Assembly (NCBI GenBank): GCA_022452145.1 | Contig: JAKURY010000018.1 | Location: forward strand, 1-41,498 | Reading direction: 5' to 3' | DNA: 41,498 nt | DNA from: Acidimicrobiales bacterium | GTDB lineage: Bacteria > Actinomycetota > Acidimicrobiia > Acidimicrobiales > MedAcidi-G1 | Part shown: positions 1 through 41,498 of the stretch, in pieces | How positions within the stretch are numbered: the stretch's first letter is position 1 | Layout: each line of letters opens with the position of its first letter | The notes under the pieces: generated by a model | What the model was told of the DNA's origin: nothing | The model's input: the letters and a program-made list of their open reading frames with translations, nothing else | Database searches by the model: none | Translations under genes and position numbers: made by a program

Positions 1-86
1 GATCTGGGGGCGTCCAGGTCCCTATGACACCTTGATGGCCGCCGGTCGACCTCCGACCCGGCACCGCTGGGAACCCGACTCGGCCG

Positions 87-92
87 TAGCCT
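87..92 (+). promoter_or_regulatory. -10 box of a leaderless promoter for the Ddn-type reductase gene
   Basis: TAGCCT ends 6 nt before the ATG at 99, so transcription would begin at the start codon itself. No -35 hexamer is obvious and there is no Shine-Dalgarno. The same arrangement recurs at many genes in this window. Confidence 0.5.
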
Positions 93-98
93 CTGTCC

Positions 99-530
99 AT
101 GCCGAGCGACGGATTCCTGAAGGCGATGAACGGGGTACACAAGGGCCTGCTGAGATTCAGCGGTGGGAGACTCGGATGGACGGCGGCGGACATGCCGGTG
201 TTGGAGTTGACCACCACCGGTCGCAGGTCGGGTCGGTCGCGGTCGGTCATGCTCACCTCACCACACCGCGACGGCGACCGGATCGTGATCGTCGCCTCCA
301 AGGGCGGAGAGGACACGCATCCGGCCTGGTTCCTGAACCTGCGGGAGAACCCGCAGGTGGTGGTCTCCATGAAGGGCGCACCGGGCGTCCCGATGCTCGC
401 CAGGGTCACCTCCCGGGAGGAACGGGAGCGACTCTGGCCGATCGTTGCCGAAAAGTACGCCAACTACGCCGGCTACCAGGAGAAGACCGATCGGGAGATC
501 CCGCTGGTCCTGCTCGAACCGGCGGGCTGA
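99..530 (+). CDS. F420H2-dependent reductase of the Ddn (deazaflavin-dependent nitroreductase) family
   Basis: The 143-residue protein matches the small split-barrel Ddn family, which in actinobacteria uses reduced coenzyme F420 to reduce quinones, nitroaromatics or enones. The family pattern is visible: TTGRRSG at about residues 39-45, a strand ending in VASKGG at about 65-70, then PAWFLNLRENP at about 75-85 and a C-terminal PLVLLEP. Length is normal for the family. No signal peptide is seen, so it is probably cytoplasmic or membrane-associated. The ATG at 99 is preceded by a -10 box rather than a Shine-Dalgarno. Physiological substrate cannot be deduced. An F420-type luciferase-like enzyme at 6779 supports F420 use by this organism. 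Confidence 0.85.
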   Translation: MPSDGFLKAMNGVHKGLLRFSGGRLGWTAADMPVLELTTTGRRSGRSRSVMLTSPHRDGDRIVIVASKGGEDTHPAWFLNLRENPQVVVSMKGAPGVPMLARVTSREERERLWPIVAEKYANYAGYQEKTDREIPLVLLEPAG

Positions 531-672
531 GCCAGGCGTACCTGAAATCTGGAGCAGGTCAGTCCTCGTCAACCCGGCAGGCCTTGAGGATGGCCGGGGT
601 GTTTCCATTGTCGCACCGGGTGTGACAGGCGGCCGTCGGCTGCCCGGCGCCAGCGGAGCGACGGCAGGTACC

Positions 673-678
673 TAGGAT
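673..678 (+). promoter_or_regulatory. -10 box of a leaderless promoter for the dienelactone-hydrolase-like gene
   Basis: TAGGAT lies 7 nt before the ATG at 686. No Shine-Dalgarno is present, so a leaderless or nearly leaderless mRNA is predicted. Confidence 0.5.
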
Positions 679-685
679 CCGACCG

Positions 686-1666
686 ATGGATGGTGCTGAC
701 AGGTTCCGGGACCGGACGGTCACCCTTGGCGGGGTGACCGGCCAGAACCTCGAGATACCAAGCGCCAACCCCGTCAACTATCACCAGGCTGTCAACGATC
801 CCGGTGGCTGCGAGCCACTGCTGGCCGACGGCAAGCTGTTCCTGCCGCCGGCCGACGGACCCCTGCCGTTGGTGATGGTCGTGCCCGGCAGCCTGGGGGT
901 GGGCGAGAACCACCTGGCACATGCGGAGACCCTGTTGGAGGTCGGCTACGCCGCCTTCGTGCTCGACCCGTTCGGACCCCGGTCGGTCGTGTCGACGGTC
1001 GCCAACCAGACCCACTACTCGTTCGCGGCCAGCGCCTTCGACGTGCTGGCGACACTCCGGGTCCTGGCCGACCACGACGCCATCGACGCCGACCTCATCT
1101 CCGCCCAGGGCCACAGCAGGGGAGGCTCGGCCGTGCTGACCGCCGCCGTCCGCAGCTTCGCCGACCCGATCGTGGGCGACGGCCTGGCCCTGGCCGGGGT
1201 GTACGCCGTATACCCGTGGTGTGGACACCAGTTCGCCCGGCCGGACGTCGGCACGACCCGGGTGAGGGCCATCGTCGGCGACCGGGATGACTGGCTCTCG
1301 GTCCAGCAGGTCCAGGCGCAGGTTCAGGCCATCAGGCTGGTCGGCGGCGACGCCTCGGTGCGGGTCGTGGGAGGGGCGTGGCACAGCTTCGACCGCTCCG
1401 AGGAACTACACGACATGCCGGAGGCGAGCGTCGCCCCCGGGGCTCCCACCACCTACATCGACGGCGACGGCGCCATGATCGACCCCCGAACGGGCAGGCC
1501 GGACGCCTCCATTTGCGACCTGGACATGTTCATGGTTGCCATCGACGCCGGCTTCGGCCGGTGGGGCGCCCACATCGGCAGCATCGGCGACCAGCCCGAG
1601 ATCTTCAGGCAGGACATGCTGGCCTTTCACGCCTCGGTGCTGGATGGCCCTCAGGGGAAGGGGTAG
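686..1666 (+). CDS. Dienelactone-hydrolase-like alpha/beta hydrolase
   Basis: This 326-residue alpha/beta hydrolase carries a nucleophile elbow G-H-S-R-G-G with Ser144, a likely acid Asp201 or Asp202 in GDRDDW, and His233 in WHSFD, giving a complete serine triad. Its layout resembles the dienelactone hydrolase/acetyl-xylan-esterase group, but the elbow serine replaces the cysteine of true dienelactone hydrolases, so an esterase or peptidase-like role is as likely. There is no export signal. The stop codon lies 4 nt before the probable GTG start of the amidase, so the two genes are almost certainly co-transcribed and may act on the same ester/amide substrate. That link is inference. Confidence 0.75.
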   Translation: MDGADRFRDRTVTLGGVTGQNLEIPSANPVNYHQAVNDPGGCEPLLADGKLFLPPADGPLPLVMVVPGSLGVGENHLAHAETLLEVGYAAFVLDPFGPRSVVSTVANQTHYSFAASAFDVLATLRVLADHDAIDADLISAQGHSRGGSAVLTAAVRSFADPIVGDGLALAGVYAVYPWCGHQFARPDVGTTRVRAIVGDRDDWLSVQQVQAQVQAIRLVGGDASVRVVGGAWHSFDRSEELHDMPEASVAPGAPTTYIDGDGAMIDPRTGRPDASICDLDMFMVAIDAGFGRWGAHIGSIGDQPEIFRQDMLAFHASVLDGPQGKG

Positions 1667-1670
1667 GACT

Positions 1671-3044
1671 GTGCCCGTGACCTGGCAGGGCGACGTCGTC
1701 TCGCTGGTCGAGGCCTTCCGGAACGGTGGCCGCTCACCGGTCGACGAGGCCGAGGCGACGCTGGCCGCGATAGAGGCCAGTGACCTGAACGCCTTCTCGT
1801 TCGTCGACGCCGACGGGGTGATGGAGCGGGCCGCCACCGCCGACGTCTCGCTGCCGCTGGGCGGCGTGCCGATCGGGGTGAAGGAACTGCACCAGGTCGC
1901 AGGCTGGCCCGACACCGACGCCTCCCTGCTGTTCGCGGAGCGCTACGCCGACCACGACACCACCATGGTCGCCCGCCTCAGGGCTGCCGGCGCCAACCTC
2001 GTCGGCCTGACCACGGCCAGCGAGTTCGGCGGGCTGAACTGCTCCACCACGAAGCTGAACGGCATAACCCGCAACCCGTGGGACCGTGCCGCCACGCCGG
2101 GCGGGTCCTCGGGAGGCAGCGCTGCAGCGGTCGCCGGCGGGCTGGTGCCCATCGCCACGGGCGGTGACGGCGGCGGGTCGATCCGGATCCCGGCGGGCTT
2201 CTGCGGCCTGGTCGGGATGAAGGGGACCGCCGGGCGGATCCCCCGTGGGCCGCACACCACCATCGGCCCGATGACGGTCGTCTCAGGCTGCCTGGCCCGC
2301 TCGGTTCGCGACGCCGCCCGCTGGTACGACGTGTGCGCCGGGTTCGACCCCCGCGACCCCTACAGCCTCCCCGCCGAGAACGACTGGGAGGCGGGCCTCG
2401 ACTCGACCGACCTACGCGGTCTGCGGGCCGTCATCTCGCCCGACCTGGGCTCGGCGATCATCAGCGACACCGTGCGGGCCCGGGTGCAGGAGTCAGGCGA
2501 GGCGCTGGCAGCCTCCACCGGGCTGGACCTCGTCGACGTCGAGGTGTCCCTGCCGTCGATCACCTGGGAGTGGGCCGTTGCCAACCAGGTCGGCCTGGTC
2601 CGGGAGGTAGGCGACCTGTGGCCGGACTGCGAGGAGCAGATGACGAAGTCCATGGCCTTCGGTGTCCGGATGGGCATCGAGCGGTTCGACATCGAGGTGG
2701 CAGGCCGGGTCGAGGCGGCCCGCACAGAGGCCAACCGGCGCATGGCCGACCTGTTCGACTCCGTCGACGTGGTGATCTGCGCCTCGAACCCCGACGTGGC
2801 CTTCCCGGCCGAGATCGAGTCCAACACCCGGGTGGCGGGGGAGAAGGCACCGGCCGGCAACAACGGGGCGCTCACGATTCCGGCCAACATCTCGGGCAAC
2901 CCGGCTGTGTCGGTGCCAGCCGGCCTGGTGGACGGCCGACCGGTCGGAGTGCAGCTAATCGGCCGCCAGCACGCCGACCGCATGGTTCTGGACCTGGCCG
3001 CGGCATGGGAGCGACTCGCCCCCTGGCCGTTGGTGGCGCCCTGA
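1671..3044 (+). CDS. Amidase (amidase signature family)
   Basis: The amidase-signature triad is complete: Lys71 in GVPIGVKEL, cis-Ser146 in PGGSSGGS and nucleophile Ser170 in GGDGGGSIR. The Lys-to-cis-Ser spacing of 75 and cis-Ser-to-Ser spacing of 24 are those of the family. The protein hydrolyses a carboxamide to acid plus ammonia or amine. GatA is possible in principle but unlikely, since gatC and gatB are absent here and the C-terminal part is generic. The open frame extends upstream to 1536, but that part overlaps the preceding gene. The GTG at 1671 follows a purine-rich AGGGGAAGGGG stretch at the right distance and gives 457 residues. GTG at 1677 is an alternative. Confidence 0.85.
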   Translation: MPVTWQGDVVSLVEAFRNGGRSPVDEAEATLAAIEASDLNAFSFVDADGVMERAATADVSLPLGGVPIGVKELHQVAGWPDTDASLLFAERYADHDTTMVARLRAAGANLVGLTTASEFGGLNCSTTKLNGITRNPWDRAATPGGSSGGSAAAVAGGLVPIATGGDGGGSIRIPAGFCGLVGMKGTAGRIPRGPHTTIGPMTVVSGCLARSVRDAARWYDVCAGFDPRDPYSLPAENDWEAGLDSTDLRGLRAVISPDLGSAIISDTVRARVQESGEALAASTGLDLVDVEVSLPSITWEWAVANQVGLVREVGDLWPDCEEQMTKSMAFGVRMGIERFDIEVAGRVEAARTEANRRMADLFDSVDVVICASNPDVAFPAEIESNTRVAGEKAPAGNNGALTIPANISGNPAVSVPAGLVDGRPVGVQLIGRQHADRMVLDLAAAWERLAPWPLVAP

Positions 3045-3061
3045 CGGGCTCTGCCGGCCGC

Positions 3062-4732
3062 TTACCCGGCCGGGTGACCCCCGCCTACCACCTGCACCCG
3101 TCCGGCGACCGGGTCCACCTCGACGAGGTCGCCGTCGGCGATCAGGCGCATGGCGTCCGGCGCTCCGACGACCGCCGGGATGCCGAGCTCCCGTGACAGC
3201 ACCGCGGCGTGCGACATGGGCCCGCCCTCGGCGGTCACGAGCCCACCCACCAGCGTGAGGACCATGTTGTAGGCCGGTGACGTGGTGCGGGTGACCAGGA
3301 TCTCGCCGGGTACCAGGCGGTCGAAGGCCTCCTCGGCGTTCTCAGCGACACGAGCCACACCGGTTATCGGAGCGCTGCCGATACCCGTCCCGACCAGGCG
3401 GGGGCCATCGACCACCGGTGCCTCCTGGTCGCCCATGCCGAGTTCGGCGATCACGGTCAGGACGAGCGACACGGTCGTGGCCAGCGGCGCCGGCAGCGCA
3501 TCCAGCGGTGGCTGCGCCTCGGGCTCTCCCAGCGTCGCCGGTGGATCCAGGGCCTTCTGGTGTGCCCGGTCCGCAGCACGGGTAGCCAGGTCGCCGGCAG
3601 CGGGTTCCGACGATCCGGCGATGACAGCGGGCAGCTCGTGGCGGTCCAGCTCGAACACGTGAGAGGGATCACCCAGGCGCCCCGACGCGGCAAGGCGGCG
3701 ACCGGCCTCCAGCATCGCCAGGCGCAGCAGGCCGCACGGCCACTCCGCGGTGATCGGACCGTTGTCGTCGCGCAGGTCCATGGCATCGCGCGCATCGGCC
3801 AACAGGCCGTCGAACCGGGTGCGGTCGGCATCCGGGACCTGCCCGCGGAGTGCTGTGGCAGCCCTGTCCGCGACACCGGGATCTGGGCCGGTGGGGCTGG
3901 CGTTCAGGATGCTGGCCAGGATCACATCTGGTGCCTCGCCCAGCGTCGGAGAATCCAGGTCGTAGCCGGCGTAAAGCACCGAACCGCGTAGCCGCAGGTA
4001 GGCGTGCAGCTCGTCGGCCGCTTCAGACGAGGCGGCGGCCACCTCCGCGAGGCTCGTAGGCACCACACCCGATCGGGCGACCGCAGCCCTGATCCGGGCC
4101 AGCGCTTCACGCGGCTCGACGGTCGACGGCGACGCCCCAGCCAGCGCCGTGAGCAACTCCGCGCTCGCCAGGCCCCATTCGGCACCGGCCACGAGCAGCA
4201 GGCCTATGGGCCCTAGGTCGTAGCCGTGGAGGCGGAAGTGCTCCTCGAAGCTGGAGCGGAGGTGGGCCAGGACCCTGTCGACGTGATCGGCCAGGCCCGG
4301 ATCGTCCAGCGCTCCCAGGTCGACGCCCTGGAGGGCCAGGTTCCGGGCCACGAGGTCCGGTCGGATCGAGGCGTGCCACTCCTCGATGACCGCCGGAGCG
4401 GGTGACGCCTCGAGGGTCCGACTGGCGGCCCGGGTGCGACGCCGGAACTCCGGGTGCAGCCGGGAGGCGACCTTCAGGAGCACGGTGGGCGGGGCCTTGG
4501 CCGACGGCCGGTCGGCCCGGATGAGGGGTCGTAGCCGCGTGTACATGAAGCCCTCGACGAACGCCACGGACAGCGTCTCGGCCGGGATGCCCAACAGCGG
4601 CCACTGCTCCCGGTAGGCCGACTCCACCGCCTCGGGAAGCAGCCACCGCATGATCGGCGTCGTGCCACCCGTGAAGTGGGAGCGGTCCAGCTGCCAGTGC
4701 CCGGGCCCGGGCGCCACGAACTCCGCAACCAT
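3062..4732 (-). CDS. PEP-synthase-like protein with phosphohistidine swivelling domain, no ATP-grasp domain
   Basis: Residues from about 465 to the end form the mobile phosphohistidine domain of PEP-utilising enzymes, with the phosphorylatable His in GGPMSHAAVLSRELGIP. The first 450 residues resemble the central and C-terminal part of PEP-synthase-like proteins (GPGHWQLDRSHF at the start). The N-terminal ATP-grasp domain that would phosphorylate the His is missing. The protein therefore depends on a partner kinase domain or has lost catalysis. The ATG at 4732 has a strong AGGAGGAGG Shine-Dalgarno. That start region has been duplicated upstream as a 60-bp tandem repeat. A second protein of the same type is encoded at 9374-11155. 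Confidence 0.75.
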   Translation of the reverse strand: MVAEFVAPGPGHWQLDRSHFTGGTTPIMRWLLPEAVESAYREQWPLLGIPAETLSVAFVEGFMYTRLRPLIRADRPSAKAPPTVLLKVASRLHPEFRRRTRAASRTLEASPAPAVIEEWHASIRPDLVARNLALQGVDLGALDDPGLADHVDRVLAHLRSSFEEHFRLHGYDLGPIGLLLVAGAEWGLASAELLTALAGASPSTVEPREALARIRAAVARSGVVPTSLAEVAAASSEAADELHAYLRLRGSVLYAGYDLDSPTLGEAPDVILASILNASPTGPDPGVADRAATALRGQVPDADRTRFDGLLADARDAMDLRDDNGPITAEWPCGLLRLAMLEAGRRLAASGRLGDPSHVFELDRHELPAVIAGSSEPAAGDLATRAADRAHQKALDPPATLGEPEAQPPLDALPAPLATTVSLVLTVIAELGMGDQEAPVVDGPRLVGTGIGSAPITGVARVAENAEEAFDRLVPGEILVTRTTSPAYNMVLTLVGGLVTAEGGPMSHAAVLSRELGIPAVVGAPDAMRLIADGDLVEVDPVAGRVQVVGGGHPAG

Positions 4733-4850
4733 CGTCTGCCTCCTCCTGCCGACAACCTACGCGGTGAGGCCGGACGCATCCGGCCCTACCATCGTCTGCC
4801 TCCTCCTGCCGACAACCTGCGCGGTGAGGCCGGACGCATCCGGCCCTACC
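4731..4850. repeat. Two-copy 60-bp tandem repeat carrying a ribosome-binding site and start codon
   Basis: Positions 4731-4790 and 4791-4850 are identical except for 4759 (A) versus 4819 (G), and the beginning of a third copy follows. On the minus strand each full copy holds AGGAGGAGG and an ATG. The copy nearest the gene supplies the real start at 4732. The other makes an 11-codon reading frame from ATG 4792 that ends at TAG 4759-4757. The one base that differs between copies creates that TAG; without it the upstream ATGs would be in frame with the gene. Each copy also holds a perfect 7-bp hairpin (4768-4785 and 4828-4845). Confidence 0.9.
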
Positions 4851-4852
4851 AT
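4847..4852 (+). promoter_or_regulatory. Possible -10 box for the LysM lipoprotein gene
   Basis: TACCAT lies 9 nt before the ATG at 4862. The hexamer is also present one repeat unit upstream at 4787-4792. No Shine-Dalgarno precedes the ATG. Confidence 0.35.
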
Positions 4853-4861
4853 CGTTGGCCT

Positions 4862-6016
4862 ATGCGACGTCCCGCGCAGTCGACAACCGTTCGGGTACTG
4901 GTGCCGGCCCTGGCATTCGCCCTACTGGCGACGGCTTGCGGTGGCACCGACGAGGCCGCCGAGCCGACCACTACGACCGTCCTGGAACTCTTCGGCGACA
5001 CGTCGACGACCACCACGATCGGAGGCCTCGTCGTCCCCGGGTGGACGCCCACCGAGCTTCCGGACCTGTGGACAGCGGTGGACGAGTGCGTGGACCTCAC
5101 CGAGGTCGGCGCCGAGCCGCTGCCCGACGAGGGGCCACGGACGGTCACCGTGGAGTCGGGCGACTCCCTCGGGAAAATCGCAAAGCGCTTCGACCGCACG
5201 GTCGACCAGTTCATGCGGGCCAACGGGATCAGCGACCCGAACCTCCTGAGGGTCGGGCAGGTCCTCGTCGTCCCCCGACAGCAGGCCGAAACCGAGGTCG
5301 AGGTCACGGAGGGCCCGACCGTCCTCGTGGAGCCCGTCTACTGCGAAATCGACACCGGCGTTCCGGCATTCGGGCCCAATGGCACGCAGGTCGGCGGGCC
5401 GGGGATCATCGAGGTGTTCGCCGACTGGAAGCGCATCGAGGGCCCCCGCGAGGCCCCCAGGGTCAACGGTCGGCTCCGGGGCCTGATGATCTCGTCGGTG
5501 CGCACCTTCGTAGACGACGTGGTCCCGCTGATCGAACGGCACGGCTACCCGTGCCGGGACGGGACCAACAGCCGGTGCGTATGGCTGCAGCACCGGTGGG
5601 AGGTGCTGCTGGCCACCGACGACCACCTCAGCGTGCGTGACACCGTGCGCCGCCTTCTGCCCGGCGCCGTCGCAGTGGAGTCCGAGGTCCGGTCCGAGAC
5701 GTTCGACCTCGCCACCGGGCTTCCGCTGCTGGTCGAGGACCTCTTCGAACCGGGGACCGACTGGCTTGCGGCACTGTCCACCGCCGCCGTGGAGCGCCTC
5801 GCCGACCAGCCGTGGACCGACGAACGGCGGGTCGTCGGCGCAGGACCCGAGATGGCGAACTTCGAGCGCTTCAACCTCACCCCGGGTGGCCTCGTGCTGG
5901 CCTTCGCCCCGGGGACGATCGGCGGGTCGGGCAGCCACACCGTCTCCATCACCATCCCGTACCGGGTGCTGAACGGCTACTGGCTACCTGGCGGCCCGGT
6001 GTCACGCCTGGACTGA
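4862..6016 (+). CDS. LysM-domain lipoprotein with RsiV/DUF3298-like C-terminal domain
   Basis: Residues 1-25 form a lipoprotein signal peptide with lipobox LLATAC, so Cys26 would be lipidated and the protein held on the outer face of the membrane. A Thr-rich linker (about 36-53) follows. A LysM domain at about 93-138 (TVESGDSLGKIAKRF to VGQVLVVP) should bind peptidoglycan. The C-terminal 90 residues have the shape of the RsiV/DUF3298 domain, ending with a LTPGGLVLAF...IPYRVL pattern; this is family resemblance only. The frame is open upstream to 4676, but the signal peptide fixes the ATG at 4862. It is probably a cell-envelope sensor or binding protein; exact role unknown. Confidence 0.8.
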   Translation: MRRPAQSTTVRVLVPALAFALLATACGGTDEAAEPTTTTVLELFGDTSTTTTIGGLVVPGWTPTELPDLWTAVDECVDLTEVGAEPLPDEGPRTVTVESGDSLGKIAKRFDRTVDQFMRANGISDPNLLRVGQVLVVPRQQAETEVEVTEGPTVLVEPVYCEIDTGVPAFGPNGTQVGGPGIIEVFADWKRIEGPREAPRVNGRLRGLMISSVRTFVDDVVPLIERHGYPCRDGTNSRCVWLQHRWEVLLATDDHLSVRDTVRRLLPGAVAVESEVRSETFDLATGLPLLVEDLFEPGTDWLAALSTAAVERLADQPWTDERRVVGAGPEMANFERFNLTPGGLVLAFAPGTIGGSGSHTVSITIPYRVLNGYWLPGGPVSRLD

Positions 6017-6057
6017 TCCGGGTGGGGCCGGATCCGAACCGCCGGTCCGGGCCCTCC

Positions 6058-6063
6058 TAGGCT
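6058..6063 (+). promoter_or_regulatory. -10 box of a leaderless promoter for the nitroreductase gene
   Basis: TAGGCT ends exactly 6 nt before the ATG at 6070; no Shine-Dalgarno is present. Confidence 0.5.
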
Positions 6064-6069
6064 CGCCGC

Positions 6070-6756
6070 ATGGACCTCCACGAAGCCATGCGCACTACCT
6101 TCGCCTGCCGGGAGTTCACCGACGACCCGGTCTCCGACGAGCAACTGCACCGCATCCTGGATGCGGCCCGCTTCGCCCCCTCGGGTGGCAACCGCCAGGG
6201 CGGTCACGTGGTGGTGGTACGGGACCGCGAGCTGCGTCAGCGGCTCGGCGAACTGTGTGGCCCCACGCTCCGCCTGTACGCCGCCCAGGTCGCGGCCGGC
6301 GAGTCCCCGTACAACTCGGTGGTGCCGTCCACCGTCGACGTGGACCGGGCCCTGGACACCCCGACCGATTGGTTCGCCATGTTCGACAACCTGGGGGACG
6401 TCCCGGTGGTGCTCGTGGTCAGCGTGGACCTGGCCGTCGTGGCCTCCATGGACAAGGACCTCGACCGTGTCGGCCTCGTCACCGGCGCATCGATCTACCC
6501 CCTGGTCTGGAACATCCTGCTGGCGGCCCGTGCCGAAGGCCTGGGCGGAGTGGTGACCACGGCGGTTGTCCCGGCCGAGGACGAGGTCCGGCGCCTTCTG
6601 GACCTTCCCGACACCCACGCCGTGGCCGCCCTCATACCGCTCGGGGTGCCGGTACGGCAGCTGACCCGCCTCAAGCGTCGGCCGGTGGAGGACTTCACGA
6701 CCGTCGACCGCTTCGACGGTCCGCCCCTGGCCCGCGGGGGCGCCGACGAGGGTTGA
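6070..6756 (+). CDS. Nitroreductase family FMN-dependent oxidoreductase
   Basis: The N-terminus shows the FMN-binding pattern of nitroreductases: REFTDDPVSDEQL followed by ILDAARFAPSGGNRQ at about residues 31-45. A C-terminal AEGLGGVVTT segment matches the second flavin-contact region. At 228 residues it has the typical single-domain length. It would be a soluble homodimer that transfers hydride from NAD(P)H via FMN to nitro, quinone or enone substrates; the natural substrate is not deducible. It is followed after 22 bp by an F420-type oxidoreductase gene on the same strand, a plausible two-gene redox unit. Confidence 0.85.
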   Translation: MDLHEAMRTTFACREFTDDPVSDEQLHRILDAARFAPSGGNRQGGHVVVVRDRELRQRLGELCGPTLRLYAAQVAAGESPYNSVVPSTVDVDRALDTPTDWFAMFDNLGDVPVVLVVSVDLAVVASMDKDLDRVGLVTGASIYPLVWNILLAARAEGLGGVVTTAVVPAEDEVRRLLDLPDTHAVAALIPLGVPVRQLTRLKRRPVEDFTTVDRFDGPPLARGGADEG

Positions 6757-6778
6757 CCGACCTCCTCTGGACACGACT

Positions 6779-7615
6779 ATGGACCTCGGCCTGACCCTCC
6801 ACCTGACCGACAGGTCGATTGACATCCGCGGGTTGGCGGTCGAGGCCGAGCAGCGGGGCTTCTCGTCCATCTGGATTCCCGAGCACACCCACATCCCGAC
6901 CAGCCGGGCCACCCCGCCACCCGGGGGTGGCAGCGAGTTGGACGACGAGTACCCGCGTTCTCCGGATCCGTGGGTCTCGCTGGCGGCCGCCGCCGCGGTC
7001 ACCGACCGGATCCGCCTGGGCTCCGGGGTGGCCCTCGTGGCCCAGCACGACCCGATAGTCCTGGCCAAGGTGGTGGCCAGCGTGGACGCCCTCTCGGCCG
7101 GTCGGGTCGCCATGGGGGTCGGCTACGGCTGGAACCGGGAGGAGATGGCCCACCACGGGGTCGAATACGCCACCCGCCGGGACCGCGTACGCGAACACGT
7201 CCTGGCGATGAAGGCCCTGTGGTCCGACGACGAGGCCGAGTTCCACGGCGACTTCGTGGACTTCTCGCCCAGCTGGTCGTGGCCCAAGCCGGTACAGCGC
7301 CCCGGCCCGCCTGTATTCGTGGGTGGGTCCGCCGGCCCACGGCTCCTGGACCACGTGGCGGAGTTTGCCGACGGTTGGCTGCCCATAGGCGGAGCCGGAA
7401 TCCGAGGGGCGCTTGACGAACTCCGGAACGCCTGCGACCGCCACGGCCGCGACGCCGACGACCTGGCGATCATCCCGTTCGGCACGATCCCAGACGAGGG
7501 AAAGCTGGCCTACTACGCCGACCTCGGCATCGACGAGGCGGTCCTGCGGCTCCCGTCGGCCGGCCGCGACGACGTCCTCGCCGTCCTGGACGACTACACG
7601 CGGTTCCTCGCCTGA
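6779..7615 (+). CDS. Luciferase-like F420-dependent oxidoreductase
   Basis: The 278-residue sequence is a luciferase-like monooxygenase-fold enzyme of the short F420-dependent class. Markers are GLAVEAEQRGFSSIWIPEHTH at about residues 21-41, a DRIRLGSGVAL strand, LSAGRVAMGVGYGWNREE, and PVFVGGSAGPRLLDHVAEFADGWLP. The GVGYGWNREE segment is typical of actinobacterial F420 enzymes of this group, so F420 rather than FMN is the likely cofactor (inference from family). The enzyme should be cytoplasmic. Substrate unknown. The ATG at 6779 lacks a good Shine-Dalgarno; co-transcription with the nitroreductase gene 22 bp upstream is likely. Confidence 0.8.
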   Translation: MDLGLTLHLTDRSIDIRGLAVEAEQRGFSSIWIPEHTHIPTSRATPPPGGGSELDDEYPRSPDPWVSLAAAAAVTDRIRLGSGVALVAQHDPIVLAKVVASVDALSAGRVAMGVGYGWNREEMAHHGVEYATRRDRVREHVLAMKALWSDDEAEFHGDFVDFSPSWSWPKPVQRPGPPVFVGGSAGPRLLDHVAEFADGWLPIGGAGIRGALDELRNACDRHGRDADDLAIIPFGTIPDEGKLAYYADLGIDEAVLRLPSAGRDDVLAVLDDYTRFLA

Positions 7616-7674
7616 GGCCTGCGGTCGCTACCGTCGGTCACGCTCGGTCCGGGGCATTCAGGGGGGAGCAAACC

Positions 7675-9366
7675 ATGGCTCACGATTTGATCATCCGCGG
7701 TGGCACGGTCGTGGACGGCACCGGCGTCCCGCCCCGGACCGCCGACGTTGCCATCGAGGGTGACCGTATTGTCGAGATTGGACGAGTCGACGGGTCGGCA
7801 CTGCGCGAGGTCGACGCCGACGGACTGGTGGTGACCCCCGGCTTCGTCGACATCCACACGCATCTGGACGCCCAGCTGGCATGGGACCCGATCGGAAGTT
7901 CCGCCTGCTGGCACGGTGTCACCTCGGTGGTGCTCGGCAACTGCGGCGTCACGTTCGCGCCGGTGGCGCCGGGTGGCCGTGAGGTCCTGGCAGCGATGAT
8001 GGAATCGGTCGAGGACATTCCGGCGGCGAGCATCCTCGCAGGCCTGTCTTGGAACTGGGAGTCCTACGGCGACTACCTGGAGGAGTTGGATGGCCTCCCC
8101 AAGGGTCTGAACGTGGGCGGCATGGTCGGACACTGCGCCGTCCGCCTGGCGGCCATGGGCGAGCGCGGGATGGACGAGATGCCCGCCGGGGCCGACGACA
8201 TGGCCGCCATGGCGGCCATGGTCGATGAGGCGCTCTCTGCCGGAGCGCTGGGCTTCTCCACGTCGCGGACCCTTCTCCACCGTGTCCCGGACGGTCGCAA
8301 CGTGCCGGGCACCTTCGCCGCCCCCGAGGAGCTGCTGGCGTTCGCCGACGTGCTGCGAGCCAGGGGCGGAATATTCGAGGCGGCACCCGCGTACATCAGG
8401 TTCGAGGGGAGTTCCGGAGATCCGGTCCGCGACGAGGTGGCGATGTACGGCGATATCAGCCGGGCAGGGGATTGCGATGTGTCGATCGGGCTCACACAGG
8501 TGGACGCGGCACCCGACCTCCACCTCAGAGTCCTGGCCGCCGTCGAGGCGGAGAACGGTGCCGGCGCCCGGATCCGCCCCCAGACCACGTCGCGCCAGGT
8601 GGGCGTACTCTTCGGGCTCACGGGGCGGACGCCGTTCGACCGTCGGGAGTCCTGGCGGGACCTGGGACACCTGCCACTGGCCGCTCGGATCGCCAGCCTG
8701 GCCGACCCGTCCTCCCGGGGGACCCTGCTGGCCGAGGCCGAGCAGTCCATAGCGTCAGGGCAGATCGATTGGACCGGGTTCTTCCCGCTTCCCGACTCGC
8801 CGGTCTCACACGACTTCGAGCCCCGCGACAGCGTGGCGGCCATCGCATCCCGGCGGGGCGTGACGGTCGCCGAGGCGTTCATCGACCTGGCTTGTGAGAT
8901 GGACGGTCGGCGGATCTTCAGCTGGCCGATCCTGAACCAGGACATGGACGAGGTGCTCGGGATGTTGAACCGCGACTACGTGACCCTGGGCCTGGCCGAC
9001 GCCGGTGCCCATGCCACCCAGATCATGGATGCCAGCCAGCCCACGTTCCTCCTTACCCACTGGGTCAGGGACCGTGGCGCTTTCACCCTCGAGGAGGCGG
9101 TCCGGCGGCTCACCTCCGACACGGCCGACCTGTTTGGGGTCGCGGGACGGGGACGGCTCGAGCCCGGTGCCTTCGCTGACGTCAACGTGATCGACATGGA
9201 CGGCCTGGCCCTCGGATACCCGGAGATGGTTGCCGACTTCCCGGGTGGTGCCTCCCGCTGGACCCAGGGCGCCGACGGCTACCACTACACGGTGGTCAAC
9301 GGCGAGGTGTTCATGGAGTCGGGTGAGCACACGGGCGTGCTCTCCGGCCAGATGGTTCGACTCTGA
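7675..9366 (+). CDS. D-aminoacylase-like amidohydrolase (metal-dependent)
   Basis: This 563-residue protein belongs to the N-acyl-D-amino-acid deacylase group of the amidohydrolase superfamily. The metal motif His61-x-His63 is intact in PGFVDIHTHLDAQ, Cys90 in VVLGNCGV matches the family's metal-binding cysteine, and the catalytic Asp lies in LADAGAHAT. It should hydrolyse an N-acyl or cyclic amide bond with zinc. A GGGGGGAG Shine-Dalgarno precedes the ATG at 7675, and TACCGT at 7629-7634 is a plausible -10 box, so this gene would have a normal leader. The next gene starts 7 nt after its stop. A second, exported member of the same family is encoded at 13732-15375. Confidence 0.8.
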   Translation: MAHDLIIRGGTVVDGTGVPPRTADVAIEGDRIVEIGRVDGSALREVDADGLVVTPGFVDIHTHLDAQLAWDPIGSSACWHGVTSVVLGNCGVTFAPVAPGGREVLAAMMESVEDIPAASILAGLSWNWESYGDYLEELDGLPKGLNVGGMVGHCAVRLAAMGERGMDEMPAGADDMAAMAAMVDEALSAGALGFSTSRTLLHRVPDGRNVPGTFAAPEELLAFADVLRARGGIFEAAPAYIRFEGSSGDPVRDEVAMYGDISRAGDCDVSIGLTQVDAAPDLHLRVLAAVEAENGAGARIRPQTTSRQVGVLFGLTGRTPFDRRESWRDLGHLPLAARIASLADPSSRGTLLAEAEQSIASGQIDWTGFFPLPDSPVSHDFEPRDSVAAIASRRGVTVAEAFIDLACEMDGRRIFSWPILNQDMDEVLGMLNRDYVTLGLADAGAHATQIMDASQPTFLLTHWVRDRGAFTLEEAVRRLTSDTADLFGVAGRGRLEPGAFADVNVIDMDGLALGYPEMVADFPGGASRWTQGADGYHYTVVNGEVFMESGEHTGVLSGQMVRL

Positions 9367-9373
9367 GGCCGCC

Positions 9374-11155
9374 TTGTCTGAATCGACAGACCGGCTGGAC
9401 CTGACGCTGGTCGACTTCGGCCTGGGGTCGTACGTTCACGGCGTTGCGAGCCGACGCTTTCCGGTCTACACCCGGGGCAACGCCGGGGAGGTCTACCCGC
9501 AGCCGGTGTTCCCCCTGTCGGCCGGCATGGCCACCGCCTTCGGTGGGGATCCGGCCCGGGACGTCCTGTCTGCCACCGGGATGCTCACCGCCAGTGAGTC
9601 CAAGGAGGCGGGCGACGTGTTCATGGGGGTGTTCGGCGGATACATGTACCTCAACCTCTCCGTGCCCCGGGTGCTGGCCATCCGTACGCCGGGTACGACG
9701 CCGCTGGAGGCCGACGCAACCTTCCTGGGATCCGAGGCACTCGCGCCACCCCACGTCCCGTGCCGTGGGGATCGGAACCTGCGGGCGACGCTGCGCGGCC
9801 TCCGGTACGGGTGGGGGATACTTGCGACGTCGGACCTTCCCGACCTGGACGCAGGGATCCTGGAGGTGGACCGGTGGCGGGCCGGCCTGCCCGACGTGGC
9901 GACGGCCACCGACGAGGAGTTGGCCGCCGCGGCGGTCGAGGTGCTCCCCATGCTGAGCCGTCTCTTCACCGTCCACCTGGTGATCACCGGCGGTGCGGGC
10001 ATCGGCTTGGACGTCCTGCGGCAGATGTGCCGGCGCCGCCTGGGCGACCCCTCCCGGGCGTTGGCCCTCCTGGGCGGCCTGGGTGGGGTGGATTCCGCCG
10101 ACCCGGCCTTCGACCTCTGGGAGCTGAGCCGCATGGTGCGGTCCGACCCACGGCTCGGGGCACTTTTCGACAGCGGGGTGTCCGGCCTGGCCGGGCGGTT
10201 GGCCACCGATGCCTGGGCCGGAGACTTCCTCTCGGCCTTCGGGGCGTTCCTGGGTACCCATGGCGCCCGGGGGCCCAACGAGTGGGAGATGGCCTGCGAC
10301 GTGTGGGGTACCGACCCGTCGCTGCCGCTGGCCATCATCGAACGCATGCGCCACGCCGGCGACGACCATGACCCCGAGGTCCGTGCGGCAGCCCGGGCCG
10401 CAGAGCGCGAGGCAGCCACAATCGATGTCCGACGCCGTATCCGGTCGACCGACCGGTGGATGTTCGACCGGGCGTTGCGTTGCGCTGTTCTGAACACCCG
10501 TGGACGGGAGCGTTGCAAGACGCTCATGGTGGGAGCCATCCACGATGGGCGCCTCCGAATGCGCGAGTTGGGACGACGGCTGGCCGGCCGGACGGACGAC
10601 GGGCGACCTGACGACCTCTGGTACGTGACCCTCGACGAGTTCGCCGACTACCGGCGGGACCCCGGAGCCTTCGCCGGGGTGGTCGCCGAACGTCGGGCCA
10701 TCCGCGACCGGCTCCTCGAACTCGAGCCGCCGTTCACTTTCGACGGTGTGCTGCCCCCGGTGGACACCTGGCGGCGCCGGGACGCCGCGACCGGGCCGGT
10801 CGCAGGTGTCGGATCGGTCCTGACAGGCCTGGCCGGTTGCCCCGGGGTGGTGCGTGGCCGGGCCCGCATCGTCGTCGACCCGTCGGAGCCGGGCGACCTG
10901 GGGCCCGGGGACGTGCTGGTGGCGCCCCTCACCGATCCCAGTTGGACGCCGTTGTTCGTGCCGGTCGAGGCGGTGGTGGTCGACGTGGGCGGCCAGATGA
11001 GCCACGCGGTGATCGTGTCGCGCGAGCTCGGCCTGCCGTGCGTGGTGGCCGTCACCGGCGCCACGGCTTCCATTCCGGACGGGGCGCTGGTCGAGGTCGA
11101 CGGTGCGGCCGGCACGGTGACGGTGGTGGCCGCCCCGGGGATGGTTCGGCCGTGA
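9374..11155 (+). CDS. Second PEP-synthase-like protein with phosphohistidine domain, no ATP-grasp domain
   Basis: About 593 residues. The start of the protein carries the TRGNAGEVYPQPVFPLS pattern of the central part of PEP-synthase-like proteins. The last 90 residues are the swivelling domain with the phosphohistidine motif GGQMSHAVIVSRELGLP. There is no ATP-grasp domain. The frame is open from 9230, but the earlier part overlaps the amidohydrolase gene. TTG at 9374 is the best start after that stop, because the conserved N-terminal motif excludes the first internal ATG; the choice is uncertain. It is adjacent to and probably co-transcribed with the amidohydrolase, which suggests a joint catabolic role that I cannot define. 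Confidence 0.65.
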   Translation: MSESTDRLDLTLVDFGLGSYVHGVASRRFPVYTRGNAGEVYPQPVFPLSAGMATAFGGDPARDVLSATGMLTASESKEAGDVFMGVFGGYMYLNLSVPRVLAIRTPGTTPLEADATFLGSEALAPPHVPCRGDRNLRATLRGLRYGWGILATSDLPDLDAGILEVDRWRAGLPDVATATDEELAAAAVEVLPMLSRLFTVHLVITGGAGIGLDVLRQMCRRRLGDPSRALALLGGLGGVDSADPAFDLWELSRMVRSDPRLGALFDSGVSGLAGRLATDAWAGDFLSAFGAFLGTHGARGPNEWEMACDVWGTDPSLPLAIIERMRHAGDDHDPEVRAAARAAEREAATIDVRRRIRSTDRWMFDRALRCAVLNTRGRERCKTLMVGAIHDGRLRMRELGRRLAGRTDDGRPDDLWYVTLDEFADYRRDPGAFAGVVAERRAIRDRLLELEPPFTFDGVLPPVDTWRRRDAATGPVAGVGSVLTGLAGCPGVVRGRARIVVDPSEPGDLGPGDVLVAPLTDPSWTPLFVPVEAVVVDVGGQMSHAVIVSRELGLPCVVAVTGATASIPDGALVEVDGAAGTVTVVAAPGMVRP

Positions 11156-11159
11156 TGGC

Positions 11160-11180
11160 GGCGGGATCGTCGGCCCCGCC
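11160..11180. terminator. Hairpin between convergent genes
   Basis: A 6-bp GGCGGG/CCCGCC stem with a 9-nt loop fills the 33-bp gap between the convergent stop codons at 11155 and 11189. There is no T-tract, so terminator function is tentative. Confidence 0.35.
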
Positions 11181-11188
11181 GGTCAGGG

Positions 11189-12280
11189 TCAGCCGTTGGC
11201 GGCCCTGAACGAACCCATGAAGTCGACCAGGGTCTCGACGCTGGCGACAGGCATGGCGTTGTAGACGCTGGCGCGGATCCCGCCCACGCTGCGGTGGCCC
11301 TTCAGGTTGACCATGCCGGCGTCGGCGGCCTCGGCTGCGAAGCGCTTCTCGAGGTCCTCGTTGGGCAGGCGGAACACGATGTTCATATGCGACCGGCTGG
11401 CCACGTCCACGGGGCACGTGTACCAGCCGTCGCTACCGTCGATGGCGCCGTACACCAGCGAGGCCCGTTCGGCGGCCCGGCGTTCGAATTCCACAAGGCC
11501 GCCCTCGGCCTGCATCCAGCGCAGTACCTTGCCCATCACGTAGATGGCGAACATAGGGGGCGTGTTGGCCATCGAGTCGTTCGCCTCGTGCGTGGCGTAG
11601 TCGAGGTACGAGGCGAGGTTCCGTCCGTGGCCGGACAGGCGGTCCCGCCGCACCACGACGACGGCCAGGCCGGCCGGACCAAGGTTCTTCTGGGCGCCGC
11701 CGTAGGCCAGGTCGTGGACGTCCCAGTCGATCGCCCTGCTGAGGAAGTCGGAGCTCATGTCCGACACCAGCGGCACGTCGACCGAGGGCAGGTCCGGCAG
11801 CCGGATTCCACCGATGGTCTCGTTGGTCGTCACGTGGAGGTACGTGGAATCGCCGCGTACCTCGATCTCGTCGGCGGCCGGCATGCGCATGAACGCCTCG
11901 CCGGCTCCCGACCATGCCTCGTAGACGGGGGCGACCTTCACGGCATCGCCGAGGGCCTTGCCGCCCCACGCGCCGGTGTTGAGGTAGCCGGCGGTCTGGC
12001 CCTCGGCCAGCAGGTTCATCGGGACCTGGGCGAACTGCAATGAGGCTCCACCCTGCAGGAACAGGATGGCGAAGTCGTCGGGGATGGCGGCCAGCGAGCG
12101 GAAGTCAGCGAGGGCATCCATGTGCACGGTGTCGTAGGCGGCGGCACGGTGGCTGGCCTCGATGATCGACATGCCGGTGCCGTCGAAGTCGAGGAGCTCG
12201 TCTCGTACCTCCTCGAGGACCGGAACCGGAAGGGTGCACGGGCCCGCGCAGAAGTTGTGGACACGGCTGGACGTGGTCAT
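11189..12280 (-). CDS. serC: Phosphoserine aminotransferase
   Basis: SerC converts 3-phosphohydroxypyruvate and glutamate to phosphoserine and 2-oxoglutarate in serine synthesis, and can act in pyridoxal phosphate synthesis. The 363-residue sequence is full length and opens with the diagnostic HNFCAGPCTLP. The PLP-binding lysine is Lys198 in YGGAQKNLGPAGL. Further family motifs are HRAAAYD near residue 45, FLQGGASLQFA near 74, and HRSVGGIRASVYNAM near the C-terminus. The ATG at 12280 is preceded by GAGGGAGAA. A palindrome overlapping a possible -10 box lies about 55-75 bp upstream. Neither serA nor serB is in the window. Confidence 0.97.
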   Translation of the reverse strand: MTTSSRVHNFCAGPCTLPVPVLEEVRDELLDFDGTGMSIIEASHRAAAYDTVHMDALADFRSLAAIPDDFAILFLQGGASLQFAQVPMNLLAEGQTAGYLNTGAWGGKALGDAVKVAPVYEAWSGAGEAFMRMPAADEIEVRGDSTYLHVTTNETIGGIRLPDLPSVDVPLVSDMSSDFLSRAIDWDVHDLAYGGAQKNLGPAGLAVVVVRRDRLSGHGRNLASYLDYATHEANDSMANTPPMFAIYVMGKVLRWMQAEGGLVEFERRAAERASLVYGAIDGSDGWYTCPVDVASRSHMNIVFRLPNEDLEKRFAAEAADAGMVNLKGHRSVGGIRASVYNAMPVASVETLVDFMGSFRAANG

Positions 12281-12334
12281 GGGGCTTCTCCCTCATTCGA
12301 GCCCGGGCCGGCCCTGAGCGGACGCCGGGGTCGT

Positions 12335-12357
12335 CGGTAGGTCGGCACATCCTACCG
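12335..12357. promoter_or_regulatory. Operator-like palindrome over a possible serC promoter
   Basis: CGGTAGG and CCTACCG form a perfect 7-bp inverted repeat separated by 9 nt. On the minus strand the right arm overlaps TAGGAT (12349-12354), a good -10 box directed toward serC. A repressor site or an RNA hairpin in the leader are both possible. Confidence 0.4.
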
Positions 12358-12430
12358 GAGCGCCCCTCCGGGGGTTGGCCCGTGCCGATTCCGATCTCCG
12401 TTCGGAGCCGTCCCAGGGGCACGGTCGTGG

Positions 12431-13735
12431 TCAGCCGGCGGTGAACTCCAGGCGCCTGAGCTGGGGCTCGACCACGGCGGCGGTCCTCGCCGCCGACTCT
12501 GCCAGCAGCGCCGGATCCACCTGCTCCGGCTCGTCGATGCCGATGGGCACGATCTCGTAGGCGTGCTCCCGGTCCACCCAGGTGGGAACGTAGCCGGCGT
12601 CCACCACCCGGGGCCCGTCGACGCCGTCGGCCACCGCGAACCAGGCGATCAGGCCGTCCTGGGTGGACGGAGGGCATGCATCGCAGGGGTTGTCCTCGTC
12701 GCCGGGCTGGTTGGTCAGGAAGTTTCCCAGGCCGATGGCCGCCGCCTTTCCGTCGCGGCGCACCACTGGCTGGACCACGTGGGTGTGGTGGCCCAGGAGC
12801 AGGTCAACGTCGGGCACCGCCAGGAGGCGTTCGACCATCACAGCCTGCCGGTCGGTCGGCTGGGAGGTGTACTCCTCGCCCCAGTGGAGGCTGACTACGA
12901 CGAACTCGGCCCCAGCGGCGCTGGCCGCGGCCGCATCGGCCTCCACGACGGCCGGATCCAGGTGGCCGACCAGCCATGGCGGGTCGGTCGGCAGGTCGCG
13001 GCCGTTCATGAGGTCGGTGTAGGAGAGGTGGGCCACCCGGATGCCGCCCGGCTCGTACCAGGCGGGGCCGGCGGCCTCGGCGGTGTCGGCCATGCCGGCG
13101 GTGCCCAGGCCGACCCGCCGGAGGTGGTGGAGGGTGGCGTCCACGCTGGATCGACCGGAGTCCAGGGCGTGGTTGGACGCCAGCGAGCAACCGTCGTAGC
13201 CGGCGGCGGCGATGGCGTCGGCCAGCGACGAGGGGACCCGGAAGGTGCCGCTGAAGCTGAGGTCGTCGTCGTCCATCGAGAGTGGGCTCTCGATGTGGCA
13301 GAGGGCCAGGTCGGCGCCGGCCAGGATCGGGCGGACCCGGCGGAACATCTCCGTGTAGTCCCAGCCGTCGTCCACGTTGGCGTCGGCCCGTTCGGCGACG
13401 GCCCCGTGGCTGATGATGTCGCCGGTCGCCACGAGCGTGAAGGTCCGCATGGGATCCGGGGTAGCGGGAATCCCGGTCGTCGACGCGACGCCGGCCGTTC
13501 CCCCGGTCGTGGCGCCGGTGGTTGGGGCGGCGGCGATCGCGGTGGTCGCCGTCGGCCCGGCGGGATCCGGTCCGTCTGCCGGTGCGACCACCTCGTCGCT
13601 GCGCTGCGGGGCAGTCGGCCCGTCTCCGAGCAGGTCGTCGGCCAGCACGACCAGGATTCCGACAACCACCAGGACCTGGATGACCCAGGCGACCCGCCGT
13701 TCGGAGCGGTACATGGGATGGATGCGGTCGGTCAT
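12431..13735 (-). CDS. CapA-like metallophosphatase-fold protein, membrane-anchored
   Basis: The 434-residue protein has an N-terminal membrane segment (about 15-32), a low-complexity Ala/Thr/Gly/Pro linker (about 40-95) and a CapA (poly-gamma-glutamate capsule type) domain from about 98. Domain motifs are ATGDIISHG, HIESPL with Glu149, SLASNHALDSG with His189, SLHWGEEY and LLGHHTHVVQP. The domain would face the outside. Start choice rests on the membrane segment. The ATG overlaps the TGA of the upstream amidohydrolase as ATGA, so translation is coupled. CapA family roles include poly-gamma-glutamate export or hydrolysis; its pairing with an exported amidohydrolase fits a surface-polymer or acyl-peptide role, which is inference. 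Confidence 0.8.
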   Translation of the reverse strand: MTDRIHPMYRSERRVAWVIQVLVVVGILVVLADDLLGDGPTAPQRSDEVVAPADGPDPAGPTATTAIAAAPTTGATTGGTAGVASTTGIPATPDPMRTFTLVATGDIISHGAVAERADANVDDGWDYTEMFRRVRPILAGADLALCHIESPLSMDDDDLSFSGTFRVPSSLADAIAAAGYDGCSLASNHALDSGRSSVDATLHHLRRVGLGTAGMADTAEAAGPAWYEPGGIRVAHLSYTDLMNGRDLPTDPPWLVGHLDPAVVEADAAAASAAGAEFVVVSLHWGEEYTSQPTDRQAVMVERLLAVPDVDLLLGHHTHVVQPVVRRDGKAAAIGLGNFLTNQPGDEDNPCDACPPSTQDGLIAWFAVADGVDGPRVVDAGYVPTWVDREHAYEIVPIGIDEPEQVDPALLAESAARTAAVVEPQLRRLEFTAG

Positions 13736-15375
13736 GTCAACTCGCTCAGGATCGGTACGCCCGGGCGGACCGATCGGTCGGTCACACCGGCTGACCGGAC
13801 CACCTGGCCGCCCACCAGCACGTGGTGTACGCCGATCGACTCCAGCCATGTCTGCTCGATGGTGGACCGGTCGGAGATGGTCGCCGGGTCGAACACGGTC
13901 ACGTCGGCGGCCGCCCCGGCTTGGAGGCGGCCCCTGCGGGCCATGGCCGGGCTCCGGGACTCGAGCAGTCGGGCCGGGAGGATGGTCATCTTGGCCAGCG
14001 CCTCGCTGAGCGTGATGACGCCCCTCTCCCTCGCGTAGGTGCCGAGCACCCGGCTGAAGCAGCCGGTCGACCGGGGATGGTTGTTGTGGGGCTGCTCGAG
14101 GATCGCGTCGGAGCCGACCATCACCCAGGGGGCGGCCAGCGAGGTGTCGATGTCGTCGTCTGACATGGCGAACGCCGCGACGTGCTTGTTGTCGGCCCTG
14201 GCCTGCTGCCAACCGGCGGCATCCAGACGTTCCGAGGTCCCTGCTACCTGGAGGTCTCCGTATGAGATGCCGAACTTCTCCTGGAAGTCGTTGTACCGGG
14301 CGGTCCCGGCCCTCGTGACCCAGAACGTGTAGGGGTAGGTGCAGGCCGTGATCGCCAGGCCCTCGGATCGGGCGGCATCGATCTGGGCGATGGCCTCGCC
14401 CATGCGGCCTGTGCCACCGGTCGAGTTGATGTGTTCGATGTGGACGGCACACCCGGTTCGGCTGGCGACGGCGATCGCCTCGGCGACCGCCTCCTCCTGG
14501 GTGCCGGGCGCGAGGTTCTCCGAGTAGCGCAGGTGCAGGCAGAGGGGGACGCCGTGTGCCGCAGCCAGGTCGCCGTGGCGCAGCATCTCGTCGCGGGTGA
14601 GGCCGAGGGTGTATTCGGGCTGCTGGTGGATGCCCAGGGCGCCGGCCCGCAGGTCAACGTCGGCGAGGCGCACCAAGTCGGTGATCTGCAGGTCGCTGGC
14701 GTAGTCGATGCCGACGCCGATGGCGGTGCGGTGGGTGTACTGGTCCGTGGCCCCGCCGTAGTTGACCGGCGGTCGGTGTTCCGCAGCCTCACTGAGGAAG
14801 GCGTCCATCGGATTGTCGATGCCGTGCATGCACAGGTTGGTGGTCACACCGTCGGCGATCTTGTGCCACTCGCCGTAGCCGTTCGGGGGATACGAGAGGA
14901 TGTCGATGAATCCCGGAGCCACCACGAGGCCGGCGGCGTCCAGCGTCGTGGAACCCACCAGCGGATCCAGGCTGATGCGGCTGACGGTGTCGCCGTCGAT
15001 GCCGACGTGGGCCACGGCGTCGAAGCCGGTCTCCGGATCTATGACCCGACCGCCGGCCACAACGACGTCGTGGACCCGGTCGTCCGGGGCCGCCACGGTC
15101 TCGTCGAGGGACGGCTGGACGTCCGGCATGCCCGTCGTCGGGGTCGGCGGCACGGTGGTGGAACGGGGGACGGCCGGCACGGTGGATGGGCCCACTGCGC
15201 CCGGGTTGCCAGGGTGTCCCGGAAGGCGCCGCAGGAAGGCGATCGACGCCGCGCCGAAGCCCACGCCCAGGACGAACCGTCGCCGCGACACAGCCGACGC
15301 CCGGAGGTCGTCGTCCAGGCCGCCCGGCACCGGGCTGTCGGAAGGGTCGTCGGCACCCTCGGTCGGATCGTCCAT
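13732..15375 (-). CDS. Tat-exported D-aminoacylase-like amidohydrolase with altered metal motif
   Basis: Residues 30-36 (SRRRFVL) followed by a hydrophobic stretch form a twin-arginine signal, so the protein is exported folded. From about residue 103 it aligns with the D-aminoacylase group also represented at 7675. The usual His-x-His after PGFIDI is replaced by Leu160-Ser-Tyr162, while Cys182, the His in LCLHLRYSEN and AVHIEHINSTGG, and the Asp in MVGSDAI are kept. The enzyme must bind metal differently or be degenerate. Start ATG 15375 has TAGCGT 8 nt upstream on the minus strand and no Shine-Dalgarno. Its stop overlaps the CapA-like start. Confidence 0.75.
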   Translation of the reverse strand: MDDPTEGADDPSDSPVPGGLDDDLRASAVSRRRFVLGVGFGAASIAFLRRLPGHPGNPGAVGPSTVPAVPRSTTVPPTPTTGMPDVQPSLDETVAAPDDRVHDVVVAGGRVIDPETGFDAVAHVGIDGDTVSRISLDPLVGSTTLDAAGLVVAPGFIDILSYPPNGYGEWHKIADGVTTNLCMHGIDNPMDAFLSEAAEHRPPVNYGGATDQYTHRTAIGVGIDYASDLQITDLVRLADVDLRAGALGIHQQPEYTLGLTRDEMLRHGDLAAAHGVPLCLHLRYSENLAPGTQEEAVAEAIAVASRTGCAVHIEHINSTGGTGRMGEAIAQIDAARSEGLAITACTYPYTFWVTRAGTARYNDFQEKFGISYGDLQVAGTSERLDAAGWQQARADNKHVAAFAMSDDDIDTSLAAPWVMVGSDAILEQPHNNHPRSTGCFSRVLGTYARERGVITLSEALAKMTILPARLLESRSPAMARRGRLQAGAAADVTVFDPATISDRSTIEQTWLESIGVHHVLVGGQVVRSAGVTDRSVRPGVPILSELT

Positions 15376-15383
15376 CGGGGCGG

Positions 15384-15389
15384 ACGCTA
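15384..15389 (-). promoter_or_regulatory. -10 box of a leaderless promoter for the Tat amidohydrolase-CapA pair
   Basis: On the minus strand TAGCGT ends 8 nt before the ATG at 15375. It is only 58 bp from the divergent -10 box at 15447, so both promoters share one short region. Confidence 0.4.
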
Positions 15390-15446
15390 GTGGTGGGGCG
15401 GTGGGCCTCGGCGCCGGGCCGACCCGGTCGGATCACCACCACTGGC

Positions 15447-15452
15447 TACCGT
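15447..15452 (+). promoter_or_regulatory. -10 box of a leaderless promoter for the TIM-barrel-like gene
   Basis: TACCGT ends exactly 6 nt before the GTG at 15459; no Shine-Dalgarno is present. Confidence 0.5.
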
Positions 15453-15458
15453 TGGTCC

Positions 15459-16520
15459 GTGCCCCTGGGACGATCCCGCAACGTCGCGATCCTCGCTGGA
15501 TCTGCGCTGCTGCTGGGTGTTCTCGGCATCCTCGCTTCCAACACCCCCGACCGGTATGTCCAGCGTGTGGTGGGCGAGTCCCTGGCGAGGGTGGAGGCAC
15601 GCCTGGTGGTCGACGCGCCCCCGCCCAGGACGCTGGACCCCTACCGGGGGCTGGGCACGTGGGTGGACTCCTACGACTTCGACCCCGCATACGTCCCCGG
15701 AGACATCACCGTGGCGCCCTCAGACCTGGCCGACATGGCCGCACACGGCGTGCGTACGGTGTTCCTGCAGTCGTCAAGGTCGGATCGTCGAGCCATCGGC
15801 CTCGTGTCGGACCCGTGGCTCCTGGCCGGGTTCCTCCTGGCCGCCGATCGGACCGGCATGGCGGTGGTCGCCTGGTACCTGCCCAAGTGGAGCGACGACG
15901 ATGAGGACCTCGACCGCCTGCTGGCAATCGACCGCTTCTCGGTGCTGGGTCGCCGCTTCGACGGACTGGCCGTGGACATCGAGTGGAACCGGGACGGCCT
16001 GGGGGCCATCGAACGCTCGGACCGCCTGGTCGACCTGTCCGACCGCCTGCGGCGGACCGTGGGCGACGATCCGCTGGGGGCCATCGTGATGCCCCCGGTC
16101 ATCACCGACGAGATCAACCTCGCCTACTGGCCGGGATTCCCCTGGGCGGAGGTGGCCCCGCTCTACGACGTCTGGCTCCCCATGGGCTACTGGTCGTTCC
16201 GGAGCGAGGAGCATGCCGACCCGGCGTTCTACGTCGCGCAGAACATCCGACGCCTCCGTGCCGACCTGGATGATCCGGAAGCACTGGTGCACGCCATCGG
16301 CGGCATCGGGGCGGCCGACGGTTCCGCGCTGGTCGACCCCGGCGAGCCGCTGGCCACCATCGACGACCTGGCACCGTTCGTCGGGGCGCTGGTCGCCGAG
16401 GGGGCGGTGGGCGGCTCGATCTACGACTGGGCCACCATGGGACCCCGGTCCCGCCGCCTCCTGGCAGACCTCGTCGGCGGCCTCACGGGCTGGCCTCCGG
16501 CCGGGCCGGAGGACCGCTGA
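15459..16520 (+). CDS. Membrane-anchored glycoside-hydrolase-like TIM-barrel protein
   Basis: A hydrophobic segment at about residues 8-26 anchors the protein, with the rest outside. The body contains GLGTWVDSYDF near 68, then FDGLAVDIEW with acidic residues at a strand end, and VWLPMGYWSF further on. This order resembles TIM-barrel glycoside hydrolases of the GH18-like type, but the exact catalytic motif of GH18 is absent, so I do not assign a substrate. Length is 353 residues from GTG 15459, chosen because the membrane segment and -10 box fit it. Its 3' end overlaps the end of the opposite-strand gene at 16483 by 38 bp. Confidence 0.55.
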   Translation: MPLGRSRNVAILAGSALLLGVLGILASNTPDRYVQRVVGESLARVEARLVVDAPPPRTLDPYRGLGTWVDSYDFDPAYVPGDITVAPSDLADMAAHGVRTVFLQSSRSDRRAIGLVSDPWLLAGFLLAADRTGMAVVAWYLPKWSDDDEDLDRLLAIDRFSVLGRRFDGLAVDIEWNRDGLGAIERSDRLVDLSDRLRRTVGDDPLGAIVMPPVITDEINLAYWPGFPWAEVAPLYDVWLPMGYWSFRSEEHADPAFYVAQNIRRLRADLDDPEALVHAIGGIGAADGSALVDPGEPLATIDDLAPFVGALVAEGAVGGSIYDWATMGPRSRRLLADLVGGLTGWPPAGPEDR

Positions 16521-16896
16521 TCCCGAGGAGGCGCTCGCAGAGGTCGTCCAGCGACCCCTGCCCGTCGAACGCCGACACGGGTGGGCCGCCGTCCAACGCC
16601 AGCCGGGTGATGCGACGCCCGTCGCGGCCGACCATGTGGAGCATCCGTCCGCTGTGGCTCGCTCCCTGACGGGCGACGTCGACCTCCACCAGGAGCCCCA
16701 CGGTCCGCCAGCAGAGCTGCACTGGTGGGGGACCGGAATCGGTGAGGTCGTGGAGGGGATGCAGCACGGGCCGGACCCTCCGGAACCTCATCACGAGGCC
16801 CACCAGCAGGGGAGGCCGGAGCGCCGGGTCGGAGAGCAGCCCGTCAAGCCGTTCGTGGAGCTGGTGGGCGGCAGTTGGCCGTATGGACGGACGCAC
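16483..16896 (-). CDS. Small conserved-looking protein of unknown function
   Basis: I do not recognise the family. The 137-residue frame shows the strong C/G third-position bias of its neighbours along the whole length, unlike the opposite frames, which supports a real gene. It is soluble and basic, with an amphipathic N-terminal helix region (HQLHERLDGLLSD), a strand-rich middle (LCWRTVGLLVEVDVARQG) and an acidic C-terminal helix (GSLDDLCERLLG). The GTG start at 16896 is preceded by GGGAGG 4 nt upstream, rather close. Its last 38 bp overlap the end of the TIM-barrel gene tail to tail. Confidence 0.55.
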   Translation of the reverse strand: MRPSIRPTAAHQLHERLDGLLSDPALRPPLLVGLVMRFRRVRPVLHPLHDLTDSGPPPVQLCWRTVGLLVEVDVARQGASHSGRMLHMVGRDGRRITRLALDGGPPVSAFDGQGSLDDLCERLLGISGPPARPEASP

Positions 16897-17023
16897 GGCG
16901 CCTCCCAGGGTGGGTGGGTGCGGCGTCCGAGAGCCGGTCGCGAACTCGTTGCAGCCTCATCCTGCCAGCCGACGGTGACATAGCGACGACCGTCGCACCG
17001 GTGGTCCGGATCCAGGCGCAATT

Positions 17024-17041
17024 GGCCCGCGCGCGCGGGCC
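17024..17041. promoter_or_regulatory. 18-bp perfect palindrome in the methyltransferase promoter
   Basis: GGCCCGCGCGCGCGGGCC is a perfect palindrome with a 10-bp alternating CG core. It ends 3 nt before TACCAT (17045-17050), the likely -10 box of the DNA methyltransferase gene, and so covers the spacer and -35 position. It may be an operator, a methylation-sensitive switch or simply a strong hairpin. Confidence 0.45.
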
Positions 17042-17103
17042 CCCTACCATGGAGGGGCGGCACCGCTCATCCGGGGTGCCGGGGCGGACCGGAGGGTAAC
17101 CAG

Positions 17104-18648
17104 ATGAAACAGCGGCGCGGCGCGACCTCCACCACTGCGTTCGGCGTCGGTCGACGTGAGAACCACGACGCCTCGGCCTTCTACGCCCGGTTTACAACCC
17201 CCGCTCTGTCCGACGACGACACGGTCGTCCGTGCCCCCGACCTGGGCGACGGTTGCCTGAACGGCGACGCCAGGGACATGCACCAGCTGCCGGACTCGTC
17301 GGTGGCCCTCGTCGTCACCTCGCCGCCCTACTTCGTGGGCAAGGACTACGAGCTGGAGATGGAACGCGACGGCGTGCCCACGTCTTACCTCGAGTACCTC
17401 GAGATGCTCCGCGACGTGTTCGCCGAGTGCGTGCGGGTCATGGAGCCCGGAGGGCGGATCGCCGTCAACGTGGCGAACCTGGGCCGCAAGCCGTACCGCA
17501 GCCTGTCGGCCGACGTCATCGGGATCCTCCAGGACGAACTGGGCCTGCTGCTGCGGGGGGAGGTGGTCTGGCAGAAGGCCGAAGGCGCCACCGGATCGGT
17601 GGCCTGGGGGTCCTTCCGGCGGGCCGCCAACCCGGTGCTGCGGGACATGACCGAGAGGGTGGTTATCGCCAGCAAGGGTCGCTTCGACCGGGCTCGCACG
17701 ACGGCACAGCGCCAGGGCGACGGCCTGCCGTCGGAGAGCACCATCACCACCGACGAGTTCATGGAGGCCACCCTCGACGTGTGGCGCATAGACGCCGAAC
17801 AGGCCTCCCGGGTGGGCCACCCGGCTCCCTTCCCCGTGGAGCTCCCCCGAAGGCTGATCGACCTCTACACCTATCGCGACGACCTGGTGCTGGACCCGTT
17901 CCTGGGTTCCGGCAGCACGCTTGTGGCCGCCCTCAGGGCCGGCCGCAGGGGAGTCGGGTACGACCTGGACCCCGGCTACGTGACGCTTGCCAAGCAGCGC
18001 CTCGACGACGAACGTCGACGGCTGGACGAGGTCCGCCCGGAGGCGTGGCGACGCCGCGACCTGGTCGGCACCACGATCACCCAGGGCGGCCTGTTCGACT
18101 CGGTGGACGGTCCCACCGGCGAAGGGCAGCGGGCCACCGACCACGTCCTGGACCGGGCCACGGCGGCCGGCAAGAAGGTGGCCGACATAGCCAAGGCCCT
18201 GCTTCTGGAAGCCGGCTTCGAAGTCGTGAGGTCGGGCGTGGCCCGTCGCGACCTGGGCCTGCAGTTCCCGTTCCTCGTAACCGACTCGGCCATTGGCCGC
18301 CAGTGGTACGTCGACGTTGCCGGGGCGTTCACGAACGCCCGCCCCGGCATGCGTCGGATCGACGTGCTGTGGCGCACCATCGGCAGGGCACACGTGCTGG
18401 CCAACGGCCACGCCGGCGACGACCTGCGGGACCGGCCGCGGCTCCTCATCCTCACCCCGCGCCTGCCGAGGAAGGGCGCCGAGGGAGACCGGGCGCTGAG
18501 GGCCGCCGGCGGCCACGGCTTCTTCGACGCCCTGGAGCTGTTCGACGCCGACGCGCTGGTTCGGCTCCGCCACTACGCCGAGACGTCACCGGACAGACCG
18601 TTGGCCGGGTTCTGGTCCGTCGACGAGGTCGAGGCCCGGTTCGCCTGA
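17104..18648 (+). CDS. Site-specific DNA methyltransferase (beta-class, N4-cytosine or N6-adenine) with extra C-terminal domain
   Basis: Motif IV TSPPY is at residues 72-76 and the AdoMet-binding motif DPFLGSGST at 264-272. This order, IV before I, is that of beta-class amino-methyltransferases. Such enzymes methylate N4 of cytosine or N6 of adenine. The classical methyltransferase ends near 305. A further 200 residues form a separate domain of alternating helices and strands (KKVADIAKALLLEAGFEVV, QWYVDVAGAF, RRIDVLWRTIGRA). It looks like a nuclease-type fold, but I see no convincing D-ExK active site. No restriction gene adjoins it, so it may be an orphan epigenetic enzyme. The ATG has GGAGGG upstream. 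Confidence 0.85.
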   Translation: MKQRRGATSTTAFGVGRRENHDASAFYARFTTPALSDDDTVVRAPDLGDGCLNGDARDMHQLPDSSVALVVTSPPYFVGKDYELEMERDGVPTSYLEYLEMLRDVFAECVRVMEPGGRIAVNVANLGRKPYRSLSADVIGILQDELGLLLRGEVVWQKAEGATGSVAWGSFRRAANPVLRDMTERVVIASKGRFDRARTTAQRQGDGLPSESTITTDEFMEATLDVWRIDAEQASRVGHPAPFPVELPRRLIDLYTYRDDLVLDPFLGSGSTLVAALRAGRRGVGYDLDPGYVTLAKQRLDDERRRLDEVRPEAWRRRDLVGTTITQGGLFDSVDGPTGEGQRATDHVLDRATAAGKKVADIAKALLLEAGFEVVRSGVARRDLGLQFPFLVTDSAIGRQWYVDVAGAFTNARPGMRRIDVLWRTIGRAHVLANGHAGDDLRDRPRLLILTPRLPRKGAEGDRALRAAGGHGFFDALELFDADALVRLRHYAETSPDRPLAGFWSVDEVEARFA

Positions 18649-18653
18649 TCCGA

Positions 18654-19472
18654 TCAGCCGGACGGGTCAGGCTCGAAGAACACCTCGTACAGCACCGGCC
18701 ACCGCTTGCCGGTGAGCAGGAACCGGCCTGAGTCGGGATCGTGGGCGATGCCGTTCAGCACGTCGTCGTCCCCGAAGCCGGAACGGTCGGCGACCATCCC
18801 GGAGGCGTCCACCACGGCGGTGACGCTGCCGGTGGCCGGGTCTATGGCCACGATCCTGTCGGTCTGCCAGACGTTGGCCCACACCGTTCCGTCGACGCAC
18901 TCCAGCTCGTTGAGGCGGTCCACCGGCTCGCCGGCGAGGGCGACCTCGACCCGGCCGACACGGTGGAAATCGTCGGGATCCCGCAGCGACAGCGTCGCCG
19001 AGCCGTCGGACATGGCGAGGGTGTCGGCGTCCAGGCGGCACAGCCCCCAGCCCTGTCCGCCGTAGGCGAGGGTGCCCACGGCGTCGAACGTGTCGAGGTC
19101 CCAGACGACCGCCCGCCCGGCCTTCCAGGTGAGCTGGACGGCCCGGCCGTCGCCCAACGCGGTGAAGCCCTCCCCGAACCAGGAGTCGTCCAGCGATGCG
19201 GATCGCAGGACCCGACCGGTCGACCGGTCGACCTCGCGGATGCCGGACGCCGTGAACCGGCCGGTGGTCTCGTACAGGGAGCCGTCGACCAGCTCCAGGC
19301 CCTGGGTGAAGGCATCGGGATCGTGAGGGTGGGTGGCCACGACCCGGGGGACCAGCCGACGGACCGCCGTCGGTACGGGATCTGGTCCGTTTCCCCCGCA
19401 GGCGCCCAGCAGCAGTCCGAGGATGAGCGCCGGCCACGCCAGGTGGCCTCCTCGTCGAAGTGCCTTCTGCAT
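18654..19472 (-). CDS. Glutaminyl-peptide cyclotransferase (plant-type), lipoprotein
   Basis: The 272-residue protein has a lipoprotein signal with lipobox LLGAC, lipidation at Cys25. The mature part is the five-bladed propeller type of glutamine cyclotransferase, which converts N-terminal Gln of peptides to pyroglutamate. Family marks are HDPDAFTQGLEL, the GWGLC turn, RLNELECVDGTVWANVW and DDVLNGIAHDPDSGRFLLTGK WP. It would act outside the membrane, for example capping exported peptides or proteins. The open frame extends to 19760, but the signal peptide fixes ATG 19472. It converges on the methyltransferase gene with a 5-bp gap. Confidence 0.85.
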   Translation of the reverse strand: MQKALRRGGHLAWPALILGLLLGACGGNGPDPVPTAVRRLVPRVVATHPHDPDAFTQGLELVDGSLYETTGRFTASGIREVDRSTGRVLRSASLDDSWFGEGFTALGDGRAVQLTWKAGRAVVWDLDTFDAVGTLAYGGQGWGLCRLDADTLAMSDGSATLSLRDPDDFHRVGRVEVALAGEPVDRLNELECVDGTVWANVWQTDRIVAIDPATGSVTAVVDASGMVADRSGFGDDDVLNGIAHDPDSGRFLLTGKRWPVLYEVFFEPDPSG

Positions 19473-19571
19473 GGTCGTCGGCTGCTCGTCTCGTCGCCGG
19501 GTCGGGTGGGCGGCGAGACTGCCGCACATGGCCACCCCAGCCCGTTCCGGCGATCGTAGGACGTGTACCCG

Positions 19572-20453
19572 GTGACAGGCTCGCCCGTCGCCGGCCGGGT
19601 GGACCGGGTCGGCCTCGGCACCACCTACCTGGACTGGGGCGGTGCAGGTCCGCCGCTCGTGCTCCTGCACCCGAACGGCTTCTGTGCGGGCCTCTACGAC
19701 CCGTTGGCGCGGGGACTGGTCGACCGCTGCAGGGTGGTCGGCATCGACATGCGGGGACACGGCGCCAGTGACGACGTGGTGGATTCCGGCCTCTTAGGCA
19801 ACGACGCCATTGCCCTGGACGTGCTGGCTGTCGCCGACCACCTTGGCTTCGACCGTTTCGCCCTACTCGGCGTGTCGTTCGGTGGAGCGGTGGGCATAGA
19901 GGTTGCCGTCGCAGCACCGGAGCGGGTTGCCGCCCTGGTGCTGTGCGAGGCCATCGCCATCGAGGCCCAGGCCCGTGAGCGGCAGCACTTCGGCACCGAC
20001 GGAGCCGACCATCCGCTGGCGATCGGTGCCCGTCGTCGGCGCGACGTCTGGGACGACCGGGAGGCCGTGCTGGCCTCGTACGGAACGCGGCCTCCCATGG
20101 ACTCCCTGGATCCCGACGCCCTGGCCGGCTACGTGCGCTGGGGGTTCCGCGACCGGGAGGACGGACGGGTCGAGCTGGCGTGCCGGCCGGAGACCGAGGC
20201 GCTCGTCTTCGGCTCGGAGCGCTGCCACGGTCCGGTCGAGGCGTTCGAGGCGCTGCAGCGGGTGACCAGCCCGGCGGCCGTGATGGCCGGCACGCACACC
20301 GACCTCGACCCGTCCTGGTTCGTCGGACAGGCTGACGTCCTGGGCGTCGGGCTCCAGCTGGTGGACGGTGGCCACTTCTGCCTGTTCGAGGACACCGATC
20401 GGGCGGTCGGGCTGGTGGACGACAACCTGCGGTCGCTCGGATACCTGACATGA
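19572..20453 (+). CDS. Alpha/beta hydrolase
   Basis: Single-domain alpha/beta hydrolase of about 293 residues. It has the oxyanion-region HPNGF near residue 33, a DMRGHGASD loop, the nucleophile elbow GVSFGG with Ser about 102, an acid in GTHTDLDPSW and the catalytic His in VDGGHFCLFED. Substrate unknown; esterase, lactonase or haloperoxidase-like activities are possible. There is no export signal. GTG 19572 has a weak AGGA upstream. GTG 19563 is the alternative and adds three residues. It shares the 99-bp divergent region with the glutaminyl cyclotransferase and is followed 52 bp later by the alkylsulfatase-like gene. Confidence 0.75.
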   Translation: MTGSPVAGRVDRVGLGTTYLDWGGAGPPLVLLHPNGFCAGLYDPLARGLVDRCRVVGIDMRGHGASDDVVDSGLLGNDAIALDVLAVADHLGFDRFALLGVSFGGAVGIEVAVAAPERVAALVLCEAIAIEAQARERQHFGTDGADHPLAIGARRRRDVWDDREAVLASYGTRPPMDSLDPDALAGYVRWGFRDREDGRVELACRPETEALVFGSERCHGPVEAFEALQRVTSPAAVMAGTHTDLDPSWFVGQADVLGVGLQLVDGGHFCLFEDTDRAVGLVDDNLRSLGYLT

Positions 20454-20505
20454 CCGGTACCCGACACGCCAATGCAAGAGACATCCCTGGAAGGGGGCCA
20501 GCACG

Positions 20506-21855
20506 ATGAGCAGGCCATCCATGCACCCGGTCGACGTCGCCAACCGGGTCATCGACTCGGGACGGCCTGAGGCTCCGCACAACCGGGTCACCCACCAGCT
20601 CTCGGTGATAGACGACGACGTGGCCGTGGTGGAGTCGTTCTCCCACTGCTGGATCATCCGGACCGGTGAGGGCCTGGTCTGCTTCGACGCCGGCGGGGTG
20701 AGGCACGGGACCGACGTGGTGGCGGCCCTCCGGTCGTGGAGCGACCAGCCCATCCACAGCCTCGTCTACACCCACGGGCACCTCGACCACGTCGGGGGCA
20801 GCGGCGCCTTTCTGGCCGATGCGGCCGACCGGGGCCATGGGCGTCCGAGGTTCCTGGCGCATGAGGCGCTGCCGGCCCGCTTCGAGCGGTACCGGACCAC
20901 CAACGACTGGAACCTGATCATCAACCGCCGCCAGTTCGGTGGGATACGCAACCGGCAGGACCTCGGCATCGCGGGGAATGGCCCGAGGTTCCTCCCCGAC
21001 GACGTGGCGGACCCCGACGAGGTGTTCCGGGACCGGATGTCGTTCGAGGTCGGTGGGCGGACCATCCAACTCCGGCATGCCCGGGGCGAGACCGACGACC
21101 ACGCCTGGGGGTGGGACGCCGAGCGGCTGACCGCATACACCGGAGACTTCACGACATGGGTGTTTCCCAACGCCGGCAACCCCCAGAAGGTGCAGCGGTA
21201 CCCGATCGAGTGGGCGGCCGCCATGCGCGAGATGCTGGACCTGGGGGTGGAGCGCGTGTATCCGGCCCACGGCCTGCCGATCGTCGGCCGCCGGCGGGTC
21301 GAGCTGGTGCTGGGCGACATCGCCGAGGCCCTCGAGCACCTGGCCGGCCGGACTCTCGAACTCATGAACGAGGGTGCGACCATCGACACGATCATCCACG
21401 AGGTGCGCGTTCCCGAGCACCTGATGGAGCGTCCGTGGCTGGCACCCCAGTACGACGAGCCGGAGTTCGTGGTGCGCAACGTGTACAGGCAGTTCGGCGG
21501 TTGGTGGGACGGCAACGCGGCGAACCTGAAGCCGGCCAGGGAATCGGCGCTGGCTGCCGAGGTGGTGGCCCTCGCCGGCTCGGTGGAGGCCCTGACCGAC
21601 CGGGCGAGGGAGCTGGCCGAGGCGGGTGACCTGCGCCTCGCCTGCCACCTGGTGGAGATGGCGGTGGCCGCCGAGCCCACCCACGAGGGCGCTCAGAGGG
21701 CCCGCGCCGAGGTCTACTGGCAGCGGCGTGCCGCCGAGCGGTCCCTCATGTCGAAGGGGATTTACGCCGCGGCTGCACGTGAGTCCGAGGCGGCGCTGGG
21801 CGAGGACGTCTCGGGTGACGACCTGGGACAGTCGATCAGGGGATCGCTGGGCTAG
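20506..21855 (+). CDS. Alkylsulfatase-like metallo-beta-lactamase-fold hydrolase
   Basis: Residues 89-95 give the binuclear zinc motif THGHLDH and further ligands lie in LRHARGETDDHAW and RVYPAHGLP. After the metallo-beta-lactamase domain comes a helical region with RQFGGWWDGNAANLKP, which matches the alkylsulfatase dimerisation domain of the SdsA1 group. These enzymes remove sulfate from alkyl sulfates. At 449 residues it is shorter than SdsA1 (about 650) and lacks a signal peptide and the C-terminal sterol-carrier-like domain, so the substrate may differ. GGAAGGGGG precedes the ATG at 20506. Confidence 0.8.
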   Translation: MSRPSMHPVDVANRVIDSGRPEAPHNRVTHQLSVIDDDVAVVESFSHCWIIRTGEGLVCFDAGGVRHGTDVVAALRSWSDQPIHSLVYTHGHLDHVGGSGAFLADAADRGHGRPRFLAHEALPARFERYRTTNDWNLIINRRQFGGIRNRQDLGIAGNGPRFLPDDVADPDEVFRDRMSFEVGGRTIQLRHARGETDDHAWGWDAERLTAYTGDFTTWVFPNAGNPQKVQRYPIEWAAAMREMLDLGVERVYPAHGLPIVGRRRVELVLGDIAEALEHLAGRTLELMNEGATIDTIIHEVRVPEHLMERPWLAPQYDEPEFVVRNVYRQFGGWWDGNAANLKPARESALAAEVVALAGSVEALTDRARELAEAGDLRLACHLVEMAVAAEPTHEGAQRARAEVYWQRRAAERSLMSKGIYAAAARESEAALGEDVSGDDLGQSIRGSLG

Positions 21856-21885
21856 TCGAGGCTGGTCCAGGGGCTTTCCGGGCGG

Positions 21886-22878
21886 CTAGTCCAGCCGGAT
21901 CTCCCCGTTGACCGGCAGGCAGGGCGAGGCGATGTCGACGGCGAGCAGGCCGGCGGTGGCCAGACCGGGCGCGGGATCGGTGGCGCCGATGGCCGACGCG
22001 AGGTGGGCGGCGGCACGGATGCCGACCGAGCCCTCCAGCAGGGACGTGATCACCACGTCCAGTCCGGCGCTGCGGACCAGGGCTGCCGCCCTGGCTGCCT
22101 CCGACGGCCCTCCGATGGCCGACGGCTTGAGGACCACCAGGTCGGCGGCCCCCATCTCCACGGCTCGCCTGACGTCCTCGACGGTTCGGGCCGACTCGTC
22201 TACGGCGATCGGTACCGGTGAGGCGAAGCGGACATCGGCCAGGTGCTCCAGCCCCGCGACCGGCTCCTCCACGAACTCGGGGTCGAATGCGGCCAGGCGG
22301 TCCAGGTGCCGGACCGCCTCGCCCGCCTCCCAGGCCCCGTTGGCGTCCAGCCTCAGCGTGATGTCCGGTCCGATCCGGGAGCGCACCGCCGACACCCGCT
22401 CGACATCGCCGTCGATCCCGTGGGTTCCGACCTTGACCTTGACCGTGGCGTGGCCCGCGGCCACCGCTGCGGCCACGGAGGCGGCGAGGTCCTCGACCGT
22501 GGCTCCGGTGACGAGTGCGGCGACGGACAGGCGGTCGGGGCTCGCCGGGGCGAGCAGGCGGTGGACGGTCGTTCCGGCGATCCGGGCCGCCAGGTCCAGC
22601 AGTGCGGAGTCCACGGCGGCCCTGGCGGTAACCGACGCCACGGGCCTGTCGTCGACGGCACCATCCTCGACCCAGCCACGGATGGCGGCCTCGGCCTCGT
22701 CCACGGTGTCCGGGGTGAAGCCGGCCAGGGGAGCCGCCTCGCCGACGCCCACGTAGCCGTCCTCGTCGACCAGGGTCAGCAGGACGGTCCAGCGGTCGGC
22801 GACGGAACCGTGGGCGGTGGTTATCGGGGAGTGGTAGCGCAGCAGCCGGCGTTCCACCCGGGCCTCGGCGATCCTCAC
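21886..22878 (-). CDS. menC: o-Succinylbenzoate synthase
   Basis: MenC dehydrates SHCHC to o-succinylbenzoate in menaquinone synthesis. The 330-residue enolase-superfamily protein shows the K-x-K pair Lys147/Lys149, metal ligands Asp178 (LRLDANG), Glu204 (FVEEP) and Asp227 (AVDES), and the second catalytic Lys251 (VVLKPSAIGG). It starts with GTG at 22878, 28 bp after the menH stop, as last gene of the menF-D-H-C operon. The operon context makes OSBS activity more likely than the related N-acylamino-acid racemase or dipeptide epimerase. Confidence 0.95.
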   Translation of the reverse strand: MRIAEARVERRLLRYHSPITTAHGSVADRWTVLLTLVDEDGYVGVGEAAPLAGFTPDTVDEAEAAIRGWVEDGAVDDRPVASVTARAAVDSALLDLAARIAGTTVHRLLAPASPDRLSVAALVTGATVEDLAASVAAAVAAGHATVKVKVGTHGIDGDVERVSAVRSRIGPDITLRLDANGAWEAGEAVRHLDRLAAFDPEFVEEPVAGLEHLADVRFASPVPIAVDESARTVEDVRRAVEMGAADLVVLKPSAIGGPSEAARAAALVRSAGLDVVITSLLEGSVGIRAAAHLASAIGATDPAPGLATAGLLAVDIASPCLPVNGEIRLD

Positions 22879-22906
22879 CGGGTCGACGCCCTACTCCGGG
22901 TGGCCC

Positions 22907-23737
22907 TCACCGGCCGGACCTCCGCTCCTCGTCCAGCTGGGCCAGGAACCCGAGGATCTCGGTCGAGGTCCGGTCCAGGTTCTCGAGGTGTGCAGCGTGT
23001 CCGGCTCCGGGCACGACGGAGATGGTCGAGAGCGGGAGGCCCGCCGCCATCCGCATGGCTATGGCCCGGAACCTGGGATCCTCGTCGCCGACCACTAGCA
23101 GGGTCGGGACGTCGATTCCAGCCAGGTCGTGCCAGTAGGACGGCTGGCTGCCCGCTCCGGCACCCCGCAGGCTGCCGGCCAGCCCCTCGGGGTCGTTTTC
23201 CAGGCGCTGGGCCCGGGCCGCGGCCAGGGCGTCCGTACCGAGGCGCACCTGGGAGGCGAACAGGGGGCTGGCCATCCAGCGGTCGATGAACCACTCGAGG
23301 CCCTGCTCCAGGAGGTCGTCGGCCAGGTCGTCGTCGGAATGGTGTCGGGCCGAACGCTCGGCAGCGTCGGACAGGCCGGCCGAGGCGCCTATCAGCGACA
23401 ACGACGCCACGTGGTGAGGGTGCCGGACGGCCAGGCCCAGGGCGATACGGCCACCCATGGAGTAGCCGACCACGTCCACCGGCACGTGGTCGAGTCGGTC
23501 CATCAGGCGGGCCACGGCGTCCACGGTGTGCTCGAAGCCGAAGAGGTGCGGATCCTCGGGGACACCGGTACGCCCGTGGCCGGGCAGGTCCACGGCGGCG
23601 ACACGACGTACCCCGGTGAGCCTGCGCCCCAGCGGCCACATCCCGGTCGTGCTACCGGTGAAGCCGTGGAGCAGCAGCAGTGGGGGGCCGTCGCCGTCCA
23701 TCTCGACGTGCAGCTCGGTGGTTCGGTGGGGAGACAC
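22907..23737 (-). CDS. menH: SHCHC synthase (MenH), alpha/beta hydrolase
   Basis: MenH eliminates pyruvate from SEPHCHC to give SHCHC. The 276-residue alpha/beta-hydrolase has LLLHGFTGST near residue 21, the elbow GYSMGGR with Ser93, an acid in VVGDEDPRF and His in GAGHAAHLE. GYSMGGR is characteristic of MenH. The start is GTG 23737, one base after the menD stop codon. The open frame extends upstream to 23827, but that part overlaps menD. Position between menD and menC secures the assignment. Confidence 0.92.
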   Translation of the reverse strand: MSPHRTTELHVEMDGDGPPLLLLHGFTGSTTGMWPLGRRLTGVRRVAAVDLPGHGRTGVPEDPHLFGFEHTVDAVARLMDRLDHVPVDVVGYSMGGRIALGLAVRHPHHVASLSLIGASAGLSDAAERSARHHSDDDLADDLLEQGLEWFIDRWMASPLFASQVRLGTDALAAARAQRLENDPEGLAGSLRGAGAGSQPSYWHDLAGIDVPTLLVVGDEDPRFRAIAMRMAAGLPLSTISVVPGAGHAAHLENLDRTSTEILGFLAQLDEERRSGR

Positions 23738-23738
23738 G

Positions 23739-25481
23739 TCAGCCCCCGTCGTCGGAGAGGGCACGGGAGAGGGCACGATCGACGGCCGCGGCCGCTTCCC
23801 GGTGGAGGCCCACGTTGGTCGTCGCATCGACCACGATGTGCACCAGGTGGAGGCCCGGGTTGCCGACCACCGATCCCAGGACGGACTCCAGGTCGGCCAG
23901 GCCGGTGGGTTCGTGGAGCCGGCCGCCGGCGAGGGCCGCCACGGGGCCGAGGTCCAGCCCGTGCGGGGTGTGGAACAGCCGGTGGTGGTCGACGTGGCCG
24001 TTCTCGGCGATGGGGAGGAAGGAGAAGATGCCGCCGCCGTCGTTGTCCACGAGCACGACGGTCAGGTCCAGCCCGAGGCGTCGGATGGCCAGGAGGCCGC
24101 CGAGGTCGTGGAGAAGGGCGAGGTCACCCGTGAACAGGACGGTCGGTTCCACGGATCCGGCGGCCACGCCCAGTGCGGTGGACGCCATCCCGTCGATTCC
24201 GTTGGCCCCGCGGTTGGCGAGGATCCGGAGGGGCCGTTCGTCAGTGGGGAGGAACGCGTCGAGGTCCCGGATCGGCATCGAGCTGGCCACCACGAGGTTG
24301 GCTCCGGCGGGCAGGGTCCGGTGCAGGGCGGCCACGACAGCCGGCTCGTCGAACGGGCCGTCGGTGGCGATGGCGGCCACGGTCGACATGGCCACCGAGT
24401 CGGCCCCCGTCCATGTTGACGTCCAGGGTCCGGTCTGCTGCACCTCGGGTAGGTGTTCCACGAGCAGGGCAGCCAGCCGGCCCGGTTCGGCGGCCACCCG
24501 GTCGGTGACACGATGGGCGGGGTCCGGGAACCGACCCAGGTGGTCGACGGCGACGAGGCGGTCGGTGCCCACCCGGTCCAGCCAGAGCCGGTATCCCTTG
24601 CTGGTGGGCATGGCGCCCATCTGGACCACCAGGTCCGGACGGTGGTCGTTGGCCCAGGTCGAGCGCAGCAGGTGGTCGCCGGAGGCCAGCACCGGGGCGT
24701 CGGCGGTCTGCGGCCCGCGGCGGAGGCCCGATGCCGGATCGGCGAGGACCGGCCAGCCGGTGCGACGGGACAGCTCGGCCACGGCGGCGACCCCCCGGTC
24801 GTCCGGATCCATCGGCCCGGCTACCAGCAGGCCCCGTTCGGTTCCGAGGAGGCCGGGAAGCGGTCCCGGTTCGACCGCTGCGTGGTCCGGCGGCATGGGT
24901 AGAAGGCCGACCGGTGGCGGGTCCTGGACCGGAGGCTCGAGCGGCTCCCGGAATCCGATGTTGACGTGTACCGGGCCTGGCGCCGGCCGGGTGGCACGGA
25001 CCACCGCCTGGTGGGCCAGCGAGGCGGCCTCGCCCGCCGGCCGGGTTCCGGCCACCGCCTCGGTCGTCGCCCAACGGGTGTGGGTGCCGTAGAGGTCCAC
25101 CTGGTCGATGGCCTGGGGGGCGCCGATGCCCTGCAGTTCCGGGGGGCGGTCGGTTGTCAGGACTAGGAGCGGCACGCCCGAGTGGAAGGCCTCGACCACG
25201 GCGGGCAGGTAGTTGGCCGCAGCGGTCCCGGAGGTGCACAACAGGGCTACCGGCCGCCTCGATGCCCGGGCCAGGCCGAGGGCGAAGAAGCCACCGGACC
25301 GCTCGTCGAGGTGCATGGACAGCTCGAGGCCTTCGGTACGGTCGGCCGCCACGGTCATGGGCGTGGACCGCGACCCCGGCGACACGGCCACGTGCCCGAT
25401 CCCGCAGGCCACCATCTGGGCGAGGAAGGCCCGGCACCAGGCCTGCATGGCCGCCGGGTCGGCGACGGGCAGCGCGCTCAC
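23739..25481 (-). CDS. menD: SEPHCHC synthase (MenD), thiamine-diphosphate enzyme
   Basis: MenD joins isochorismate and the succinic semialdehyde unit of 2-oxoglutarate, giving SEPHCHC. The 580-residue protein has the N-terminal domain with AVSPGSRSTPM near residue 33, RSGGFFALG and CTSGTAAANYLPAV. The C-terminal ThDP region contains ANRGANGIDG and the magnesium-binding GDLALLHDLGGLL...DNDGGGIFSFLP. These are full-length MenD features. The GTG at 25481 overlaps the menF stop as GTGA, which implies translational coupling. Confidence 0.97.
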   Translation of the reverse strand: MSALPVADPAAMQAWCRAFLAQMVACGIGHVAVSPGSRSTPMTVAADRTEGLELSMHLDERSGGFFALGLARASRRPVALLCTSGTAAANYLPAVVEAFHSGVPLLVLTTDRPPELQGIGAPQAIDQVDLYGTHTRWATTEAVAGTRPAGEAASLAHQAVVRATRPAPGPVHVNIGFREPLEPPVQDPPPVGLLPMPPDHAAVEPGPLPGLLGTERGLLVAGPMDPDDRGVAAVAELSRRTGWPVLADPASGLRRGPQTADAPVLASGDHLLRSTWANDHRPDLVVQMGAMPTSKGYRLWLDRVGTDRLVAVDHLGRFPDPAHRVTDRVAAEPGRLAALLVEHLPEVQQTGPWTSTWTGADSVAMSTVAAIATDGPFDEPAVVAALHRTLPAGANLVVASSMPIRDLDAFLPTDERPLRILANRGANGIDGMASTALGVAAGSVEPTVLFTGDLALLHDLGGLLAIRRLGLDLTVVLVDNDGGGIFSFLPIAENGHVDHHRLFHTPHGLDLGPVAALAGGRLHEPTGLADLESVLGSVVGNPGLHLVHIVVDATTNVGLHREAAAAVDRALSRALSDDGG

Positions 25482-26794
25482 CGGGGTTCCGAGGTGGCGA
25501 CTACGGGGCCCAGCAGCGCCCCGAGTTTCACGTCGGTCTCCAGCAGCTCACGGGACGGGTCGGAGCCACGGACGACGCCAGCCCCAGCGTAGAGGGTGGT
25601 GTCTACGCCGGTGACCAGGGCCGATCGCAGGGCCACCCTGAACTCGCCGTCACCGGAGGAGTCCAGCCAGCCGACCGGACTCGCGAACCAGCCTCGGTCC
25701 ATGCCCTCGTGGGTGGACCGGAGTTCGGCGGATCGGCCACCGGGGTGGCCGGCGACGGCCGGCGTCGGGTGCAGGGCGCCCACCACGTCGAACAGGCCGA
25801 TCCCGGCTGGAAGCTCGGCGTCGATCGGGGTGTGGAGGTGCTGTATGCCGTGGAGGCGCAGCAGGGTCGGCTCGGAGGGATGGCGATCGACCACGCCGAG
25901 CAGTTCGAGCGCCCGGTCTACGGCGTCTACGACCACGGCGTGCTCGGAGCGTTCCTTGGGGCTGGTCAGGAGGCCCTGTCCGAGGGCGGCGTCGATGGCG
26001 GGATCGGCGTGCCGGGGGGCCGACCCGGCCAGTGCCGCGGTGTGCAGCCAATCGCCGTGGACGGCCGCGAGGCGTTCCGGTGTGGCGGCCACGAACGAGG
26101 CCTGGCCGATCGACACGCCGATGGTGGCACATGCCGGGTAGGTGCTCCGAAGCGTTGACAGGAGGCGGACCACGTCCGGGCGACGGTCGACGCGGATCGA
26201 TCGGCACGGCACCGCCTTGACCAACTCGCCGGCCTCGATCGCCGCCAGCGCCAGGACGACGAGCTTCCGGTAGTGGGAGCGGGAGGCCTCGTCGGCCCAG
26301 TCGGCCGGGTCCACCTCGACGGGTACCGCCGGACCGGGCGCTGCCACCACGGGAGTGGGCCGGTCGTGGTCGTCGATGCGCGTCACCCAGGTGCGGTCGC
26401 CACGCCTCAGGACCTGGACGGCGGGAAGGGACAGGCGGCCGTCGCCGAACTGCTCCCAGGGTCCGGCCTGTGCCGAGTCGTCGAAGGCGAAGCCGGCGGC
26501 CAGTCGGGGGAGTGGTGAGTCGGACGGTCCGGCGACCCGGAGCCCGTCCAGGAGCCGGCCGGCCGCCCGTGCCGCCTCGTCGAAGCGGTGCGGGCCGGAG
26601 GTCATGACGGTGGCGGCGCTTCCCAGGCCGACCCATGCGACGTCGTCCTCCGGTACCTCCCAGTACCACCGCTCGTCGGTGAGTGGTGCCGTGGCCAGCC
26701 ATGCCAGCGGGTCGGACGCCGGGCCGGTGCGGACTTCGGTGACGGTCGCCGACATCAGGTCGGTCGACTCGGGACGTGCCTCGCTCAGGGCCAT
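25478..26794 (-). CDS. menF: Isochorismate synthase
   Basis: The 438-residue protein carries the chorismate-binding domain. Motifs are SPKERSEHAVVVD, LHPTPAVAGHP, DRGWFASPVGWLD with the following GDGEFRVALRS, and LYAGAGVVRGSDPSRELLET. It converts chorismate to isochorismate, the first step of menaquinone synthesis. EntC-type isochorismate synthase of a siderophore pathway is excluded by the overlapping menD. The frame is open far upstream, but ATG 26794 is the natural start; it overlaps the end of the MerR-type gene by 10 bp. Magnesium is the expected cofactor. Confidence 0.95.
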   Translation of the reverse strand: MALSEARPESTDLMSATVTEVRTGPASDPLAWLATAPLTDERWYWEVPEDDVAWVGLGSAATVMTSGPHRFDEAARAAGRLLDGLRVAGPSDSPLPRLAAGFAFDDSAQAGPWEQFGDGRLSLPAVQVLRRGDRTWVTRIDDHDRPTPVVAAPGPAVPVEVDPADWADEASRSHYRKLVVLALAAIEAGELVKAVPCRSIRVDRRPDVVRLLSTLRSTYPACATIGVSIGQASFVAATPERLAAVHGDWLHTAALAGSAPRHADPAIDAALGQGLLTSPKERSEHAVVVDAVDRALELLGVVDRHPSEPTLLRLHGIQHLHTPIDAELPAGIGLFDVVGALHPTPAVAGHPGGRSAELRSTHEGMDRGWFASPVGWLDSSGDGEFRVALRSALVTGVDTTLYAGAGVVRGSDPSRELLETDVKLGALLGPVVATSEPR

Positions 26795-27546
26795 CGGCAG
26801 ATCACCTCGAGGCGGTCGGCGTGGGCGGCAGCCAGGGCGTCTGCCAGCGAGCGTCGGTCGCCGTCGGTCACCCGGCCCAGTGCCCGGTTGACCAGCGTCC
26901 GGTTGAAGTGCTGTGCGACGAGGCGGGTCACGGCGGGGAGCAGGGATCGGACCACCTCGACCAGGGCATCGTCGGAGCCGTCGGTGCCGGCCTTCACGTG
27001 GTCCTCGAACAGGGCGATGGCCCGGTCCACCACCTGGTCCACGTTGGCGCTGTGGTCGGCGGCCAGGGCCACCAACTCGTCGAGGGGTACGCCCGCCGCG
27101 CTGATGGCCAGGCCGGCCCGAACCATGGACACCGCCCCCTCGTCGAACAGCGGCGCGCCGTCCTGGCTGACCGGCTCCAGGATCCCGTTGTCGCAGAGGA
27201 GGGAGACGAGGCTCTCGGGCACGCCGGCCAGGTCGGCCACCTCGTACCGGGTGAGGCTGCGGGCCCGGGCCGCCTCGGCCAGGCGGCCCAGGTCGTCGCT
27301 CCGCGACGTGGCGTCCAGGGTGGCGATCTGGGCCAGGGAGAAGCCCTCGTCGGCCAGCTGCCGTATCTCGATCAGACGGTCCAGGTGGGCGGTGGAGTAG
27401 AGGGCCCGACGCCCGTGCCGTACCGGGGGGTCCAGGAGGCCGAGGCGTTGGTAGTAGCGGATGGTGTCGACGCCCAGTCCGCTGGTCGCCGCCACCCGGT
27501 CGACGGTGAGCAGGTCCCCCTCGGAGGAGTCGAACGCAACGGCCAC
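26785..27546 (-). CDS. Regulator with two tandem MerR-type DNA-binding domains, first gene of the men operon
   Basis: The first MerR-type winged helix is at about residues 13-78 (LTVDRVAATSGLGVDTIRYY, then LGLLDP and GRRALYSTAHLDRL). A second, more divergent copy lies at about 98-163 (LTRYEVADLAGVPESLVSLL, DNGILEPV, LFDEGAVSMV). The remaining 90 residues are helical and lack the cysteine pairs of metal sensors. Two DNA-binding domains in one chain suggest that a monomer or a larger dimer recognises an extended site. GTG 27546 is chosen because an excellent promoter ends 6 nt upstream; the frame is open further to 27720. It overlaps menF by 10 bp, so it probably regulates its own operon. Confidence 0.75.
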   Translation of the reverse strand: MAVAFDSSEGDLLTVDRVAATSGLGVDTIRYYQRLGLLDPPVRHGRRALYSTAHLDRLIEIRQLADEGFSLAQIATLDATSRSDDLGRLAEAARARSLTRYEVADLAGVPESLVSLLCDNGILEPVSQDGAPLFDEGAVSMVRAGLAISAAGVPLDELVALAADHSANVDQVVDRAIALFEDHVKAGTDGSDDALVEVVRSLLPAVTRLVAQHFNRTLVNRALGRVTDGDRRSLADALAAAHADRLEVICRWP

Positions 27547-27552
27547 CGGCTG

Positions 27553-27581
27553 ATTGTACGAGCAATAACTCTCAGTGTCCA
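27553..27581 (-). promoter_or_regulatory. Promoter of the merR-menFDHC operon, leaderless
   Basis: On the minus strand TGGACA (27581-27576) and TACAAT (27558-27553) are separated by exactly 17 nt and each differs by one base from consensus. Six nt after the -10 box is the GTG at 27546, so the mRNA would begin at the start codon. An inverted repeat AGTGT-CC-ACACT (27574-27585) overlaps the -35 box and could be an operator. Confidence 0.7.
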
Positions 27582-27681
27582 CACTCTGACTGTCGGCCTG
27601 ACCGTCGAAGGCCGACCGGTTCACCCACCCGCCGGATCGACCGCCGAACGACGCTCGGCTCGGCCAGCCGGACCCCCGTCG

Positions 27682-27698
27682 GGCACGGGAACCGTGCC
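27682..27698. promoter_or_regulatory. Inverted repeat upstream of the selenoprotein gene
   Basis: GGCACGG and CCGTGCC form a perfect 7-bp inverted repeat around GAA, ending 11 nt before the ATG at 27710. A second perfect palindrome, CATGGGCCCATG (27701-27712), contains the start codon. Operator or translational control is possible. Confidence 0.4.
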
Positions 27699-27709
27699 AC
27701 CATGGGCCC

Positions 27710-28606
27710 ATGACCGGCAACCAGCCCGTTGACTACATCGCCCTCACCCGGGCGCAGTACGACGACCTCGGCTACCCGGCGTACCAGTGGGCCGAGCGAC
27801 CCGACACGCCTCCCTGGACCCCACTGGCCGCGCCGCTGGCCGACTCCACGGTGGCCCTCATCGGCTCCGGCGGTGCCTACCGGAGCGGCCAGGTGGCGTT
27901 CCACTGGAAGGACGACACGGGCATCCGCCACATACCGACCTCGGAGCCGGCCACCGACATCCGGGTCACCCACTTCGCCTACGACCTGGAACCGGCCAGG
28001 GAGGATCCCAACATCGTCTTCCCGGTGGACCGCCTGCGCGAGCTCGTCGACGAGGGCGTCATCGGCGGGCTGGCTCCCACGGCCCTCGGCTGCATGGGGG
28101 GCATCTACTCGGTTCGGCGGGCCGTCGAGGAGCTGGCGCCCGTCATCGTCGACGAGGTACTGGCCATGCGCGATGCCGGCCAGGCCGACATGGTGCTCCT
28201 GGTGCCCGTCTGACCGGTATGCCACCAGACCGTGGGTCTGGTAGCCAGGGCGTTGGAGGCGGCCGGAGTGCCGACGATCTGCCTGACCGCAGCCCACAGC
28301 ATCACGGCCTCGGTGAACCCGCCCCGTGCCGCCTTCGTGGACCTGCCGCTGGGCAACACCGCCGGCCGGCCCAACGACCCGGAGTTCCAGCGCGACCTCC
28401 TGAGACGTGCGTTCGCGGCAGCCGAGTCGATGGACGCGCCGGGCACCATCGCCGACCTGGGCGTCACCTGGGACGCCGACGGGTCGTGGAAGCGTTTCGC
28501 CACGTCCACCGGCCTGGGCAGCGGCGACGGCGACGACGACCGGCGCCAGCGCCTCGACACCCCGCAGTACCAGTACGAGTCGGACCGGCTGGCGGCAGGG
28601 GGCTGA
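27710..28606 (+). CDS. Predicted selenoprotein, glycine/sarcosine/betaine/D-proline reductase selenoprotein B family (GrdB/PrdB-like)
   Basis: Codons 1-167 and 169-298 are one continuous frame broken only by TGA at 28211-28213. Before the TGA are the family motifs FPVDRLRELVDEGVIGGLAP and CMGGIY, then ADMVLLVPV. After it comes P-V-C-H-Q-T-V-G, then PPRAAFVDLPLGNTAGRP, the normal C-terminal part of the family. The TGA occupies the redox position of a U-x-x-C motif, and a hairpin follows. I conclude Sec168, translated through by SelB. Known members cleave C-N bonds reductively with a selenol. No PrdA, GrdA or GrdE partner and no Sec machinery is in the window, so the reaction is unknown. The next gene's Shine-Dalgarno overlaps this stop. 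Confidence 0.85.
28224..28242 (+). promoter_or_regulatory. Putative bacterial SECIS hairpin
   Basis: ACCAGACC-GTG-GGTCTGGT is a perfect 8-bp stem with a GTG loop, beginning 10 nt after the in-frame TGA. After one C-A mismatch the stem continues with C28222-G28244 and G28221-C28245. The apical loop lies 19-21 nt after the TGA, the same distance as in the E. coli fdhF SECIS as I recall it, and carries a G at its start, as bacterial SECIS loops do. Confidence 0.7.
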
Positions 28607-28614
28607 GGAGGACC

Positions 28615-29556
28615 GTGCCGGTCGCCGAGGACCTGGTCGCCCTCATGGCGCTGGCCGACGCCGCCCGCCTGCCCATGGACGAGGTGACGCCCGAGTCCAT
28701 GCGCGCTGGCTACTCGGCCCTGGCCGAACCGGGCGGTGTGGACATGGCAGAGCTCGTGGACCGGGTCATCCCGGGACCCGACGGCACCGACCTGCCGCTC
28801 CGGACCTACAGGCCCTCTGGTGTTGGGGAGCGTCCGCCGGTGGTCGTATACCTGCACGGTGGCGGGTGGACGATCGGCAGCGTCGACACCCATGACGAGC
28901 CCTGTCGGGCCCTGGCAGCCGGAACGGGCGCTGTCGTCGTTTCGGTCGACTACAGGCTTGCTCCAGAGCACCCGTTCCCGGCCGCCGTCCACGATGCCTA
29001 TGCCGCCGTCTGCTTCGTCGCCGACAACGCCGATGACCTCGGCGTCGACGCCGACCGCCTGGTGGTGGCCGGCGACAGCGCCGGAGGGAACCTCTCGGCC
29101 GCCATCTCGCTGATGGCCCGGGACCGCTCGGGGCCGACCATCGCCCTTCAGGTCCTCGTCTATCCGGCCGTCGACTTCGACTACGACTCGGGTCGCTGGC
29201 CGTCGCTGCAGGAGAACGCCACCGGGTACTTCCTGCACCTGGAGACGATGCGGTGGTTCGCCGACTGCTACGGCGGCGCCGAGCGTCTGGCGGGTGATCC
29301 GTTGGCCGCGCCGATCCGGGCCGCCGACCACGCGGGCCTTCCCCCGGCCCACGTCTTCGTGGCCGGCTTCGATCCGCTGCGGGACGAGGGGCTGGCCTAC
29401 GCCGAGGTGCTGCGCGACGCCGGGGTACCCGTCACCGTGTGCTGCCACGACGGCCAGGTCCACGGCTACTGGCACTTCGCACCAACCGTGGCGTCCAGCG
29501 GGGCTGCGCGGGGCCTCGACATGGAGGCGATCGCCGCCGCCATCGCTGGCCTCTAG
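28615..29556 (+). CDS. Alpha/beta hydrolase of the hormone-sensitive-lipase family
   Basis: The 313-residue protein has the family's oxyanion motif HGGGW at 81-85, YRLAPEHPFPAA near 113, the nucleophile elbow GDSAGG with Ser155, the acid in GFDPLRDEG and His in VHGYWHF. These carboxylesterases cleave short acyl esters and lactones. GTG 28615 has GAGGAGG 3 nt upstream, part of it inside the stop region of the selenoprotein gene, so both are on one mRNA. This makes it a candidate for supplying or processing the selenoprotein's substrate; no closer inference is possible. Confidence 0.85.
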   Translation: MPVAEDLVALMALADAARLPMDEVTPESMRAGYSALAEPGGVDMAELVDRVIPGPDGTDLPLRTYRPSGVGERPPVVVYLHGGGWTIGSVDTHDEPCRALAAGTGAVVVSVDYRLAPEHPFPAAVHDAYAAVCFVADNADDLGVDADRLVVAGDSAGGNLSAAISLMARDRSGPTIALQVLVYPAVDFDYDSGRWPSLQENATGYFLHLETMRWFADCYGGAERLAGDPLAAPIRAADHAGLPPAHVFVAGFDPLRDEGLAYAEVLRDAGVPVTVCCHDGQVHGYWHFAPTVASSGAARGLDMEAIAAAIAGL

Positions 29557-29577
29557 GGCTGGCCCCTTCCCACCACC

Positions 29578-29603
29578 GAGGTCCTCGACCTCCCTCGGAG
29601 GTC
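29578..29603. terminator. Alternating hairpins between convergent genes
   Basis: Three arms lie in a row: GAGGTC (29578-29583), GACCTCC (29587-29593) and GGAGGTC (29597-29603), each separated by CTC. The middle arm can pair with either neighbour. The site sits between the convergent stops at 29556 and 29602 and may terminate transcription in both directions. Confidence 0.4.
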
Positions 29604-30819
29604 AGGCCTCGTCGGCGAGCCGGACTGCTCCGGTGGAGACCAGCGCGGCGATCTCGCCGTCGGAGCGGCCCAGCCCTGCCAGGACCTCGCGGGTGTGCTG
29701 GCCGAGTTCCGGAGCTGTGGAGCGGGCCGCCCACGGCGTGCCGTGGAAGTCGACCGGGGTGGCGACCATGGTGGTCGTAGCCACGTCGTCAGGTACGTCG
29801 ACGAGTGCCCCCGAGGAGTGGAACGCCGGATCGGCCAGCAGGTCGTCGGGCGTGTTGATCGGCGCCCAGAAGAAGTCGGGCTCACCTTCGAAGACCTCCG
29901 ACCACTCGTCGAGGGTGCGGGTGGCGAATATTCCGTCGAGCATGGTGATCAGTTCGGCGGCGTTGGCAGCCCGGTTGCCCGGGCGGGCAAAGCGTTCGTC
30001 GGTCAGCCACTCCGGGTGGCCGACGGCCCGGGCCAGGGGCGGCCAGTGGCGCTCACCGTCCAGGCCCACGATCCAGAATCGGCGACCGCAGCCCGCCGTG
30101 TAGTTGTTCATGGCCGGGTTGCCCATCGTCGCCCGTACCCCCACGTCCAGCGTCGCCCCCCACATCAGGAGGATGTTCAGGTCGAAGCTGATGGTGTAGG
30201 CGCCCTGGCGCATCAGCGAGGTCTCGACGAGCTGCCCCCTGCCGGTGCGCTCCCTGTCGAACAGGGCGGCCGATATCGCAGCTGCCGCCGCCAGGCCCGT
30301 CGAGTGGTCGCCCATGCCGCCGCGCTGGAACGGCGGGTCGCCGCCGGGAACGGTCAGCAGCGAGGCCAGCCCGGCCCTGGCCCAGAAGGCACCGATGTCG
30401 TAGGCGGCCCGGTCGGCGTCCTCCCCGTCACGGCCGTAGCCGGTGATCTGGCCGTAGACCAGCCGGGGGAACCGCCCGGCCAGCGAGTCGTGGTCGAGGC
30501 CCAGGCGCCGGAGGGCGCCGACGCGGAGGTTGGTGATGAACACGTCGGCGTCGGCAAGCAGGTCCATGGCTACACCCAGGCCGTCGGCGGCTGTCAGGTC
30601 CACGGCGATGCTGCGCTTCGAGCGGTTGTCCATCTCGAAGACCGGGTTTGTGGGCAGGTCACCACCCAGGATGCGCTGGAACATCCGGCACGGATCCCCC
30701 GAGGGTGGCTCCAGCTTGACCACGTCGGCCCCCCAGTCGGCGAGGATCCCTCCGGCTGCCGGCCCGGCTACCCACACGCCGAGCTCCACCACCTTCACGC
30801 CGGCCATCGGTCCTGCCAT
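29602..30819 (-). CDS. CaiB/BaiF family (type III) CoA-transferase
   Basis: The 405-residue protein starts with the typical MAGVKVVELGVWVAGPAAG and WGADVVKLEPPSGDP. The catalytic Asp is in GGMGDHSTGLAAAAA and the C-terminal domain is complete. Type III CoA-transferases move CoA between carboxylic acids through an aspartyl-CoA intermediate. Substrate unknown; the acyl-CoA dehydrogenase and thiolase nearby suggest carboxylic-acid catabolism. The ATG at 30819 is preceded by GGAGG 8 nt upstream; ATGs at 30834 and 30843 are possible. TAACGT on the minus strand (30890-30885) is a plausible -10 box with three 11-bp repeats just downstream. Confidence 0.88.
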   Translation of the reverse strand: MAGPMAGVKVVELGVWVAGPAAGGILADWGADVVKLEPPSGDPCRMFQRILGGDLPTNPVFEMDNRSKRSIAVDLTAADGLGVAMDLLADADVFITNLRVGALRRLGLDHDSLAGRFPRLVYGQITGYGRDGEDADRAAYDIGAFWARAGLASLLTVPGGDPPFQRGGMGDHSTGLAAAAAISAALFDRERTGRGQLVETSLMRQGAYTISFDLNILLMWGATLDVGVRATMGNPAMNNYTAGCGRRFWIVGLDGERHWPPLARAVGHPEWLTDERFARPGNRAANAAELITMLDGIFATRTLDEWSEVFEGEPDFFWAPINTPDDLLADPAFHSSGALVDVPDDVATTTMVATPVDFHGTPWAARSTAPELGQHTREVLAGLGRSDGEIAALVSTGAVRLADEA

Positions 30820-30847
30820 CTGGTCGTCCTCCATCGGGCTCATGTCC

Positions 30848-30880
30848 GGGTCGCAACGGGGTCGCAACGGGGTCGCTGCG
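30848..30880. repeat. Three 11-bp direct repeats in a divergent promoter region
   Basis: GGGTCGCAACG occurs at 30848-30858 and 30859-30869, with a third copy differing at two bases at 30870-30880. The 11-bp period is close to one helical turn. The repeats lie just downstream of the possible CoA-transferase -10 box and upstream of the phosphatase gene. Confidence 0.7.
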
Positions 30881-30927
30881 GGCGACGTTAGGCCCGTCGG
30901 TCCGTCGGGCCCGAACCCGACCTCGGG

Positions 30928-30933
30928 TACCGT
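30928..30933 (+). promoter_or_regulatory. -10 box of a leaderless promoter for the tyrosine phosphatase gene
   Basis: TACCGT lies 7 nt before the GTG at 30941; no Shine-Dalgarno is present. Confidence 0.5.
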
Positions 30934-30940
30934 CGGCGCG

Positions 30941-31483
30941 GTGATCCTGTTCGTCTGCACCGGCAACGTCTGCAGGTCGGCCATGGCCGAGGCGTTGCTA
31001 CGGCACGGCCTGGACGGGCGGGGCCCGGACGTGGACGTGGTGGCCTCGGCGGGCACCGACTCGACCGGCGGTCCGGCTACCGACAAGGCCGTCGAGGTGC
31101 TGGCCGACCGGGGGGTCGACCTGGCGGGCCACCGCAGCAGCCAGCTGACCGCAGCGTCGATGGCCGACGCCGACCTGATCGTGGCCATGACCCGTCGCCA
31201 CGAAGCCGCCGTGACGGCCCTCGACCAGGCTGCCCGGTCGCGCACCTTCCTGGCCGGCGAGGTGGCGCGCTTGGGCGGCCGGGTGGGACCCGTCGGCACC
31301 GATGGCATGGCCGCCTGGGTGCGGGCCCTCGACGGAGCCCGTGGCGGCCACTTCACGACCGGACGGGTGGCCGACGAAGTCCCCGATCCGTACGGCGAGC
31401 CGTTGGAGTCGTACCGGCGGTGTGCCGACCGCCTCGACGGCATATGCGCCACCCTGGCGAGGCTGCTGTCACCCCCGGCCTGA
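30941..31483 (+). CDS. Low-molecular-weight protein tyrosine phosphatase family
   Basis: The active-site loop C-x5-R-S is at the very N-terminus: Cys6-TGNVC-Arg12-Ser13. The general-acid motif DPYG follows in VADEVPDPYGEPLESY near the C-terminus. These features define the low-molecular-weight phosphatases, which remove phosphate from tyrosine or, in related forms, reduce arsenate. The DPYG motif favours phosphatase. At 180 residues it is longer than the usual 150-160, the extra being a Gly/Arg/Ala-rich segment before the DP motif. The GTG start places the P-loop correctly. The frame is open upstream to 30530, but that part is non-coding. Confidence 0.88.
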   Translation: MILFVCTGNVCRSAMAEALLRHGLDGRGPDVDVVASAGTDSTGGPATDKAVEVLADRGVDLAGHRSSQLTAASMADADLIVAMTRRHEAAVTALDQAARSRTFLAGEVARLGGRVGPVGTDGMAAWVRALDGARGGHFTTGRVADEVPDPYGEPLESYRRCADRLDGICATLARLLSPPA

Positions 31484-31495
31484 GCCGCTCCCGGT

Positions 31496-31501
31496 TACCG
31501 T
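31496..31501 (+). promoter_or_regulatory. -10 box of a near-leaderless promoter for the acyl-CoA dehydrogenase gene
   Basis: TACCGT lies 8 nt before the ATG at 31510. GGAGG also occurs here, but only 2 nt from the ATG, too close for a normal Shine-Dalgarno. Confidence 0.4.
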
Positions 31502-31509
31502 CGGAGGCC

Positions 31510-32721
31510 ATGGAGTTCACCCGGACCGCTGCCGAGCAGGCCTTCGCCGACGAGGTACGGACCTGGCTGGAGGAGCACCTCGTGGGCGCGAACGCGGACC
31601 TGCGCGGGCGGGGAGGCGTCGGCCAGGAGGACGTGGAGCCGGAACGCCTGCTGGCCTGGGAGCGTGAGCTGGCCGACGGAGGCTGGCTGGGCCTCGACTA
31701 CCCCGAGCACCTGGGTGGTAGGGACGCCTCGCTCTCCGAACAGGTTGTCTTCCACCAGACCTACGTGGAGGCCCGGGCCCCCGGACGCATCCCCAACATC
31801 GGCCTGACGCTGCTGGGGCCCACCCTGGTCGCCTTCGGGACGCCGGAACTCCAGGAGCGGTTCGTCCCGCCGATCATCGCCGGAACCGAGCACTGGTGCC
31901 AGGGGTACTCGGAACCGAACGCAGGATCGGACCTGGCCAACGTGTCGACCAGGGCCCGTCTGGAAGGCGACCGGTGGCTGGTCACGGGCCAGAAGACGTG
32001 GACGTCGCTGGCCCAGCACGCCCAGTGGGCGTTCGTACTGTGCCGGACCGATCCGGCCGGCGAGCGCCACGCCGGCCTCTCCTACCTGCTGGTGCCGATG
32101 GACCAGCCGCGCGTCGAGGTGCGACCGATCGTGCAGATCACCGGCGGCTCGGAATTCAACGAGGTCTTCTTCGACGAGGCCGAGACCGACGCCGGGTTGG
32201 TCGTAGGAGGGGTGGGCAACGGCTGGGCGGTAGCGATGGGAACGCTCGGCTTCGAGCGTGGTGCGTCCACCCTCGGCCAGCAGACCGGCTACCGACGTGA
32301 GCTCGACGCCCTCCTGGGCCTGGCCCGGTCCAACGGGTCCATCGATGACCCGCCGCTCCGCCAGGACCTCATGCGCTCCTACAGCGAGTTGGAGATCCTC
32401 CGGTACAACCAGCTCCGGATGCTCACGGCGCTCGTCGCCGACGGCGTGCCGGGCCCCGAGATGTCGATCGGCAAGCTCTACTGGGCGTCGTGGCACCGCA
32501 GGCTGGGCGAGCTGGGCATGCGGGTCCGGGGAGCCAGCGCCATGGTTGGCGTGGATGCCACGCCGCCCCTGGAGGACCCGCTGGACCTCGGCTACCAGCT
32601 CGATCCGCTCCAGCGGACCTTCCTCTACAGCAGGGCACACACCATCTACGGCGGCTCAAACCAGGTGCAGCGCAACGTGATCGGCGAACGGGTCCTCGGC
32701 CTTCCCCGGGAGCCCCGATAG
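31510..32721 (+). CDS. Acyl-CoA dehydrogenase
   Basis: The 403-residue protein has the complete three-domain layout. QGYSEPNAGSDLANVSTRA and GQKTWTSLAQHA mark the FAD/substrate region, and IYGGSNQVQRNVIGERVLG the C-terminal domain. The usual catalytic Glu of the YEG motif is Gly here, as is common in the actinobacterial FadE group. The base may instead be a Glu in the helix SYSELEILRYN, as in the isovaleryl-CoA type; that is inference. It oxidises an acyl-CoA to the 2-enoyl-CoA, feeding electrons to ETF and the quinone pool. A thiolase gene follows 73 bp downstream. Confidence 0.92.
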   Translation: MEFTRTAAEQAFADEVRTWLEEHLVGANADLRGRGGVGQEDVEPERLLAWERELADGGWLGLDYPEHLGGRDASLSEQVVFHQTYVEARAPGRIPNIGLTLLGPTLVAFGTPELQERFVPPIIAGTEHWCQGYSEPNAGSDLANVSTRARLEGDRWLVTGQKTWTSLAQHAQWAFVLCRTDPAGERHAGLSYLLVPMDQPRVEVRPIVQITGGSEFNEVFFDEAETDAGLVVGGVGNGWAVAMGTLGFERGASTLGQQTGYRRELDALLGLARSNGSIDDPPLRQDLMRSYSELEILRYNQLRMLTALVADGVPGPEMSIGKLYWASWHRRLGELGMRVRGASAMVGVDATPPLEDPLDLGYQLDPLQRTFLYSRAHTIYGGSNQVQRNVIGERVLGLPREPR

Positions 32722-32794
32722 CGGTCATCGACCGGTCCGCCCCGTACCCTTTTCATCAAGATCGACCTACCGGAGATCCACCAGGAGTGATCCC

Positions 32795-33946
32795 ATGACC
32801 GAGGCCTACATCGTCGAAGCAGTCCGCACCCCCACGGGCAGGCGGGGCGGTGGCCTGTCACAGGTGCACCCCGCCGACCTGGGGGCCCACGTGATCAACG
32901 AGGTCATCGCCCGCAACGACCTCGATCCCATGGCCGTCGAGGACGTGGTGTTCGGGTGCGTCGACACGCTCGGCCCACAGGCCGGGGACATCGCCCGCAC
33001 GGCGTGGCTGGCCGCGGGCCTGCCGGAGGCGATCCCCGGTACCACCATCGACCGCCAGTGCGGCTCGGGCCAGCAGGCCGTCAGCTTCGCCGCCATGGGC
33101 ATCATGTCCGGCCTGCAGGACCTGGTTGTGGCTGGCGGCGTGCAGAACATGAGCATGATCCCCATCGGCCTCGCCCTCGAGGCGGCCAAGCCGTTCGGAC
33201 ACGAGGACCCGTTCTCCGGGTCGACCGGATGGGTCGGGCGCTACGGCACCCAGGAGGTGTCGCAGTTCCGTGGTGCCGAGTTGATAGCCGAGAAGTGGGA
33301 CATCAGCCGCGACGAGATGGAGGACTTCGCCTTCACGAGCCACGAGCGGGCCATCACGGCCATAGACGAGGGGCGCTTCGACCTGGAGGTCTCCCCGTTG
33401 GCCGGCGTCGAGGTGGACGAGGGCCCCCGTCGGGGCGGCAGCATCGACAAGATGGCGCAACTGCCACCCCTGGTGGAAGGGGGCCGTATCACGGCGGCCC
33501 TGGCCAGCCAGGTAAGCGACGGGGCAGCGGCCATCCTGGTTGCCTCGGAGAAGGCGATCGACGAACACGGGCTCACCCCGCGGGCCCGGATCCACCACAT
33601 CAGCGTGCGTGGGGACGACCCGATCTACATGCTGACCGGCCCCATCGCAGCCACCACGTACGCGCTCGAGAAGACCGGGATGTCGATCGACGACATCGAC
33701 CTCTTCGAGTGCAACGAGGCCTTCGCCCCGGTGCCGATGGCATGGATGGCCGAACACGGCGTGCCCCACGAGAAGGTCAACGTGAACGGCGGGGCGATCG
33801 CCCTGGGCCACCCGCTGGGGTGCAGCGGAGCAAAGCTCATGACCACGCTGCTCCACGAGTTGGAGCGCACCGGCGGTCGCTACGGGCTGCAGACGATGTG
33901 CGAGGGCGGCGGCCAGGCCAACGTGACGATCCTCGAGCGCCTCTGA
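32795..33946 (+). CDS. Acetyl-CoA C-acyltransferase (thiolase)
   Basis: All catalytic residues of a degradative-type thiolase are present: nucleophile Cys89 in DRQCGSGQQA, His339 in GGAIALGHPLGCSGA and Cys369 in MCEGGGQANV; NEAFAP is at 307-312. The 383 residues are a normal length. It cleaves 3-oxoacyl-CoA with CoA, or condenses acetyl-CoA in reverse. CAGGAG precedes the ATG at 32795, and TACCCT at 32745-32750 is a possible -10 box, so it can be expressed apart from the upstream dehydrogenase. Chain-length preference cannot be read from sequence. Confidence 0.95.
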   Translation: MTEAYIVEAVRTPTGRRGGGLSQVHPADLGAHVINEVIARNDLDPMAVEDVVFGCVDTLGPQAGDIARTAWLAAGLPEAIPGTTIDRQCGSGQQAVSFAAMGIMSGLQDLVVAGGVQNMSMIPIGLALEAAKPFGHEDPFSGSTGWVGRYGTQEVSQFRGAELIAEKWDISRDEMEDFAFTSHERAITAIDEGRFDLEVSPLAGVEVDEGPRRGGSIDKMAQLPPLVEGGRITAALASQVSDGAAAILVASEKAIDEHGLTPRARIHHISVRGDDPIYMLTGPIAATTYALEKTGMSIDDIDLFECNEAFAPVPMAWMAEHGVPHEKVNVNGGAIALGHPLGCSGAKLMTTLLHELERTGGRYGLQTMCEGGGQANVTILERL

Positions 33947-34008
33947 CCGGTTGGCCGCCCGGCTGCCCAGCGCCGGTGGTCGCCTCGCCCGGTCGACCGT
34001 CGGGCCGC

Positions 34009-34995
34009 TCAGCCCACGATCGCGTCGACCAGCCCCCAGGCCAGTGCCGTGGGTGCGTCGACCGTCATGCCGGCCAGGCACATCCGGGCCGTCCTCTGGC
34101 GACCGATCCGCCGCGGCACGCTGACCGTGCCGCCGGCACCGGGGATGAGCCCCATGGAAACCTCGGGGAGGGAGAACGTCGCCGATTCGGTGGCCTCCAG
34201 GCGTCCGGCAAACGCCGCCAGCTCGGCCCCGGCTCCGACAGCTGGACCGTGGACCCGAACGGTCAGCCGGTCGGCCAGCCGGTCCAACCAGGGTGCGGCG
34301 TTGGCCGACGACCGGATCATGTGCGCCGTGGCGGGATTTGCGACCGTGCCGAACTCGGCCGGATCGCCACCGCAGCAGAACACCGACCCAATGCCGGTCA
34401 GCAGGACCGGACGACGGTCTCCGGGAGCGGTGAGCGGCCGGAGGCCCTCCACGAGGGCGTCGCGCATGGCCGCGGAGAAGGCGTTGCGGAGCCTGGGGCG
34501 GTTCAACATCAGCGTCACGGCGTCGCCGTCGGCGTCCACGAGGACCGGTGGTTCCGGCTCATCGAGCCTGACCCTCCGCCCCCGTCCCTCCAGCCAGCGG
34601 GCGAACTCGTCGCCGGCCTGCAGCGTGCCGTAGGCCGTCGACTCCAGCAGCAGCCCGGCGGGCGTGTCGAGGCCCTCGCCGTGGCGCAGGACCTGGCAGC
34701 AGGCCAGAGCGGCCTGTGGTGTGGCAGCCACGACGTCGGCGATAGCGGCGGCATCGAGGGGATCGGCGGCCAGCACGTCGAAGGCGGGGGCGGTTCCCGG
34801 GGCGGCCAACCCGATGGAGATGACAGGCAGGCGGTCCAGCGAGGAGGCGGCCTCCGGTGGCAGTAGGTGGGCGTCGTCGACGATCAGCAGCGGCACGTCG
34901 CGCAGCGTGCCGATGTCGAGGTCGACGACCGGCGTGGTGAGGCGAGTGGACGCCTCGTCCACGGACAGCACCCGGTGCGGAATTCCGCTGGCCAC
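34009..34995 (-). CDS. Enoyl-CoA hydratase/isomerase family protein with N-terminal half-domain
   Basis: The crotonase domain begins near residue 150. It has both catalytic glutamates in place, Glu258 in VGAGAELA and Glu278 in SLPEVSMGLIPGAGG, so hydratase activity is likely. The first 140 residues are extra. Their segment PQAALACCQVLRHG...ESTAYGTLQAGDEF resembles the C-terminal part of a crotonase, suggesting a degenerate duplicated domain. The GTG start at 34995 lies 31 bp after the stop of the acyl-CoA ligase, without a clear Shine-Dalgarno. It forms the end of a three-gene operon from 36895. Confidence 0.8.
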   Translation of the reverse strand: MASGIPHRVLSVDEASTRLTTPVVDLDIGTLRDVPLLIVDDAHLLPPEAASSLDRLPVISIGLAAPGTAPAFDVLAADPLDAAAIADVVAATPQAALACCQVLRHGEGLDTPAGLLLESTAYGTLQAGDEFARWLEGRGRRVRLDEPEPPVLVDADGDAVTLMLNRPRLRNAFSAAMRDALVEGLRPLTAPGDRRPVLLTGIGSVFCCGGDPAEFGTVANPATAHMIRSSANAAPWLDRLADRLTVRVHGPAVGAGAELAAFAGRLEATESATFSLPEVSMGLIPGAGGTVSVPRRIGRQRTARMCLAGMTVDAPTALAWGLVDAIVG

Positions 34996-35026
34996 CCGCC
35001 CAGTCTGGCCCGTGGCGCTGCCGCCG

Positions 35027-36550
35027 TCAGGCAGTGGAACGGTCGCCGAGATGGGCGAGTTCGGTCCGCAGGACCCGCCTCAGCAGCTTTCCGGTGTCGT
35101 TATAGGGGAGAGCGGCTACGAACTCGACGTGGTCCGGGGTGCGGTTGGAGCGCAGCCGGTCGCGGACGGCGTCCCGGAGTTCGTCGGCGGTGGCCGACCC
35201 CCCGGGGCGCAGCACCACCGCTGCGACGATCCGTTCGCCCCACTGCCTGTCGGGTAGACCGATGGCGGCGGCGTCTGCGACGGCCTCATGGCCCACCAGG
35301 ACCTCCTCGATCTCACCCGGTGAGATGTTCTGGCCGCCCTTCACAATGACGTCGTCGATCCGACCTGTGACGTGGAGGAAGCCGTCGGCGTCCATCCACC
35401 CGCCGTCGTGGGTGGGGAACCAGCCGTCGTCGGTCAGGCGCGGCGGCGAGTCCCGGTACTCGCCGGAGACCTGCTCTCCCCGGACCCAGATCTCGCCGGA
35501 CTCACCGACCGGCACCTCGTCGCCGAGGTCGTCGCGGATCGTGACCTCCATGGTTGGGAGTGGTCGCCCCACCGATCCGAGGCGTGACCGGACCGTGGGA
35601 TCCTCGCTGGCCACGGCCTCCCGATGGTCGTCCGGCCCCAGGAGCGCCACCGTCGAGCTGGTCTCGGTCAGCCCGTAGGCGTTCACGAAGGCGGTGGTCG
35701 GCAGCAGCTCCAGGGCCCGCCGGATGGTCGGCAGCGGCATCCTGCCGCCACCGTAGGAGAGCGATCGCAGGGTCGGCAGCCCGGGACCGTCGGGTCCCTC
35801 GGCGTCCAGGAGCCCGACGATGCGCGTCAACATGGTCGGGACCACCATGGCGCCGGTCACCGACTCGGCACGGACGAGGGCGACCCAGTCGGCGGCGTCG
35901 AAGCTGGGGAGCTGCACGACCCGCCGGCCCGCGTAGACATTGGAGAGGATGGCCGCGATTCCAGCCACGTGGTACGGCGGCACGCTCACCAGCGCGGCGT
36001 CGTCCTCGGACGCCCCCATGAACTCCACCGATCCCAGCACGTACGACACGAGGTGCCGGTGGCGCAGCACAGCGGCCTTGGGCTGGCCGGTGGTCCCGCT
36101 GGTGAATAGCACGATGGCAGTGCCCTCGCCGGTCATGTCCCAGTCCGGGTCGGGCGCCTCCGCTCCGTCCACGAGGTCCAGCAGCCGGTGGCGCCCGATG
36201 ACGTCGATCCCGTCGAGGCCGGACAGGCGGTCGGGAGCATCGGGGTCCACGACGACCACCGTTGGGGAGATCCTCGTGGCGAGCACCGCCAACTCCTCGT
36301 CGGTCATCCGGTAGTTGAGGGGCACGAAGGGCAGGTCGGCCCAGGCCGCCCCGAACAGCGAGATGGGAAGGGCGGTCGACGACAGGTCGGCCATGGCCAC
36401 GTGCGTGCTGCCACCGGCCCGGAACCGTTCGGAGGCCGCACCGGCCCTGTCGAAGAGGTCCCGGTAGGTGAGGCCTCCGTCAGCCGGGCCGATGGCGACC
36501 CGGTCGCCGAATCCCTCGGCCGCCATCTCCAGCAGCATCATCAGGTTCAC
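35027..36550 (-). CDS. Acyl-CoA synthetase (AMP-forming ligase)
   Basis: The class I adenylate-forming motifs are complete: the P-loop-like LFTSGTTGQPKAAV, NAYGLTETS, GRIDDVIVKGGQNISPGEIE and, near residue 488, the catalytic Lys in YNDTGKLLRR. The motif that usually reads TGD is THD here. The enzyme activates a carboxylic acid as acyl-AMP and transfers it to CoA; the substrate is not evident. MenE is unlikely, since it is far from the men operon and surrounded by beta-oxidation genes. GTG 36550 is used; GTG or ATG codons a few residues later are alternatives. The upstream gene ends 39 bp before it. Confidence 0.9.
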   Translation of the reverse strand: MNLMMLLEMAAEGFGDRVAIGPADGGLTYRDLFDRAGAASERFRAGGSTHVAMADLSSTALPISLFGAAWADLPFVPLNYRMTDEELAVLATRISPTVVVVDPDAPDRLSGLDGIDVIGRHRLLDLVDGAEAPDPDWDMTGEGTAIVLFTSGTTGQPKAAVLRHRHLVSYVLGSVEFMGASEDDAALVSVPPYHVAGIAAILSNVYAGRRVVQLPSFDAADWVALVRAESVTGAMVVPTMLTRIVGLLDAEGPDGPGLPTLRSLSYGGGRMPLPTIRRALELLPTTAFVNAYGLTETSSTVALLGPDDHREAVASEDPTVRSRLGSVGRPLPTMEVTIRDDLGDEVPVGESGEIWVRGEQVSGEYRDSPPRLTDDGWFPTHDGGWMDADGFLHVTGRIDDVIVKGGQNISPGEIEEVLVGHEAVADAAAIGLPDRQWGERIVAAVVLRPGGSATADELRDAVRDRLRSNRTPDHVEFVAALPYNDTGKLLRRVLRTELAHLGDRSTA

Positions 36551-36589
36551 GTCGATGCCCGCCGTCGTCGTGGGGCCATTGGCCGACGA

Positions 36590-36895
36590 TCAGTCGGAGG
36601 CGGGGAGGGGCTTGGCGTCCTTGAGGTCCAGGAGCATGTCACCGACTCCCAGGGAGCCATCCCCCGGCCTTGTGCACAGCACCTCGACCGTCTCGTCCGC
36701 ATCCACGTAGCGCTTGCCCATCAGGGTGCCGCCCGACGCCCCTTCCGCGGGTACGCCGTCGCCTGCATCGGTTCCCGCCGGAACCACGGGTGCACCGCCA
36801 CACCGGAGGTCGACCTCGCCGGCGCCCTTCACCACGATCACCTGGGTGCTGCAGACGGTGCTGGTGAACCGGCTTCCGGGCTTCAGGGCTGGCAT
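36590..36895 (-). CDS. Small protein of unknown function with three conserved-looking cysteines
   Basis: This 101-residue protein starts MPALKPGSRFTSTVCSTQVIVVKG and contains VDLRCGGAPVVP and TVEVLCTRPGDGSL. The three cysteines (about residues 15, 33 and 74) and the Cys-Gly-Gly turn suggest a small metal-binding or redox fold, but I recognise no named family with certainty. I have the impression of similar proteins next to acyl-CoA genes in other actinobacteria. ATG 36895 has GGAG upstream; an earlier in-frame start at 36943 would add 16 residues without coding character. It is the first gene of an operon with the acyl-CoA ligase and crotonase. Confidence 0.65.
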   Translation of the reverse strand: MPALKPGSRFTSTVCSTQVIVVKGAGEVDLRCGGAPVVPAGTDAGDGVPAEGASGGTLMGKRYVDADETVEVLCTRPGDGSLGVGDMLLDLKDAKPLPASD

Positions 36896-37045
36896 CTGGT
36901 TGGTCTCCTGGTGGGGCGGTCCGACCCTCCCATGATCCCCCATGGCCCGTCACCGGGGCTACTCGGAGGTGGGTCACGAAGGCGGGGCCGGGACCCCTCT
37001 GGACTGGTCTGGAGGCCTCCGCCGGACGGATGGGCATCCGGTTGC

Positions 37046-37051
37046 TACCGT
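37046..37051 (+). promoter_or_regulatory. Possible -10 box for the second CoA-transferase gene
   Basis: TACCGT lies 9 nt before the ATG at 37061. A 10-bp palindrome GGAGGCCTCC (37011-37020) is 25 bp upstream. Confidence 0.4.
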
Positions 37052-37060
37052 CCAGCGGGC

Positions 37061-38293
37061 ATGGCCGGTGGCTCCGACCCAGCTCGTCTGCTGGACGATC
37101 TCATCGCCGACCGTTCGGTCGGCGCCGCCGACGCGTCGTCGGCCTGGGCCGCCTCGGGGGCGATGGCCCTCACCGGACCGGCCGACGGCCCGCCCCGTCC
37201 CGCCCCGGTCGCCCTCGTCGACGCCATGCGGCGACTCGCGGAGCGGTACGAGGCTCTGGGTGGCGATCCGACCGACGGCCCGGCGCTGCTGGGGGAGCGG
37301 GCGGCGCTGGCGGGCATGGGCCGACGCGGCGCGACCTCGGTTGGGGGCCACGCACACCTGGTGGCTGCCGGGGACGGACCGGTATGTCTGAACCTGGCCC
37401 GGTCCGACGACCTGGCTGCGCTTCCGGCGCTGCTCGGCGAGGCCGTGGATTCCACGGACTGGCCGACCGTCGAACGGATCATCGGGAATCGCCCGTCGGA
37501 GGAACTGGCCGAGCGCGCCGACCTGCTGGGCGTGCCCCTGGGGGTGCCCGGAACCGGTCCCGGACTACCGGCGGCCGTCGCCGCCGGTGGGTCTCCCTCC
37601 CGTCGGTACGAACGACCCCTGGTGGTCGAGCTGGGGTCGCTGTGGGCTGCTCCACTCTGCGGCGACCTGCTGCGTAGGGCGGGCTGCCGGGTGGTGAAGG
37701 TCGAGAGCCGGACCCGGCCCGATGGCGCCAGGCGTGGCCCCGCTGCCTTCTTCGACCTGCTGAACGGTGGCAAGGAGTCGGTCGCCGTCGACATGGCAAC
37801 CACCGATGGTCGTGACGCCGCCCGCCGCCTCGTCTCGGCGGCCGATGTGGTGGTGGAGGCCAGCCGCCCCCGGGTGATGCGCCAGTGGGGAGTCGACGTC
37901 GACGCCCTGGTCGGGGCGGGCACCGTGTGGACGTCGATCACCGGCTACGGACGCACGGGACCCCGGTCGTCGGGCGTGGCGTTCGGCGATGACGCGGCGG
38001 TATCGGGGGGCCTGCTACTGGAGGACCCGCCGGGGTTCGTGGCCGACGCGGTGGCGGATCCTGCAACGGGACTGTTGGCCGCCGTCCTGACCCTTGCAGC
38101 CCTGGGGAGCGGTCGGGGTCACCTAATCGACGTGTCGTTGGCCGGTACGGCCGGGTGGCTGCTGGGCGACGGCCGGATGGTCGACGCCGCGGCCGGCGTG
38201 GAGGCGGCCCCACCCAGGACCCGGCACGCCGATGCGCCTGCCGCAGGGCTGGGTGCCGACACCGCCTCGGTGTTGGCCGGACTCGGTACCTGA
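37061..38293 (+). CDS. CaiB/BaiF-like CoA-transferase with unusual N-terminal region and short C-terminus
   Basis: The normal CaiB N-terminus (PLVVELGSLWAAPLCGDLLRR, VVKVES) appears only at about residue 187. About 185 residues precede it that resemble no standard domain I can name, though they run in the same codon style. The catalytic Asp is kept in VADPATGLLAAVL. The protein ends soon after this region, without the usual second half. The total, 410 residues, equals a normal CaiB chain, so the N-terminal part may be a rearranged or degenerate version of the missing half. The tetR gene follows closely. Confidence 0.7.
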   Translation: MAGGSDPARLLDDLIADRSVGAADASSAWAASGAMALTGPADGPPRPAPVALVDAMRRLAERYEALGGDPTDGPALLGERAALAGMGRRGATSVGGHAHLVAAGDGPVCLNLARSDDLAALPALLGEAVDSTDWPTVERIIGNRPSEELAERADLLGVPLGVPGTGPGLPAAVAAGGSPSRRYERPLVVELGSLWAAPLCGDLLRRAGCRVVKVESRTRPDGARRGPAAFFDLLNGGKESVAVDMATTDGRDAARRLVSAADVVVEASRPRVMRQWGVDVDALVGAGTVWTSITGYGRTGPRSSGVAFGDDAAVSGGLLLEDPPGFVADAVADPATGLLAAVLTLAALGSGRGHLIDVSLAGTAGWLLGDGRMVDAAAGVEAAPPRTRHADAPAAGLGADTASVLAGLGT

Positions 38294-38319
38294 CACGGCA
38301 TCAGATACGTGGGGCGCAC

Positions 38320-38325
38320 TACGGT
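38320..38325 (+). promoter_or_regulatory. -10 box of a leaderless promoter for the TetR gene
   Basis: TACGGT lies 7 nt before the GTG at 38333; there is no Shine-Dalgarno. Confidence 0.45.
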
Positions 38326-38332
38326 TGGCGCC

Positions 38333-38998
38333 GTGGCCGACGAGACCGACACCGTGGCGTCCACCGACCGATCCTCGGCTGATCGTGACCTCCGGGCATC
38401 GGATGGCCGCATTCCGGGGCGACGGGGACTCGCCACCCGACAGAAGTTGTTGGACGCCACCCTCATCGTGCTGGACAGCGTCGCCTACCGCGACCTCAAG
38501 GTCGTGGACATCGCACGTCAGGCGGGAACCTCGCCGGCCACCTTCTACCAGTACTTCCCCGACGTCGAGTCGGCGATGCTGGCCCTTGCCGGGGACCTCT
38601 CCGAAGCCTGGCACGCCGACCTCCGCAAGCTGGTCACGAACCGGGACTGGGACACCGATCCGGACGGTGCGGCCCACACCGTGGCCGACGGGATGCTGGA
38701 GTTCTGGACCCGCCACAAGCCCGTCCTGCGGGTGCTGGACCTCAGGTCGATGGAGGGCGACCTCCGCTTCCGCGAGATCCGGACCTACCTGCTGGCCGGC
38801 GCCACGGCGGCCCTCATGGACCTGGCAGCCGAGCGGGAGATTCCCGGCGATCCGATGGCCTCGGCCGGCGTGGTCGTGGGAATGCTCGCCCACGTCGCCA
38901 ACCACCAGCACGGCCTGGAGCGGTGGGGTGTCTCCCACGAACTCCTGGTCGACACGGTCGCCGGGATCATCCGGCGGACGATCGTCGGCCTGGCCTGA
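38333..38998 (+). CDS. TetR family transcriptional regulator
   Basis: The 221-residue protein has a TetR-type helix-turn-helix: TRQKLLDATLIVLDSVAYRDLKVVDIARQAGTSPATFYQYFPDVESAMLAL spans about residues 36-86, with the recognition helix at TSPATFYQYF. The rest is an all-helical ligand domain. About 30 acidic residues precede the DNA-binding domain. GTG 38333 fits the -10 box; GTG 38309 is an alternative. The neighbourhood suggests control of acyl-CoA genes with an acyl-CoA ligand, which is inference. Confidence 0.88.
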   Translation: MADETDTVASTDRSSADRDLRASDGRIPGRRGLATRQKLLDATLIVLDSVAYRDLKVVDIARQAGTSPATFYQYFPDVESAMLALAGDLSEAWHADLRKLVTNRDWDTDPDGAAHTVADGMLEFWTRHKPVLRVLDLRSMEGDLRFREIRTYLLAGATAALMDLAAEREIPGDPMASAGVVVGMLAHVANHQHGLERWGVSHELLVDTVAGIIRRTIVGLA

Positions 38999-39090
38999 TC
39001 GGTCGGCACCGGTCCCCGTGGGTGTGGCCTGACCGGCCGAACCCACTTCCCCTGGTGTGGACTGAATGGCCGGCGCCGGTCCCCGTGGGT
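38996..39090. repeat. Three imperfect 33-34-bp tandem units between tetR and gltX
   Basis: Units begin at 38996, 39030 and 39063, each with TGA, the first being the tetR stop codon. Units one and three share 24 of their first 28 bases, including an exact 15-bp core (39009-39023 and 39076-39090); the middle unit is more divergent. Role unknown. Confidence 0.55.
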
Positions 39091-39115
39091 CGGATCGCCC
39101 CGGTGGGCCCGCCGG

Positions 39116-39121
39116 TAACCT
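39116..39121 (+). promoter_or_regulatory. gltX: -10 box of a leaderless promoter for gltX
   Basis: TAACCT lies 7 nt before the GTG at 39129; there is no Shine-Dalgarno. Confidence 0.5.
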
Positions 39122-39128
39122 CGGCCGG

Positions 39129-40469
39129 GTGACCTCCCGAGTTCGCTTCGCTCCGTCGCCCACCGGGTTCCTGCACGTCGGCAGCGCCCGGACGGCACTG
39201 TTCAACTGGCTGCACGCCCGTTCGGTCGGTGGCACCTTCGTGCTGCGGATCGAGGACACCGACGCCGAGAGGAACCGCAGCGACCTCACCGACAGCCTGC
39301 TGGCCGAGTTGGAGTGGCTGGGGCTGGACTGGGACGAGGGTCCGTACTTCCAGTCGGAGCGACGCGACCGCCACCGCGAGGTCGTCGAGGACCTGCTGGG
39401 GCGTGGGCTGGCCTACCTGTGCGACGCCGAGAACAGCGAGGTGCCGGGGTCGGTCCTGGCCGACGGCCTGGCCGTGCGCTTCCGGATGCCGGAGGGCGGG
39501 ACCATGGCCTTCGAGGACATCGTGCGCGGCGAGGTGTCCTTCGCCACCGACGACCTCGAGGACTTCGTCATCTGGCGCTCCAACGGGTCGCCGATGTTCC
39601 TGCTGGCCAACGCGGTGGACGACGCCGACATGGGCATCACCCACGCCATCAGGGGCGAGGACCTGCTCTCCGGGGTGCCGAAGGTGCTCCTCCTGCTGGA
39701 CGCCATGGGGGTACCCAGGCCCACGTACGCCCACCTTCCGCTGCTTGTCAACGAGCAGCGCAAGAAGCTCTCCAAGCGCCGCGACGACGTGTCGATAGGC
39801 GACTACCGGGAGCGCGGCTACCTGCCCGAGGCGATGGTCAACTACATGGCCCTGCTCGGCTGGGGGCCGCCGGACGACGTCGAGATCCGACCCCTGGACG
39901 AGATCGTGGACCTGTTCAGGATCCAGGACGTCAACAAGGCGGCGGCCTTCTTCGACCTCAAGAAGTTGGAGCACGTGAACGCCACCCACCTCCGGGCTCT
40001 GGACAGGGCCGACTTCATCGACCGGGTGGCACCCTGGGTGGGCGACGACGCCCCGTGGCCGTCTGAGCGGTTCGACGCCGGGCTGTTCTCGGTGATGGTC
40101 GACCTGGTCCAGGAGAAGCTCCGGACCCTCGGCGACATCACGAAGTTCGTGGATTTCCTGTTCCTCGAGGACCCGGTGGACGATCCGGAGTCCTGGGAGA
40201 AGGCCATGGTGAAGGCGCCACTGGCCGCCGAGATGCTGGACGGGGCCGCTGCCGTCCTGGCCGGCTGCGCCTGGGACACCGCCTCGCTGCTGGCCGCTGT
40301 CGGCGAGGTCGGGGAGTCCCTGGGCCTGAAGCTGGGGAAGGCCCAGGCCCCCGTGCGGGTGGCGGTGACCGGCCGGACGGTAGGCCCGCCGCTGTTCGAG
40401 ACGATGGCCGAGTGCATGGACCGCGACGAGGTCCTGCGCCGTATCGCCCGGGCCAGGGCCCGCCTCTGA
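39129..40469 (+). CDS. gltX: Glutamyl-tRNA synthetase
   Basis: GltX charges tRNA-Glu, and in bacteria that use GatCAB it also mischarges tRNA-Gln. The class I signatures are present: FAPSPTGFLHVGSARTAL (HIGH variant HVGS at residues 16-19) and KLSKR at 213-217. LRIEDTD is near 39, and the C-terminal helical anticodon-binding domain is complete. The 446 residues are slightly shorter than the E. coli enzyme. GTG 39129 is the start because the conserved RVRFAPSPTG follows at once. It lies directly upstream of tRNA-Gln and tRNA-Glu genes, its expected substrates. Confidence 0.97.
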   Translation: MTSRVRFAPSPTGFLHVGSARTALFNWLHARSVGGTFVLRIEDTDAERNRSDLTDSLLAELEWLGLDWDEGPYFQSERRDRHREVVEDLLGRGLAYLCDAENSEVPGSVLADGLAVRFRMPEGGTMAFEDIVRGEVSFATDDLEDFVIWRSNGSPMFLLANAVDDADMGITHAIRGEDLLSGVPKVLLLLDAMGVPRPTYAHLPLLVNEQRKKLSKRRDDVSIGDYRERGYLPEAMVNYMALLGWGPPDDVEIRPLDEIVDLFRIQDVNKAAAFFDLKKLEHVNATHLRALDRADFIDRVAPWVGDDAPWPSERFDAGLFSVMVDLVQEKLRTLGDITKFVDFLFLEDPVDDPESWEKAMVKAPLAAEMLDGAAAVLAGCAWDTASLLAAVGEVGESLGLKLGKAQAPVRVAVTGRTVGPPLFETMAECMDRDEVLRRIARARARL

Positions 40470-40527
40470 CGCCGTTGCCGGTGCCCTGTGGCATCGCCCA
40501 CGGGTCGGCGCCGACGACTGCCGCCGT

Positions 40528-40552
40528 TACGCTGTCCGGGCCCTCAGGGCCC
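40528..40552 (+). promoter_or_regulatory. Possible tRNA-Gln promoter with GGGCCC hairpin
   Basis: TACGCT (40528-40533) could be the -10 box for the tRNA-Gln transcript. It is followed by GGGCCC-TCA-GGGCCC (40538-40552), a perfect 6-bp hairpin 4 nt before the tRNA, which might instead terminate gltX transcripts. Confidence 0.35.
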
Positions 40553-40556
40553 ACCT

Positions 40557-40628
40557 TCGGGGGTGGTGTAATTGGCAACACAGCTGGTTCTGGTCCAGTC
40601 GTTGGGGGTTCGAGTCCTCCCCCCCGAG
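40557..40628 (+). tRNA. tRNA-Gln (anticodon CTG)
   Basis: The cloverleaf folds fully: acceptor TCGGGGG/CCCCCGA, D-stem GTG/CAC, anticodon stem GCTGG/CCAGT around loop TTCTGGT with anticodon CTG, and T-arm GGGGG/CCTCC around TTCGAGT. The discriminator base is G. CCA is not encoded. Confidence 0.93.
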
Positions 40629-40654
40629 CAAGAGGCGGTGTCCACCACCGTCGC

Positions 40655-40660
40655 TACAAT
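40655..40660 (+). promoter_or_regulatory. -10 box for tRNA-Glu
   Basis: TACAAT, one base from consensus, lies 53 nt upstream of tRNA-Glu, which could therefore have its own promoter as well as be part of a tRNA-Gln transcript. A CGATCC-CC-GGATCG inverted repeat (40680-40693) follows. Confidence 0.45.
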
Positions 40661-40713
40661 GACCGCCGCTCAGGTGCTTCCGATCCCCGGATCGCCGGTG
40701 CCCGAGCGGTTCA

Positions 40714-40790
40714 GGCCCCGTTCGTCTAGAGGCCTAGGACGCCAGGTTCTCAACCTGGTAGCACGGGTTCGAATCCCGTACGGGGTACCA
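40714..40790 (+). tRNA. tRNA-Glu (anticodon CTC)
   Basis: Acceptor GCCCCGT pairs with ACGGGGT (first pair G-T). Anticodon stem CCAGG/CCTGG surrounds loop TTCTCAA, anticodon CTC, and the T-arm CGGG-type stem surrounds TTCGAAT. The discriminator A is followed by an encoded CCA (40788-40790), unlike the neighbouring tRNA-Gln. Confidence 0.95.
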
Positions 40791-40807
40791 CGCGGGCCGG
40801 TCCGATA

Positions 40808-40843
40808 CAGGGCCGGCTCCGGTGCTTTTCGGGCCGGACCCTG
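40808..40843. terminator. Possible terminator hairpin after tRNA-Glu
   Basis: CAGGGCCGG pairs with CCGG-A-CCCTG, a 9-bp stem with one bulged A around a 17-nt loop. It lies between the tRNA and the end of the convergent phosphatase gene. No T-tract follows. Confidence 0.4.
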
Positions 40844-40891
40844 CCGGCTGGGGTTCTTCGGGGACCTGTCGCCGGCCTGCCGGCCACGCGC

Positions 40892-41485
40892 TCAGTCCAG
40901 GTGCCGCAGGTGGCCGGTCTCGTTGACCGAGCGCACCGTGCGGATGCCGGTCGACGAGGCCGTCACCCGCATTATTCCGCAGTAGTCGGTCATGACCGCG
41001 AACGGGTCGTCGTGGCCGAGGAGGGCCTGCAGGTAGACGCCGGTCACCGTGGCGTGGCAGAACACGGCGACAGTTCCGCCCCGGTTGCGTTCCACGATCG
41101 AGTCGAAGGCGGAGCGGACACGGTCCCGGAAGGCCTCGTAGCCGTCGGAGAACATGGACATCGGGTCGTCAAGGAATGCCCGTAAGACCTCGTGGTCGGC
41201 GTCCATCTCCTCGGCGGGCGTGTACGAGGAACGCAGGTGGTCGGACTCCTTCAGGTCGTCGATCGTCTCCGGTGTGATGGCCAGGAGGTCGGCCAGCGGC
41301 CGGCCGGTCTGGACCGCCCTGAGCATCGTGCTCGTGACCACGTGGGACACGCCCTCGGTGGCCAGCAGGTCGGCGGTGGCCGCTGCCTGCAGGATGCCCA
41401 GGGCGGCCAGCGGCGGGTCGGCGGGTCCGTCGTCACGGGGGCCCTGGGCCTCCGGCCGGGCATGTCGGACGATTATCAGCTCCAC
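40892..41485 (-). CDS. Histidine phosphatase family protein (phosphoglycerate-mutase-like)
   Basis: The 197-residue protein begins VELIIVRHARPEAQG, the RHA form of the RHG phosphohistidine motif, with the catalytic His at residue 8. The second Arg is in TSTMLRAVQTG, and the second catalytic His is in VFCHATVTGVY. These are hallmarks of branch 1 histidine phosphatases, which include phosphatases for small metabolites and true mutases. Substrate unknown. GTG 41485 is the only start that keeps the motif intact, and 13 bp of the window lie upstream of it, so its promoter is not visible. Confidence 0.88.
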   Translation of the reverse strand: MELIIVRHARPEAQGPRDDGPADPPLAALGILQAAATADLLATEGVSHVVTSTMLRAVQTGRPLADLLAITPETIDDLKESDHLRSSYTPAEEMDADHEVLRAFLDDPMSMFSDGYEAFRDRVRSAFDSIVERNRGGTVAVFCHATVTGVYLQALLGHDDPFAVMTDYCGIMRVTASSTGIRTVRSVNETGHLRHLD

Positions 41486-41498
41486 GGGTCGGGAACCC

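Follow-up and report, generated by a model that had tools for sequence, protein, structure and literature searches.

A PrdB-like gene with an internal TGA in an Acidimicrobiales genome: a probable selenoprotein without a reductase partner

Gene and predicted readthrough product

The window analysed here is a stretch of 41,498 nucleotides from an Acidimicrobiales bacterium (GenBank assembly GCA_022452145.1, contig JAKURY010000018.1), whose genome of 2.08 Mb is held in 46 contigs and is 95% complete. The window contains two open reading frames (27710-28213 and 28232-28606) that lie in one frame and are joined by a single in-frame TGA. Readthrough of this codon would result in a product of 298 residues, in which U168 is followed by P-V-C-H to form a U-x-x-C motif. 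Both the arrangement of the two frames around a lone TGA and the motif are as described in the original prediction, which had proposed a hidden GrdB/PrdB-like selenoprotein gene. The two gene halves have GC3 values of 0.93 and 0.92. The second frame is listed as starting with the GTG at 28232, but this triplet forms the apical loop of a SECIS-type hairpin and is therefore probably not a start codon. When the TGA is taken as a stop, the gene is broken in two and remains hidden.

Table 1. Coordinates of the features at the locus (positions in the window)
Feature	Position	Strand	Remarks
prdB-like selenoprotein gene	27710..28606	+	298 residues, internal TGA predicted to be read as Sec
TGA codon	28211..28213	+	Sec168, U-P-V-C-H-Q motif
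bSECIS-type hairpin	28224..28242	+	stem 28224-28231 with 28235-28242, loop GTG 28232-28234; based on covariation and an offset control
alpha/beta hydrolase (Abhydrolase_3)	28615..29556	+	8 bases downstream of the gene

Codon conservation, hairpin and selenocysteine machinery

The codon at the Sec position was read at 99 loci, consisting of the window, 18 fetched stretches and 80 named loci, with a few records included twice. To obtain the named loci, genome contigs were searched with peptide patterns from upstream of the codon, and the best 80 of the 134 relatives so detected were kept. They span Actinomycetota, Proteobacteria, Acidobacteriota and others, in records from many different projects, and the closest among them are MAGs of Acidimicrobiales or Acidimicrobiia, many of which appear to be marine from their isolate names. 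The codon is TGA at 98 of the 99 loci and TAG at the remaining one (Blastococcus), and conserved residues run on past it on either side. Chance or a sequencing error at this position is rejected by these counts. A frameshift or a pseudogene at 28211 was likewise considered and ruled out, as the codon is conserved across many records.

TGA is present in 126 of the 129 rows of the raw BLAST table, the other three being two alignment gaps and the TAG. Among 61 relatives (own genome included), 43 encode a homologue, a count that includes one genome with a GrdB-type protein only (G045; L065) and two with only a more distant paralogue (G037 and G042). Every match in these relatives that spans residue 168 holds one in-frame TGA, and three matches lacking a TGA do not reach across this residue. 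A scan of 296 genomes of the phylum found homologues in 51, with at least one TGA anywhere in 59 of the 62 match rows (three of them also with TAG or TAA) and none in three. These last three, the distant homologues L189, L190 and L191, have Cys exactly at the Sec residue. The choice between U and C at residue 168, which the original prediction had singled out as informative, is thus what the homologues display.

An 8-bp stem starts ten bases after the TGA. Across 61 sequences, 88.1% of the stem cells are paired and double-sided changes occur at six of the eight pairs. Cells with double changes number 83, versus 27.4 ± 4.2 after shuffling (0 of 500 shuffles as high), and the covariation score is 0.414, versus at most 0.140 when the partner strand is slid. 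In an offset control on the 99 loci, a mean of 7.32 of the 8 pairs form at the true place, whereas placing the pattern at 49 other codon offsets yields means of 1.38-5.15. Of 89 distinct sequences, 86 open the loop with G, and in 29 of the 61 the pair that closes the loop does not form. Folded as a single sequence, the hairpin of the window is no better than its shuffles (z -0.95; 35 of 200 as good), so the case for a SECIS depends on covariation. By this comparative evidence, a role of the hairpin as the SECIS is supported.

The host genome encodes the proteins and the tRNA that such decoding would call for. A tRNA-Sec match of 67.5 bits has the anticodon TCA, and a second match above the cut-off is a tRNA-Ser on closer typing. 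Genes for selA (389.6 bits) and selB (276.4 bits) adjoin each other on contig C9, and selD (365.2 bits) is found on contig C17, completing the set for which the original prediction had proposed to search. SelA scores above the cut-off in 41 of the 43 relatives with a homologue versus 7 of the 18 without one (Fisher p 4.5e-6), an association inflated by shared ancestry, as 37 of the 43 belong to one family. The two homologue-bearing relatives without SelA above the cut-off have genomes that are 84-85% complete. A single in-frame TGA also lies within the host selD match (L156), as expected of a SelD that itself contains Sec.

Among distant hosts, the Sec machinery was looked at in Blastococcus, for its tRNA. 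In Blastococcus tunisiensis DSM 46838, the Sec codon of the homologue is TAG (L117:8475-8477), and the best tRNA-Sec match (L147:1501-1596; 69.1 bits) has the anticodon CTA and is labelled tRNA-Pyl by ARAGORN. Codon and anticodon have thus changed to match, a natural experiment that independently supports reading the codon as Sec. UAG-reading tRNA-Sec (anticodon CUA) is documented in Geodermatophilaceae (PMC5330540; Mukai et al. 2016 as cited there), and the Blastococcus pairing resembles these cases. The UAG selenoproteins named in the accessible portion of that paper are formate dehydrogenase, a UGSC-motif protein and AhpC (AhpC in Blastococcus saxobsidens), whereas a PrdB-like one is not among them. 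Since the strain carries a DSM number, its TAG copy offers a possible test organism.

A mechanical listing of open reading frames does show two frames at the locus, as expected if the TGA were a real stop and the locus either a truncated pseudogene or the source of two distinct proteins. We consider this hardly credible, given the conserved residues on both sides, the TGA or TAG at all 99 loci from several phyla, the Cys replacements and the covarying hairpin. From sequence comparison, the retained codon, the Cys forms, the hairpin and the Sec machinery uphold the selenoprotein claim of the original prediction.

Family placement, partner subunits and neighbours

The best NCBIfam match is PrdB of D-proline reductase (TIGR04483; 145.1 bits, E 2.2e-42), with which the protein shares homology over residues 34-250 and a Sec in UxxC. 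However, it does not reach the equivalog cut-off of 300 and is longer than the 238-position profile. Its relation to selenoprotein B of glycine, betaine and sarcosine reductases (PF07355, TIGR01918) is similar: a region is homologous and the Sec is in register with GrdB-type proteins by profile comparison (97.1% probability), but the score on TIGR01918 (glycine-type) is 36 bits, far below the cut-off of 65.45, and only the later part of a 431-position profile is matched. The GrdB superfamily model PF07355 passes its cut-off of 22 with 28.7 bits, in a match on residues 81-138 only. Together with the register of the Sec, this bears out the proposed membership of the GrdB/PrdB superfamily.

Classical reductases of this kind act with a GrdE/PrdA-type subunit. 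The corresponding family PF09338, which we take to cover PrdA, has no match anywhere in the 95% complete own genome, in line with the original prediction of no PrdA partner nearby. By the same search, PF09338 is found in 4 of the 61 relatives (two of the same genus) and in none of 14 named controls. It is unmatched in 22 of 25 distant hosts and present in three, with host completeness not given. A search for GrdA (PF04723) gave no match in the own genome, nor did it give one in any control genome. In two congeneric relatives, G010 and G011, a gene for a GrdB-type protein with the motif U-G-T-G-T-R adjoins a PF09338 gene (L192 and L193). The one scanned of this pair, L193, reaches 171.1 bits on TIGR01918, well over the cut-off. 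The genus therefore also has the classical type, encoded separately from the present one.

The own genome, in which respiration was looked at, encodes a haem-copper oxidase (COX1), in agreement with the aerobic-style host envisaged in the original prediction. This oxidase and the lack of a PrdA-type partner further set the gene apart from D-proline reductase. One distant host (L128) is recorded as Desulfobacteraceae, presumably an anaerobic group, so the hosts of the gene family are not necessarily all aerobes.

The gene might still encode a true subunit of D-proline (or glycine, betaine or sarcosine) reductase, whose partner escaped the search, is encoded outside the assembled contigs or has given way to a divergent protein. 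PrdB is the best NCBIfam match, a genome of 46 contigs at 95% completeness may lack a piece, the GrdA search is equally silent in the control genomes, and published marine homologues carry the name PrdB in the accessible text of two surveys (PMC1088965, PMC2398784). Set against this are the score of less than half the PrdB cut-off, the rarity of PF09338 (present in 4 of the 61 relatives, although 43 encode a homologue, and in 3 of the 25 distant hosts), the host's haem-copper oxidase, and the same-genus GrdB-type genes, which unlike this gene adjoin PF09338 and, where scanned, exceed the TIGR01918 cut-off. We therefore regard a reductase subunit as improbable. Because the pyruvoyl-type partner subunit (PrdA/GrdE) is not found, reduction of D-proline or glycine by the protein itself is improbable, as far as gene content can tell.

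Neighbouring genes were compared by clustering at the 80 named loci and the window. Upstream on the other strand (21886-27565) lie menaquinone-type genes (chorismate-binding, TPP enzyme, alpha/beta hydrolase and enolase-like), a block whose adjacency to the gene is preserved within the close clade. The downstream Abhydrolase_3 gene is kept at 32 of these loci (best 80 of 134 relatives plus the window), mainly in the close clade and in three distant ones, and its adjacency is probably synteny only. A conserved operon partner was accordingly rejected, as conserved neighbours occur mainly inside the close clade. When 61 ORFs next to the gene at 32 distant loci were scanned against Pfam, no family exceeded 4 of the 61 (short-chain dehydrogenase, enoyl-CoA hydratase); these ORFs were picked mechanically, some being spurious, and 11 of the 43 distant loci had been dropped by eye as near-duplicates. 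Neither the clustering nor the scan revealed a neighbour conserved across phyla that would name a substrate.

Many relatives encode a second, longer PrdB-like selenoprotein paralogue with the motif U-P-L-C-T-R-T-V (L054-L059, L062-L064 and L066); the own genome gave no match to it. Rows of this paralogue are among those with the covarying hairpin.

Possible activity and relation to marine PrdB

The AlphaFold2 model (pLDDT 94.2) is a confident alpha/beta structure in which residue 168 follows a strand (161-166) and precedes a helix (169-184). A PDB sequence search with the protein or its profile gave no match at E up to 1, and Foldseek returned nothing at E <= 0.001. The best matches of VIA-align 2 (Z 7.1, LacI type; Z 7.0, short-chain dehydrogenase) indicate that the modelled fold is Rossmann-like and no more, and no GrdB or PrdB structure is among the fold matches listed. 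Within the best 80 of 134 relatives, a C-terminal CxxC tail is present at 40 of the 43 distant loci (L103-L146, not L109) and at none of the 37 close-clade loci, one of which (L100) is cut by a contig end.

The protein very probably is a functional, partner-free selenoprotein of the GrdB/PrdB superfamily, in which TGA is read as Sec and which is probably neither a D-proline nor a glycine reductase; this assessment draws on sequence. The internal TGA would be decoded by the host's tRNA-Sec (TCA), SelA, SelB and SelD, with the downstream hairpin as the SECIS. The selenolate of Sec168 may then attack the substrate, after which Cys171 would resolve the product by forming an Se-S bond and thioredoxin or a small thiol would restore the selenol. 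The CxxC tail, where present (in most distant homologues), may be a built-in relay. The best reading is thus a partner-free selenol/thiol oxidoreductase that has been misnamed D-proline reductase.

Such chemistry could also belong to a general antioxidant or repair protein that reduces peroxides, disulfides or methionine sulfoxide, rather than to a C-N bond reductase. The position of UxxC directly ahead of a helix in the model, the haem-copper oxidase of the host and the CxxC tail of the 40 distant homologues (again within the best 80 of 134), suited to a thiol relay, all fit this idea. The protein nevertheless aligns with the GrdB superfamily with its Sec in register, and it has neither a sequence match in the PDB nor a clear fold match, be it to thioredoxin-fold enzymes or to others. 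On balance, an antioxidant or repair role seems rather unlikely, if clearly less so than a reductase subunit.

Selenoproteins of this kind have been reported before. In the Sargasso Sea survey of 2005, PrdB with UxxC ranked third among selenoproteins, with 42 genes (PMC1088965), and the GOS survey of 2008 lists 235 Sec versus 110 Cys sequences of PrdB, assigned to pfam07355 in a table (PMC2398784). In reviews of 2022 and 2026, PrdB is entered as D-proline reductase (PMC9312934, PMC13188914). As far as the accessible text of the two surveys goes, the marine 'proline reductase PrdB' shares with our gene the UxxC motif, the PrdB name, the pfam07355 assignment and an excess of Sec over Cys forms, but neither its host nor a partner is stated there. 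From the survey descriptions, and independently of survey sequences, the gene seems to belong to this marine family. The selenoprotein would thus be known in kind, and the part of the original prediction that presented it as undescribed does not hold. The reaction itself is plausibly undescribed. A literature search, with most subscription journals outside its reach, found no description of the gene's host or of its lack of a partner.

Whether the marine 'PrdB' as a whole is a partner-free selenol oxidoreductase with an undescribed reaction, occurring in aerobes too and equipped with a CxxC relay in most lineages though not in the close Acidimicrobiales clade, is in our estimate evenly balanced. 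If the partner-free reading is true, a family that ranks among the most abundant selenoproteins reported in the ocean bears the wrong functional name. Acidimicrobiales, other Actinomycetota, Proteobacteria, Acidobacteriota and others (as recorded) would then use selenium for a reaction that has yet to be described.

A U-x-x-U form occurs in the homologues of two genomes from one actinobacterial family, where a second in-frame TGA lies at the putative resolving Cys and results in U-P-I-U (L161:1918 and L163:1918, the latter being the same gene as L195:1317). A UxxU motif is documented for another family, Prx-like 2, in the accessible text of the 2008 survey (PMC2398784).
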